Positions 1-43,697 of a stretch of 43,697 bases of DNA are shown in pieces. The stretch is taken from NCBI GenBank assembly GCA_014654705.1, contig JACVZY010000057.1, forward strand, positions 1 through 43,697, given 5' to 3'. This DNA is from Ignavibacteria bacterium (GTDB taxonomy: Bacteria > Bacteroidota > Ignavibacteria > Kapaibacteriales > UBA4661). The stretch's first letter is position 1. Each line of letters begins with the position of its first letter. Both the position numbers and the translations under genes were made by a program. The notes beneath the pieces were generated by a model. That model was given only the letters and a program-made list of their open reading frames with translations. It had not been told where the DNA came from and ran no database searches.

Positions 1-180
1 CAAACTTACGCAAACTCATACAAATAAACATTTTGTACTTAAATTTTGTCTAATGTCTGTGCTACAATGAAGATTGTTCACGTATTCTTCTTTCAATCTA
101 TAGAGTGAAAGTAATGGTTGAATGGTAAATCACGAGAACATTCGCAAGATAGTAAAATTTTCTTCTCATCAAAGCAGAAA

Positions 181-218
181 AGCCCGAAAAAGCGAGTATT
201 TTTCGCTTTTTCAGGCTT
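181..218 (-). terminator. Rho-independent terminator of the S41 peptidase gene
   Basis: A 14-bp stem (181-194 pairing with 204-217, one G-U wobble on the minus-strand RNA) encloses a 9-nt loop. It begins about 20 nt beyond the minus-strand stop codon at 239 and is followed on that strand by a T-rich run. The position and shape fit an intrinsic terminator for the peptidase gene. Positions 1-175 hold no gene I can support. Confidence 0.7.
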
Positions 219-238
219 GGTAATTGAGCTTGTCGATA

Positions 239-1891
239 CTACCTCGACTTCAGGATAGGAAGTGCTGTTTGACAAGCTGCTGAAGCCGATTGTAATATGC
301 AATAATACAAACTGCTTGCGAGATTGGTTACGTCAAGGGTGAGCGAATTTTGCCCGACCACTCCATTATGCTCCGTTTCCCGAACACACTGTCCAAGCGT
401 GTTGTAAAGCCGGATGGTCATCTTTTCATTACCAGTGAGGGTGAAGGCAATGTTCAGCTTTTCCGCCATCGGATTCGGACTCAAAACCGCCTGCAATTCC
501 GCAGCGCACTGCGAATTTGAAAACGGCGTACCAAGTATTTCCTTGATACCACGCTCCAAAACCTCATCAATACCTGCTTGCATACCGGTCACGGTCGGAC
601 TCGAAGGGATATCCGGCACAATACCGATACGCTGCGTTGCTTTGCCATCGGGATAGAAAACGCCCAGCGACGTATAATACAGCAGAATATCCCCCGGAAG
701 CCGTACCGTCACAACGTTTCCATCTGCTCCTGCGGTTTGGCTGCCGATGACTTTCGCCCCAGCAGCCTGAAAAGCCATAGTCGTAAATTCCGCATGGCTC
801 TGCGTTTCTTGGTTAATCAGTGCGACGATTTTGCCTTGATAGCGTTTAGAATTGCCAATGCGGTTCGGCGCACTGAGCGGCGTAATTTCACCCGGTGTGG
901 TAGATGTACCCCGAGCAAACACGCCCGGAAAACTTGGCTGAATGTAGGTAAAACGGACAAACGGAGTTGGCGGAGTCAGATATGCGCCAATATCGTACAG
1001 CGTTCCATTTGGATAGTTACGAATGTCAAAGATAATTCCACGTGTGTTCATCAGGTCTGCCATCATTTTCGCAACGTTTGTTCGCTGCAATCTGACCATA
1101 TCCACATACCCGATATTGTTGGGAAGGATTCGCCAAATCTGGGATGTATCGGCGACAAACTCACTTCCGATGCCACTGCCGCGAGCACCCGTAACGGTAA
1201 ATTCCCGCGCTCCACGCCGAAAGCGCAAAGAAACAGATCCCGGACTACCGTATCGTAAAAGTGTGTTAATGTCTCGATTCAATGCCGAATTATTTGAAGC
1301 CGGCACAAGTGGCTCTATACGCTTTCTCAGCGTGTCTATGGGTATGCCGTCAATACTGAGCAAAACATCGCCGGACTGCACATCGGACAGCCCCAAACGC
1401 TCAATCAGAGACCGTGTGTACGGAATACGGAACACGACGGTCTGCCCCTGCACAAAGCGAAATTCTATGGGAAGAACCGCCCGCCCAAAATAATTCAGGA
1501 GCATTGAGTTTTGCGAAACAAAACCGTGAGAATCGTTAATTTGAGCAGACATTCGACGCACAGCTGCGTAGTAGTCATTGCTGGTTTGGGCACGAAGAAA
1601 AAACGGTATCATCTCTGGCAAGACCGTCTCCCAAGCCCGACCAATAATGTCTTTGTAGGGAAAAAAGTAATTGATGATATTCCAATGCCGAAACAACGCC
1701 AAGAGGCGATACTGCTCGTTGGGGTACACCATGTCAGGATAAGGATTTTCATTACGGGCTTGCGGTGTTGCCACTAATGAGGGTTCGATGTAATAACTTT
1801 GGAAAGGGCGGAAATTTTGCTGAATCTTGAGAAGTGTCGTAATGGCGGTAGCACTGAGCATTTGTTGGTTATGCATCCACGAATAATCCAC
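239..1891 (-). CDS. S41-family (C-terminal processing type) peptidase with T9SS sorting domain, main fragment
   Basis: This is the larger part of a secreted serine protease of family S41. Residues about 60-80 hold the family's LFRHWNIINYFFPYKD stretch. A PDZ-like region spans roughly 155-235 (GDVLLSIDG). The S41 core carries QETQSHAEFTTMAF with the likely nucleophile Ser365, followed by IGSQTAGADGN. The last 80 residues (LSPNP..., then a predicted beta-sandwich with LYNTLGQCVRE) look like a type A T9SS C-terminal sorting signal, so the mature protein should be exported to the surface. The signal peptide and first domain lie upstream in another frame (1774-2229), so the gene is interrupted by a one-base deletion (or a two-base insertion) near 1895-1960. 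The ATG at 1891 is internal to the ancestral gene. Whether it is a pseudogene or a sequencing error cannot be decided from sequence alone. Confidence 0.85.
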   Translation of the reverse strand: MDYSWMHNQQMLSATAITTLLKIQQNFRPFQSYYIEPSLVATPQARNENPYPDMVYPNEQYRLLALFRHWNIINYFFPYKDIIGRAWETVLPEMIPFFLRAQTSNDYYAAVRRMSAQINDSHGFVSQNSMLLNYFGRAVLPIEFRFVQGQTVVFRIPYTRSLIERLGLSDVQSGDVLLSIDGIPIDTLRKRIEPLVPASNNSALNRDINTLLRYGSPGSVSLRFRRGAREFTVTGARGSGIGSEFVADTSQIWRILPNNIGYVDMVRLQRTNVAKMMADLMNTRGIIFDIRNYPNGTLYDIGAYLTPPTPFVRFTYIQPSFPGVFARGTSTTPGEITPLSAPNRIGNSKRYQGKIVALINQETQSHAEFTTMAFQAAGAKVIGSQTAGADGNVVTVRLPGDILLYYTSLGVFYPDGKATQRIGIVPDIPSSPTVTGMQAGIDEVLERGIKEILGTPFSNSQCAAELQAVLSPNPMAEKLNIAFTLTGNEKMTIRLYNTLGQCVRETEHNGVVGQNSLTLDVTNLASSLYYCILQSASAACQTALPILKSR

Positions 1892-2229
1892 CGGAAGACG
1901 TAATTGCTGGGGAACGACGGGTGCGGGCGTTGTTGCCCTTGTGACAGACCCGCTCCGGCAATGAGTCTGTCCACCTCCTCAAGGTAGGCAGCTTGTGTTT
2001 GTGCGACTTTCACGCGCGAAAGCGTTTGAGTCAGACTATCATCCCACGACTTTGTGCTGTCAATACCAGTATGGAAGTATTTTAAGTAACCCCACACCTT
2101 ACAAACATACTCCAGACGCGATATATACTCTCGATCTATCGTAACTTGTGCCTTCGCAACGGAGCACAGACCAGCACAAAACAGCACAACAACAGCAAAT
2201 CGAAGAGAAACGGAAGCAAGAACACGCAT
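1774..2229 (-). pseudogene. N-terminal fragment of the frameshifted S41 peptidase
   Basis: The ATG at 2229 has an AGGAG 7 nt upstream and opens a signal peptide (MRVLASVSLRFAVVVL...CSVAKA). A segment typical of this peptidase family follows (VWGYLKYFH, then a Trp-Asp-Asp helix). The reading frame is sensible up to about RLIAGAGLSQGQQ, then drifts into unrelated sequence. The continuing frame (PQQLRLPVDYSWMHNQQ) matches the next expected family segment and is offset by -1. I see no canonical X_XXY_YYZ slippery heptamer, so a deletion or base-call error is more likely than programmed frameshifting. The longer upstream GTG start at 2235 adds two residues only. Confidence 0.75.
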
Positions 2230-2719
2230 ATACACACTCCTAAGAAAAAAATTGGAGAAGGGAATTTACTTTGCGACAGGACCACAGGAATAAGACACAA
2301 AGCATGTAGACAAAAAGAGGACTAAGAATGCGCACGAAAAGTTACATTTGGCAGCCGAATTTTTGTATTGTCTGCTATTTTCAAGCTCGCTCATAATGCC
2401 CATTATCCTCAATGACACTTCAACGGGAAAAACTTTGCATAAAAGACAAAAAAAAAATTACATTCAGACCACAAGCCGCATTAAAACTGATATAGGCACA
2501 AAACGAGATGGAGTCCACTTGCTTAACGAAATCCACTTCTCCATTGGGTTATGTCCCAAAAGAGTTGCTATGAAATTCACACAATGTTGTCGTCAAACTC
2601 TATGCTACCGCGTCAGCTCTTGAAAGCAACACTTTTATGACGTAACACACAAAAGTCGTGGAAAAATAAGACACTAAGAATTGTCACACATTACTCGAAC
2701 ATCAAGGCTTGCGCGCATC
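2230..2719. other. Intergenic region without a supported gene
   Basis: About 490 bp between the S41 peptidase start and the end of the DUF4112 gene. The left edge holds the peptidase ribosome binding site (2237-2241). The rest is A/T-rich with only short, start-poor ORFs. The longest, on the plus strand at 2348-2623, starts at TTG and has no recognisable domain. I see no hairpin, RNA gene or clear promoter. Confidence 0.5.
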
Positions 2720-3241
2720 CTACCAAAGCGGCAAATGGAGCAGCGACGCTAAGAACGACAACATCATATACGCAAGCCATAGAACCAAAGCCACAATCAG
2801 CACAAAAAGCGCAAGAACAATAGCAACCATCACACCACTTGTCTGTACCGTTTTTGTGGGCATGGTAGCATACCGTTCCAGCAACGTCATATTTAAGCTA
2901 TTTGCCTTCCAGACAAAATCAAATGCCTGACCAATAATCGGAATAGCCCCGACAAGGGCATCTATGGTAATATTCAGCAACATTCTGGCTATCACGCGCT
3001 TTGGTACGCCCATTCGCACAGCAGTTACAAGCAAGTATGCGCTCATTGCCGTACCGACGGCATCTCCGGCTATGGGTATGAGATTTATCAAAGGGTCTAG
3101 CCCTACACCAATTTTTGTTCCCGGCACACGCACAAGGTCGTCGAGCAAACGTGCAAACTGCCGTGCCGACCGAAGCGGATCAGCAACAACAGCAGTAGCT
3201 TGACGTTCAGCCGGAATGAGTGTTGAGCGAGGCTCTTCCAT
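2720..3241 (-). CDS. DUF4112 domain membrane protein
   Basis: A 173-residue protein of the DUF4112 family, function unknown. The family core is clear: GLDPLINLIPIAGDAVG, a helix with VTAVRMGVPKRVIARMLLNI, then DALVGAIPIIGQAFDFVWKAN. A long hydrophobic C-terminal segment (about 20-30 residues, GVMVAIVLALFVLIVALVLWLAY) follows and should anchor it in the inner membrane. I chose the ATG at 3241 because GGAAGAG lies 5 nt upstream. The longer in-frame ATG at 3286 would start inside the preceding gene and has no such site. It follows the YbjQ-family gene by 19 bp on the same strand, so the two are probably cotranscribed. Confidence 0.8.
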   Translation of the reverse strand: MEEPRSTLIPAERQATAVVADPLRSARQFARLLDDLVRVPGTKIGVGLDPLINLIPIAGDAVGTAMSAYLLVTAVRMGVPKRVIARMLLNITIDALVGAIPIIGQAFDFVWKANSLNMTLLERYATMPTKTVQTSGVMVAIVLALFVLIVALVLWLAYMMLSFLASLLHLPLW

Positions 3242-3260
3242 TAAAACTCTTCCATAAAAT

Positions 3261-3581
3261 TTATTCAACAATAACAGCCGTGCCATTGACGCTCACCATA
3301 AGCATCCCGTTATTTTGCCCCAGCACTTCATAATCCAAATCCACACCCACGACGGCATTTGCGCCGAGTTGAATGGCAATATCTTCCATTTCCTGAAAGG
3401 CGATTTCACGCGCTTTGCGAAGCTCACCTTCGTAAGCACCGGAGCGCCCTCCGACAACATCCCGTATCCCGGCAAACATATCTTTGAACATATTCGCACC
3501 AACAATCGCTTCGCCTGTTACTACGCCCAAATAGCGCTTAATGCGGTAGCCTTGAAGCTCACCTGTGGTTGTTACTATCAT
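3261..3581 (-). CDS. YbjQ/UPF0145 (DUF74) family protein
   Basis: A 106-residue protein matching the YbjQ family throughout: [30 protein letters not shown] at the N-terminus, [29 protein letters not shown] in the centre, and a final strand ([11 protein letters not shown]). These proteins form small homopentamers of uncertain role, probably in binding a ligand or metal. I place the start at the ATG at 3581, which has GGAAG upstream and begins exactly where family members begin. The in-frame TTG six codons earlier is unlikely. The DUF4112 gene follows closely downstream. Confidence 0.85.
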
Positions 3582-3645
3582 GGTTTTGCTTCCACACAAA
3601 AAGATTGAAAAAATAATGACTTACATCATATACTGAATGGCGGAC

Positions 3646-4791
3646 CTATGCTTCCATTGTTTTCATCATCGAAGCATCGGGAAATTCAATAATAAACGTT
3701 GCTCCCTTGCCTAGTTCAGATTCGCACCAGATAGAAGCATCCATAGCTTCAGCAAGACGCTTGACAATAGACAATCCCAAGCCTGTCGAATGTTCGCCGC
3801 CTGTGGGCTTCGCCGAGAGCCGTGCAAATTTACCAAAGAGTTTCTTTTTGTCTTCCTCGCTAAAGCCGGGACCTTCGTCTTTGACAGCGACCCGAACTCG
3901 GTGCTGAACGGCATCACAACTGACTGTGACCCACACATTTTTACCCTGTGGCGAGTATTTGACAGCGTTAGAAACAATATTGTCCAGAACCTGTATTGTG
4001 AGCGTCGGGTCGGCATAGATTTGAGTATCATCATCGGGCAACTCCACGTGCAACGTGATATTTTTCTTTGCCGCTGGTGCTTGATAACGGTCGGTAACAG
4101 CACCGAGAGACAGCACCAAATCTACGCTCGATGGCTGAATCACCAATTTTCCATTTTCGATTTTGTTCACATCCAGCAAATTTGTGATAATCTCAAACAT
4201 AAAATTGGAAGAGGTCTCTATTTGATGAACCATGTCGTCTACTTCGTCATCGGCAAGCTCAATCTCCTTGCGTTTGCGCACCATCTGGGCAATACCGCGA
4301 ATGGAATTAAGAGGGTTTTTTAAGTCGTGTGCTGCAATGCCTAAAAATTCATTTTTTTCATCATTAAGGCGCTTAAGGCTTTCATTTTGGTCTTCGAGTA
4401 ACTCTTGTGCTTGGCGGAGCGCTAAGTGCACTTTTACACGAGCAAGCAATTCCGCTTTCTTGAAGGGCTTCGTCAAATAATCAACAGCACCGGTATCAAA
4501 GGCTTTCGCAATAGATTCAGCGTCTGCATGAACAGTTAGAAACACAATGGGAATGTCGGCAATCGGCTCATGCTCTTTGAAATACTTGCAGACTTCATAG
4601 CCATTCATCTCCGGCATATTGATGTCGAGTAGCACAAGGTCGGGATGCTGTGTCTCGGCAATTTGAATTGCCTGCTTGCCCGAATTTGCTACAAAGGGGG
4701 TGTAGCCGGCGCTCTTCAAAATTGTTGAGACGATGTAGGTATTTTCTTCCACATCGTCCACCACCAAAATACGCTTGTTACGTGTTTCCAT
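3646..4791 (-). CDS. Hybrid response regulator/histidine kinase (REC-HisKA-HATPase)
   Basis: A 381-residue soluble protein with an N-terminal receiver domain (phosphoacceptor Asp56 in DLVLLDINMP, Lys108 in YLTKPF). A coiled-coil linker (about 120-148) leads to a HisKA domain with His155 in GIAAHDLKNP, then a HATPase domain (N-box VLDNIVSNAVKYSP, GPGF, STGLGLSIVK). With the receiver first and no membrane segment, it should take phosphate from another kinase and act as a relay or second kinase. No DNA-binding output is present. The gene directly follows the TPR-kinase gene (92 bp), and the two share nearly identical H-box and G-box stretches, so they look like a cotranscribed duplicated pair. 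The partner for the final phosphotransfer is not in the window. Confidence 0.9.
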   Translation of the reverse strand: METRNKRILVVDDVEENTYIVSTILKSAGYTPFVANSGKQAIQIAETQHPDLVLLDINMPEMNGYEVCKYFKEHEPIADIPIVFLTVHADAESIAKAFDTGAVDYLTKPFKKAELLARVKVHLALRQAQELLEDQNESLKRLNDEKNEFLGIAAHDLKNPLNSIRGIAQMVRKRKEIELADDEVDDMVHQIETSSNFMFEIITNLLDVNKIENGKLVIQPSSVDLVLSLGAVTDRYQAPAAKKNITLHVELPDDDTQIYADPTLTIQVLDNIVSNAVKYSPQGKNVWVTVSCDAVQHRVRVAVKDEGPGFSEEDKKKLFGKFARLSAKPTGGEHSTGLGLSIVKRLAEAMDASIWCESELGKGATFIIEFPDASMMKTMEA

Positions 4792-4883
4792 CGGTCATTC
4801 AGACAATAAAAATTAGTAAACGGTATAACCATCACCTGCCTGTACATGCGGCACAGGAAAGAATTTTTTTGAGCCGACTGCTT

Positions 4884-6986
4884 TTAGACTGCTACCTGCT
4901 CCTCGACGGTTGATTTCGGAAAGAATATACTATTTAATTCCGTTTTTGGTTCTGTGGATTGAGGTAACTCGACAATAAAAGTTGCTCCTTTGCCGTATTC
5001 AGACTCGCACCAAACACGCCCGTTTAATGCCTCAGTCAATTTTTTGACAATGGACAACCCTAACCCCGTAGAATGCTCTTCAGCAGTCGGTTGGGCAGAA
5101 AGTCGTGCAAATTTAGTAAAAAGATATGCTTTATCCTCTTCTGTTAATCCGGGACCGAAATCTTGCACCTCGAAGCGTACACATTTCTCAGTATAGCCAT
5201 GCATTTGTCCATCACTATTCTCAGCATCAAGATTCAACCACTCCTCGCGTGTCCAGATGTGATTCGTCTGCAAAATGATTGATTCCTTGAGGCGAATATG
5301 CACAGAATTACCGGGCGGAGAATACTTAATGGCATTGGAAAGCAGGTTCTCGATAATTTGTATTGTCGCATAATTATCTGCGTTCACATACAAATGTTCG
5401 TCGGGCAGAAATAACTGGAGCCGAATATTTTTCAGCAAGGCAGGTTGTTCAAAGCGGTCAAGTACACCGGAAAGCAACACATTGGCGCTAAAGACCGACG
5501 GCTGCAAAAGCAACTTACCCGATTCAATCGCATTGACATCAAGCAAATTTGTAATGAGGTCGAACATCCGCCGCGAATTATCAAGAATCACGGCAGAAAG
5601 TTTTTTGACCTCTTTATGTGAAAAATCATCGTGCTGAAGCATTTCAGCAATACCTTGAATCGCCGAGACGGGATTTTTGAGGTCATGGGCGGCAATCCCC
5701 AAAAACTCATTTTTTTCTTTGTCCAAGTCCAGCAACATTCGGTTCTGCTCTTCTATTTCCAATTTAGCGATACGCAATTCCGTATTTGCTTGCGCCAATT
5801 CGGCTGCCCGTGCTTCCAAAAGTCGCGCCGATTGTTGCTTAAAGCGAAAGCGGTTCACCAAAAGGAGCAACGACATTGCCAGCAAAATGCCTCCGGCAAT
5901 GAGGATATTGCGCATTAGAGATTGCTGCTGCGCCTCTTTTTCCAGCGCTAGTATTTGCTGCTCTTTTCGTTCATACTCGTACTGTGCGGAATACACGGCG
6001 GTCTGGCGGGCAGATTCTTCAGTATAGAGCGAATCACTTGCTTCTTTCAAGAGCCGATGATACTCCAACGATTTCGTGTAATCGCCTTGTTGAGCGGCAG
6101 TTTCCGCAAGCACCCAGAGTGCATCTTTGATTTGCTGCCGTGACTGTGCTTGCTGCGCATACTTATACGCCTGCTCACCGTACTGACGAGCTTTTTCAGG
6201 GTCATGCAGCGCTAAATGTACAGAAGTCATACGTGCAAGCACTAAACTCATGTCATGTGGCTGCTTAAACTCATCAAAAATCATCAGCGCTTTTGCATAA
6301 TACTCTAATGCTGTTTGATTATTTCCCAGCGAATAAAACGAAAGCCCAATATCTGACAAAACAGCGGCAATATTTTGTCTGGCACCAAGGTTTTCCCAAA
6401 TTTTGAGCGCCCGAAGCAGCAAGCCAAGCGACTCGGAATAATTTCCTTGCAATGACCGAACCTCACCCAAATTCGCCAAGCTGTATGCCAAAAGTCGTTC
6501 ATCACGGGTCTTCTCAGCAATACGAAGAGAGCGTTCTAAATATATCTGCGCTTCTTGGGGTTTTTTCTCCAAAATAAAAATACGCCCAATACTATTGAGC
6601 GAATGTCCTATTTCAACAGGATCGCCGCCATTTTTTTCATCAAGCGAAAGCGACATAAAAAAATGCTCTATTGCCTTGCCATAATCGCCTAAATTCCGAT
6701 ACCCCACACCGACAAAGCGCTCTGCTTTTGCGACATCAAAGGTGATATTGTACTGCTTGCTTAAAGCCAGTGCCTGATTGCCATAGATAACCGCCTGACG
6801 GGGATTAATGGCGCGGTATTCCCACGAGAGCTGCACAAGAGTGGGGTACTGCGCTGCGCCCTGCTGCCGAGAAAGTACAGCCAGAAGCGAGTCCACACGA
6901 CTACCTGTATCATTCTGCTGCGCAAAAGCAGATGGAATAACCATAACTGAGGTGAGCACGAGAATAACTATTCTTTCTACCGTCAT
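4884..6986 (-). CDS. TPR-repeat sensor histidine kinase
   Basis: A 700-residue sensor kinase of a type common in Bacteroidota. From the ATG at 6986 the protein begins with a signal peptide (MTVERIVILVLTSVMVIPSAFA). Periplasmic TPR repeats follow (about residues 85-315; helices such as AIEHFFMSLSLDEKNG and ALEYYAKALMIFDEF). Next come one transmembrane helix (about 358-378), a coiled coil, HisKA with His434 (LGIAAHDLKNP), and HATPase with NLLSNAIKYSP and STGLGLSIVK. The TPR region probably senses protein-protein contacts in the periplasm. The frame stays open to 7154, but the extra 56 residues precede the signal peptide and have no family character. The GGGG next to this ATG is too close to be a good ribosome site, so the start is moderately uncertain. 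Confidence 0.9.
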   Translation of the reverse strand: MTVERIVILVLTSVMVIPSAFAQQNDTGSRVDSLLAVLSRQQGAAQYPTLVQLSWEYRAINPRQAVIYGNQALALSKQYNITFDVAKAERFVGVGYRNLGDYGKAIEHFFMSLSLDEKNGGDPVEIGHSLNSIGRIFILEKKPQEAQIYLERSLRIAEKTRDERLLAYSLANLGEVRSLQGNYSESLGLLLRALKIWENLGARQNIAAVLSDIGLSFYSLGNNQTALEYYAKALMIFDEFKQPHDMSLVLARMTSVHLALHDPEKARQYGEQAYKYAQQAQSRQQIKDALWVLAETAAQQGDYTKSLEYHRLLKEASDSLYTEESARQTAVYSAQYEYERKEQQILALEKEAQQQSLMRNILIAGGILLAMSLLLLVNRFRFKQQSARLLEARAAELAQANTELRIAKLEIEEQNRMLLDLDKEKNEFLGIAAHDLKNPVSAIQGIAEMLQHDDFSHKEVKKLSAVILDNSRRMFDLITNLLDVNAIESGKLLLQPSVFSANVLLSGVLDRFEQPALLKNIRLQLFLPDEHLYVNADNYATIQIIENLLSNAIKYSPPGNSVHIRLKESIILQTNHIWTREEWLNLDAENSDGQMHGYTEKCVRFEVQDFGPGLTEEDKAYLFTKFARLSAQPTAEEHSTGLGLSIVKKLTEALNGRVWCESEYGKGATFIVELPQSTEPKTELNSIFFPKSTVEEQVAV

Positions 6987-7421
6987 TCCCCATAATGTTG
7001 TCGCTTTAGCTGTTGCTGTAATCGTTGGTAATGCTGTTATACATGATGCACCTTTAGACCAAAGAATCCCCATCACTCTCAATTGTAAAATTGAGGCGTA
7101 TAAGGGTAATATGGAAAAATCATGGCGCATATTTCGTCCCGATGCCGTGTACAACTCCGTAAAAAACTCTACCGAAAAACGAATGCGCTAATTTATACAA
7201 TAGACGTGCCAAACGCAACAAGAAACAATACACCGGATTATCCTTCCGATTCGTATTTCATCATCAATGTTGCATAAAGACGCTTCTTTAACATTTTCTT
7301 AACGATTCTTTAACAATCTCGCTTGTAACTTTTCATTTTGCTGCTCCGTATTCCCATCTATCGCGATAATTAATCTATTCCACAGACAATAGCAATTCCA
7401 GAATATCGGAGATTTACCACT
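6987..7421. other. Divergent intergenic region between TPR-kinase and TonB receptor
   Basis: About 435 bp between divergent starts. The only clear structure is the triple 11-bp repeat at 7284-7316. The left part keeps the minus frame open up to 7154 but looks non-coding. I find no good TAnnTTTG promoter element near the receptor start, which would fit an activator-dependent promoter. Confidence 0.4.
7284..7316 (+). promoter_or_regulatory. Three 11-bp direct repeats, Pho-box-like operator
   Basis: Three consecutive 11-bp units lie at 7284, 7295 and 7306: TTCTTTAACAT, TTTCTTAACGA and TTCTTTAACAA. The TTAAC core recurs with exact 11-nt spacing, so each copy falls on the same helix face. Tandem direct repeats of about 11 bp are the classic binding arrangement of OmpR/PhoB-family response regulators. 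The site ends 105 bp before the TonB-receptor start, so it probably controls that gene, and possibly the divergent kinase gene. The regulator is not identified. Confidence 0.5.
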
Positions 7422-10010
7422 ATGCTGACTCGTACTCATCTAACCGAACCACAAGCTCCAACCGTAAATGCTACGCCATATTCGGCGGGCGAACGTGGTG
7501 CGACATCAAAACATCAGCAAGCACACCTTGCTGTGGGGCTTCTTCTCGTTACCACATTTTTACTTGTTTGGGCAACGTTCAGCCTTTCTGCTCAACAGAA
7601 TCCGGCGCAAGGGAATAATAAAACTCAAGGAAAAATCCGCGTCAGCGCTCAGGTGCTAGACAATGAGACACAAAAGCCTGTCAAAGGCGCAACGCTCTAC
7701 ATGAAGCACCTTGGCGATGGCTCCATTACAGGCGATATCTCCGATGCTGACGGCAATGTCAGCGTAGAAAATGCAAAGCCCGGTCGCTACTACGTCGCAG
7801 TGTCATACCTCAGCTTTGCCAAGCACAAAGATACTATCACCGTTGACCCCTCCGGGCAAGCAGTGAAACTTGGCACCATCCGCCTCGCTCCTGCTTCCAG
7901 TCGCATGAACGAAGTCTCCGTTACAGGTGAGCGTGAGGCAATGGAACTGAGCGTGGACAAAAAAGTATTCAACGTCAGCAAAAATATCGCCTCGGTAGGC
8001 GGCACCGCAACCGACGCGCTCAAGCAAGTGCCGACGGTAGATGTGGACGCAACCGGCAATATCAGTGTTCGCGGCAGCAGCAATTTGATTATCCAAATCA
8101 ACGGCAAGCAAACAGGCTTTGCCGGCACTGACCGCGCTGCGATTCTCGACCAAATTCCCGCGAATATGATCGAGAAAATTGAAGTCATTACCAACCCTTC
8201 TGCCCGCTATGATGCCGAAGGTATGGCAGGCATTATCAATATCGTTACCAAAACAAACATTGCTCAAAGCTGGAACGGTACGGCAACGATAGGTGCCGGA
8301 ACAAACGATAAATACAACGCCTCGCTTGACATGGGCTATCGTGATGGAGGCTTCAATGCGACACTCGGCTATGGCTTCCGCTCCAATCGGTTTTATTTTG
8401 ATGGTGGTCTTTTGCAAGAAACGATAAATGCTAACGGCGCGACCACAGGCATCTTTAACCAAGGACTTCATAATGTATGGGCAAATCAAGGACACTTTGT
8501 CAATCTGAATACCGACTACACGATTGAGGAAAAAATCACTCTCAGCGCAAACGCCCAACTGCGTACAAATGTCGGTGGCAACAGCGAACAAATTATGAAT
8601 GAGCAATTTGATGCAACCCGCACACCACTTGCTTTTATTGGACGCGACAACTACACGAAGCGTTCATGGCAGGGATATGATGTCGGTGCGGGCTACAAAC
8701 AAATTTTTACCGATAAACAGCACTATCTTGACGTTACCGGTCGTTATTCTGCCAACGAGCAGGCTTCGGACGGGCGCTTTGCAGAAAATGATTACAATTT
8801 TGACGGTTCGCTCAAAAACACGCCCGAGCGCATTACCAACAACCGCCTCAAAAACCAAATGAGCCTTACGACCGTACAAGCCGATTATGTGCAGCCAATT
8901 CAAGGCGGCAAAGTAGAAGGTGGATTGAAAGCGACGTACCGCACGATTATGAACGACCTCTACGCAGACAGCCTCGTGCGCCCGCCGGAATTTTTCGTTC
9001 CAAACCAAGGACTTATCAATACGTTCTCGTTTAATGAACTTGTGCTGGCGGGCTATGCCATTTATGCAACTAAGTGGGAGAACATCAACATTCAAGCGGG
9101 TTTGCGCTTGGAAAACACCGGAATCACCACGCTTCAAGTTGTTGGCAATGAGCAAAACGCCATGAACTACATGAATCTCTTCCCCAGCCTGCACCTCTCA
9201 CGCAAGTTCGACGGCGGCGATGAGCTTCAACTGAGCTATTCCAAACGCATCAATCGCCCGCAGTTCTGGGCTTTGAATCCGTTCCCGGAGTATTCCAACC
9301 CTACCTTTCTGCGCAAAGGCAATCCCGTACTGCAACCTGAACTTATTGATGCTGTCGAAGCGACCTACATGAAGCAGATTGAAGGACACACACTGACGGC
9401 AACCGCATACTTCCGCCAGACAAATAATCTCATCACGCCGCTCTTCAGTGTTGACGCAAACAACGTAACAACCATGCGCTTCACGAACCTGAGCGAAGCA
9501 CGGAATATGGGCGCAGAGTTCATTTATCGTGGTCAAATTTTCAAATGGTGGACAGCCACAGCAAACGTGAATCTCTTCTACAACACGCTTTCCGGCAGCA
9601 CCGAAGTCGGCGACATTAGTGTTGGCAACGTTACCTATACTGCTCGCCTCATGTCTTCCTTCAAAATGCCGTGGGAAGGCGGCGGATTGCAAGTAACGTA
9701 TAGCTACAACGGTCCCGCCTTGCTTGCACAAGGCGAACGCAAAGCGTTCCAAGACCTCACTGTCGGCTTCCGACAAGATTTCAGCAAAGAACTTTCGGTA
9801 ACGTTGAACGTGAGTGACGTTTTCAATACTCGTGAATTTTTTGTTCTTGTCAACACTGCAAACGTTGTCGGCAATGGCTACAATAAGCCGGAAACGCGCA
9901 TTGCTACGCTCAATGTAAGCTATCGCTTCGGCGGTATGCAGCAGGAGCAGCGCCGTCGTAATAACGGTGGTGATGATTCTATGCAGGGTGGTGGTGGCTT
10001 CGGAATGTAA
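7422..10010 (+). CDS. TonB-dependent outer-membrane receptor with carboxypeptidase-regulatory-like domain
   Basis: An 862-residue outer-membrane protein. A signal sequence (LAVGLLLVTTFLLVWATFSLSAQQ) sits after an unusually long polar N-terminus of about 36 residues. A carboxypeptidase-regulatory-like beta-sandwich follows (about 70-155, VLDNETQKPVKGATLYMK). The plug domain (about 180-285) includes ALKQVPTVDVDATGNISVRG and the IEVITNPSARYDAEGMAGIINIVT motif. The rest is a large beta-barrel of the outer-membrane beta-barrel type 3 kind, with a Gly/Gln-rich tail ending GGGGFGM. The substrate cannot be read from sequence. Upstream lie the triple operator-like repeats, and a strong terminator lies 64 bp downstream, so it is probably a single-gene unit. 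Confidence 0.92.
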   Translation: MLTRTHLTEPQAPTVNATPYSAGERGATSKHQQAHLAVGLLLVTTFLLVWATFSLSAQQNPAQGNNKTQGKIRVSAQVLDNETQKPVKGATLYMKHLGDGSITGDISDADGNVSVENAKPGRYYVAVSYLSFAKHKDTITVDPSGQAVKLGTIRLAPASSRMNEVSVTGEREAMELSVDKKVFNVSKNIASVGGTATDALKQVPTVDVDATGNISVRGSSNLIIQINGKQTGFAGTDRAAILDQIPANMIEKIEVITNPSARYDAEGMAGIINIVTKTNIAQSWNGTATIGAGTNDKYNASLDMGYRDGGFNATLGYGFRSNRFYFDGGLLQETINANGATTGIFNQGLHNVWANQGHFVNLNTDYTIEEKITLSANAQLRTNVGGNSEQIMNEQFDATRTPLAFIGRDNYTKRSWQGYDVGAGYKQIFTDKQHYLDVTGRYSANEQASDGRFAENDYNFDGSLKNTPERITNNRLKNQMSLTTVQADYVQPIQGGKVEGGLKATYRTIMNDLYADSLVRPPEFFVPNQGLINTFSFNELVLAGYAIYATKWENINIQAGLRLENTGITTLQVVGNEQNAMNYMNLFPSLHLSRKFDGGDELQLSYSKRINRPQFWALNPFPEYSNPTFLRKGNPVLQPELIDAVEATYMKQIEGHTLTATAYFRQTNNLITPLFSVDANNVTTMRFTNLSEARNMGAEFIYRGQIFKWWTATANVNLFYNTLSGSTEVGDISVGNVTYTARLMSSFKMPWEGGGLQVTYSYNGPALLAQGERKAFQDLTVGFRQDFSKELSVTLNVSDVFNTREFFVLVNTANVVGNGYNKPETRIATLNVSYRFGGMQQEQRRRNNGGDDSMQGGGGFGM

Positions 10011-10073
10011 ATAGTCTCCCCTCGCATACGCTATTCGCTTTTTTTACAAGACATTCTCTCTCATAACGCAAGT

Positions 10074-10115
10074 AAAAATGCCGCCGGCAGAGCAATTTGC
10101 CCAAGCGGCATTTTT
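10074..10115 (+). terminator. Intrinsic terminator after the TonB receptor
   Basis: An 11-bp perfect stem (AAAAATGCCGC at 10074-10084 pairing with GCGGCATTTTT at 10105-10115) has a T-run built into the 3' arm. The A-run in the 5' arm would also let it work on the minus strand. It lies 64 bp after the receptor stop codon. Confidence 0.8.
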
Positions 10116-10273
10116 ATTGAAATCGTATGTAGATTGCAGTTCACCCCAAAAACACGTCGTTTCGCCCCAAAAATCTTGCTTCTCTCCTTCACAAAAGCGA
10201 CATTTGTATCACACTTTGTGACGCACGGCATTGTAGCTGTGATTTGTTCTCACGTATTGGAGGAGTCTGTACT

Positions 10274-10489
10274 ATGGATGATTCCCAACGGATGGTCTTA
10301 CGACAATGGCATAGTGGTATCACGCTTGTTTTAGTGGTAATTGCTTCGGTTATTGCCCTTCCCCATTGGGGTTCCTCTCCGCTATTCGACCAACTAGCGC
10401 CCACACAACCCTCACCAAATCTTGAAATGACGGACAACACACCGCCATTGACGGTGGGGGTTTTGGGTGGGACAAACCTAAAGCCTTGA
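10274..10489 (+). CDS. Small single-pass membrane protein (hypothetical)
   Basis: A 71-residue ORF not recognised as any family. Its ATG at 10274 is preceded by GGAGGAG (10259-10265) with an 8-nt spacer, one of the best ribosome binding sites in the window; this is the main argument that it is translated. Residues 16-30 (ITLVLVVIASVIALP) form one hydrophobic helix, and the rest is Pro/Thr-rich and low in complexity. It lies alone between the receptor terminator and the convergent mannosyltransferase gene. No homology is claimed, and it could still be a chance ORF. Confidence 0.4.
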   Translation: MDDSQRMVLRQWHSGITLVLVVIASVIALPHWGSSPLFDQLAPTQPSPNLEMTDNTPPLTVGVLGGTNLKP

Positions 10490-10541
10490 TGCCAACGATA
10501 TTTTCTACGACAAGTGCCGCAAATTGACAACAATCCAACAA

Positions 10542-11252
10542 TTATGCCCCAAAAATCGAAAGCAGCCTCAGCTTCCACACCAGCCATGCGGCTTCCCAAA
10601 TGATATTCTTGCTCATCTTTGATACTCCGCTTCGTCTATCCACAAAAATAATCGGTATCTCCAGCATCCGTGCACCGCGCTTCCAGAGTTTGAAGTTCAT
10701 TTCAATTTGAAACGCATACCCGTTGGAGCGAATTTTGGTCAAATCTACACCGCGCAGAATATCGGTGCGGAAGCATTTGAAGCCACCCGTCGCGTCATAA
10801 ATGGGCATTCGCGTAATGAGGCGTGTGTAGAGATTGGCAAACCAACTGAGCAGTAAGCGCTGCATGGGCCAGTTCACGACGTTCACGCCCGTGCTGTACC
10901 GTGAGCCTATCACCACATCGGCGCTTTCGATTGCCCGCAAAAAATTAGGAATCTCCTTCGGATCGTGCGAAAAGTCGGCATCCATTTCAAAAACGACATC
11001 GTAACCGCGCTCAATTGCCCAGAGAAAGCCCGCACAGTACGCCGTACCCAGCCCCAACTTACCGGAACGCTCCAGCAAGTGTACCCGCGTGTCTTCCAGT
11101 TGCATATCGCGCACGATACCGCCTGTGCCATCGGGTGAATTATCGTCCACCACCAAAATATCCAGCCCGCCGTACACGTCGAAAATTTCACCCGCAATAG
11201 CGCGAATGTTATCGCTTTCGTTATATGTAGGAATAATAATAAGAATCTTCAT
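10542..11252 (-). CDS. Polyprenol monophosphomannose synthase-like GT2 glycosyltransferase
   Basis: A 236-residue GT2 enzyme closely resembling dolichol/polyprenol-phosphate mannose synthases. Visible motifs are IIPTYNESDNI, VVDDNSPDGT, the metal-binding DAD at 91-93 (FEMDADFSHDP), the acceptor loop VIGSRYSTG, and GGFKCFR followed by GYAFQIEM. It has no C-terminal membrane domain, so it is the soluble, membrane-associated form. The expected reaction transfers mannose or another hexose from a nucleotide sugar to polyprenyl phosphate on the cytoplasmic face. It begins 12 bp after the glycosylphosphotransferase gene on the same strand, which suggests a shared role in exopolysaccharide or lipid-linked glycan synthesis. 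Donor-sugar specificity is inferred from the family only. Confidence 0.88.
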   Translation of the reverse strand: MKILIIIPTYNESDNIRAIAGEIFDVYGGLDILVVDDNSPDGTGGIVRDMQLEDTRVHLLERSGKLGLGTAYCAGFLWAIERGYDVVFEMDADFSHDPKEIPNFLRAIESADVVIGSRYSTGVNVVNWPMQRLLLSWFANLYTRLITRMPIYDATGGFKCFRTDILRGVDLTKIRSNGYAFQIEMNFKLWKRGARMLEIPIIFVDRRSGVSKMSKNIIWEAAWLVWKLRLLSIFGA

Positions 11253-11264
11253 AGTGTCAAGGTT

Positions 11265-12815
11265 TTATGCCTGCCCGTGTCCCTTTAGGACTTTGACGGC
11301 TGTGCGAATAATAATTTCAAGATCAAGTCGAAATGAAATATTTTCGATGTAGTAAAAATCATGTGCAAGACGACCACGGATTTCATCAATGCTATCTCCG
11401 TAGTTATGAACATTTATCTGCCACCACCCTGTCAAGCCCGGACGAACCTTGTGGCGGCGGGGGTAGTAAGGAATTGCCTCCGTAAATTTTTCGACGAGTT
11501 TAGGCACTTCGGGGCGGGGTCCAACGATGCTCATATCGCCTTTGAGGATGTTCCAGAGTTGCGGAATTTCGTCCAGATGCGTTTTTCGGATGAAGCGCCC
11601 GAAACTCGTTACGCGAGCATCGTTGACCTGAGTGAAACCTGTGGTTTTGTCGGAGCCGTTGTACATGGAGCGAAATTTCCAGATACGAAACGGCACGCCA
11701 TAGCGCCCGATACGGATTTGTGAGTAAAATGCACCGCCGGGCGTTTCCAAGCGCACAATAAGGGCAATAAGCGCCCACAAAGGTAAGCCCAGCACCAGCC
11801 CTATCAAACTCAGCACAATGTCTGTCAGGCGCTTGATGACGCGCTGCCACGGGGTCATAATCTCCGCGCTGACTTCGATAAGAGCGATGCCGTAGATGTG
11901 CTGTGCACGGGTCTGCCCCGAAAAAATTTCGTACAGATCGGGCACAATTTTCATGGTAACGTCGTGTTCCTCGCAGACATTTGCCATACGCAGCAGTTCC
12001 TCATGGTCGGGTGTGGCGGTCGAGACAAGAAGCGCATTGGGTTTTAACGACGGGAGCAGTGTGGAAATATCGTTGAATAGTCCCAGGAGCGGGAGATGTT
12101 CGTTGTGAGCGGTGGGAAGTGTCTGCGAGCGCCATTTTTCCGCCTCATCAGCACCGCTCATTACCACGCCAACGGGCTGAAAACCAAATGCCGGCGCTTG
12201 CCGTACCGATGCAAGCAGAGTACGGACATTTTCCGCGCTGCCGACGAGTAGGGCAGGAAAGCTGATGATACCACGCGTTCTGAGCGTGCGCTGCACCGAA
12301 CGCGCCACAATACGCCCCAAGCTAATACTACCGCAAAATGCAATCCAGTACAGAAGTATGAGCAACCGTGAGTTCTGTGCACTACTGAGGTCATCCAGAA
12401 AAATTACCACACCCAAAATGCAGCACCCGACAAAGGTAATACGGACAACGGTGAAAAATTCGTCAAATGGCGAACGTACATACCAATCTTCATACAGCCC
12501 CGCAAACCAGAACAGAAGCGCCCAGTAGATAAAGAGCGCCACTACAATGCCAATCATTGCGGCGATGCGCTCGTCCGAAACAAAGGGCTGGGTAAATGCT
12601 TCGGTGCTTGTGGTAAAAAGCCCGCTCAAAAAACGCAGCGCATAATACACCGCAAAACTCACCGCAAAAGCAAGCACATCGAATAAAAACTGATACCACC
12701 TGGGAGAGCGAGGCACGTGCAGGCGATCCGGCAAGCGCCCGACCGACTCAGCGCCGGAGGCAGGCTGCGGCGCTTGGAAAGGCGAGGATGTGAATGATTG
12801 CGAAAAAGTCGTCAT
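11265..12815 (-). CDS. Polyprenyl glycosylphosphotransferase (WbaP/WcaJ type)
   Basis: A 516-residue membrane enzyme that starts lipid-linked glycan assembly by moving a sugar-1-phosphate onto undecaprenyl phosphate. The N-terminal half has about four transmembrane helices and a CoA-binding-like region. A fifth helix (about 325-345) precedes the bacterial sugar transferase domain, which shows [49 protein letters not shown] and the terminal [11 protein letters not shown]. The frame continues to a GTG at 12860, but that codon falls inside the terminal repeat of the palindromic element at 12842-13007, so I prefer the ATG at 12815. The mannose synthase-like gene follows by 12 bp. Confidence 0.9.
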
Positions 12816-12841
12816 TATGGCTTGAAGTGCAGACAGATTGT

Positions 12842-13007
12842 ATGCGAAATCTTGGTACACGACAAAATTTCACAAACAGTTTGAATACTGGCTTCAGTGG
12901 CACAGACATTCTTGTCTGTGTAGTCCTTGAAAGCCTTATCAAACCTCACAGACAAGAATGTCTGTGCCACTAAGAAAAGATTTTTGTCGTGTACTATGAT
13001 GCGAAAT
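12842..13007. mobile_element. MITE-like palindromic element with 9-bp terminal direct repeats
   Basis: A 148-bp non-coding element (12851-12998) is bounded by the 9-bp direct repeat ATGCGAAAT at 12842-12850 and 12999-13007, like a target-site duplication. Its ends are imperfect inverted repeats (16 of 20 positions match), with an exact 13-bp core GTACACGACAAAA at 12855-12867 and its complement at 12982-12994. Inside lies a perfect 25-bp inverted repeat (12896-12920 and 12947-12971). Each arm itself contains an 8-bp hairpin (CACAGACA/TGTCTGTG). There is no room for a transposase, so it would be non-autonomous. It ends 27 bp from the chosen start of the glycosylphosphotransferase gene. Confidence 0.6.
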
Positions 13008-13031
13008 ATAATTTTCAAGTCTTTCGTCAGG

Positions 13032-13138
13032 GAACGCGGACAGCGCGGATTGAGAAGGTAAAGAGAGATTTGTTTCTGACTTCAATCTTTTTTTTCAAAA
13101 ATCTGCGAGTCTCCGCCAAAACCGCGCTGTCCGCGTTC
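13032..13138. repeat. Palindromic intergenic repeat
   Basis: A perfect 17-bp inverted repeat, GAACGCGGACAGCGCGG at 13032-13048 and its complement at 13122-13138, encloses a 73-bp spacer that contains a T-run. The GC-rich arms contrast with the local A/T-rich sequence. It begins 24 bp after the MITE-like element and may be a second, independent repeat family member. No protein is encoded. Confidence 0.55.
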
Positions 13139-13261
13139 AACCTACGCTGTAACCCAACCAGATACGGCGAAGTTATTGAAAGCTAGAAAAAAACAGCATA
13201 CAAATATAGAACTCTCAGAGAAACCGTACAACCACCAACACAAACCTTTCGCGTTTTCCGG

Positions 13262-13292
13262 TTTGTAAGGCAAAAATATCTTGGTATGTTTG
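13262..13292 (+). promoter_or_regulatory. Bacteroidota-type promoter of the POT transporter
   Basis: TTTG at 13262-13265, a 19-nt spacer, and TATGTTTG at 13285-13292 match the Bacteroidota primary sigma consensus TTTG-N19-TAnnTTTG at every defined position. Transcription should begin a few bases after 13292. That excludes the in-frame ATG at 13286, which lies in the -7 element, and supports the ATG at 13331 as the true start. Confidence 0.7.
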
Positions 13293-13330
13293 TGCTGCGT
13301 AGCACTACTTTTTTTACACAACCACGCATC

Positions 13331-14710
13331 ATGGCGACTTCTCTCAGCAGCGACAATCAGGGTATCGGCGGTCAGCCGCGCGGACTGACGACACTTTTTT
13401 TTACGGAGTTATGGGAACGCTTCAGCTATTATGGGATGCGAGCAATTCTGATTTTATACATCGTTGCGCCCGCAAGTGATGGGGGATTGGGACTCAGCAC
13501 CAAAAGCGCCGCGGCTATCTACGGGACGTACACAATGTGGGTCTATTTGCTGGCGCTACCGGGAGGATTCATTGCCGATAGATGGCTGGGCGCAAGGCGA
13601 GCCGTGATTTTGGGAGGTGTTATCATTGCTGCTGGGCATTGTACGATTGCACTTGTCGCGGTATTCACGCGCACGGAACTTTTTTTTGCGGGTTTGGCAT
13701 TCATAACGCTTGGCACGGGATTGCTCAAGCCAAGCATTAGTGCGATGGTCGGTGAATTGTACAGCGAAGGGGACGAGCGACGCGATGCAGGCTTCTCACT
13801 GTTCTTTATGGGCATTAATATTGGAGCCGCATTTGCGCCGATTGTCTGTGGCTTTTTGGCACAGCATCCCGTATTTAAGGATGTTCTCACGAGTTTTGGC
13901 TTGAATCCCGCCCATTCGTGGCATTGGGGCTTTGGTGCAGCGGGGGTGGGTATGTTAGTAGGACTGGCGCAGTTTCTCGCGGCTCAAGACCGCTTTCGCA
14001 ATATCGGTGAATGCAAGACAGTAGTGCCCGCCATGCCACAGCAAAACCTTTTTCAGCCACTTCCGCCGGAGCAATGGCAGCGCGTGGGTGTGATAATGAT
14101 TCTGTTTGTCTTTACGGTCATGTTTGGTATTGTCTCCGAGCAAGCCGGCTCAAGCATGAATCTCTTCGCTGACCGCCTGACACGCACCAGTATCTTCGGT
14201 TGGGAATTCCCGTCCAGTTGGTTTCAGTCGGTCATTCCCATTTATGTTATTCTTCTTGCGCCCCTGCTCTCGCGCCTGTGGATGCGACTTGGAGACCGCC
14301 AACCTTCCAGTCCGGCGAAGTTTGCCCTGAGTCTGCTGTTTGTGGGTTTGGCTTTCGGCGTGATGATAGCGGCATCACTGGCATCACGGCACGGTGAAGT
14401 TAGCCCGTTGTGGCTCTTGACGGCATTTTTTCTGCAAGAAATCGGTGCGGTGTTGCTGAATCCTACGGGACTGAGCGTCGTAACGAAACTTGCTCCGGCG
14501 CATTTAGTGGGAATAATGATGGGCGTGTGGTTTCTGGCAAGCGCGGTGGCAAGCCGTATTGCGGGTCATCTTGCGGGCTTTTTTGATGAAACAAACACCG
14601 ATTTTCTAGCACAGTATTTCGGCGTTTTGTCGGGTGTGATGCTGCTTACGGCACTCGTGCTGGCGCTGCTTACGCCGATGATACGACGAATGATGGGCGG
14701 AGTGCGGTGA
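13331..14710 (+). CDS. POT/PTR2 family proton-coupled oligopeptide transporter
   Basis: A 459-residue multi-pass inner-membrane transporter of the proton-dependent oligopeptide family (DtpA/YdgR-like). The first helix carries the ExxERFxYYG signature (ELWERFSYYGMRA), where the glutamate and arginine bind protons and substrate. PGGFIADRWLGARRAVILGG is the second family motif. About 12-14 hydrophobic helices can be counted. The family imports di- and tripeptides with protons. The start at 13331 is set by the upstream promoter and by the family start (RGLTTLFFTELWERF). It is convergent with the lipoprotein gene downstream (23 bp gap) and has no operon partner. Confidence 0.93.
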   Translation: MATSLSSDNQGIGGQPRGLTTLFFTELWERFSYYGMRAILILYIVAPASDGGLGLSTKSAAAIYGTYTMWVYLLALPGGFIADRWLGARRAVILGGVIIAAGHCTIALVAVFTRTELFFAGLAFITLGTGLLKPSISAMVGELYSEGDERRDAGFSLFFMGINIGAAFAPIVCGFLAQHPVFKDVLTSFGLNPAHSWHWGFGAAGVGMLVGLAQFLAAQDRFRNIGECKTVVPAMPQQNLFQPLPPEQWQRVGVIMILFVFTVMFGIVSEQAGSSMNLFADRLTRTSIFGWEFPSSWFQSVIPIYVILLAPLLSRLWMRLGDRQPSSPAKFALSLLFVGLAFGVMIAASLASRHGEVSPLWLLTAFFLQEIGAVLLNPTGLSVVTKLAPAHLVGIMMGVWFLASAVASRIAGHLAGFFDETNTDFLAQYFGVLSGVMLLTALVLALLTPMIRRMMGGVR

Positions 14711-14733
14711 GAGAAGAAGAGACTTAGAGGGGT

Positions 14734-15261
14734 TTACTTCGACTTTTTGTAAAGAGCCTTACTTGATTGGTTGTAGAAAAAACTTAGCCCTTTATGACGA
14801 GCAAAAAATGCCTTCAAGTCAGCGGAACTACTAAATTTTTCGGTAATATTTTCTGTTACTTCCAAGAGGCGAAATTCATCGTGCGCTATCATATCGAGTT
14901 TGGAAAAGTAGAAGGTATCGCCGGAACGCATATTGACAAAGGTTGTGCCGTCAATAATCGTGAAATGCGCAACGTATTCATGGCTCTTTTTGTAGGAACC
15001 GCGCTTTTTTCCTGCTTCCCACTCGTGCTCCTGAATGAGATAATGCGTATCATCTGCTTTGCTAAAGGTGTAGTACGAAGGGTGTTCGGGAATAAATTCT
15101 TCCTGCTTGACCCATTTCCCGAAGAGCGTAGCATCAAGCGGCAATGAGGCAGAATCCAGAGGATATTCCGACTGATACGGACACGCCGTAATCAGAACCA
15201 GCGCCAGCATTGCAAGAGAGAATAAAACGATACGCGCCAGAAGGCGTTGCGGGGAAAACAT
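14734..15261 (-). CDS. Putative lipoprotein of unknown function
   Basis: A 175-residue protein. Starting at the ATG at 15261 gives a typical lipoprotein signal peptide (RLLARIVLFSLAMLALVLITAC), with the lipidated Cys in the LITAC lipobox. The mature part begins CPYQSEYPLDS, then LPLDATLFGKWVKQEE, and continues as a mostly beta-predicted domain with alternating charged and aromatic residues. I do not recognise the family; small Bacteroidota lipoproteins with an LxGKW motif after the lipid anchor look similar. The frame is open 37 codons further upstream, but that part overlaps the site-2 protease gene and precedes the signal peptide. It follows that gene by 49 bp on the same strand. Confidence 0.7.
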   Translation of the reverse strand: MFSPQRLLARIVLFSLAMLALVLITACPYQSEYPLDSASLPLDATLFGKWVKQEEFIPEHPSYYTFSKADDTHYLIQEHEWEAGKKRGSYKKSHEYVAHFTIIDGTTFVNMRSGDTFYFSKLDMIAHDEFRLLEVTENITEKFSSSADLKAFFARHKGLSFFYNQSSKALYKKSK

Positions 15262-15310
15262 AACACTAGCCCAAAAAGAAAAGAAAACTACTGTAAATTT
15301 GTACTCACGC

Positions 15311-15982
15311 CTATGACAACCACATCTGCGCAATATCCATATACAGTGAGTACACACCGCCGATAATGGCACCGAGCAGTCCTCGCAAGGGCGTGAAATT
15401 TAGCAGCAGCAAAAGAATAATCATGCCATAGAGTCCCATAGAACGATACTTGTCTGCTAAGTCGTCCGGAAGGCTGTTGGCAAGAACATGGGAGCCGTCA
15501 AGCGGCGGAATCGGAATCATATTGAAAACCGCGAGGGCAATGTTGATGATAAGTCCATACTTTGCAAAGCGCTGGACTAGCTCACCGACTGTACCGGGAG
15601 TCGTATCAATATAACCGCCATAAATAACGAGCATCAGTCCAAAAAACACAAATGAGAGCACGATATTCGAGGCAGGACCGGCAAGGGCAATAATGGTGTC
15701 GTCGCGGCGGACATTACGGAGATTACGCCAGTCCACCGGCACAGGTTTTGCCCAACCAATCATAGCCACACCGCCCGTGAATGCTGATAAAATGGGCATG
15801 ACAATCGTACCGAGGAAGTCAATATGCGGAATGGGATTGATGGTAACACGCCCAAGAAGTTTGGCAGTGGGGTCGCCAAGGCGGTCTGCTGCTATTGCGT
15901 GCGCTGCTTCGTGAACCGAAAGCGAGAGCAGGAAAATGGGCATGGTGACCAAAAGATTTTGAATAATTCCTTGAAAATCCAT
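15311..15982 (-). CDS. Site-2 protease family (M50B) intramembrane zinc metalloprotease
   Basis: A 223-residue membrane protein of the compact M50B group. HEAAH at residues 24-28 in the first helix is the zinc and catalytic motif. The third zinc ligand lies in NMIPIPPLDGSH, the usual N-PxPPLDG motif. LGRVTINPIPHIDFLGTIVMP and ALAGPASNIVLSF are also family hallmarks. Six or so hydrophobic segments are visible and there is no PDZ domain. The minimal form is widespread and its substrates are usually unknown; anti-sigma factor cleavage is known only for larger relatives. It lies 26 bp after the small helical gene, in line with dnaJ. Confidence 0.9.
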   Translation of the reverse strand: MDFQGIIQNLLVTMPIFLLSLSVHEAAHAIAADRLGDPTAKLLGRVTINPIPHIDFLGTIVMPILSAFTGGVAMIGWAKPVPVDWRNLRNVRRDDTIIALAGPASNIVLSFVFFGLMLVIYGGYIDTTPGTVGELVQRFAKYGLIINIALAVFNMIPIPPLDGSHVLANSLPDDLADKYRSMGLYGMIILLLLLNFTPLRGLLGAIIGGVYSLYMDIAQMWLS

Positions 15983-16008
15983 GATAGAGTGCGGAGTGTG
16001 GCTTCGGT

Positions 16009-16275
16009 CTATTGAAGCCGATTTTGCAATTTGAGAATATTCGTAACGTTGCTTTGAAGTGTTTCCAGCATATCAGCCTCGTCATCAAGAGCAAGGCGGT
16101 TGTCAATGAGAATATTGAGCAACCGAGCGCCCGTAATGTTGTAAAAAATCGCCGTGTTGTATTCGCGCTTATCAAGCGCTTTTTTGAGTTCAAGTAGTGC
16201 AGCATGGAGCATTTCTTGGATATTGCGCCGTTCCAAGAGTTCACGCGCAGAAAATTCTTCGAGACGCTTACTCAT
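16009..16275 (-). CDS. Small alpha-helical protein of unknown function
   Basis: An 88-residue protein, not recognised. From MSKRLEEFSARELLERRNIQEML onward it is almost entirely helical, with heptad-like Leu spacing (LLELKKALDKREYNTAIFYNITGARLLNILID), so a small helical bundle or coiled-coil dimer is likely. The ATG at 16275 is preferred over one 18 codons earlier, because the extra residues (RSHFCSRPLSLGKNF) are not helical. No ribosome site is obvious at either. It sits 26 bp before the site-2 protease gene and 120 bp after dnaJ, all on the minus strand. Confidence 0.6.
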   Translation of the reverse strand: MSKRLEEFSARELLERRNIQEMLHAALLELKKALDKREYNTAIFYNITGARLLNILIDNRLALDDEADMLETLQSNVTNILKLQNRLQ

Positions 16276-16395
16276 AGTAGGAAAGTTTTTGCCGAGAGAG
16301 AGAGGACGTGAACAAAAATGCGACCGCAAATCGCTGGAATAAGGCTGCTGCTATTTAATGGCTTCATTGGGGGAGAGTATTGCTTGGTGCGGAGT

Positions 16396-17580
16396 TTACG
16401 AAAAAACTTCCCGCACCTTATCAAAAAAATCCCGCGAATCCTTCCCCTCTTCGGGCTTTGGAGCGATGTTCGGGCTTTTGGAAAGCTCTTTGAGAGTAGC
16501 TTTTTCTTTAGGATTCAATTTTGTGGGAACATAGACATTGACCAAGATAATTTGGCTGCCTTTGTCGTAACTGTTCAACTGCGGTATCCCTTTGCCGCGA
16601 AGCGTAATCTTCGTGCCGGGCTGCGTACCGGCTTCTATCGAAATCACAGTCGAACCCTCAAGCGTAGGAACGGTTACATCGCCGCCAAGCGCTGCATCGG
16701 GGTAACTGATGGTCAACGTATAAAAAATATCGTTGCCCGAACGAGTGAAATAATCATGCTTTTTCTCCTCGATAATGATGAGCGCATCGCCCGCATCGCC
16801 ACCACGTCGCCCGGCATTGCCTTGACCACGCAGAGGAATGTAATTGCCTTCGCTCACTCCGGCAGGGATATTGACTTTAATCGTTGCTTCGCCCTTTAAT
16901 CGTCCTTCACCCTCGCACGTTTTGCAGGGGTCTTTCACAATCTGCCCCGAGCCGCCGCAGGCTTGGCAAGCGGAAACGTTGATAAACTGCCCAAACATCG
17001 AACGGGAAACCTGACGAATTTCGCCCGTACCATTGCACGTAGAGCAAGTCGTTAAGCCAGTGCCGGGTTTCGCGCCGGAGCCGGTGCAGGTGTCGCATTT
17101 CTGCATACGCTTGACGCGCACAGTTTTCTCGGCACCCTTCGCAATTTCTTCCATTGTGAGCGGAACACGAATCTTGAGGTCTGCTCCGCGCTCACCTGTC
17201 GGGCGGCGAGCGCCACCGCGCCCTCTGGAACTGCCCATGTTATTGAAAAGTTCATCAAAAATACTTCCACCACCACCACCGGCACCACCAAAAATATCGC
17301 CGAAATGGCTAAAAATATCATTGATGTTGGAGTATTGACCAAAGTCAGAACCTCCGCGAAGTCCTTGATGACCAAATTGGTCGTAGCGGCTGCGTTTGGT
17401 CTCATCGCTGAGGACTTCATACGCCTCGGTTGCCTCTTTGAACTTGTCCTCCGCTTCCTTGTTATCGGGATTGCGGTCAGGGTGGTATTGCAAGGCAAGT
17501 TTGCGATACGCTGCTTTGATTTCATCTTTTGAGGCAGATTTTCCAAGCCCTAGTATTTCGTAATAATCACGTTTTGCCAT
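16396..17580 (-). CDS. dnaJ: Chaperone protein DnaJ
   Basis: A 394-residue type I Hsp40. The J domain (1-70) carries HPD at 33-35. A long Gly/Phe region follows (about 75-125, [15 protein letters not shown]). The zinc-binding domain from Cys162 has four CxxCxGxG repeats ([32 protein letters not shown]). Two C-terminal beta-domains complete the protein. It stimulates the DnaK ATPase and delivers substrates to it. AGGAG lies 11 nt before the ATG. grpE is just upstream on the same strand (155 bp gap), but dnaK is absent between them and from the whole window. Confidence 0.97.
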
Positions 17581-17735
17581 AATCGTTGATTCTCCTTTTG
17601 TTTTGAAATCTACCCTTACCTTTGGCGCTTGAGATTCACCGTTGGAAAACTCAATCTATCTATCGTAACGGGTTGAACTCAAAAACGCGACAATGTAAAG
17701 AGTGCCGTTCCTCTGTGTGGTGTGGGTATTCTGCG

Positions 17736-18374
17736 TTATTCTGCGCTTGTGGTGGAAGCGCCCGTTGCGTTTGTTCCGGCTGCTTCATTGCTTGAGACGG
17801 TATCAGCGTTGACGGCGGAGGGCGGCGCACCAGCATTAGGCATACCGGCAGAAACAATAACTCGTGCGTAGCGCAATACTTTGTTGCCAAGCATAAAGCC
17901 ACGCTGAGCTTCCTGCAAAATCTGTCCTTCCGGTGCTTCCGATGGCATCTGCATCAGTGCTTCATGCAGACTGGTGTTGAACTGCTCGCCCACCGTGGGC
18001 ATTGGTTCCACACCGGCATCTTGGAAGGTTTGTAACGTTTTATTGAAGACCAATTCCACGCCGTCCAGAAGCGCTTTGTAGTCGGTGCTGCTTTTGCCGC
18101 TTTCGACTGCCCGTTGCAAATCGTCCAACACAGGAAGGAGCTTTTGCAACAGTTTGGTATTGGCATGAACGATGAGTTCTTGGCGTTCCTGCTCGGTACG
18201 ACGTCGGAAATTTTCAAGTTCTGCCACTTTGCGAAGTGAGATTTCGCGAAATTCATCGCGCTCAGTGCGCAGTTTTTCCAATTCTTCCATAGCGCTCAGT
18301 GTTGGTGAGGGTTGTGTTACTTCTTCTGATACTACTGTTTCTTCGTTGGTTTTGGGCGATGATTGTTTGTTCAT
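17736..18374 (-). CDS. grpE: Nucleotide exchange factor GrpE
   Basis: A 212-residue GrpE. A charged, disordered N-terminus leads to the long dimer helix (MEELEKLRTERDEFREISLRKVAELENFRRR). Next come LLPVLDDLQRAVE and the beta-domain ending (VLRYARVIVS). The C-terminal 30 residues are a Ser/Thr/Ala-rich tail (GAPPSAVNADTVSSNEA...), longer than usual. It exchanges ADP on DnaK. I start at the ATG at 18374, with AAAGGAAA upstream; the frame stays open 41 codons further, but that stretch is hydrophobic and unlike GrpE. No CIRCE inverted repeat (TTAGCACTC-N9-GAGTGCTAA) is visible in the 241-bp upstream region. Confidence 0.95.
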   Translation of the reverse strand: MNKQSSPKTNEETVVSEEVTQPSPTLSAMEELEKLRTERDEFREISLRKVAELENFRRRTEQERQELIVHANTKLLQKLLPVLDDLQRAVESGKSSTDYKALLDGVELVFNKTLQTFQDAGVEPMPTVGEQFNTSLHEALMQMPSEAPEGQILQEAQRGFMLGNKVLRYARVIVSAGMPNAGAPPSAVNADTVSSNEAAGTNATGASTTSAE

Positions 18375-18615
18375 AGCGACGTTTCCTTTCACAAATAATG
18401 TAATAAACGAAACTGTGCAGATATGCAAAACTGTACAGTACATCCGAACTATACACACAAGTCCGAATGTGTACTTACAGACGAAAAGACTATTCAATTA
18501 TTTGCGCAACACAACATCAGATGCTGTGCTTACCTGTGTTGTTCTTGCTTATATCGTGCATCAAGATATTGTGTATAGACGGAGAGATGACGGCAAGAGT
18601 TTCGGTATAAGTTCA

Positions 18616-19542
18616 TTACAATAACTGATTCGTCTGAATATACTGCATACCGTCCCATTGATAGAGAATTTTGGTCTTGCGGGTCTCTAGGCGGGCATTG
18701 ACACCATTCTCACCCTCACGCTTGCTGGTCTGCGTGCGCGTTACCAGTATCGAATAGAGGTCTTTGCCCCATACTTTCATGGTTTCTATGGTCGCACGGT
18801 CTTCGGTAGAAGTGTTGTACTCACTCGCTGCTGCGGTTGTTTCGGCATTGGTGGCGGTACAAACCTCAAAAATTGGCTGCATAATGTCATTTTGAACGCG
18901 GAAAAGGCAAAGCATGGTTGTTGTTTGCGGGTGCTCATCCGAGCCTTGCGTAGCAGTCCACTCGAAGGCGAGGGCATATTCTTCATCCGTGATTTGATAT
19001 TTTTTTTGCTGAATACCCACAATATCTGCATCGGCAAATTCCGGTTCGTAAGTTGTATGTGCCAGAACGGGATTTGTATTGGTGCTATCGCGGAAGGCAA
19101 AAATATCAAATAAACATTCGTCCGCATTTCCAGCTTTTTCACGCTTCACAACTGCCATATACGTCTGCGCGGCAGCATTCAACTGCGTTACTTGTACATC
19201 GGTAACGGTGAATGTGCTTCTATCGTCGGGTTTGATTTCATTGGAATAGAGCGTTCTAATAAGATCGGACGGCACGAATCGCCCACAAATCTTTTCGGGA
19301 AGCGTTTTTTCAAAAGCAAGAACGACAGTTGCCTCATTGATAGTGATGGTCTGTGGAGCAATATTGGCAAGCGAAGCACTGGAAGTGGACTGACTGCCTT
19401 GGGCGGGCTGCGCAGCACCGCGCACAGCAGAACTATCGGCAAGGGCGACTTCCTTTGGAGTAGTCGAACAGGCAGAGAACGTACCAGCAGCATACAAGCT
19501 GAGTACGCAAACACTAGCGAGTGCGAAAGTTTGATGGCGCAT
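18616..19542 (-). CDS. Putative lipoprotein of unknown function
   Basis: A 308-residue predicted lipoprotein. The signal peptide RHQTFALASVCVLSLYAAGTFSAC ends in a TFSAC lipobox (Cys25). A 40-residue Ser/Ala/Gln-rich linker precedes a folded domain that starts near residue 68 (ITINEATVVLAFEKTLPEKICGRFVPSDLI). The domain has no motif I recognise. AAAGGAAA lies 5 nt before the ATG. It lies downstream of, and in line with, the gamma-glutamyltransferase gene (130 bp), with 241 bp to the grpE start. Attachment to the outer or inner membrane cannot be decided. Confidence 0.7.
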   Translation of the reverse strand: MRHQTFALASVCVLSLYAAGTFSACSTTPKEVALADSSAVRGAAQPAQGSQSTSSASLANIAPQTITINEATVVLAFEKTLPEKICGRFVPSDLIRTLYSNEIKPDDRSTFTVTDVQVTQLNAAAQTYMAVVKREKAGNADECLFDIFAFRDSTNTNPVLAHTTYEPEFADADIVGIQQKKYQITDEEYALAFEWTATQGSDEHPQTTTMLCLFRVQNDIMQPIFEVCTATNAETTAAASEYNTSTEDRATIETMKVWGKDLYSILVTRTQTSKREGENGVNARLETRKTKILYQWDGMQYIQTNQLL

Positions 19543-19672
19543 GGTTTTTCCTTTCAGATATAGTTGCTACCAATCGGCAAATATACCACATTATGCAACG
19601 ACCTGAAAGGAGAAATTGTCCCCAATGCCACTGCGCCCAAAAGGCAAGGCTACAAAAACAAATACAAACGTT

Positions 19673-21439
19673 CTAAAAACCAACAGCCATATCATCACCG
19701 CGAGGGTCGGCAGCACCCTCCAAAGACCCATCGGCGCGGCGAAGAATGATTTCCAACTTACCGATTGTCCCGATACTACGGAATGTATGCCCCTTGCGCT
19801 GCAAAGCAGATTCGACCTCGCTTGTGAATGCCCCCTGCTCTACACGCACAATGTCGGGTACGTACTGATGGTGAAAACGCTTTGTGTTGACAGCTTGTTG
19901 CGCGGTCATGTTGTGGTCAATAATATTGATAATGCCCTGTAAAACACTGGTAGTGATAGTTGTGCCGCCCGGTGTGCCGATAGCAAAGCTAAAATTACCG
20001 TTTTTTTCTACAATCGTCGGGGTCATGGAGCTTAACATTCGCTTGCGTGGCTGAATTGCGTTTGCTTCGCCGCCGATAGCGCCAAACATATTGGGTGCGC
20101 CCGGCTTAACGCTGAAATCGTCCATTTCATTATTCATAAAAAAGCCGGCACCGTCCACAACAATCTTAGAGCCGTAGCCGCCGTTGAGCGTGGTCGTCAG
20201 CGCCACTACATTTCCGGCGGGGTCAACGATGGAGAAGTGCGTTGTTTGGTCGGTGTTGCCGAAAGAGCGAACATCTTTACCGTAGGTGATTTCGGTGGAT
20301 GGCGTTGCTTTCTCAGGAGAATAGTTGCTCATGCGGGAGCGGAGGTATTGAGCATCCAGCAAACCTTTCATGGGCACGTTGTAAAAATCAGGGTCGCCGA
20401 GGTATTCTGCACGGTCAGCATAGACACGGCGCTCTATCTCAATCATGCAATGTGCAGATTTTTCCGTGTTCACGCCCCATTCTTTGAGTGGTTGGGCTTC
20501 CAGCAGCGTCAGCATTTGGAGCAGCCCTACGCCGCCCGCAGAGGGTGGTGGCATAGTGATAATGTTATGCCCGCGATAACTCCCACGCAAGGGGGTGCGC
20601 CACTTTGCAGAATAAGCATCTAAATCTTGCTGCGTAATGTACCCACCGCCGCGTTTCATTTCTGCAACGAGGAGCTCGGCAGTTTTTCCTCTGTAAAAGC
20701 CGTTGCGCCCTTTATCCCTGATGCGTTCCAGAGTGTTCGCAAGGTCTTCTTGCACCAGTTTATCGCCGGCACGCCAAGGACTTTTGTCGGGTTTGCAAAA
20801 ATACGCTTTTCCGGGATTGTAGAGCTCAAGCGCTTCACGTACTTCATTCAACCCTTCCGCCTCGCGCACAGTGAGGAAAACCCCATGCCGTGCAATGTCC
20901 ACTGCCGGCTGTACAAGCGCTTTCCACGGGAGTTTGCCATATTTTTTGTGCAATTGCACCATTGCATCCACCGTTCCGGGAACGCCCGAAGCCTTGTGCC
21001 CGAAGGTGCTGAGGCGCGGAACCACATTGCCCGCCGAATCCAAGTACATATCGCGTGAGGCGTTCATTGGTGCGGCTTCGCGAAAATCTAGCGAGATAGT
21101 TTTTCCATTTGCCATTCGTGCAACGATGAAGCCCCCACCACCAATATTCCCCGCCACCGGAAATGCCACTGCCAAGGCAAATTGCACGGCTACGGTTGCA
21201 TCGAACGCATTACCTCCATGCCGCAGAATTTCTGCCCCTATCTGCGAAGCAAGCGGGTGCGCCGAAACAACCATTGCCTTATGCCCAAACACGCCTTCTT
21301 TGGTGTACCCTTGGGGCGATTGCGAAACGGCGGAATTTTGGGAAAAGGGATTTCGCTCCGGCTGTTGTGCCGAAAGATTCGTCGAGAAAGCAATACTCAG
21401 AAGCAAGATGCAAAGCGGTGTGCGAAAGGAAATATTCAT
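19673..21439 (-). CDS. ggt: Gamma-glutamyltransferase (glutathione hydrolase)
   Basis: A 588-residue Ntn-hydrolase precursor with a signal peptide (ISFRTPLCILLLSIAFSTNLSA), so it acts in the periplasm. It should self-cleave before Thr399 in NTDQTTHFSIVD to give large and small subunits; Thr399 then becomes the nucleophile. Other known residues are in place: ALTTTLN, the lid-like FFMNNEMDDFS, LSSMTPTIV (Ser pair 470-471) and the oxyanion-hole GTPGG. The enzyme hydrolyses glutathione and other gamma-glutamyl compounds, or transfers the glutamyl group. I chose the ATG at 21439 because it opens the signal peptide directly. Confidence 0.95.
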   Translation of the reverse strand: MNISFRTPLCILLLSIAFSTNLSAQQPERNPFSQNSAVSQSPQGYTKEGVFGHKAMVVSAHPLASQIGAEILRHGGNAFDATVAVQFALAVAFPVAGNIGGGGFIVARMANGKTISLDFREAAPMNASRDMYLDSAGNVVPRLSTFGHKASGVPGTVDAMVQLHKKYGKLPWKALVQPAVDIARHGVFLTVREAEGLNEVREALELYNPGKAYFCKPDKSPWRAGDKLVQEDLANTLERIRDKGRNGFYRGKTAELLVAEMKRGGGYITQQDLDAYSAKWRTPLRGSYRGHNIITMPPPSAGGVGLLQMLTLLEAQPLKEWGVNTEKSAHCMIEIERRVYADRAEYLGDPDFYNVPMKGLLDAQYLRSRMSNYSPEKATPSTEITYGKDVRSFGNTDQTTHFSIVDPAGNVVALTTTLNGGYGSKIVVDGAGFFMNNEMDDFSVKPGAPNMFGAIGGEANAIQPRKRMLSSMTPTIVEKNGNFSFAIGTPGGTTITTSVLQGIINIIDHNMTAQQAVNTKRFHHQYVPDIVRVEQGAFTSEVESALQRKGHTFRSIGTIGKLEIILRRADGSLEGAADPRGDDMAVGF

Positions 21440-21491
21440 GGTGTCGGGAAAGAAGAAACGTAAATTCAAGAAATAAAAACTTCGAGCATCA

Positions 21492-22787
21492 TTACAATTT
21501 TACCGTCAAGCCTGCCGAAATAAGATTAATGGTGCTGCGGTTATAGTCAATACAAATAGCAACAGGTCCCAGATAATACGCCGCTCCGATGGTATAACGC
21601 AGCGAACTGGTGGGAATAGAAACCAATGCCGTTTGCGGGAATTCGTCGCCCGGATAGCCGGCGGCTTTGTCCGGCGCGTAGCCCGTAATATTGCCGGAAG
21701 CGTCTGTTTGCGCCTTGAGCAGACCTAATTGTGCTTGAATCTCAAAAGGAATGCTAAAGGTGTAACTGGCGTTGATGCCCAAGTAATCGAATGCAGCACC
21801 ACCGTATAGCTCAAAGTTGCCCCAGCGCTTGCTTGCGTGAAGATTGAGGTTGAAGATATTCGCATCCGCCCGAAGTTTTGCGCCCGTTACGCCAATGGTG
21901 TTCGTGAGTACGGTATTTTGATACACACCTTGCACCGCCAATTCCAAAGGCGCATCTTTCCAGTATTGCGAGAGACTGTGCTTTAAGCCCACTGCCCAAA
22001 AGCCAAAATTGCCGATGTTATTGCCCCAGTTCAGTTGCGGCAGAAAGCGTACAAGCAGCTCCGTTCCGGCGATAGCACCGATTTCTACTTGCGGCACTGC
22101 GAGCGGCAACCACGTGAGATTTTGACCGCTTGGAAGCGGAAAGTCATTCGGCAGGCGCTCAATCGCTGGCAGAATAGACTGACGCACCGATGCCGGCACG
22201 AGTGCAAGCGGGTCGCCAACGGCAGGATTTGTGAGACGCTGGCGAAAGTACGTCTTAGGCAAGGCAAATCGCTGCTGGATGTTGCCAAAAAAGGTGGATG
22301 ATGCACCCGGAAGTTGAATTTGACCGTCTCGTATGCCGTCGTTAATGACCACACGCAGCGCGTAGCTTGCCAAGCCCGCCGTGTCGCGTATCTGGACGCT
22401 TGGCAGAAGAGTGACATACTCACCAAGTTTATTCAAATCCAGTTCCGCACGGGGAACTTGCGGCGCAAACGTGAATTGGTCGGGATTCACAAATCCCGCC
22501 ATACCGTGAATGCCAACGCGAATGTAAAAGCCGTTTTTCTTGGCTACGTCGGCGGTGTGGTAAAAGCGTGAATTGGTCATGGAATTCAGCAACTGCACGA
22601 GTGGATTCAAGTAGGGAAGGCTATTCAGGCGAAAAAGCTCGCCGCCAAAATCGCGCACGACAGCCACGGTGAGTGGGTCTGCCTTTTGCTGTGCAGCGAG
22701 ACGGTTGAACGAAAAACAAGCAATAATCAGCGCCAAAGCGCATACAACCTTGCTGTGGCGAAGAGAGGAACAAAAAGAGTACGGCAT
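21492..22787 (-). CDS. Outer-membrane beta-barrel protein (DUF6588-like)
   Basis: A 431-residue protein with a signal peptide (about 1-32, ending NRLAAQ). The mature sequence alternates short amphipathic strands and turns and ends in a strand with a final Leu (INLISAGLTVKL), as in outer-membrane barrels. Stretches such as NFGFWAVGLKHSLSQYW, NLHASKRWGNFELYGGAAFDYLG and LRYTIGAAYYLGPVAICIDYN resemble a Bacteroidota barrel family known as DUF6588. Function is unknown. It lies upstream of and in line with ggt (52 bp gap) and is divergent from recO. Confidence 0.7.
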   Translation of the reverse strand: MPYSFCSSLRHSKVVCALALIIACFSFNRLAAQQKADPLTVAVVRDFGGELFRLNSLPYLNPLVQLLNSMTNSRFYHTADVAKKNGFYIRVGIHGMAGFVNPDQFTFAPQVPRAELDLNKLGEYVTLLPSVQIRDTAGLASYALRVVINDGIRDGQIQLPGASSTFFGNIQQRFALPKTYFRQRLTNPAVGDPLALVPASVRQSILPAIERLPNDFPLPSGQNLTWLPLAVPQVEIGAIAGTELLVRFLPQLNWGNNIGNFGFWAVGLKHSLSQYWKDAPLELAVQGVYQNTVLTNTIGVTGAKLRADANIFNLNLHASKRWGNFELYGGAAFDYLGINASYTFSIPFEIQAQLGLLKAQTDASGNITGYAPDKAAGYPGDEFPQTALVSIPTSSLRYTIGAAYYLGPVAICIDYNRSTINLISAGLTVKL

Positions 22788-22961
22788 AGCAAATCAGTTA
22801 AAAAGAAGATGATTCCTGCATCACGAAGGAAAACTCACGGAAAATACACAAATTCAGGGGAAAACGCAGGTGAATTTTTCGAGATTTTGCGCTATCTTGG
22901 TACTTTGTTCTGCTGTTCATGTTTTTTTGCCCTTTTTGCAACTCTTCTCCCAGCCAAACAA

Positions 22962-23729
22962 ATGATTTCCACAACTGAAGCCATTATCTTAAAATCGCTC
23001 AAATACCGCGATTCCAGCAAGATTCTGACGGTCTATTCTGCGGAATTTGGTCGCTGCTCGCTTGTTGCCAATGGCGCACGGAAGGCAAAGAACAAGTTTG
23101 GAAGCGCCTTAGAACCAATGTCGTGTAGCACACTTACCTTCTACAAGCACAGGGGTAAGGACTTGCATACGCTCTCCAATGCCGAAACATCTGTGCCACT
23201 ACGCAATCTGATGGACTCATTCGACCGCATCACCGCAGGCTTAGCTGTCTGCGAAATTGTCTATGCGTCCCAGATGCACGAAGAGCAGAATTTGGCTATT
23301 TTTGACCTGCTGCGGCGGACACTGGTGGCACTGAACGCAAGCGAACGCAACGAACAAACGCTCGTGCTGTGGTTTCAGGCACATTATGCGGCGCTACTGG
23401 GGTTTCGGCTTGCACCTACTGTTTGCGCTGCTACGGGGATTGCCGTGCAAGCCTCTGATGCGACGACTTTCACGATTTCCCTTGCCGATGGAGCGCCGTA
23501 TTCTCCGGCGCACGCGCTCCTCAATACCGGTTTTCAGATGGATGCCGGAACGCTTGCCGTATTGCAGCGCTTGATGATTATTCCCGTAGAACAAGCATCA
23601 ATGCTGGCATTATCGGAGCGCCAATTATCGCAAATGGGAGACTTTTTTGCCATGTACTATCAATTTCATCTTGACCGTAATCTCGGCGACCGCACACGGC
23701 GCTTTCTACAAGCTGCTCAGAATGAGTAA
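22962..23729 (+). CDS. recO: DNA repair protein RecO
   Basis: A 255-residue RecO. The N-terminal OB-fold begins ISTTEAIILKSLKYRDSSKILTVYSAEFGRCSLVANGARKAKN, the family hallmark. The helical C-terminal domain includes LRRTLVAL and RHLDRNLG-like helix residues (YYQFHLDRNLGDRTRRFL). RecO loads RecA onto SSB-coated single-stranded DNA with RecR. The usual four-cysteine zinc finger of the C-terminal domain is reduced to a single Cys (PTVCAATG), as in some lineages. The frame is open further upstream, but family alignment supports the ATG at 22962. It is convergent with hemB (21 bp gap). Confidence 0.93.
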   Translation: MISTTEAIILKSLKYRDSSKILTVYSAEFGRCSLVANGARKAKNKFGSALEPMSCSTLTFYKHRGKDLHTLSNAETSVPLRNLMDSFDRITAGLAVCEIVYASQMHEEQNLAIFDLLRRTLVALNASERNEQTLVLWFQAHYAALLGFRLAPTVCAATGIAVQASDATTFTISLADGAPYSPAHALLNTGFQMDAGTLAVLQRLMIIPVEQASMLALSERQLSQMGDFFAMYYQFHLDRNLGDRTRRFLQAAQNE

Positions 23730-23750
23730 TTGCAACCATCTGTGAGAGAT

Positions 23751-24776
23751 TTACAAACTCTGAATCCAACCACGCGCCTCGCGTGCCGCGTAGGAGATGA
23801 CGATAGATGCTCCCGCTCGCTTGAAAGATGTCCACAGCTCAAGGTGTCCCGCACGGCGTTCTATCAGCCCTTCACGCGCAAGAAGCTCTATGGCGGCATA
23901 TTCTCCACTCACGTGATAGACCGCAAGCGGCGCCAAAATACGCTCGCTGAGGCGTGTTACGATATCCAAGTACGGTACAGCAGGCTTGACCATGATAATG
24001 TCCGCACCGTCGGTAATGTCTCGCTCTGCCGAGGCGAGCGCATCCGACAGATTAAATGGTGAGAGTTGGTAGGTTGTGCGCCCTTGAAGCTGCACCGTAG
24101 CACTCGGTGCGGACTTGCACACATCACGAAAGGGTCCGTAAAACGCAGACGCAAATTTGCTGGCGTAACTCATCACTGCAACGTGGTCGAAGTTATTTGC
24201 ATCCAGCACTGTGCGAATGGCGTGTATTCTGCCATCGCTCATGTCACTTGGTGCAATACAATCCGCCCCTGCCTCTGCAAGACGAAGTGCATATTCAGCG
24301 AGCGTATAAACGGTTTCGTTGTTGAGCAGCCTCGCGCCGTCCGCGCTCAAAATACCGCAGTGTCCATGTTCGGTATAGCTGCACAAGCACAGATCACACG
24401 CCAGCCAAACATCAGCACCAAATCTACGTTTGACGGCAGCGACGACCAAAGCAGCAAAGTCAAAATCTGCACCGTGCGGATGGTGTGATTTTCCTGACGG
24501 TACGGGAAACAACAAAAATTTTCTTACCCCGGCAGCAATATCGTTCCCCACGCTTGCGATAACGCTCTCCAGCGTTTCCGAAAATATGCCCGGCATACCG
24601 CTTGATTCCTTGCGTTCACTCAGGCTTTCATCCACAAAAAGCGGCTGTATGAAATCACGATAGTCGAGTGTTACCGAAGCAGCAAGTTCGCGGATGTGGG
24701 CGTTTGCACGCAAGCGACGGTGTGTGGCAGGATAGTGAGCATCACCTAAAGCGTGTTGTGATGACGTGTTCGCCAT
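23751..24776 (-). CDS. hemB: Delta-aminolevulinic acid dehydratase (porphobilinogen synthase)
   Basis: A 341-residue HemB that condenses two ALA molecules to porphobilinogen. Both Schiff-base lysines are present: Lys207 (SYASKFASAFYGPFR) and Lys264 (IMVKPAVPYLD). The active-site metal triad is Cys130, Cys132 and Cys140 (DLCLCSYTEHGHC), so this is the zinc-dependent form rather than the Asp-rich magnesium form. The N-terminal arm ends in RRLRANAHIREL. The start overlaps the hemCD end by 31 bp, so the two are translationally linked. It is the last gene of the ALAS-hemCD-hemB operon. Confidence 0.97.
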   Translation of the reverse strand: MANTSSQHALGDAHYPATHRRLRANAHIRELAASVTLDYRDFIQPLFVDESLSERKESSGMPGIFSETLESVIASVGNDIAAGVRKFLLFPVPSGKSHHPHGADFDFAALVVAAVKRRFGADVWLACDLCLCSYTEHGHCGILSADGARLLNNETVYTLAEYALRLAEAGADCIAPSDMSDGRIHAIRTVLDANNFDHVAVMSYASKFASAFYGPFRDVCKSAPSATVQLQGRTTYQLSPFNLSDALASAERDITDGADIIMVKPAVPYLDIVTRLSERILAPLAVYHVSGEYAAIELLAREGLIERRAGHLELWTSFKRAGASIVISYAAREARGWIQSL

Positions 24777-26299
24777 GTTAAAAATGTTTTGATAGTTGGA
24801 AAAAGTATCGGCTGTAAACCTTCCGAGCGCAGTAAATCCGCCGTTTTTCCCGCAGGGCAGCAGTGAATTGCGCCCGTAGGCAAAAGTTCACGACAAGCGT
24901 GGTATTGTTCAAAACTCGTCCAAAAAAACGCATCTGCTGAACGAACTGCTTCCTGCAAGGGTTCAGTGAGGTTGGGCTGAAGTGTGTATGTACCAAGCGC
25001 TTTCCGCCCCTCGGCTTGCCAGACTGCTGCTGATGCGGTATTAGTGAGAATAAGTGTGTTGTGTTTCTGCACGTTGACAAGCGGCGAGCATAACACCGAA
25101 TCAACAAACTCCAGCCCGAAGCCGTCCGAAGAGCCTTCCACCCAAACGCCGCGCCGTGCAAGCTCCGTCCACGAACTCGTTCCCGCTGTCCAGACACGTT
25201 TTTGGCGGAGAATTTCTTCAAAAAATTGTTCGTGTGGGTGCTGTAAAACCCGATAATTGCTGACGAATACAACTTCTTCAGAAAGTAAAAAGTCTTCCCC
25301 GAACGCTGCCGGAATACGGGTAAAAAAACCTCTCATATAGTCTGAAGCCGAAAAAAGACGACGACCTCGCAAAGCCGACTCTGAAGCTGCGTCCAGAGTG
25401 AAGCGTAATTCTGTTACATCGGTTCCATCGGTTCGCGCGCCTGCCACAGTCAGCAAAGAAGTGTCTCGATGCGCCAGATAAACACCGCCAAAGCGTTGAT
25501 GGCAGCCGCCGCCAAACTCACGTAACAACTCACGCTCCCGAAGAACGCACTTTTCGAGCGCTTCGTCGCGCAGCCGTGCAACAATCTCACACGCTCGGCT
25601 GTTTGTAGCAAGGGCTTCTATCACGAGCGCTCCCTGTGCAGGTGCGGGTGCGCATTCCAGCAACGGCAGGTGCATTGTTTTCAAGCCTTCAAGGAGCGAC
25701 CTAATTTCGTCATGGGTTTGCGGCGCTGCCAGCAATCGATTCAGCCCCGCCGCCGCCAGAACGATGCCGTCGAACTCGCCCGCACGAAGTTTCGTCAGTC
25801 GTGTATCAACATTGCCGCGAATGGATTCGCAACGAATTTCTGCGACTTCGTGCCCTTCCACTCTAGGAAGCAAGCGCCGCAGAAGGGGTGGAACAAGCTC
25901 TTGCCGCCGAAGGGAAGATGTTCCGAGTGTTATGGATTTGCCATACTTGATATTGTCAATAACGGATGGCAAAAAAAGAACAACATCGCGCGGGTCGTCG
26001 CGCTGAAAAACCGCAGCATAAAATCGTGGGTCTTCGGCACGCTCAAGGCTCAAATCTTTAAGCGAGTGAACCGCAAGGTCGGCGTGTCCATCGAGCAACT
26101 GCTCGTCAATGCCTTTGGTAAAAAAATCACGCCCTTCCAGTTCATACAAGGGTGCAGAAAGCTGACGGTCGCCCGCCGAAGCAAGGGCAATTGTTTCAAT
26201 GTGGATAGTTGGGAAGGCTCGCTGTATCTGCTGTGCAGCAATATCCACCTGTACACGGGCAAGTTTGGACGAGCGAGAAACAATGCGAAGAGTATCCAT
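24746..26299 (-). CDS. hemC: Fused hydroxymethylbilane synthase / uroporphyrinogen-III synthase
   Basis: A 517-residue bifunctional protein. Residues 1-310 are HemC: IVSRSSKLARVQ, DLAVHSLKDL with the catalytic Asp82, the arginine-rich IRGNVDTRLTKL, and Cys266 in GGGCHQRFG, which binds the dipyrromethane cofactor. From about 320 the sequence becomes a HemD-like domain (EVVFVSNYRVL, RVWTAGTSSWTELARRGVWVEG, TLILTN, then FFWTSFEQY and CCPAGKTADLL). HemD domains are weakly conserved and this one is rather short (about 195 residues), so that half is less certain. Fusing the two steps would pass the unstable hydroxymethylbilane directly to the cyclising enzyme. It starts 24 bp after ALAS and overlaps hemB. 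Confidence 0.9.
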   Translation of the reverse strand: MDTLRIVSRSSKLARVQVDIAAQQIQRAFPTIHIETIALASAGDRQLSAPLYELEGRDFFTKGIDEQLLDGHADLAVHSLKDLSLERAEDPRFYAAVFQRDDPRDVVLFLPSVIDNIKYGKSITLGTSSLRRQELVPPLLRRLLPRVEGHEVAEIRCESIRGNVDTRLTKLRAGEFDGIVLAAAGLNRLLAAPQTHDEIRSLLEGLKTMHLPLLECAPAPAQGALVIEALATNSRACEIVARLRDEALEKCVLRERELLREFGGGCHQRFGGVYLAHRDTSLLTVAGARTDGTDVTELRFTLDAASESALRGRRLFSASDYMRGFFTRIPAAFGEDFLLSEEVVFVSNYRVLQHPHEQFFEEILRQKRVWTAGTSSWTELARRGVWVEGSSDGFGLEFVDSVLCSPLVNVQKHNTLILTNTASAAVWQAEGRKALGTYTLQPNLTEPLQEAVRSADAFFWTSFEQYHACRELLPTGAIHCCPAGKTADLLRSEGLQPILFPTIKTFLTWRTRHHNTL

Positions 26300-26323
26300 G
26301 AAAGGAAAAATTTGTTTTTGGGG

Positions 26324-27532
26324 TTAAATGGACGACGACGACACAGAATCAAGTGTTTGAGCAAGTGCTGAAGCCAGATGCCGCATTTGCGCTTCCGAAT
26401 GGCGAAGCGTTACGGTGAGACGCAAACACTCTTCTCCTTCGGGAACAGTCGGAAAATTAATTGGCTGCAAGTATGCGCCATGTTCGTGCAAGAGTATATC
26501 TGCAATAGCCTTGCACCGTGCGGCATTACCAATGAAGATGCGTGTGATGTGCGAGGGATTGTCGTCAAAAGGGACAGAGTGCTCGCGTAAGATACGGCGA
26601 AAAGAGCGCACGTGCGCTTGATATGCCTCTTGCAAGCCAGATTGGGAGCGGACTTTTTCTACACTGGTCAGCGTCGCGGCGCAGAGTGCAGGCGGTAAGG
26701 ATGTGGTAAAAATAAAACTTGGCGCAAAACTGCGCACGTAGTCTATGAAAAGAGCGCGAGAAGCAATGTAGCCGCCAAGAGTGCCAAAGCCCTTCGCAAA
26801 TGTACCGTTTATCATATCTACTTGCCCTTCGCCGACGTGCTCCTCTACCAAGCCCGCCCCGCCGCGACCATAGACAGCGACGGCGTGCACTTCGTCCACA
26901 TATGTCAGTGCATTGTAACGCTTGGCGAGACGGACAAATTCTTGGATGGGCGCAATAGTCCCTGCCATAGAGTACAACGACTCGAAAGCGATGATTTTCG
27001 GGCGTTCAAGCGGAAGTTCGCGCAGCAACGATTCCAAATGCTCGGCATCATTATGACGAAAAATCTGTTTATCGCATCGTGCCAACTTGATTCCCTCAAT
27101 CATGGACGCATGATTACGTTCATCAGAAAGAATAATGCAGCCCGGAAATGCTTTGCCCAGCGTTCCCAATGCACCAAGATTTGCCATAAATGCACTACCA
27201 AAGATTAAGGCACTTTCTGTACCGTGGAGATTAGCCAGGCAGGATTCAAGGCGGTTGTGGTGAACGGTTGTGCCGGAGATATTGCGCGTCCCACCTGCTC
27301 CCACGCCGCTTTCTTCAGCCACGCGAACAAGCGATTGCAAAACATCGGCATCCAAACTCATGCAGAGATAATCGTTGGAACACCAGTTCAACGCAGTTTT
27401 CTGATGTCCGTCGGCATCTTCAAACGTAAATTCGGGAAAAGACTGAGCAGATTTTTGTACATTCAGGAAATAGCGATAACTGCCGCTCTGCTTGAGCGTG
27501 TCCAGATGGGCGTTCAAAATATTGTCGTACAT
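26324..27532 (-). CDS. hemA: 5-aminolevulinate synthase (ALAS, C4 pathway)
   Basis: A 402-residue PLP enzyme of the alpha-oxoamine synthase family that makes ALA from glycine and succinyl-CoA. Visible motifs are NWCSNDYLCM, GAGGTRNISGT, HHNRLESCLANLHG, YVDEVHAVAVYGRGGAG, and the PLP lysine Lys247 in NGTFAKGFGTLGGYIA. ALAS is separated from its relatives (KBL, BioF) by ESLYSMAGTIAPI, by HITRIFIGNAARCK, and above all by YLQPINFPTVPEGEECLRLT near residues 354-373. Two positions are less usual: AVAV for AVGL after DEVH, and Lys-Gly for Lys-Ala at the PLP site. The gene heads the hem operon, a place normally held by glutamyl-tRNA reductase outside Alphaproteobacteria. The symbol hemA is used in the ALAS sense. 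Confidence 0.92.
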   Translation of the reverse strand: MYDNILNAHLDTLKQSGSYRYFLNVQKSAQSFPEFTFEDADGHQKTALNWCSNDYLCMSLDADVLQSLVRVAEESGVGAGGTRNISGTTVHHNRLESCLANLHGTESALIFGSAFMANLGALGTLGKAFPGCIILSDERNHASMIEGIKLARCDKQIFRHNDAEHLESLLRELPLERPKIIAFESLYSMAGTIAPIQEFVRLAKRYNALTYVDEVHAVAVYGRGGAGLVEEHVGEGQVDMINGTFAKGFGTLGGYIASRALFIDYVRSFAPSFIFTTSLPPALCAATLTSVEKVRSQSGLQEAYQAHVRSFRRILREHSVPFDDNPSHITRIFIGNAARCKAIADILLHEHGAYLQPINFPTVPEGEECLRLTVTLRHSEAQMRHLASALAQTLDSVSSSSI

Positions 27533-27732
27533 ACCGAAATTCTTGAAGATGTTTTACGCGTCAAATATTTTTGCTGTAAAGCACAGCGCTTCATTCATAA
27601 ATGGCGAAAATTTGACCTTTTCATGCTTGAAGCGCTTGCCAAAAATACGGTTTATTTTGTCGTTTTGGTGGAATGTTGTGCAAACCCCTGAAAAGTCGTA
27701 GTTTTGTGCAGTTCACTTCACTCGAAATCTTT

Positions 27733-28806
27733 ATGAAAAACACCGCATTTCCCCGTCACACCGCCGAGCGCGACCTCTCCGTCCGCGAGCGCTCTATTCT
27801 TCAGGCGATTGTCCAAAATTTTATTTTGGATGCAACGCCCGTTGGTTCGCGTAATCTCTCAAAATTTTTGCAGGAAGAGTTGCATCTTAGCCCCGCCACG
27901 CTGCGCAATGCAATGTCTGACCTCGAAGAGATGGGCTTTATAGCACAACCGCACACGTCGTCGGGGCGCATCCCAACGGACAAAGGATATCGCTATTACG
28001 TGGATTCACTCATGGATATTGAGCATTTGCCGAAGCCGGAAATAGCCAGTATTCAGCAGAATATTCTCGCTGCCAAGCACCACGACGCGGCTTTGAAGGA
28101 TGTGTCTAAAATTTTGGGTTCGCTCTCGCGCTATTTAAGCGTTGTGCGAATGCCACAGATTGCGCACGCAACCATTAACAAAATCGAACTTTTTTTGCTT
28201 GCATCGCATCGCCTTTTGGTAGTACTGACGCTCAATTCCGACATTGTGCGGACACTTTCGCTGGAGGCATCGTTTGAATTGGAATCCGCGCAGTGTGAAG
28301 ATTTGGCGCGTGCCTTGAATGAGCGGCTTGCAGGAAAATCGCTGGATTTTATCCGTGCAAATCTTCAAAATCTTGTGAGCGATACAGAATTTGACAACCA
28401 CGCGCTTATTCGTCTTTTTGTGGATTCGGCAGATTCTCTTTTGAGCGACCACATTGCGCCCGGAGGTACGGTGCATATCGCCGGAGCGCAGCATTTGTTC
28501 GACCATCCTGAATTTGGCTCCCCATCTCGTGTTCGGAGCATTATTGAGCTTATCGAAAGTGAAGAAATTATTGTTCATTTGCTGGAAAATTCTGCCGCTC
28601 AAGAAGGCGCTGTGAGCATTGCCATTGGCAGCGAAATGGATTCTTCACTCATGGAAGAATATAGTCTTTTGACCACGAAATACCGCTATGCCTCTGCAAA
28701 TGCGGTTGGCACAATAGGACTTATCGGACCGAAACGGATGAACTATTCGCGCTTGATTGCCATCATGCACTATGTGGCTTCGGCATTGTCGCAGAATGAA
28801 GAGTAA
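27733..28806 (+). CDS. hrcA: Heat-inducible transcription repressor HrcA
   Basis: A 357-residue HrcA. The N-terminal winged-helix domain begins LSVRERSILQAIVQNFILDATPVGSRNL, with the recognition region LSPATLRNAMSDLEEMGFIAQPHTSSGRIPTDKGYRYYVD, a near-perfect family match. A GAF-like domain and the C-terminal IGLIGPKRMNYSRLIAIMHYVA complete it. HrcA represses chaperone operons by binding CIRCE and needs GroEL to stay active. I start at the ATG at 27733, which fits the family length. The gene is divergent from ALAS (200-bp intergenic region). No CIRCE is visible here, so its targets (groESL and dnaK, presumably) lie elsewhere. Confidence 0.95.
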   Translation: MKNTAFPRHTAERDLSVRERSILQAIVQNFILDATPVGSRNLSKFLQEELHLSPATLRNAMSDLEEMGFIAQPHTSSGRIPTDKGYRYYVDSLMDIEHLPKPEIASIQQNILAAKHHDAALKDVSKILGSLSRYLSVVRMPQIAHATINKIELFLLASHRLLVVLTLNSDIVRTLSLEASFELESAQCEDLARALNERLAGKSLDFIRANLQNLVSDTEFDNHALIRLFVDSADSLLSDHIAPGGTVHIAGAQHLFDHPEFGSPSRVRSIIELIESEEIIVHLLENSAAQEGAVSIAIGSEMDSSLMEEYSLLTTKYRYASANAVGTIGLIGPKRMNYSRLIAIMHYVASALSQNEE

Positions 28807-28841
28807 AACCGCTATTTCTCTTTTTCAATGAAAGATTGTCT

Positions 28842-29435
28842 ATGGAAACGTCTGATATTTCGATGCTTACCGAAGAGCGTGCCGTCGTGCGTACTGGTGC
28901 TACGGTAGAAGACTACATGATTTTTGAAGATGCGACGGAAGTACGCCATGAATTTCACAATGGAGATATTATCATTATGCCCGGAGCATCACCTTTTCAC
29001 GAGCGCTTGATAATGCGCTTGGCTTATATCCTTGGGAATCAACTTCCCGAACCTGAATATACGACGTATGGTAGCGGTCTCAAAGTTGCTGTGCCGACCT
29101 ACAATCGTATTCTTTACCCCGACATTAGCATTGTGCGCGGTGAACCTGTCTTCATACAACAACATGGCTATCAACTCACCAATCCGACCGTGATTATTGA
29201 AATACTCTCACCTAGCACTGCCGGATACGATCTTTCGGATAAGTTCGACTATTACCGCAGTATTCCGTCGCTCGAAGAAATTGCTTTTTTTGAGCAGCAA
29301 ATGCCGTCAGTACGACTCTTTCGCCTCAATACGCAAGGACGATGGGAGCTCGTCGAGCCGGAAAATGGCTTGATAGAATTTACTGCTATACAAGCAACCG
29401 TGAACCTTGCAGAGGTTTATCCATCAAATCGCTAG
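28842..29435 (+). CDS. Uma2-family putative restriction-endonuclease-like protein
   Basis: A 197-residue protein of the Uma2 (DUF820) family, which has a PD-(D/E)xK nuclease fold. The expected positions are Glu37 (VRHEFHNGDI), Asp94 (YPDISIV), Glu120 (TVIIEILSPST) and Lys134 (DKFDYYR). The family is abundant in Cyanobacteria and some FCB bacteria and often occurs in multiple copies; its biological role is unsettled. I prefer the ATG at 28842 over the upstream TTG at 28836. It follows hrcA by 35 bp on the same strand. The reading frame continues after its TAG into the tail of a second copy (see 29436-29570). Confidence 0.85.
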   Translation: METSDISMLTEERAVVRTGATVEDYMIFEDATEVRHEFHNGDIIIMPGASPFHERLIMRLAYILGNQLPEPEYTTYGSGLKVAVPTYNRILYPDISIVRGEPVFIQQHGYQLTNPTVIIEILSPSTAGYDLSDKFDYYRSIPSLEEIAFFEQQMPSVRLFRLNTQGRWELVEPENGLIEFTAIQATVNLAEVYPSNR

Positions 29436-29570
29436 CAGAACGAGCGTTTAGTGGAACTGCATCTCCGTCAGAATGGCTACTGGTTGATGTTTGATATTGC
29501 TGATCTGGGTGCCTTACTGCACCTCGAATTAGTGAAAGAGTCACTTTTTCTTGATGACTTGTATGCTTGA
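29436..29570 (+). pseudogene. Remnant C-terminus of a second Uma2-family gene
   Basis: Directly after the Uma2 stop codon, in the same frame, 44 codons encode a Uma2-like tail: ERLVELHLRQNGYWLMFDIA, then a strand-turn-strand and the ending VKESLFLDDLYA before TGA. This parallels the end of the intact gene (VRLFRLNTQGRWELVEPENG ... VNLAEVYPSNR). It has no start codon or ribosome site of its own. The simplest reading is that a tandem duplicate lost all but its end. Readthrough of the amber codon is an alternative I consider unlikely. Confidence 0.5.
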
Positions 29571-29633
29571 CATAAACTCGCTTTCAAGCGGTATTTTCCC
29601 AAAAAATTGTGTGTTCCATTTTTCTTTTTTTGA

Positions 29634-31700
29634 ATGACAATGAAAACTTCTTCCACAACAACCTCTGCCAATGCCTCCAAAACCGCTCCGAACGGACATT
29701 CTACGAACGAAAAATCCGCCAACGGCAGTAATGGTCATACTTACAAAAGTGCAGCCGTATTGGAATTAGAGGCATTATACGAAAAATGTAAGCAACAGCT
29801 TCATCACGAAACCGCGCATATCCTCGCAACGTGGCAGACGAAAAAAGAAAATTATCGAACTCCTCACTACACCTACTCTGTGCGCGGCAAAGAAATCAAA
29901 GTGGAGAATTTCACGGAATCGCTTTCACATCAGCAAATACCAAAAATTGGTGTTCCGCAGTTCGATGACTACGGCGAAGTCGTACGGTGGAGCATGACGG
30001 AAAATTTTCCCGGTGAGTTTCCTTACACCGCCGGCATTTACCCGTTCAAGCGCGAGGGCGAAGACCCGACGCGAATGTTTGCGGGCGAAGGCGCACCGGA
30101 GCGCACGAATAAACGCTTTCATTATCTCTCGGCAGGAATGCCCGCAGCCCGCCTCTCGACTGCCTTCGACAGCGTTACGCTCTACGGCGAAGACCCCGAC
30201 GAGCGCCCCGACATTTATGGTAAAATTGGCAATTCGGGCGTTTCAATTGCCACGCTGGACGACGCAAAAAAGCTCTATTCCGGCTTTGACCTTTGCAAGC
30301 CCTCCACCAGCGTTTCGATGACCATCAACGGACCAGCACCGATGCTGCTTGCCTTCTTTATGAACGCGGCTATTGACCAGCAATGCGAGAAGTATATCCG
30401 CGAAAACGGCTTGGAAGCTGAGGTAAAAGCAAAAATTGCTGCAAAATATGCTGAACAAGGGGTTGCAACCCCTTGTTACGTGGGCGAACTTCCCGAAAGC
30501 AACGATGGGCTGGGACTGATGTTGCTTGGTGTGACGGGTGCTGATGTGCTGCCGTCGGACATTTACGACACCATCAAAGCCGACACCCTCAAGCAAGTAC
30601 GCGGTACGGTGCAAGCCGACATTTTGAAAGAAGACCAAGCGCAGAATACCTGTATTTTTTCGACGGAGTTTGCGCTGCGCATGATGGGCGACATTCAGCA
30701 ATATTTTATTGACGAAAAGGTGCGGAATTTTTATTCGGTTTCGATTTCGGGGTATCACATCGCCGAAGCGGGTGCAAATCCTATCTCGCAGCTTGCTTTC
30801 ACGCTTTCCAATGGCTTTACGTTTGTGGAATACTACCTGTCGCGCGGTATGAAGATTGATGATTTTGCGCCGAATCTTTCGTTCTTTTTCTCAAATGGTA
30901 TTGACCCTGAGTATTCAGTTATCGGGCGGGTGGCGCGCCGCATCTGGGCAAAGGCAATGAAAAACAAGTACGGTGCAAACGAGCGTTCGCAAATGCTGAA
31001 GTATCACATCCAGACATCGGGACGCAGCCTGCATGCTCAAGAGATTGATTTTAACGATATTCGCACGACGCTTCAGGCGCTCTACGCCATCTACGATAAT
31101 TGCAACTCGCTCCACACCAACGCCTACGACGAAGCAATCACCACACCGACCGAAGAATCCGTGCGCCGTGCCGTAGCGATTCAGCTTATCATCAACCGCG
31201 AACTGGGTTTAGCAAAGAACGAGAACCCACTTCAAGGCTCATTCATTATTGAAGAACTGACGGATTTGGTGGAAGAAGCCGTAATGACGGAATTCCGCAG
31301 AATCGCAGAGCGAGGCGGTGTGCTGGGTGCAATGGAAACGATGTACCAACGCAACAAAATCCAAGAAGAGTCCATGCACTACGAAATGCTCAAGCACACA
31401 GGCGAATTGCCCATCATTGGCGTAAACACGTACCTCCCGAAAGATAAACCCGCCTACACAGCACCCAAAGAGGTTATCCGCGCCACCGAAGAAGAAAAGC
31501 GGGCGCAAATTGCATCGCTCCGTGCCTTCCAAGCGAGGAATAATACGGTCTCTGGGGCAGCATTAAAACGCTTGCAAATGGCTGCTATCAACAATCAAAA
31601 TATCTTTGCGGAGCTAATGGAAGCGGCGAAGGTGTGCAGTTTGGGGCAGATTTCGGGGGCGTTGTATGAGGTTGGTGGGCAGTATCGGAGGAATATGTGA
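29634..31700 (+). CDS. IcmF-like acyl-CoA mutase, catalytic subunit only
   Basis: A 688-residue adenosylcobalamin-type acyl-CoA mutase subunit. From about residue 75 it matches the mutase part of the fused isobutyryl-CoA mutase IcmF ([67 protein letters not shown]). [40 protein letters not shown] and [20 protein letters not shown] follow. IcmF proteins are about 1,100 residues, with an N-terminal B12 domain and a MeaI-type GTPase. Here both are missing: no DxHxxG motif and no Walker A. The protein opens with a Ser/Asn-rich stretch (1-38) and the IcmF linker. It must pair with a separate B12-binding subunit, or be inactive. No such partner lies in the window. The substrate is probably isobutyryl-CoA/n-butyryl-CoA, less likely methylmalonyl-CoA. 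Confidence 0.9.
30454..30477. repeat. 24-bp perfect palindrome inside the mutase gene
   Basis: AACAAGGGGTTG at 30454-30465 is followed immediately by its exact reverse complement (30466-30477). It lies in frame in the mutase coding sequence and encodes EQGVATPCY at a surface loop between IAAKYA and VGELPES, where IcmF relatives vary. It would form a perfect cruciform or hairpin. Confidence 0.6.
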
Positions 31701-31829
31701 TGGAAGATTTTTAGTCGTATTTCATTCTCATCCACTACGCCGATACACTTGTTATGCTGCGTACTTTATCCTTTGCAGGCTCAATACATAAGGTTTGAGA
31801 TGGTTACTTGCTATTTGTAGCACCCCACC

Positions 31830-33542
31830 TCATTCTGCCCGCACCAACTCTTTCGCACTTTCCAGAGCAGCATTCGTGATTTCTTCGCCGCTCAGAAGCC
31901 GTGCTACTTCGTAAATACGTTCCTCCTCCGTGAGTACGACAGCCGAGATACGAGTTGTCGTCGCCGTTTGGCGTTTTTCGACCATGATGTGCGTGTCGGC
32001 AAGCGCTGCTATCTGCGGCTGGTGCGTAATGGCGATAATCTGCGGATGCTTTGATAATTCCTTCATCGTCTTGCCCACTTTTTGCGCAATACGCCCGCTT
32101 ATCCCTGTATCAATCTCATCAAACACCATCATCGGCAGGCGGTCGGATTCGGCAAGTGCCGCTTTGAGTGAAAGCATGACTCGCGAAATTTCTCCGCCCG
32201 AAGCAATTCGTGCCATCGGCTTCAGTTCTTCGCCCGGATTAGCCGCAATAAGAAACTCCACTTTTTCCGCACCATTCGGGTATGCCACCACACGTTCCCC
32301 GTCAAGCGTAACATACACCGCATCAGGACTTATCCCGACGGCAACCTCACGAGAAAAATTGACCGCAAAGCGAATATGCGGCATCCCCAAATTTTGGAGC
32401 GTGGCAATAATGGTCTTTTCAATTTTTGCAGCCACTTTTTTGCGCTGCTCTGAGAGTATCTGTGCTGCTTTGGCAAGCGTCTCGCGTGTCTCTTCGATGC
32501 TTCGGGTAAGGCGCTCTTCTGCTGCTTCAAAGTTTTCGGTCAATTCGGCATCTTTCTTAAATTCATCCCACTTTGCGAAGAGTTCCGAAGCGCCGCCGTA
32601 CTTCTTGCGCAAGCGCGATAATTGCTGCAAGCGGTATCGTATCTGCTCCAAACGCTCCGGCTGAAATTCAATATTCTCGCGGTAATTATGCGCAAATTTC
32701 GCAATCTCGCCCACCACCGCAATCGCTGACTGACATTCGCTGCGGTATTCCGCAAATTCTTTGTCTATCTCTGCTAATTCATCAAGAAGGTTTTTTGCCG
32801 TCGCCAGACGGTCGCGCACCGAATCGTCATCGTCATACAAAAGCGTCGTCAAGCGGTACGTGAGGTCATGCAACTGCTCGGCGTTTTCGCGCAATGCCAG
32901 TTCTTGCTCAAGGCTTTCTTCCTCGTCGCGTTGGGGGTTCACTTGTTCGATTTCTTCTAATTGAAATCGCCGGAACTCCGCTTGCTGCCGAAGTGCAAGC
33001 TCACGCGAGGCAAGTTCTGCGCGCTCGTGTATTTGCCTACGCAGCGTAGCAAAGTGCTCTTGGTACGCCTCCAAGCGAGGCAATACGCCCTCAAAATTGT
33101 CAATAAAATTCACGTGCGCTTCCGCCCGTAGAAGTGATTGATGCTCGTGCTGACCATGAAAATCCACAAGCTGCGCCCCAACTTCGCGCATAACGCCGAC
33201 GGCGACGGGAGAATCGTTGATAAATGACCGCGAGGTACCTTTTTCGGAGATTTCACGGCGCAGCAGCAGTCCTTCGCCGTCGTGTTCAATTTCGTGCTCC
33301 TCCAAAAGCGGCTGAATATATTTGTTCCCCGTAATCACAAAGCTACCTTCAATCACGGCTTTTGGTGCGCCCTTGCGGACATATTCCGCAGAGCCGCGCT
33401 CACCAAAAAGCAGCAACAGCGCGTCCACGATGATGGACTTTCCAGCGCCGGTCTCGCCCGTGATGATGTTTAAGCCACGACCAAGCTCAAGGTCGAGTTC
33501 TTCGATAAGCGTAAAGTGCCGAATTGTCAAGCGTTGAAGCAT
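31830..33542 (-). CDS. recN: DNA repair protein RecN
   Basis: A 570-residue SMC-like ATPase. It starts MLQRLTIRHFTLIEELDLELGRGLNIITGETGAGKS (Walker A), followed by VDFHGQHEHQSLL. The central coiled coil (about 150-330) contains many Glu/Leu-rich heptads. The C-terminal half shows the ABC signature MARIASGGEISRVMLSLKAAL, Walker B MMVFDEIDTGISG and AITHQPQIAALAD. RecN acts early in double-strand break repair. The ATG at 33542 gives the family start; an ATG five codons earlier and a longer frame are possible. It lies downstream of and in line with the ATP-grasp/alpha-E gene (159 bp). Confidence 0.95.
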   Translation of the reverse strand: MLQRLTIRHFTLIEELDLELGRGLNIITGETGAGKSIIVDALLLLFGERGSAEYVRKGAPKAVIEGSFVITGNKYIQPLLEEHEIEHDGEGLLLRREISEKGTSRSFINDSPVAVGVMREVGAQLVDFHGQHEHQSLLRAEAHVNFIDNFEGVLPRLEAYQEHFATLRRQIHERAELASRELALRQQAEFRRFQLEEIEQVNPQRDEEESLEQELALRENAEQLHDLTYRLTTLLYDDDDSVRDRLATAKNLLDELAEIDKEFAEYRSECQSAIAVVGEIAKFAHNYRENIEFQPERLEQIRYRLQQLSRLRKKYGGASELFAKWDEFKKDAELTENFEAAEERLTRSIEETRETLAKAAQILSEQRKKVAAKIEKTIIATLQNLGMPHIRFAVNFSREVAVGISPDAVYVTLDGERVVAYPNGAEKVEFLIAANPGEELKPMARIASGGEISRVMLSLKAALAESDRLPMMVFDEIDTGISGRIAQKVGKTMKELSKHPQIIAITHQPQIAALADTHIMVEKRQTATTTRISAVVLTEEERIYEVARLLSGEEITNAALESAKELVRAE

Positions 33543-33701
33543 GGGTGCGCCGTCCATGGTGTAAGAAAAGTTTGACAGCAACGTGCATAATGCGTAATGT
33601 CGCTGCGAACACGAAGTCGCAAAGTTAGGAAAAGTTTGCGTGATTTCCTTTGGCAATCAATTATTTTTGTGCTGATCGTTCAATTTGAAGCACGTTGTAC
33701 G

Positions 33702-36356
33702 TTACGCAATCTGCTGCTGCACCTGAGCATGATTAAAAAACTCTTGTGTAATTGCCGATGAAACCTGTGCTGTGCGGTCGCTTACCATGCTTAAAAGAGC
33801 CTCTAGTGCGGTGCGCATCGCGTTCATATCGGTTTCAGCAAGGCTTCGTGTATCGGCAAGGCGTAAGGCAGTAAGCGCCTCCAAGACCAGTCGCTCCTGA
33901 TGAGCAAGGCGCGAAAAGTCTTGTTCATTGCGTTTATGGGGCAAGTCCTCCACACGCTTTTGCAAGCGCTCCAGTTGATAGATCATTGAGCGAGGATTGG
34001 TACGGTCAAAGAGCAATAAATCTAGTGCGGGCGCAAAGTGTAGCCGTGAACGATAGCGCGAGCGGTACGTCATCAGGCATTCGTTCAAGTCCAATATTTG
34101 CTCCAGTAGAAGCTGTTCTATTGGTACTTCTTGCTTAAAGGTCAGCATTGAGCGTAGCATGGAAGCCATTTGCAACGTCCGTTCCAAGCGCCTACCCGCA
34201 TCCAGCAAGAACCAACCTTCATCATAGCCCATACTTTCCATATTAAGCCCCAGAAATGCTGCCAGAGAAGCAATCACGCGGTCGAGAGCCGTCTGCGCCA
34301 GACGCAAGCGTGATTCATTGGAAATCTCCGTGTCGCTATGAGATATTGCTGACACTAATTCATCCCAATACCGCTCCATATCTCCTATTACGCGCCATGT
34401 ATCGGCGGAAAGCCGCTCGCGCACTGCATAGACTGAGCGCGTGAAGGCTTGCAATGTTGAGGTAAGACTTCCGGCTCGTGCCGTATCCAGCGTTACCGAA
34501 AGCAATTCTGCTTCGGGATGCAATAATCTTTCTTCGCTGTTGTTGCCGATAAAGCCCGGGTACGTCATCGTCATTTGCGTCAATGTGCGTAGCAGCGTTT
34601 GAATAAAAGCGGTGTCGGTGCTACTGCTACCCTCCGAAATGCCTTGCGCGAAGCCCTGCGGTACAAGTTCAGCTCGTTGCTGAAGAATAGTGCGGAGCAG
34701 TCGTGCCGTCGTCTGCGCACGCTCCGCATAACGCCCCACCCAAAAAAGATTTTCTGCCGTGCGGCTGGAAAGCGAGTATTCCTGCGCTATTGGTGTCTGC
34801 TCGCCCTCGCCCGAAGAATCTTCGCTGCCTTGTACGCGATAGGGAGACTCTTCCGGCACGGAAGCCAGTACCCATGTGTCTTTGCTCACACCTCCGGCTT
34901 GATTCGAGACCAGAAATGTATTTTGATCACTTGCAGCGCGAGTAAGTCCACCGGGCATAACAGCATAACCGTCTTTTTGGGCAATCAGAAAACTGCGCAA
35001 AACGGCATATCTTGGCTCTAAGATTCCATTGACAAACGACGGCGCTGTTGAAAAATTGACATATTCCTGCCCGACGTAGCGGTACGGTTCGCGCTCGATC
35101 GCCGTGCGGAGTCGTTCTAATTCCTCGCGGGAGAGTTCATACCCAAAAACTGCATGAGGCTTGGACTGGCGGTCAATTGGTTTGATAATGAGTGAGGAAA
35201 GATTTGCCAGAACGTATTGTAATTCTTTTTCCTCGCCGCACCACCACGTCGCTGCGGACGGTAGTATCAAATCTTCGCCCAAAAAATGGCGGGCAAGATT
35301 GGGCAAAAACGCCATGAGCGCCGGATTCTCCAGAACGCCGCTCCCGAGTGGGTTCGCAATTGACACATTGCCACGCCGCACGGCTTCCACCAGACCCGCC
35401 ACGCCGAGTTGGGAATAGGGACGAAGTTCCAAAGGGTCACAAAAACTGTCATCCACACGACGAAGAATCACATCCACGCGCTGCAAGCCTCCTAATGACC
35501 GCAGCCAAACATAACCATCGCGCACCGTCAAGTCTTCGCCCTGCACAAGTGAGTACCCAAGCGAGGAGGCGAGATAGGCGTGTTCAAAGTGCGCTTCATT
35601 ACCCGGTCCGGGCGTGAGCACGACGACATGAGGGTTCCTATTCCACTCAGGCGCAGTCGCCAGCAAACTCTCTTGCAATGCCGCAAAAAATGGCACGAGC
35701 CTCCGAACGGTCGTTCCTGACGAGGTCATCCCCGCAAAGGCATCAGGAAAAGCACGGTTCATCACCAAACGGTTTTCCAACGCATACCCCGCACCGGATG
35801 GTGCTTGGGTGCGGTCGCTTACTATCCACATTCGGTTGTCGGGTCCACGCGCCATATCTGCCGCATAAATGCGTAATTGGCGGTGCATTGCCTCGGAAGT
35901 GGGGAAAGCGATGCCGACGCAGGGGTGCAGAAAACCGCTATGAGCGTAGATAAACTCAGGAGGCAACAAGCCTTGCCTAATCAAGCGTCGTTCACCGTAG
36001 ATGTCTGATAAAATCAAGTTCAAAAGTTCCACTCGTTGCTGCAATCCGCGCTCTATCAACTGCCAGTCATATTCGCCGACCACAAACGGCACAGGGTCTA
36101 GCTTCCATGCACGATGCAAGCCCTTGGGGTCGTTGTAAATACTGTATGTAACGCCGTTTTCTCGCAGAAGACGTTGAATTTCCAGTGAGCGTCGGTGTAG
36201 TTCCGCGCTGCCCATTTGCTCCAATTCTTTGACAAGCGGCTTCCAATGGTCGTGCGGAGACGGATGGAACGGCGCATTTGCCCACATTTCATCGTAAAGA
36301 GGCGATTGCTCGGTGTAATGCTTGAGCAAGATGGTGGAAGCCTCGTTGCTTATCAT
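33702..36356 (-). CDS. Fused circularly permuted ATP-grasp / alpha-E domain protein
   Basis: An 884-residue fusion. The first part (about 40-500) is a circularly permuted type 2 ATP-grasp domain: KGLHRAWKLDPVPFVV, LLNLILSDIYGERRLIRQGLLPPE, VVVLTPGPGNEAHFEHAYLA, the Arg/Asp motif VDVILRRVDDSFCDPLELR, ANPLGSGVLENPALMAF and MPGGLTRAASDQNTF. From about 528 an alpha-E helical domain starts (YSLSSRTAENLFWVGRYAERAQTTARLL). In many bacteria the two are separate neighbouring genes, commonly next to a transglutaminase-like gene; a peptide-ligase-type reaction is suspected but unproven. The ATG at 36356 overlaps the preceding stop as ATGA (36353-36356), which fixes the start and implies translational coupling to the SIS isomerase. 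No transglutaminase gene is nearby. Confidence 0.92.
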   Translation of the reverse strand: MISNEASTILLKHYTEQSPLYDEMWANAPFHPSPHDHWKPLVKELEQMGSAELHRRSLEIQRLLRENGVTYSIYNDPKGLHRAWKLDPVPFVVGEYDWQLIERGLQQRVELLNLILSDIYGERRLIRQGLLPPEFIYAHSGFLHPCVGIAFPTSEAMHRQLRIYAADMARGPDNRMWIVSDRTQAPSGAGYALENRLVMNRAFPDAFAGMTSSGTTVRRLVPFFAALQESLLATAPEWNRNPHVVVLTPGPGNEAHFEHAYLASSLGYSLVQGEDLTVRDGYVWLRSLGGLQRVDVILRRVDDSFCDPLELRPYSQLGVAGLVEAVRRGNVSIANPLGSGVLENPALMAFLPNLARHFLGEDLILPSAATWWCGEEKELQYVLANLSSLIIKPIDRQSKPHAVFGYELSREELERLRTAIEREPYRYVGQEYVNFSTAPSFVNGILEPRYAVLRSFLIAQKDGYAVMPGGLTRAASDQNTFLVSNQAGGVSKDTWVLASVPEESPYRVQGSEDSSGEGEQTPIAQEYSLSSRTAENLFWVGRYAERAQTTARLLRTILQQRAELVPQGFAQGISEGSSSTDTAFIQTLLRTLTQMTMTYPGFIGNNSEERLLHPEAELLSVTLDTARAGSLTSTLQAFTRSVYAVRERLSADTWRVIGDMERYWDELVSAISHSDTEISNESRLRLAQTALDRVIASLAAFLGLNMESMGYDEGWFLLDAGRRLERTLQMASMLRSMLTFKQEVPIEQLLLEQILDLNECLMTYRSRYRSRLHFAPALDLLLFDRTNPRSMIYQLERLQKRVEDLPHKRNEQDFSRLAHQERLVLEALTALRLADTRSLAETDMNAMRTALEALLSMVSDRTAQVSSAITQEFFNHAQVQQQIA

Positions 36357-36967
36357 GCAGCCGGAAAGAGGTCGGGAAACAAGGTTTCTTCGATCATTTC
36401 GCACCAAATATGCCCCACGAGAATATGCGATTCCTGTATCCGCGCCGTTACAGTACTTGGCACAATCACTGCCATATCGCAAAGAGACAGCATGTTTCCT
36501 CCACCGCAGCCCAAAAGCCCGATGACGCTTATTCCTTGCGCTTTTGCTGCTTCTGCAGCCCGCATAACGCTCGGCGAATTTCCACTGGTGGTAATGGCGA
36601 TAAGTGCATCTCCCTTGCGACCAAGAGCCTCCACACCTCGCGCAAACACTGCATCATAACCCAAATCATTTGCCCCAGCGGTCAGCATAGACGGGTCAAC
36701 CGTGAGCGCGAGTGCCGGAAGCGCACGACGATTCACACCCGAACGGTAGCGAATCACCAGTTCTGCTGCGATATGCTGCGCATCGGCAGCACTGCCGCCA
36801 TTGCCGCATAGCAAGATTTTACCGCTGTTCTCCAGCGTGGAGGCAAGAAGATTACCCGCCGCCCCGATTGCTTCGGCACATTCGGCAAGAAGGCGCTCTT
36901 TGGTAGCAATAGAGGCTTGTATGCTTGATGAAATAAGGCTTTGAAAGGATGTAGTCGGCTTGGGCAT
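36353..36967 (-). CDS. SIS-domain phosphosugar isomerase (GmhA-like)
   Basis: A 204-residue SIS-domain protein resembling D-sedoheptulose-7-phosphate isomerase GmhA, the first step of heptose synthesis for lipopolysaccharide. The family signatures are ILLCGNGGSAADAQHIAAELVIRY (about 52-75), DAVFARGVEALGRKGDALIAITTSGNSPSVMRA, and the C-terminal QESHILVGHIWCEMIEETLFP. DiaA, a replication regulator, is a close relative without the same active site, but the His and Glu of the QHIAAELV stretch favour an enzyme. I start at the ATG at 36967. The stop overlaps the ATP-grasp/alpha-E start as ATGA, an unexpected partner for a heptose gene. Confidence 0.85.
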   Translation of the reverse strand: MPKPTTSFQSLISSSIQASIATKERLLAECAEAIGAAGNLLASTLENSGKILLCGNGGSAADAQHIAAELVIRYRSGVNRRALPALALTVDPSMLTAGANDLGYDAVFARGVEALGRKGDALIAITTSGNSPSVMRAAEAAKAQGISVIGLLGCGGGNMLSLCDMAVIVPSTVTARIQESHILVGHIWCEMIEETLFPDLFPAA

Positions 36968-36997
36968 AGTTACGTAGGGGGTGGTACAAAAAACAAA

Positions 36998-37083
36998 TGG
37001 AGTGCAAACGTTTTGGCTTGCCTCCGTGAATATACGCATAAAAATACGGAAAATTTCACGGACAAACGTGCGTTTGCACTCCA
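36998..37083. repeat. Nested inverted repeat between the TonB receptor and the SIS gene
   Basis: A perfect 13-bp outer pair (TGGAGTGCAAACG at 36998-37010 with its complement at 37071-37083) encloses a 7-bp inner pair (CCGTGAA at 37024-37030 with TTCACGG at 37055-37061). It starts 28 bp beyond the TonB receptor stop on the minus strand. It could act as a processing or weak termination structure, though no T-run follows. Confidence 0.5.
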
Positions 37084-37110
37084 CAATCAGCAAAGTGATT
37101 TATATCAATC

Positions 37111-39366
37111 TCAGAAATGAACGCGCAAGCGTCCCCAGAATGTGGTCGTTTCAATCGTCGGTGCGCCTGGTTGCAAGCCCGGACCACCAGCATTAGCGTT
37201 CATCGGGTAAAGCGGCGTTTGGTTCGCTATATTTGCTACATTCACGGAAAGTTCGACATTGGGCAAAATATCATAACTTGCGCCGACATTCAGCAGCAAT
37301 GCTCCTTTGCCAATCGAGCCGTCGGGAGCAAGCCAATCCGAATACAGCATACCGTTCACAGCAACGTCAAAGCCTTTGAACGGTGTCGCCAAAACGTTCA
37401 GGCGCGTGACATTTTCGGGATATACTTTGTGGCGAATACTATTCGATGTCTTGTCCAATGTGAGATACATACTGTTGCCGCTCCGCGCATCTGCTTCCTG
37501 CTCTGCTGTTACCGAAGCAACTTTCACAAGCGAATGGCTAAAGCTCACATTCCAAATATCGCTCGAGTACGAAAGCGTCGCTTCCGCGCCCCATTGACTA
37601 AGGCTGCCGGAGGCATTTTTGAAGAACCAAAAGCCGTTCCAATCGCCCGGTACGTCGCGTGTTGCGCCGCTTCCGACAGGTACCATATTAAATTGCGATG
37701 GCTGCGGCATCGTGCCACTAACCGGGTCTTTATAGATAACACCGACATCGAGAATACTATTAACGATGTTGTAAAAACCAACCGCATCCACCTTCAAACC
37801 CGGCAGAATCTGGTAATTGACGGCAAATTCGATGCTGTTCATAATCTCAGGGCGTACAATCGGTCGATTTGTTTCGCCCGGAATCCGTGCTGATTCGATG
37901 TTTTGCAAGTTTGAACTCCGCAAATAGCCGTCATTGCGATAACCACCGCTATACGTCAAGCCCACACCGCCGCGAAAGCCCATTTGATAACCCAAGCGAA
38001 AACGCAAATCCTTATTCGCCGCAAAGAGCGCACCAATGCGGGGTGAGATATTCGTTCCCCAGCCGGTATGGCTATCAAAGCGGGCTGCGGCGAAAACATC
38101 GAGTTGCTCGTTGACCGAGTAGAAATCTTCGGCAAAGACCGAGATGACGTTAATATCGTTGCGATACCCCATCACAAGGTCGGTGTTGGCGGTAGCGGGG
38201 TTGAATTTTCCGATGACGTTCGCAATAAAATTATTACCAAAACGATTCTTCTTGCCCATCTCATAGCGGCGATATTCCACGCCGACGGCGAGTTTATTGC
38301 CTTTGAAAAGATTGTCCGCCGTCAGTACTGCCGAAGCGCCGTAGCGGTCTTCGCGTGTGCCGCCCATAGTAGTGCCCGTCAGGGAGGACAACCGAATATC
38401 ATCTTGGATAAACGAAGCAGACGTTTTGAGTTGAATGTCTTTGCTGAACTGGAACTTGTATGCCACATTCAAAGCCGTGAGCGACTGCCCAAAGACCTCG
38501 CGGTCACGGTAGAAATTATATAAATCCTGCTGGTTGTCTGCATAGAGCGCGTTAATCTCAAGCCCTTTGTATTCGATATTGCCCTGCACAAAAAGATTAT
38601 CGTTGCGCTTAAGGCGATGTCCCATATCGAAAGCAGTTCCGCCGGCAAAGCCCTGATTTTCACGACGCGCATTGCCTTCATTACGATATTGCTGCCCACC
38701 ATATGCACCGCGCGAGATAGTAAATGCGGCTTTGGCATCGCCTATCTTGGCACGTCCCATCACTTGCCCCAACAGCAAATTATCTGCTCCGGCGCTCACG
38801 GCAGCGTCTAAACCAATAGCGCCATCGCCTTTCAAATCTGCACCTTTTGCTGTTACAATGTTGATAACGCCTAAAAGTGCCCCTTGCCCCAGTGTGACGG
38901 AACCGGGTCCGCGAATCACTTCGACGCGCTCAATAAATGTATAGTTCGATGCCGTTAAAAGCGCATATGGAGGACCCCAGAAAAATTCAGTGTTCATATT
39001 CTGTCCGTTCAAAAGCAGCATCACTTTTGAATTGTTGTCAGGAGCAAGACCACGAAACGCCATAATTACGTCGTCTTGGTCTTCGGTAACGAAAAATCCG
39101 GGTACAAAAAACATCAAGGCATCAGCAAGTGTGCGAGCGCCGCAGAGTTCTAACTGGCGGCGAGTAATGGTAGTAACGGAAACAGGCTGTTTGTCTTTGT
39201 CGGAAATAACGTTGGACGCAACGCTAATTTCGACATTGAGCAAATCTTCCAATGAGAGCTCCTCGAGATTGGTCGTCGGTACCGTCTGCTGCTGTGCGAC
39301 GATACTGGTACTATTGAGAGCAAGAAGAATCAATAGTATGTACGTATAGCGTATAACCTTCTGCAT
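37111..39366 (-). CDS. TonB-dependent outer-membrane receptor
   Basis: A 751-residue receptor. A signal peptide (QKVIRYTYILLILLALNSTSIVAQQ) leads to LEELSLEDLLNVEISVASN, the short N-terminal motif common in a group of iron and cobalamin TonB receptors. The plug (about 45-165) includes KDKQPVSVTTITRRQLELCGARTLADALMFFVPG and FIERVEVIRGPGSVTLGQGALLGVINIVT. A 22-strand barrel follows and ends in Phe (WGRLRVHF), as expected. The ATG at 39366 is preceded by a perfect AGGAGG (39371-39376) with a 4-nt spacer, which rules out the longer frame to 39459. The ligand is unknown; no cobalamin riboswitch motif is visible in the leader. Confidence 0.93.
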   Translation of the reverse strand: MQKVIRYTYILLILLALNSTSIVAQQQTVPTTNLEELSLEDLLNVEISVASNVISDKDKQPVSVTTITRRQLELCGARTLADALMFFVPGFFVTEDQDDVIMAFRGLAPDNNSKVMLLLNGQNMNTEFFWGPPYALLTASNYTFIERVEVIRGPGSVTLGQGALLGVINIVTAKGADLKGDGAIGLDAAVSAGADNLLLGQVMGRAKIGDAKAAFTISRGAYGGQQYRNEGNARRENQGFAGGTAFDMGHRLKRNDNLFVQGNIEYKGLEINALYADNQQDLYNFYRDREVFGQSLTALNVAYKFQFSKDIQLKTSASFIQDDIRLSSLTGTTMGGTREDRYGASAVLTADNLFKGNKLAVGVEYRRYEMGKKNRFGNNFIANVIGKFNPATANTDLVMGYRNDINVISVFAEDFYSVNEQLDVFAAARFDSHTGWGTNISPRIGALFAANKDLRFRLGYQMGFRGGVGLTYSGGYRNDGYLRSSNLQNIESARIPGETNRPIVRPEIMNSIEFAVNYQILPGLKVDAVGFYNIVNSILDVGVIYKDPVSGTMPQPSQFNMVPVGSGATRDVPGDWNGFWFFKNASGSLSQWGAEATLSYSSDIWNVSFSHSLVKVASVTAEQEADARSGNSMYLTLDKTSNSIRHKVYPENVTRLNVLATPFKGFDVAVNGMLYSDWLAPDGSIGKGALLLNVGASYDILPNVELSVNVANIANQTPLYPMNANAGGPGLQPGAPTIETTTFWGRLRVHF

Positions 39367-39671
39367 AAATCCTCCTAAAAAAGAAACACAAAATAAAATG
39401 GTGATTAGTGGTACGGACACAGTACACACAAAGGCGGTGAGCAATATAGTAAATCGCATCGAATAAGTAACTCAGGAGCAAAAAAAAAATCATTCCTGAG
39501 ATAAAAGAAAGGGTATCTCCTTCGGATATCATACACGGGTAGCGCAGGAAATAACGCAGGAAATAACTGACGAAATACTATATTGGCGTTGTTCTGTGAA
39601 CTCCACCTTACATCAAAGTCCATCGTTGCTTATTGAGTATATACCACAATGGAATTTTCTAGAAACATTCT
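39367..39671. other. Divergent intergenic region between TonB receptor and xseA
   Basis: About 305 bp. It holds the receptor ribosome binding site (39371-39376), a 7-bp stem CTCAGGA/TCCTGAG (39471-39477 and 39494-39500) around an A-rich loop, and the 12-bp tandem repeat at 39543-39566. I find no convincing TAnnTTTG promoter in either direction and no riboswitch signature. Confidence 0.4.
39543..39566. repeat. 12-bp tandem direct repeat
   Basis: CGCAGGAAATAA occurs twice in direct tandem (39543-39554 and 39555-39566), followed by a degenerate third copy (CTGACGAAATA). It lies in the divergent region about 105 bp before xseA and 180 bp before the TonB receptor, where an operator would be placed. 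The spacing of about one helical turn is suggestive, but no binding protein is known. Confidence 0.4.
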
Positions 39672-40865
39672 ATGACCTCCTCTGACAACATTCTCTCGGT
39701 CAGCGATATTACACGCGCCGTTCAGCACACCCTTGAAGACAGCTTCGGGAGCGTCGTTGTGCGTGGCGAAATATCGAATTTTGTCAATCATTCCTCTGGG
39801 CATCGGTATTTCTCGCTCAAGGACAGCAATGCACAGCTCAAAGCCGTGATGTGGCGCAGCTCACCCCTACGCTTTACGCCCGCCAACGGTATGAGCGTGA
39901 TAGCGCGTGGGAAGGTAACAATGTACGCTCCACAAGGCGCGGTGCAGCTTGAGTGTCGTTCGCTGGAGCCACTAGGAGCGGGCGACTTGCAATTAGCATT
40001 TGAGGCACTAAAACGAGAATTATACGAGCGCGGCTGGTTTGATGCGGCATACAAGAAGCCGTTGCCGCGCTACCCCACGAAAATTGGCGTGGCTACCTCG
40101 CCCACCGGCGCAGCTGTGCGCGATGTCATTGCTACGCTGGCACGGCGGATGCCTGCGGCGGAAGTTGTTGTGCGCCCGACTTTAGTGCAAGGCGACGGCG
40201 CGGCGGAAGATATCGCCCGTGCCATTGCGGAACTGAATGCTACCGATTGCGACGTACTAATTGTGGGACGTGGCGGCGGTTCGATTGAAGACCTGTGGGC
40301 GTTCAATACAGAAATAGTTGCCGAAGCGATTTTCTCTTCCGTCAAGCCTATTATTTCTGCCGTCGGGCATGAAATTGATTTTACTATTGCCGATTTTGTT
40401 GCCGATGTTCGCGCTGCCACGCCTACTGCTGCGGCTGAGATTGCCGTCCGTGACCAGAACGAGCTTTGGAGCACTTTGCAAGGCACTGAGGCGTATTTGC
40501 ATCGTACAATGGAGCAGCGATTTGCCATGCTTCGGCAGCGCATTACTTTTTTGTCAGGCAACAGTGCACTACCACGCTTTCCCGATGAATTACACCGCCG
40601 ACAACAACGGGTGGATGATTACCAAACCCGTATGAACACAACGCTACCGAGAATTATTCAGCAGAAAACGCAACGTCTGGACGCGCTTGCACTACATCTT
40701 GCCTCGCTGCATCCTTACGCACCATTGAACAAAGGCTTTGCGCTACTTGAACATGGGGGGCGCATTCTGGCAGCATCGGACAATCTGAATACAGGAGACA
40801 CTGTGAAGATTATCCGCAAACAAGACCGCTCTGAAGCGCACATACAAAATGTGGAAAAAGCATAG
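39672..40865 (+). CDS. xseA: Exodeoxyribonuclease VII large subunit
   Basis: A 397-residue XseA. The N-terminal OB-fold shows VVVRGEISNFVNHSSGHRYFSLKD and GAVQLECRSLEPLGAGDLQLAFEALK. The catalytic region carries KIGVATSPTGAAVRDVIATLARR, VLIVGRGGGSIEDLWAFN and PIISAVGHEIDFTIADFVADVRAATPTAAAE. A shorter helical C-terminus than the E. coli protein follows, with the final NKGFALLEHGGRIL strand. It degrades single-stranded DNA with the small subunit XseB, which is not encoded next to it and is not seen in the window. Confidence 0.96.
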   Translation: MTSSDNILSVSDITRAVQHTLEDSFGSVVVRGEISNFVNHSSGHRYFSLKDSNAQLKAVMWRSSPLRFTPANGMSVIARGKVTMYAPQGAVQLECRSLEPLGAGDLQLAFEALKRELYERGWFDAAYKKPLPRYPTKIGVATSPTGAAVRDVIATLARRMPAAEVVVRPTLVQGDGAAEDIARAIAELNATDCDVLIVGRGGGSIEDLWAFNTEIVAEAIFSSVKPIISAVGHEIDFTIADFVADVRAATPTAAAEIAVRDQNELWSTLQGTEAYLHRTMEQRFAMLRQRITFLSGNSALPRFPDELHRRQQRVDDYQTRMNTTLPRIIQQKTQRLDALALHLASLHPYAPLNKGFALLEHGGRILAASDNLNTGDTVKIIRKQDRSEAHIQNVEKA

Positions 40866-40974
40866 GAAAAATGCGCCCGCACAAAATCTTTTGTTGCGCT
40901 AAAGAAAATCAGATTGTATCTTGTAGCGGCTGTCAAGGTGAAGCTATTTTGCACTTGTTTTTGGAAATGCCGAT

Positions 40975-41340
40975 ATGGAACTGCACAATTTACAACAATC
41001 CGAAACGCTTGCGCTGGTGGGCATTATAGAGCGCGTCGTTATGGCGGATAAGCTCTTGAACGAACAGGAAGAAGAGTTTGTGCGTTGGCTCATGGATGCA
41101 ATTGGTCGTGAACGGTACATTGACACGCTCGACGACTTAGATGGGCGCTATGGTGAAGATGATTTGCGCAATATGTTGAAAACCATTACCGACCCCGATG
41201 TGCGCGAACTCATCTACGGCACAGTGCTGGAAGCAAGTACTATCAATGCGCTTGTGGGTGAGAATACGGAATTTATGGACTGGCTTGCGGCGCTATGGAA
41301 TCTGGAAATTCGGATTGATGACGTTTCGGGCGTGGAATAA
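40975..41340 (+). CDS. TerB-like small helical protein
   Basis: A 121-residue acidic protein predicted to be all alpha-helix. Residues 10-40 (TLALVGIIERVVMADKLLNEQEEEFVRWL) resemble the start of TerB/DjlA-type domains, in which a helix of the form (L/I)xxxVxxADGxLxxxExxFL recurs. A second such helix pair ends near GVE. TerB domains occur in stress and metal-resistance proteins and in unrelated cofactor roles, so I assign no function. It starts 109 bp after xseA and ends 5 bp before the RNA methyltransferase gene, so the last two are likely cotranscribed. The family assignment is moderate. Confidence 0.55.
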   Translation: MELHNLQQSETLALVGIIERVVMADKLLNEQEEEFVRWLMDAIGRERYIDTLDDLDGRYGEDDLRNMLKTITDPDVRELIYGTVLEASTINALVGENTEFMDWLAALWNLEIRIDDVSGVE

Positions 41341-41345
41341 GGCTT

Positions 41346-42167
41346 ATGGTTGTTATTACTTCCCTCGACGACCCACGTATAGCACCGTATCGCAGCCTGC
41401 GTGAAATCTCATCGCGTAATGTAGAGGAAAAACTTTTTGTAGTAGAAAATAGCAAGGTCATTCGCCGCCTGCTTACAAGTAAGTGTGAAATTCGTTCTTT
41501 CTTTGCTACTCGGCACTATCACGAAGAATTCGCCGCGCTTTTGGATGCGAAAGGTCTCGCTTGGGAGCATCGCCTCACGGCAGACGATACGCTGATGAGC
41601 GCTATCGTGGGCTATACTTTGCATGAAGGTGTGATGGCTCTCGCTGTTGTGCCGCACGTGCCTTATTTCAGCGAACATCTCCCTACTCTTGAGCTTCCGG
41701 CGGTGTGTTTGTGCGGCGTGGCAGATGCAGAAAATGTTGGCTCTATTGTACGGAACTGCGCGGCGTTTGGCGTACACAGCTTGGTAGTAGATAGCGCCAC
41801 GTGTAGTCCGTATTTACGCAGGGCGGTGCGGGTTTCGCTGGGTGGGATTTTTGCGCTCACCGTGTACCGCATAAGTAATCTCACTTCTGCGCTTGAGGAA
41901 ATGAGACATTCGCGCCCAAGCGTACAGCATATTGCCCTTGAAACAAGCGCTCAGGCTCGTTCTCTGCACACAGTTTCTTTCTCTCAGGAAAGCATTTTTA
42001 TCTTTGGTAGTGAAGCGCACGGGCTGTCAGTCGATATTCTTTCTGCTTGTGATCTTGTTGTAGAAATACCGATGACACCGCTTGCCGACTATGACGCAGC
42101 TAATTCGCTCAATGTCGCAGCTTCGACGGCGATTGCGCTGTATCACTGGCAAAATGGGCGGAAATGA
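41346..42167 (+). CDS. TrmH/SpoU-family RNA 2'-O-methyltransferase
   Basis: A 273-residue SPOUT methyltransferase. An N-terminal substrate-binding domain (ITSLDDPRIAPYRSLREISSRNVEEKLFVVENSKVIRRLL) is typical of rRNA or tRNA modifiers. The trefoil-knot catalytic domain shows the three SpoU motifs: DAENVGSIVRNCAAFGVHSL, SIFIFGSEAHGLS, and VEIPMTPLADYDAANSLNVAASTAIALY. It methylates a ribose 2'-OH using S-adenosylmethionine. The target nucleotide cannot be inferred. It follows the TerB-like gene by 5 bp. Confidence 0.9.
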   Translation: MVVITSLDDPRIAPYRSLREISSRNVEEKLFVVENSKVIRRLLTSKCEIRSFFATRHYHEEFAALLDAKGLAWEHRLTADDTLMSAIVGYTLHEGVMALAVVPHVPYFSEHLPTLELPAVCLCGVADAENVGSIVRNCAAFGVHSLVVDSATCSPYLRRAVRVSLGGIFALTVYRISNLTSALEEMRHSRPSVQHIALETSAQARSLHTVSFSQESIFIFGSEAHGLSVDILSACDLVVEIPMTPLADYDAANSLNVAASTAIALYHWQNGRK

Positions 42168-42278
42168 TGCGAAATATCGTTGGGCACGGTTATGAACTCA
42201 GTATCAATCGCCGCATGACTTTCCAGATTCAACATTTAGAACTCAACACTTAACATTTACTTTCAGGAGGAATCTGCA

Positions 42279-43619
42279 ATGCGCTTAAAATGGTCAACCC
42301 GTCGTTGGGCGATGCAAGAGGTCGCCAAAACCGTCCGCTCTATCAACGTCCCGCCGCCGAAGCCGAAACCACGTGGTTTTTTGCTAGATTACGTTTTCAA
42401 TATGCGGAATGTGTATTCGACTGCATCCATTTTTGGCTTAATTGCTCTTATTTACTACTCTCCTGGTAATATTGAAATTTTTGACCCGATTCAGCAAGCC
42501 TTAGCAGATTTTAGCTTTACCGATATAGTGTATTCCCAATGGCGACAAGATGACGCTGTTGTGGATGAAAATATTATTTTGGTGAATGTGGGGCGAAATC
42601 GTGCCGAAATAGCGATGCAGACCAAAGTGCTCGCAGCAATGCAGCCCAAAGTTATCGGCATTGACCCACTTTTGAGCAGCGAAAAAGAGCCGGAAGTTGA
42701 CCTTGCGCTTATTGATGCTATTCAGTCCGCAAAATATGTCGTCATGGCAGCAAAACTATCAGAGTGGAATAGTGACGAGAAAAAACCGATGTTCTTGAAG
42801 TTACAACCCCCTCATCCAAAATTTCAGTTACCCAATGTTAGCTACGGACACACAAGTTTCACCGCCGATGAAAAGAATAAGAATACAGCACAAACAATAC
42901 GTGATTTTGAACCTGATTACAAGGTTAAAGATTCTTCACTTATGAAGAAAGATACAATGATAAGTGCTTTTGCACTGGAAATCGCAGAGCGATGGAAACC
43001 GGGGACTATCAAGCAAATAAAAGAACGTGGAGAAAAGAAAGAACTCATCAATTATCGCGGTAGCTTTAACAAGTTTATTCAAATTGACATTGAGCCGGGA
43101 ATGGACTTGGATTCTGCAGTCGCAATGTATGGTTCGTTAGTGAAAGGGAAAATTGTTCTCTTAGGATTTATGGGGCAGCCCTTTGATAACCCCAACGATA
43201 TTCGCAATAAATTCTGGACGCCTGCCGCAAAAAACTACGTTGGCAAAAACCCACCGGATATGTATGCCGTTGTCCTTCATGCTAATATTATTTCTATGCT
43301 CATTCGTAATGAATTAATTACTCAAATGCCCGATTGGGTAGGGTATGTAATGGCGGTTATTGTATGTTATCTAAATATGGCTCTTTTTCATTGGATAACC
43401 ATTAAATTCCCCAGTTTTGCAGGCGGTGAGATGAAGGTAATCCAGCTTATTCAGGCAGGTATTTTGGTTATGGGGGCAATGTATTCGCTTAATATATTTA
43501 ACTACCAAATCGAACTATCTCTCACTCTTGCCATCATTCTTCTTTCCTCTGACGTTATGGAGATTCATGAAAGCTCGGTGAAACGACTTATTGAACGGAT
43601 ACAGGATAATCGCCGCTAG
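42279..43619 (+). CDS. CHASE2-domain membrane sensor without output domain
   Basis: A 446-residue membrane protein. One transmembrane helix (about 47-62) leads to an extracytoplasmic CHASE2 domain (about 70-345) with IILVNVGRNRAEIAMQTKVLAAMQPKVIGIDPLL and the closing MYAVVLHANIISMLIRNE. Three helices follow (about 352-375, 386-406, 411-425), the usual CHASE2 tail. The protein then ends after a short basic helix (SSVKRLIERIQDNRR), where a kinase, adenylate cyclase or GGDEF domain would normally begin. The strong AGGAGG, 8 nt before the ATG, supports this start. An output partner may be encoded just beyond the window. Confidence 0.8.
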   Translation: MRLKWSTRRWAMQEVAKTVRSINVPPPKPKPRGFLLDYVFNMRNVYSTASIFGLIALIYYSPGNIEIFDPIQQALADFSFTDIVYSQWRQDDAVVDENIILVNVGRNRAEIAMQTKVLAAMQPKVIGIDPLLSSEKEPEVDLALIDAIQSAKYVVMAAKLSEWNSDEKKPMFLKLQPPHPKFQLPNVSYGHTSFTADEKNKNTAQTIRDFEPDYKVKDSSLMKKDTMISAFALEIAERWKPGTIKQIKERGEKKELINYRGSFNKFIQIDIEPGMDLDSAVAMYGSLVKGKIVLLGFMGQPFDNPNDIRNKFWTPAAKNYVGKNPPDMYAVVLHANIISMLIRNELITQMPDWVGYVMAVIVCYLNMALFHWITIKFPSFAGGEMKVIQLIQAGILVMGAMYSLNIFNYQIELSLTLAIILLSSDVMEIHESSVKRLIERIQDNRR

Positions 43620-43697
43620 GACAGGATTTATCAAAAACAACTATAAATGCCAATTAAAAGTTAAAACTGGATTGCCCAGATAATCGTGATAGAAGAA
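43620..43697. other. Window end, no feature seen
   Basis: 78 bp of A/T-rich sequence after the CHASE2 stop codon. It contains no terminator hairpin, so transcription may continue into a gene beyond the window. Confidence 0.4.

Follow-up and report, generated by a model that had tools for sequence, protein, structure and literature searches.

What does a 5-aminolevulinate synthase (ALAS) do at the head of a row of hem genes in a member of the Bacteroidota? The gene lies in the window, that is, the whole stretch of DNA analysed (43,697 nucleotides; contig JACVZY010000057.1 of assembly GCA_014654705.1, from an Ignavibacteria bacterium), and a sequence-only reading had proposed that it heads a heme operon in which it took the place of glutamyl-tRNA reductase (GluTR). 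The analysis presented here points to another role, in which a mobile ALAS-HemCD-HemB module quite probably makes uroporphyrinogen III for siroheme and not for heme.

The ALAS-HemCD-HemB cassette

The cassette comprises three genes and a presumed promoter region:

26324..27532, minus strand: ALAS (5-aminolevulinate synthase), cassette gene 1, from TIGR01821, PDB matches and active-site residues
24746..26299, minus strand: HemC-HemD fusion, with hydroxymethylbilane synthase at residues ~1-302 and a uroporphyrinogen III synthase fold at ~312-514, from TIGR00212 and the predicted fold
23751..24776, minus strand: HemB (porphobilinogen synthase), from NF006762 and Pfam ALAD
27533..27672, no strand: 140-bp gap separating ALAS from the divergent hrcA, presumed to hold the cassette promoter, from gene layout

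The order ALAS, hemCD, hemB that had been read from the sequence holds, all three genes being on the minus strand with a gap of 24 bp between ALAS and hemC and an overlap of 31 bp between hemB and hemC. The cassette is flanked in the window by hrcA (divergent) and recO (convergent).

The ALAS open reading frame starts with ATG and encodes 402 amino acids. The protein scored 505.1 bits against TIGR01821, the NCBIfam ALAS model (cut-off 338.55), against 324.6 bits for BioF (cut-off 426.45) and 222.9 bits for KBL (cut-off 493), with scores for the SPT models also under their own cut-offs; these profile scores rule out a BioF, KBL, SPT or secondary-metabolite synthase identity. Its closest solved structures are themselves ALAS, namely 7x98, 2bwn from Rhodobacter capsulatus and human ALAS2 (5qqq). 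The QPINFPTVPEG stretch picked out earlier occupies residues 356-366, and the proposed PLP lysine, K247, aligns with K248 of 2bwn, presumably the PLP-binding lysine of that enzyme. For the active site we took R21, N54, T83, N85, S137, H142, D214, H217, K248, T365 and R374 of the R. capsulatus enzyme, with their assumed roles, and with the register set by the 2bwn alignment all 11 checked positions were identical in 6/6 aligned cassette ALAS. In a tree made by a quick method with 61 of 95 rows, the window protein was placed with ALAS, apart from BioF, KBL and SPT, on a branch (SH-aLRT 99) at which the programme warned of long branches meeting, and the Bacteroidota ALAS formed a separate group within ALAS (SH-aLRT 98 in the same quick tree). 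Among the best 80 matches listed, Bacteroidota ALAS were 45-51% identical to the 74 non-Bacteroidota loci. The closest named relative listed is a Candidatus Kapaibacterium MAG (89% ALAS identity), a genus assigned by NCBI taxonomy to the Bacteroidota, Eximiradiia, Eximiradiales, Kapaibacteriaceae, in keeping with the earlier impression of an FCB-type genome; the family sampled here (f1) is presumably Kapaibacteriaceae. Profile score, structural matches, residues and tree all agree with the call of a full-length ALAS, and judged by its sequence the window protein is a true ALAS, predicted to make ALA from glycine and succinyl-CoA. A second member of the family in the source genome (contig C71) scored best against an SPT model, under its cut-off.

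HemC(D) and HemB are 517 and 341 amino acids long respectively. The HemC part scored 197.6 bits against TIGR00212 (cut-off 164), and its residues D82 and C266, the latter of which we take to be the cofactor cysteine, are identical in 8/8 aligned rows. No HemD profile in Pfam or NCBIfam matched the C-terminal half of the protein. Foldseek with the whole predicted model (pLDDT 89) returned hydroxymethylbilane synthases and periplasmic-binding-like folds, with HemD absent from the top 50, so the C-terminal part was folded alone, which gave 10 hits at E<=0.001, all of them uroporphyrinogen III synthases (TM 0.36-0.63 by query). Residues 312-514 also superposed on HemD 4es6 (VIA-align Z 9.7, rmsd 3.7, 194 aligned), and the earlier name HemCD is upheld by this predicted fold. 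HemB scored 349 bits against NF006762 (cut-off 297) and 352 bits against Pfam ALAD. Since the ALAS, HemCD and HemB families are all present, the three genes could lead from glycine and succinyl-CoA to uroporphyrinogen III.

The supply of ALA and the end product

The source genome (G000) comprises 5.72 Mb in 118 contigs and is 99.19% complete. The GluTR dimerisation domain (GlutR_dimer, PF00745) was not found in it, nor in any of the 10 family genomes that include it, and the best HemL match, searched for in the source genome alone, reached 181.6 bits against a cut-off of 527.3. Because neither HemL nor the dimerisation domain was found, the organism most likely makes ALA by the C4 route, the usual one of animals and alphaproteobacteria, as had been supposed, although PF00745 is an incomplete test that can miss a GluTR, the order member G408 having a GluTR-like protein without a match to that domain. 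GlutR_dimer was found in 93/149 class genomes, a sample in which one of the 22 genomes of the order had it. The GluTR-like protein of G408 (L245:10193-11290, 365 amino acids) scored 127 bits against TIGR01035 (cut-off 209.55) in a match that stops short of the dimerisation part, and its gene clusters with those for HemC, HemB, HemL and HemH. ALAS over the cut-off was found in 3/296 phylum genomes (with up to six candidates scored per genome), 1/149 class genomes and 4/10 family genomes.

The heme end of the pathway was assessed with the ferrochelatase profile PF00762, which found no match in any of the four cassette-bearing family genomes (G000, G387, G385 and G383; 91-99% complete) and matched 10/123 order genomes and 8/14 control genomes. 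By the genes searched (ferrochelatase), the cassette is thus most likely not for heme, and the source cell would presumably import heme or do without it. The description of the locus as a heme operon is not supported, the source genome having instead a siroheme and sulfite-reductase operon on contig C1, where SUMT, CysJ, CysI, a CysG_N-TauE fusion and CysH are consecutive genes, with a TonB receptor beyond CysH and CysD further on; no CysN was seen up to the contig end. Here SUMT scored 267.5 bits (cut-off 185), CysJ 720.7 bits against TIGR01931 (cut-off 668.15) and CysI 743.3 bits against NF010029 (cut-off 457), with 742.3 bits against TIGR02041, just under its cut-off of 756.55. The CysG_N part scored 115.2 bits against TIGR01470 (cut-off 62.3) and was also matched by PF13241 and PF14824.

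Taken together, these families suggest a route in which ALAS would make ALA from glycine and succinyl-CoA, HemB would turn ALA into porphobilinogen, and HemCD would carry porphobilinogen via hydroxymethylbilane to uroporphyrinogen III. SUMT, encoded on the other contig, would then produce precorrin-2 and the CysG_N part of the TauE fusion siroheme, destined for CysI of the CysIJ sulfite reductase and so serving assimilatory sulfate reduction from sulfate to cysteine. The order of steps follows family membership and general knowledge, and catalysis and flux to siroheme are predicted from enzyme families, genes present or not found, co-occurrence, neighbourhoods and tree conflict. Cobalamin (B12) was considered as an end product and set aside: the SUMT profile TIGR01469 had three matches in the source genome, SUMT itself and two proteins of RsmI type, no corrin methylase was seen among these matches, and corrin synthesis is not indicated because the other two matches are RsmI-type. 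The window also encodes (29634-31700, plus strand) an acyl-CoA mutase (MM_CoA_mutase, 688 amino acids), IcmF-like but below the IcmF cut-off and presumably B12-dependent, in a genome without a sign of corrin synthesis in the SUMT-profile search.

Within the family, ALAS, HemB and SUMT occur together in 4/10 genomes and none of the three occurs in the other six (Fisher p 0.005, uncorrected for kinship). Across the order, HemB was found in 22/123 genomes and SUMT over the cut-off in 18/123; 17 of the 22 HemB genomes have SUMT (G433 with ferrochelatase as well), four have ferrochelatase without SUMT (G405, G408, G160 and G436) and one has neither (G423). Counting against a simple rule, G465 has SUMT over the cut-off without a HemB match, and five order genomes (G384, G441, G196, G456 and G458) have ferrochelatase without one; G465 and G423 also weigh against the siroheme reading. 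In G384, a congener without HemB, ALAS or SUMT over the cut-off, the ferrochelatase is part of a 530-amino-acid fusion with DUF454 (L249:6100-7692), perhaps for porphyrin salvage.

The link to siroheme recurs in gene neighbourhoods. In G383 the cassette stands ahead of SUMT-CysJ-CysI-CysG_N-CysH on the same strand, and in two genomes of another class it lies with CysI, CysJ-like, SUMT, CysK, CysE-like and CysN genes (G150) or with SUMT, CysD, a NirA-like reductase under the NirA model's cut-off and, by sight, a CysN-like neighbour (G292). Three named loci (L131, L133 and L134) have ALAS near SUMT, CysI or NirA-like, CysD/N/H or CysG_N matches, and a fourth (L135) has a CysG_N match alone. Sulfate-assimilation or siroheme genes lie near ALAS in 7/11 Bacteroidota loci (G383, G150, G292, L131, L133, L134 and L135) against 4/74 others (L146, L150, L164 and L206; Fisher p 1.8e-5), and both HemC and HemB in 9/11 against 1/74 (L193), counts in which loci are non-independent, flanks are of unequal length, Bacteroidota proteins served as queries, the contig scan contributed its best 80 matches and the 74 are mostly, though not all, alphaproteobacterial. 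Of the 11, the window, G387, G385 and L132 lack such sulfur genes nearby, and the position of the cassette away from cys genes in the window, G387 and G385 counts against the siroheme reading. In L134 (Chitinophagaceae bacterium UBA3961) ALAS lies between a NirA-like reductase and a CysG_N-TauE gene, and no hemCD or hemB match was found in this 19.4-kb locus. In G383 a weakly MazF-like gene, below model cut-offs, and an HTH_17 gene (L095:15555-16216) separate ALAS from hemCD.

Origin of the cassette and rival explanations

The history of the cassette departs from that of the genes it would feed. SUMT, CysI and CysG_N track taxonomy, with G000, G387 and G385, all of one genus, 83-90% alike and 67-71% alike to G383; their joint tree recovers the genus as a clade (100/100) and rejects a grouping of G383 with G385 (p-AU 0.00031). 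The cassette runs against taxonomy, G000 and G385 being 52-65% alike and G383 and G385 64-72%, and its concatenated tree rejects the genus as a single clade (p-AU 0.00063). Mis-binning could fake part of this conflict, since the cassette of G385 lies on a contig of 9.1 kb in an assembly of 680 contigs and the G387 record is a MAG. The genes next to the cassette vary among relatives, and a branch (92/90, not starred) sets its HemBs apart from the other HemBs of the order, with L193, a very long alphaproteobacterial row, falling on the cassette side. Because HemB is mostly not found in the order and the cassette and cys-operon trees conflict, the cassette was likely gained horizontally as a mobile module. 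Phage as the carrier was rejected for the genomes seen here, the cassette occurring in none of the 80 viral ALAS loci listed.

That the cassette is instead long established in the family, with losses from six of the 10 genomes, is unlikely, if a serious contender. A branch does set the four family cassettes apart (concatenated tree 100/100, HemB 100/98), but among them G385 groups with G383, a member of another genus, in conflict with the cys-operon tree, neighbouring genes differ, and HemB was not found in 101/123 order genomes. The same count makes gain likelier than what the sequence-only reading had put forward, an in-situ replacement of GluTR by an ALAS that heads a heme operon. That scenario would account for ALAS heading hemCD-hemB in a genome where HemL and GlutR_dimer were not found, but GlutR_dimer was found in 0/10 family genomes, ferrochelatase was not found, and the C5 operons seen in the order (G160 and G408) encode HemC as a separate protein and a HemB from a different lineage; with HemB in just 22/123 order genomes and varying cassette neighbours, we regard it as very improbable. 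Contamination of the assembly by another organism's contig is more improbable still. Two congeners, G275 and G283, are without the cassette genes, as a foreign contig would predict, but a third, G387, carries these genes in identical order, with most long open reading frames at 79-97% protein identity over ~20 kb, and the GC content of the window contig (0.489) is close to that of three other stretches of the source genome (0.485-0.486).

A cassette that still serves heme, either with a ferrochelatase that has diverged beyond the reach of PF00762 or by conversion of siroheme to heme via Ahb, is improbable, somewhat more so than an old cassette. Heme synthesis does require the upper pathway, but PF00762 is able to detect ferrochelatase in the order and the controls and found none in the cassette genomes of the family, where the cassette tracks SUMT, not ferrochelatase.

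The siroheme reading extends, as more likely than not though with rather less assurance than for the module itself, to a history in which bacteria that had lost heme synthesis regained tetrapyrroles solely for siroheme by plugging a mobile ALAS-HemCD-HemB into sulfate assimilation; this would give the C4 route a role apart from heme and would have spread among Kapaibacterium-like and Chitinophagaceae-like Bacteroidota.

Related systems and accompanying observations

The alphaproteobacterial and mitochondrial ALAS (2bwn and 7x98) belong to the same family, TIGR01821, with the same checked active-site residues. The Bacteroidota ALAS differ from them as a separate group, in having HemC and HemB nearby (9/11 against 1/74, the 74 being from the best 80 matches listed) and in an apparent end product that would be siroheme, not heme. 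The C5 heme operons of the same order share hemC and hemB with the cassette: G160 (L244) has GluTR, HemC, HemB, HemL and HemH in one run of genes, and the set in G408 (L245) is similar, the GluTR-like protein standing in for GluTR. They differ from it in their GluTR or GluTR-like protein and HemL, an unfused HemC, a nearby HemH and another HemB lineage. Certain archaea that use the C5 route offer a further comparison, the cassette genome having ALAS instead. In the available part of one account these archaea probably make uroporphyrinogen III just for siroheme, cobalamin or F430 (PMC3004389), and like the cassette genome they would have uroporphyrinogen III but no heme branch, along with genes for SUMT and precorrin-2 dehydrogenase. 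Phage-borne AlaS genes, studied together with HemO and bilin reductase genes in the part available of PMC11480375, resemble the cassette in placing ALAS on mobile DNA; among the 80 viral ALAS loci listed no HemB, SUMT or cys genes were found near ALAS, and hits were confined to one partial match to HemC and, inside the ALAS gene, five weak ones of HemL type.

Bacterial ALAS is placed in the alphaproteobacteria in the available parts of two papers (PMC7242693; PMC11480375). Among the matches listed, in titles and the beginnings of abstracts and with most subscription papers outside the search, none tied ALAS to siroheme and none described an ALAS from Kapabacteria or Chitinophagaceae. The enzymes belong to known families; no C4 route reserved for siroheme came up in the literature searched. 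If the Bacteroidota cassette is coupled to siroheme, the choice between C4 and C5 would be made per end product, and the cassette would represent a natural three-gene route to uroporphyrinogen III. For annotation, ALAS, hemC and hemB in a genome need not mean that heme is made.

The siroheme operons have features of their own. In 4/4 scanned proteins, which come from siroheme operons of Kapaibacterium-like bacteria and Chitinophagaceae, CysG_N was fused to a TauE/SafE permease:

L240:14068-15768: CysG_N-TauE/SafE fusion of the source genome (contig C1)
L095:6403-8022: CysG_N-TauE/SafE fusion of G383
L131:13720-15207: CysG_N-TauE/SafE fusion
L134:11266-12753: CysG_N-TauE/SafE fusion
L240:9136-9214: SUMT leader, upstream of SUMT on contig C1 of the source genome; also in L242, L241 and L095

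The leader, ~100 bases long and lying upstream of SUMT, is conserved in the four SUMT-bearing family genomes. In G000, G387 and G385 it holds an inverted repeat of 13 nt without mismatch, TGTGTAACTAAAA/TTTTAGTTACACA; there is another small stem, and just 1/27 predicted pairs is changed on both sides. Rfam gave no match to the G000 leader up to E 1, and one tRNA in another search, and no regulatory word or leader common to the upstream regions of ALAS and SUMT was found, which counts against the siroheme reading. The SUMT leader could act as an operator, or it could be a sulfur-related RNA not described so far. In another family of the order (f5, e.g. G418 and G463), 13/14 SUMT hits over the cut-off lie in open frames of 505-531 amino acids, which may be SUMT-HemD fusions.
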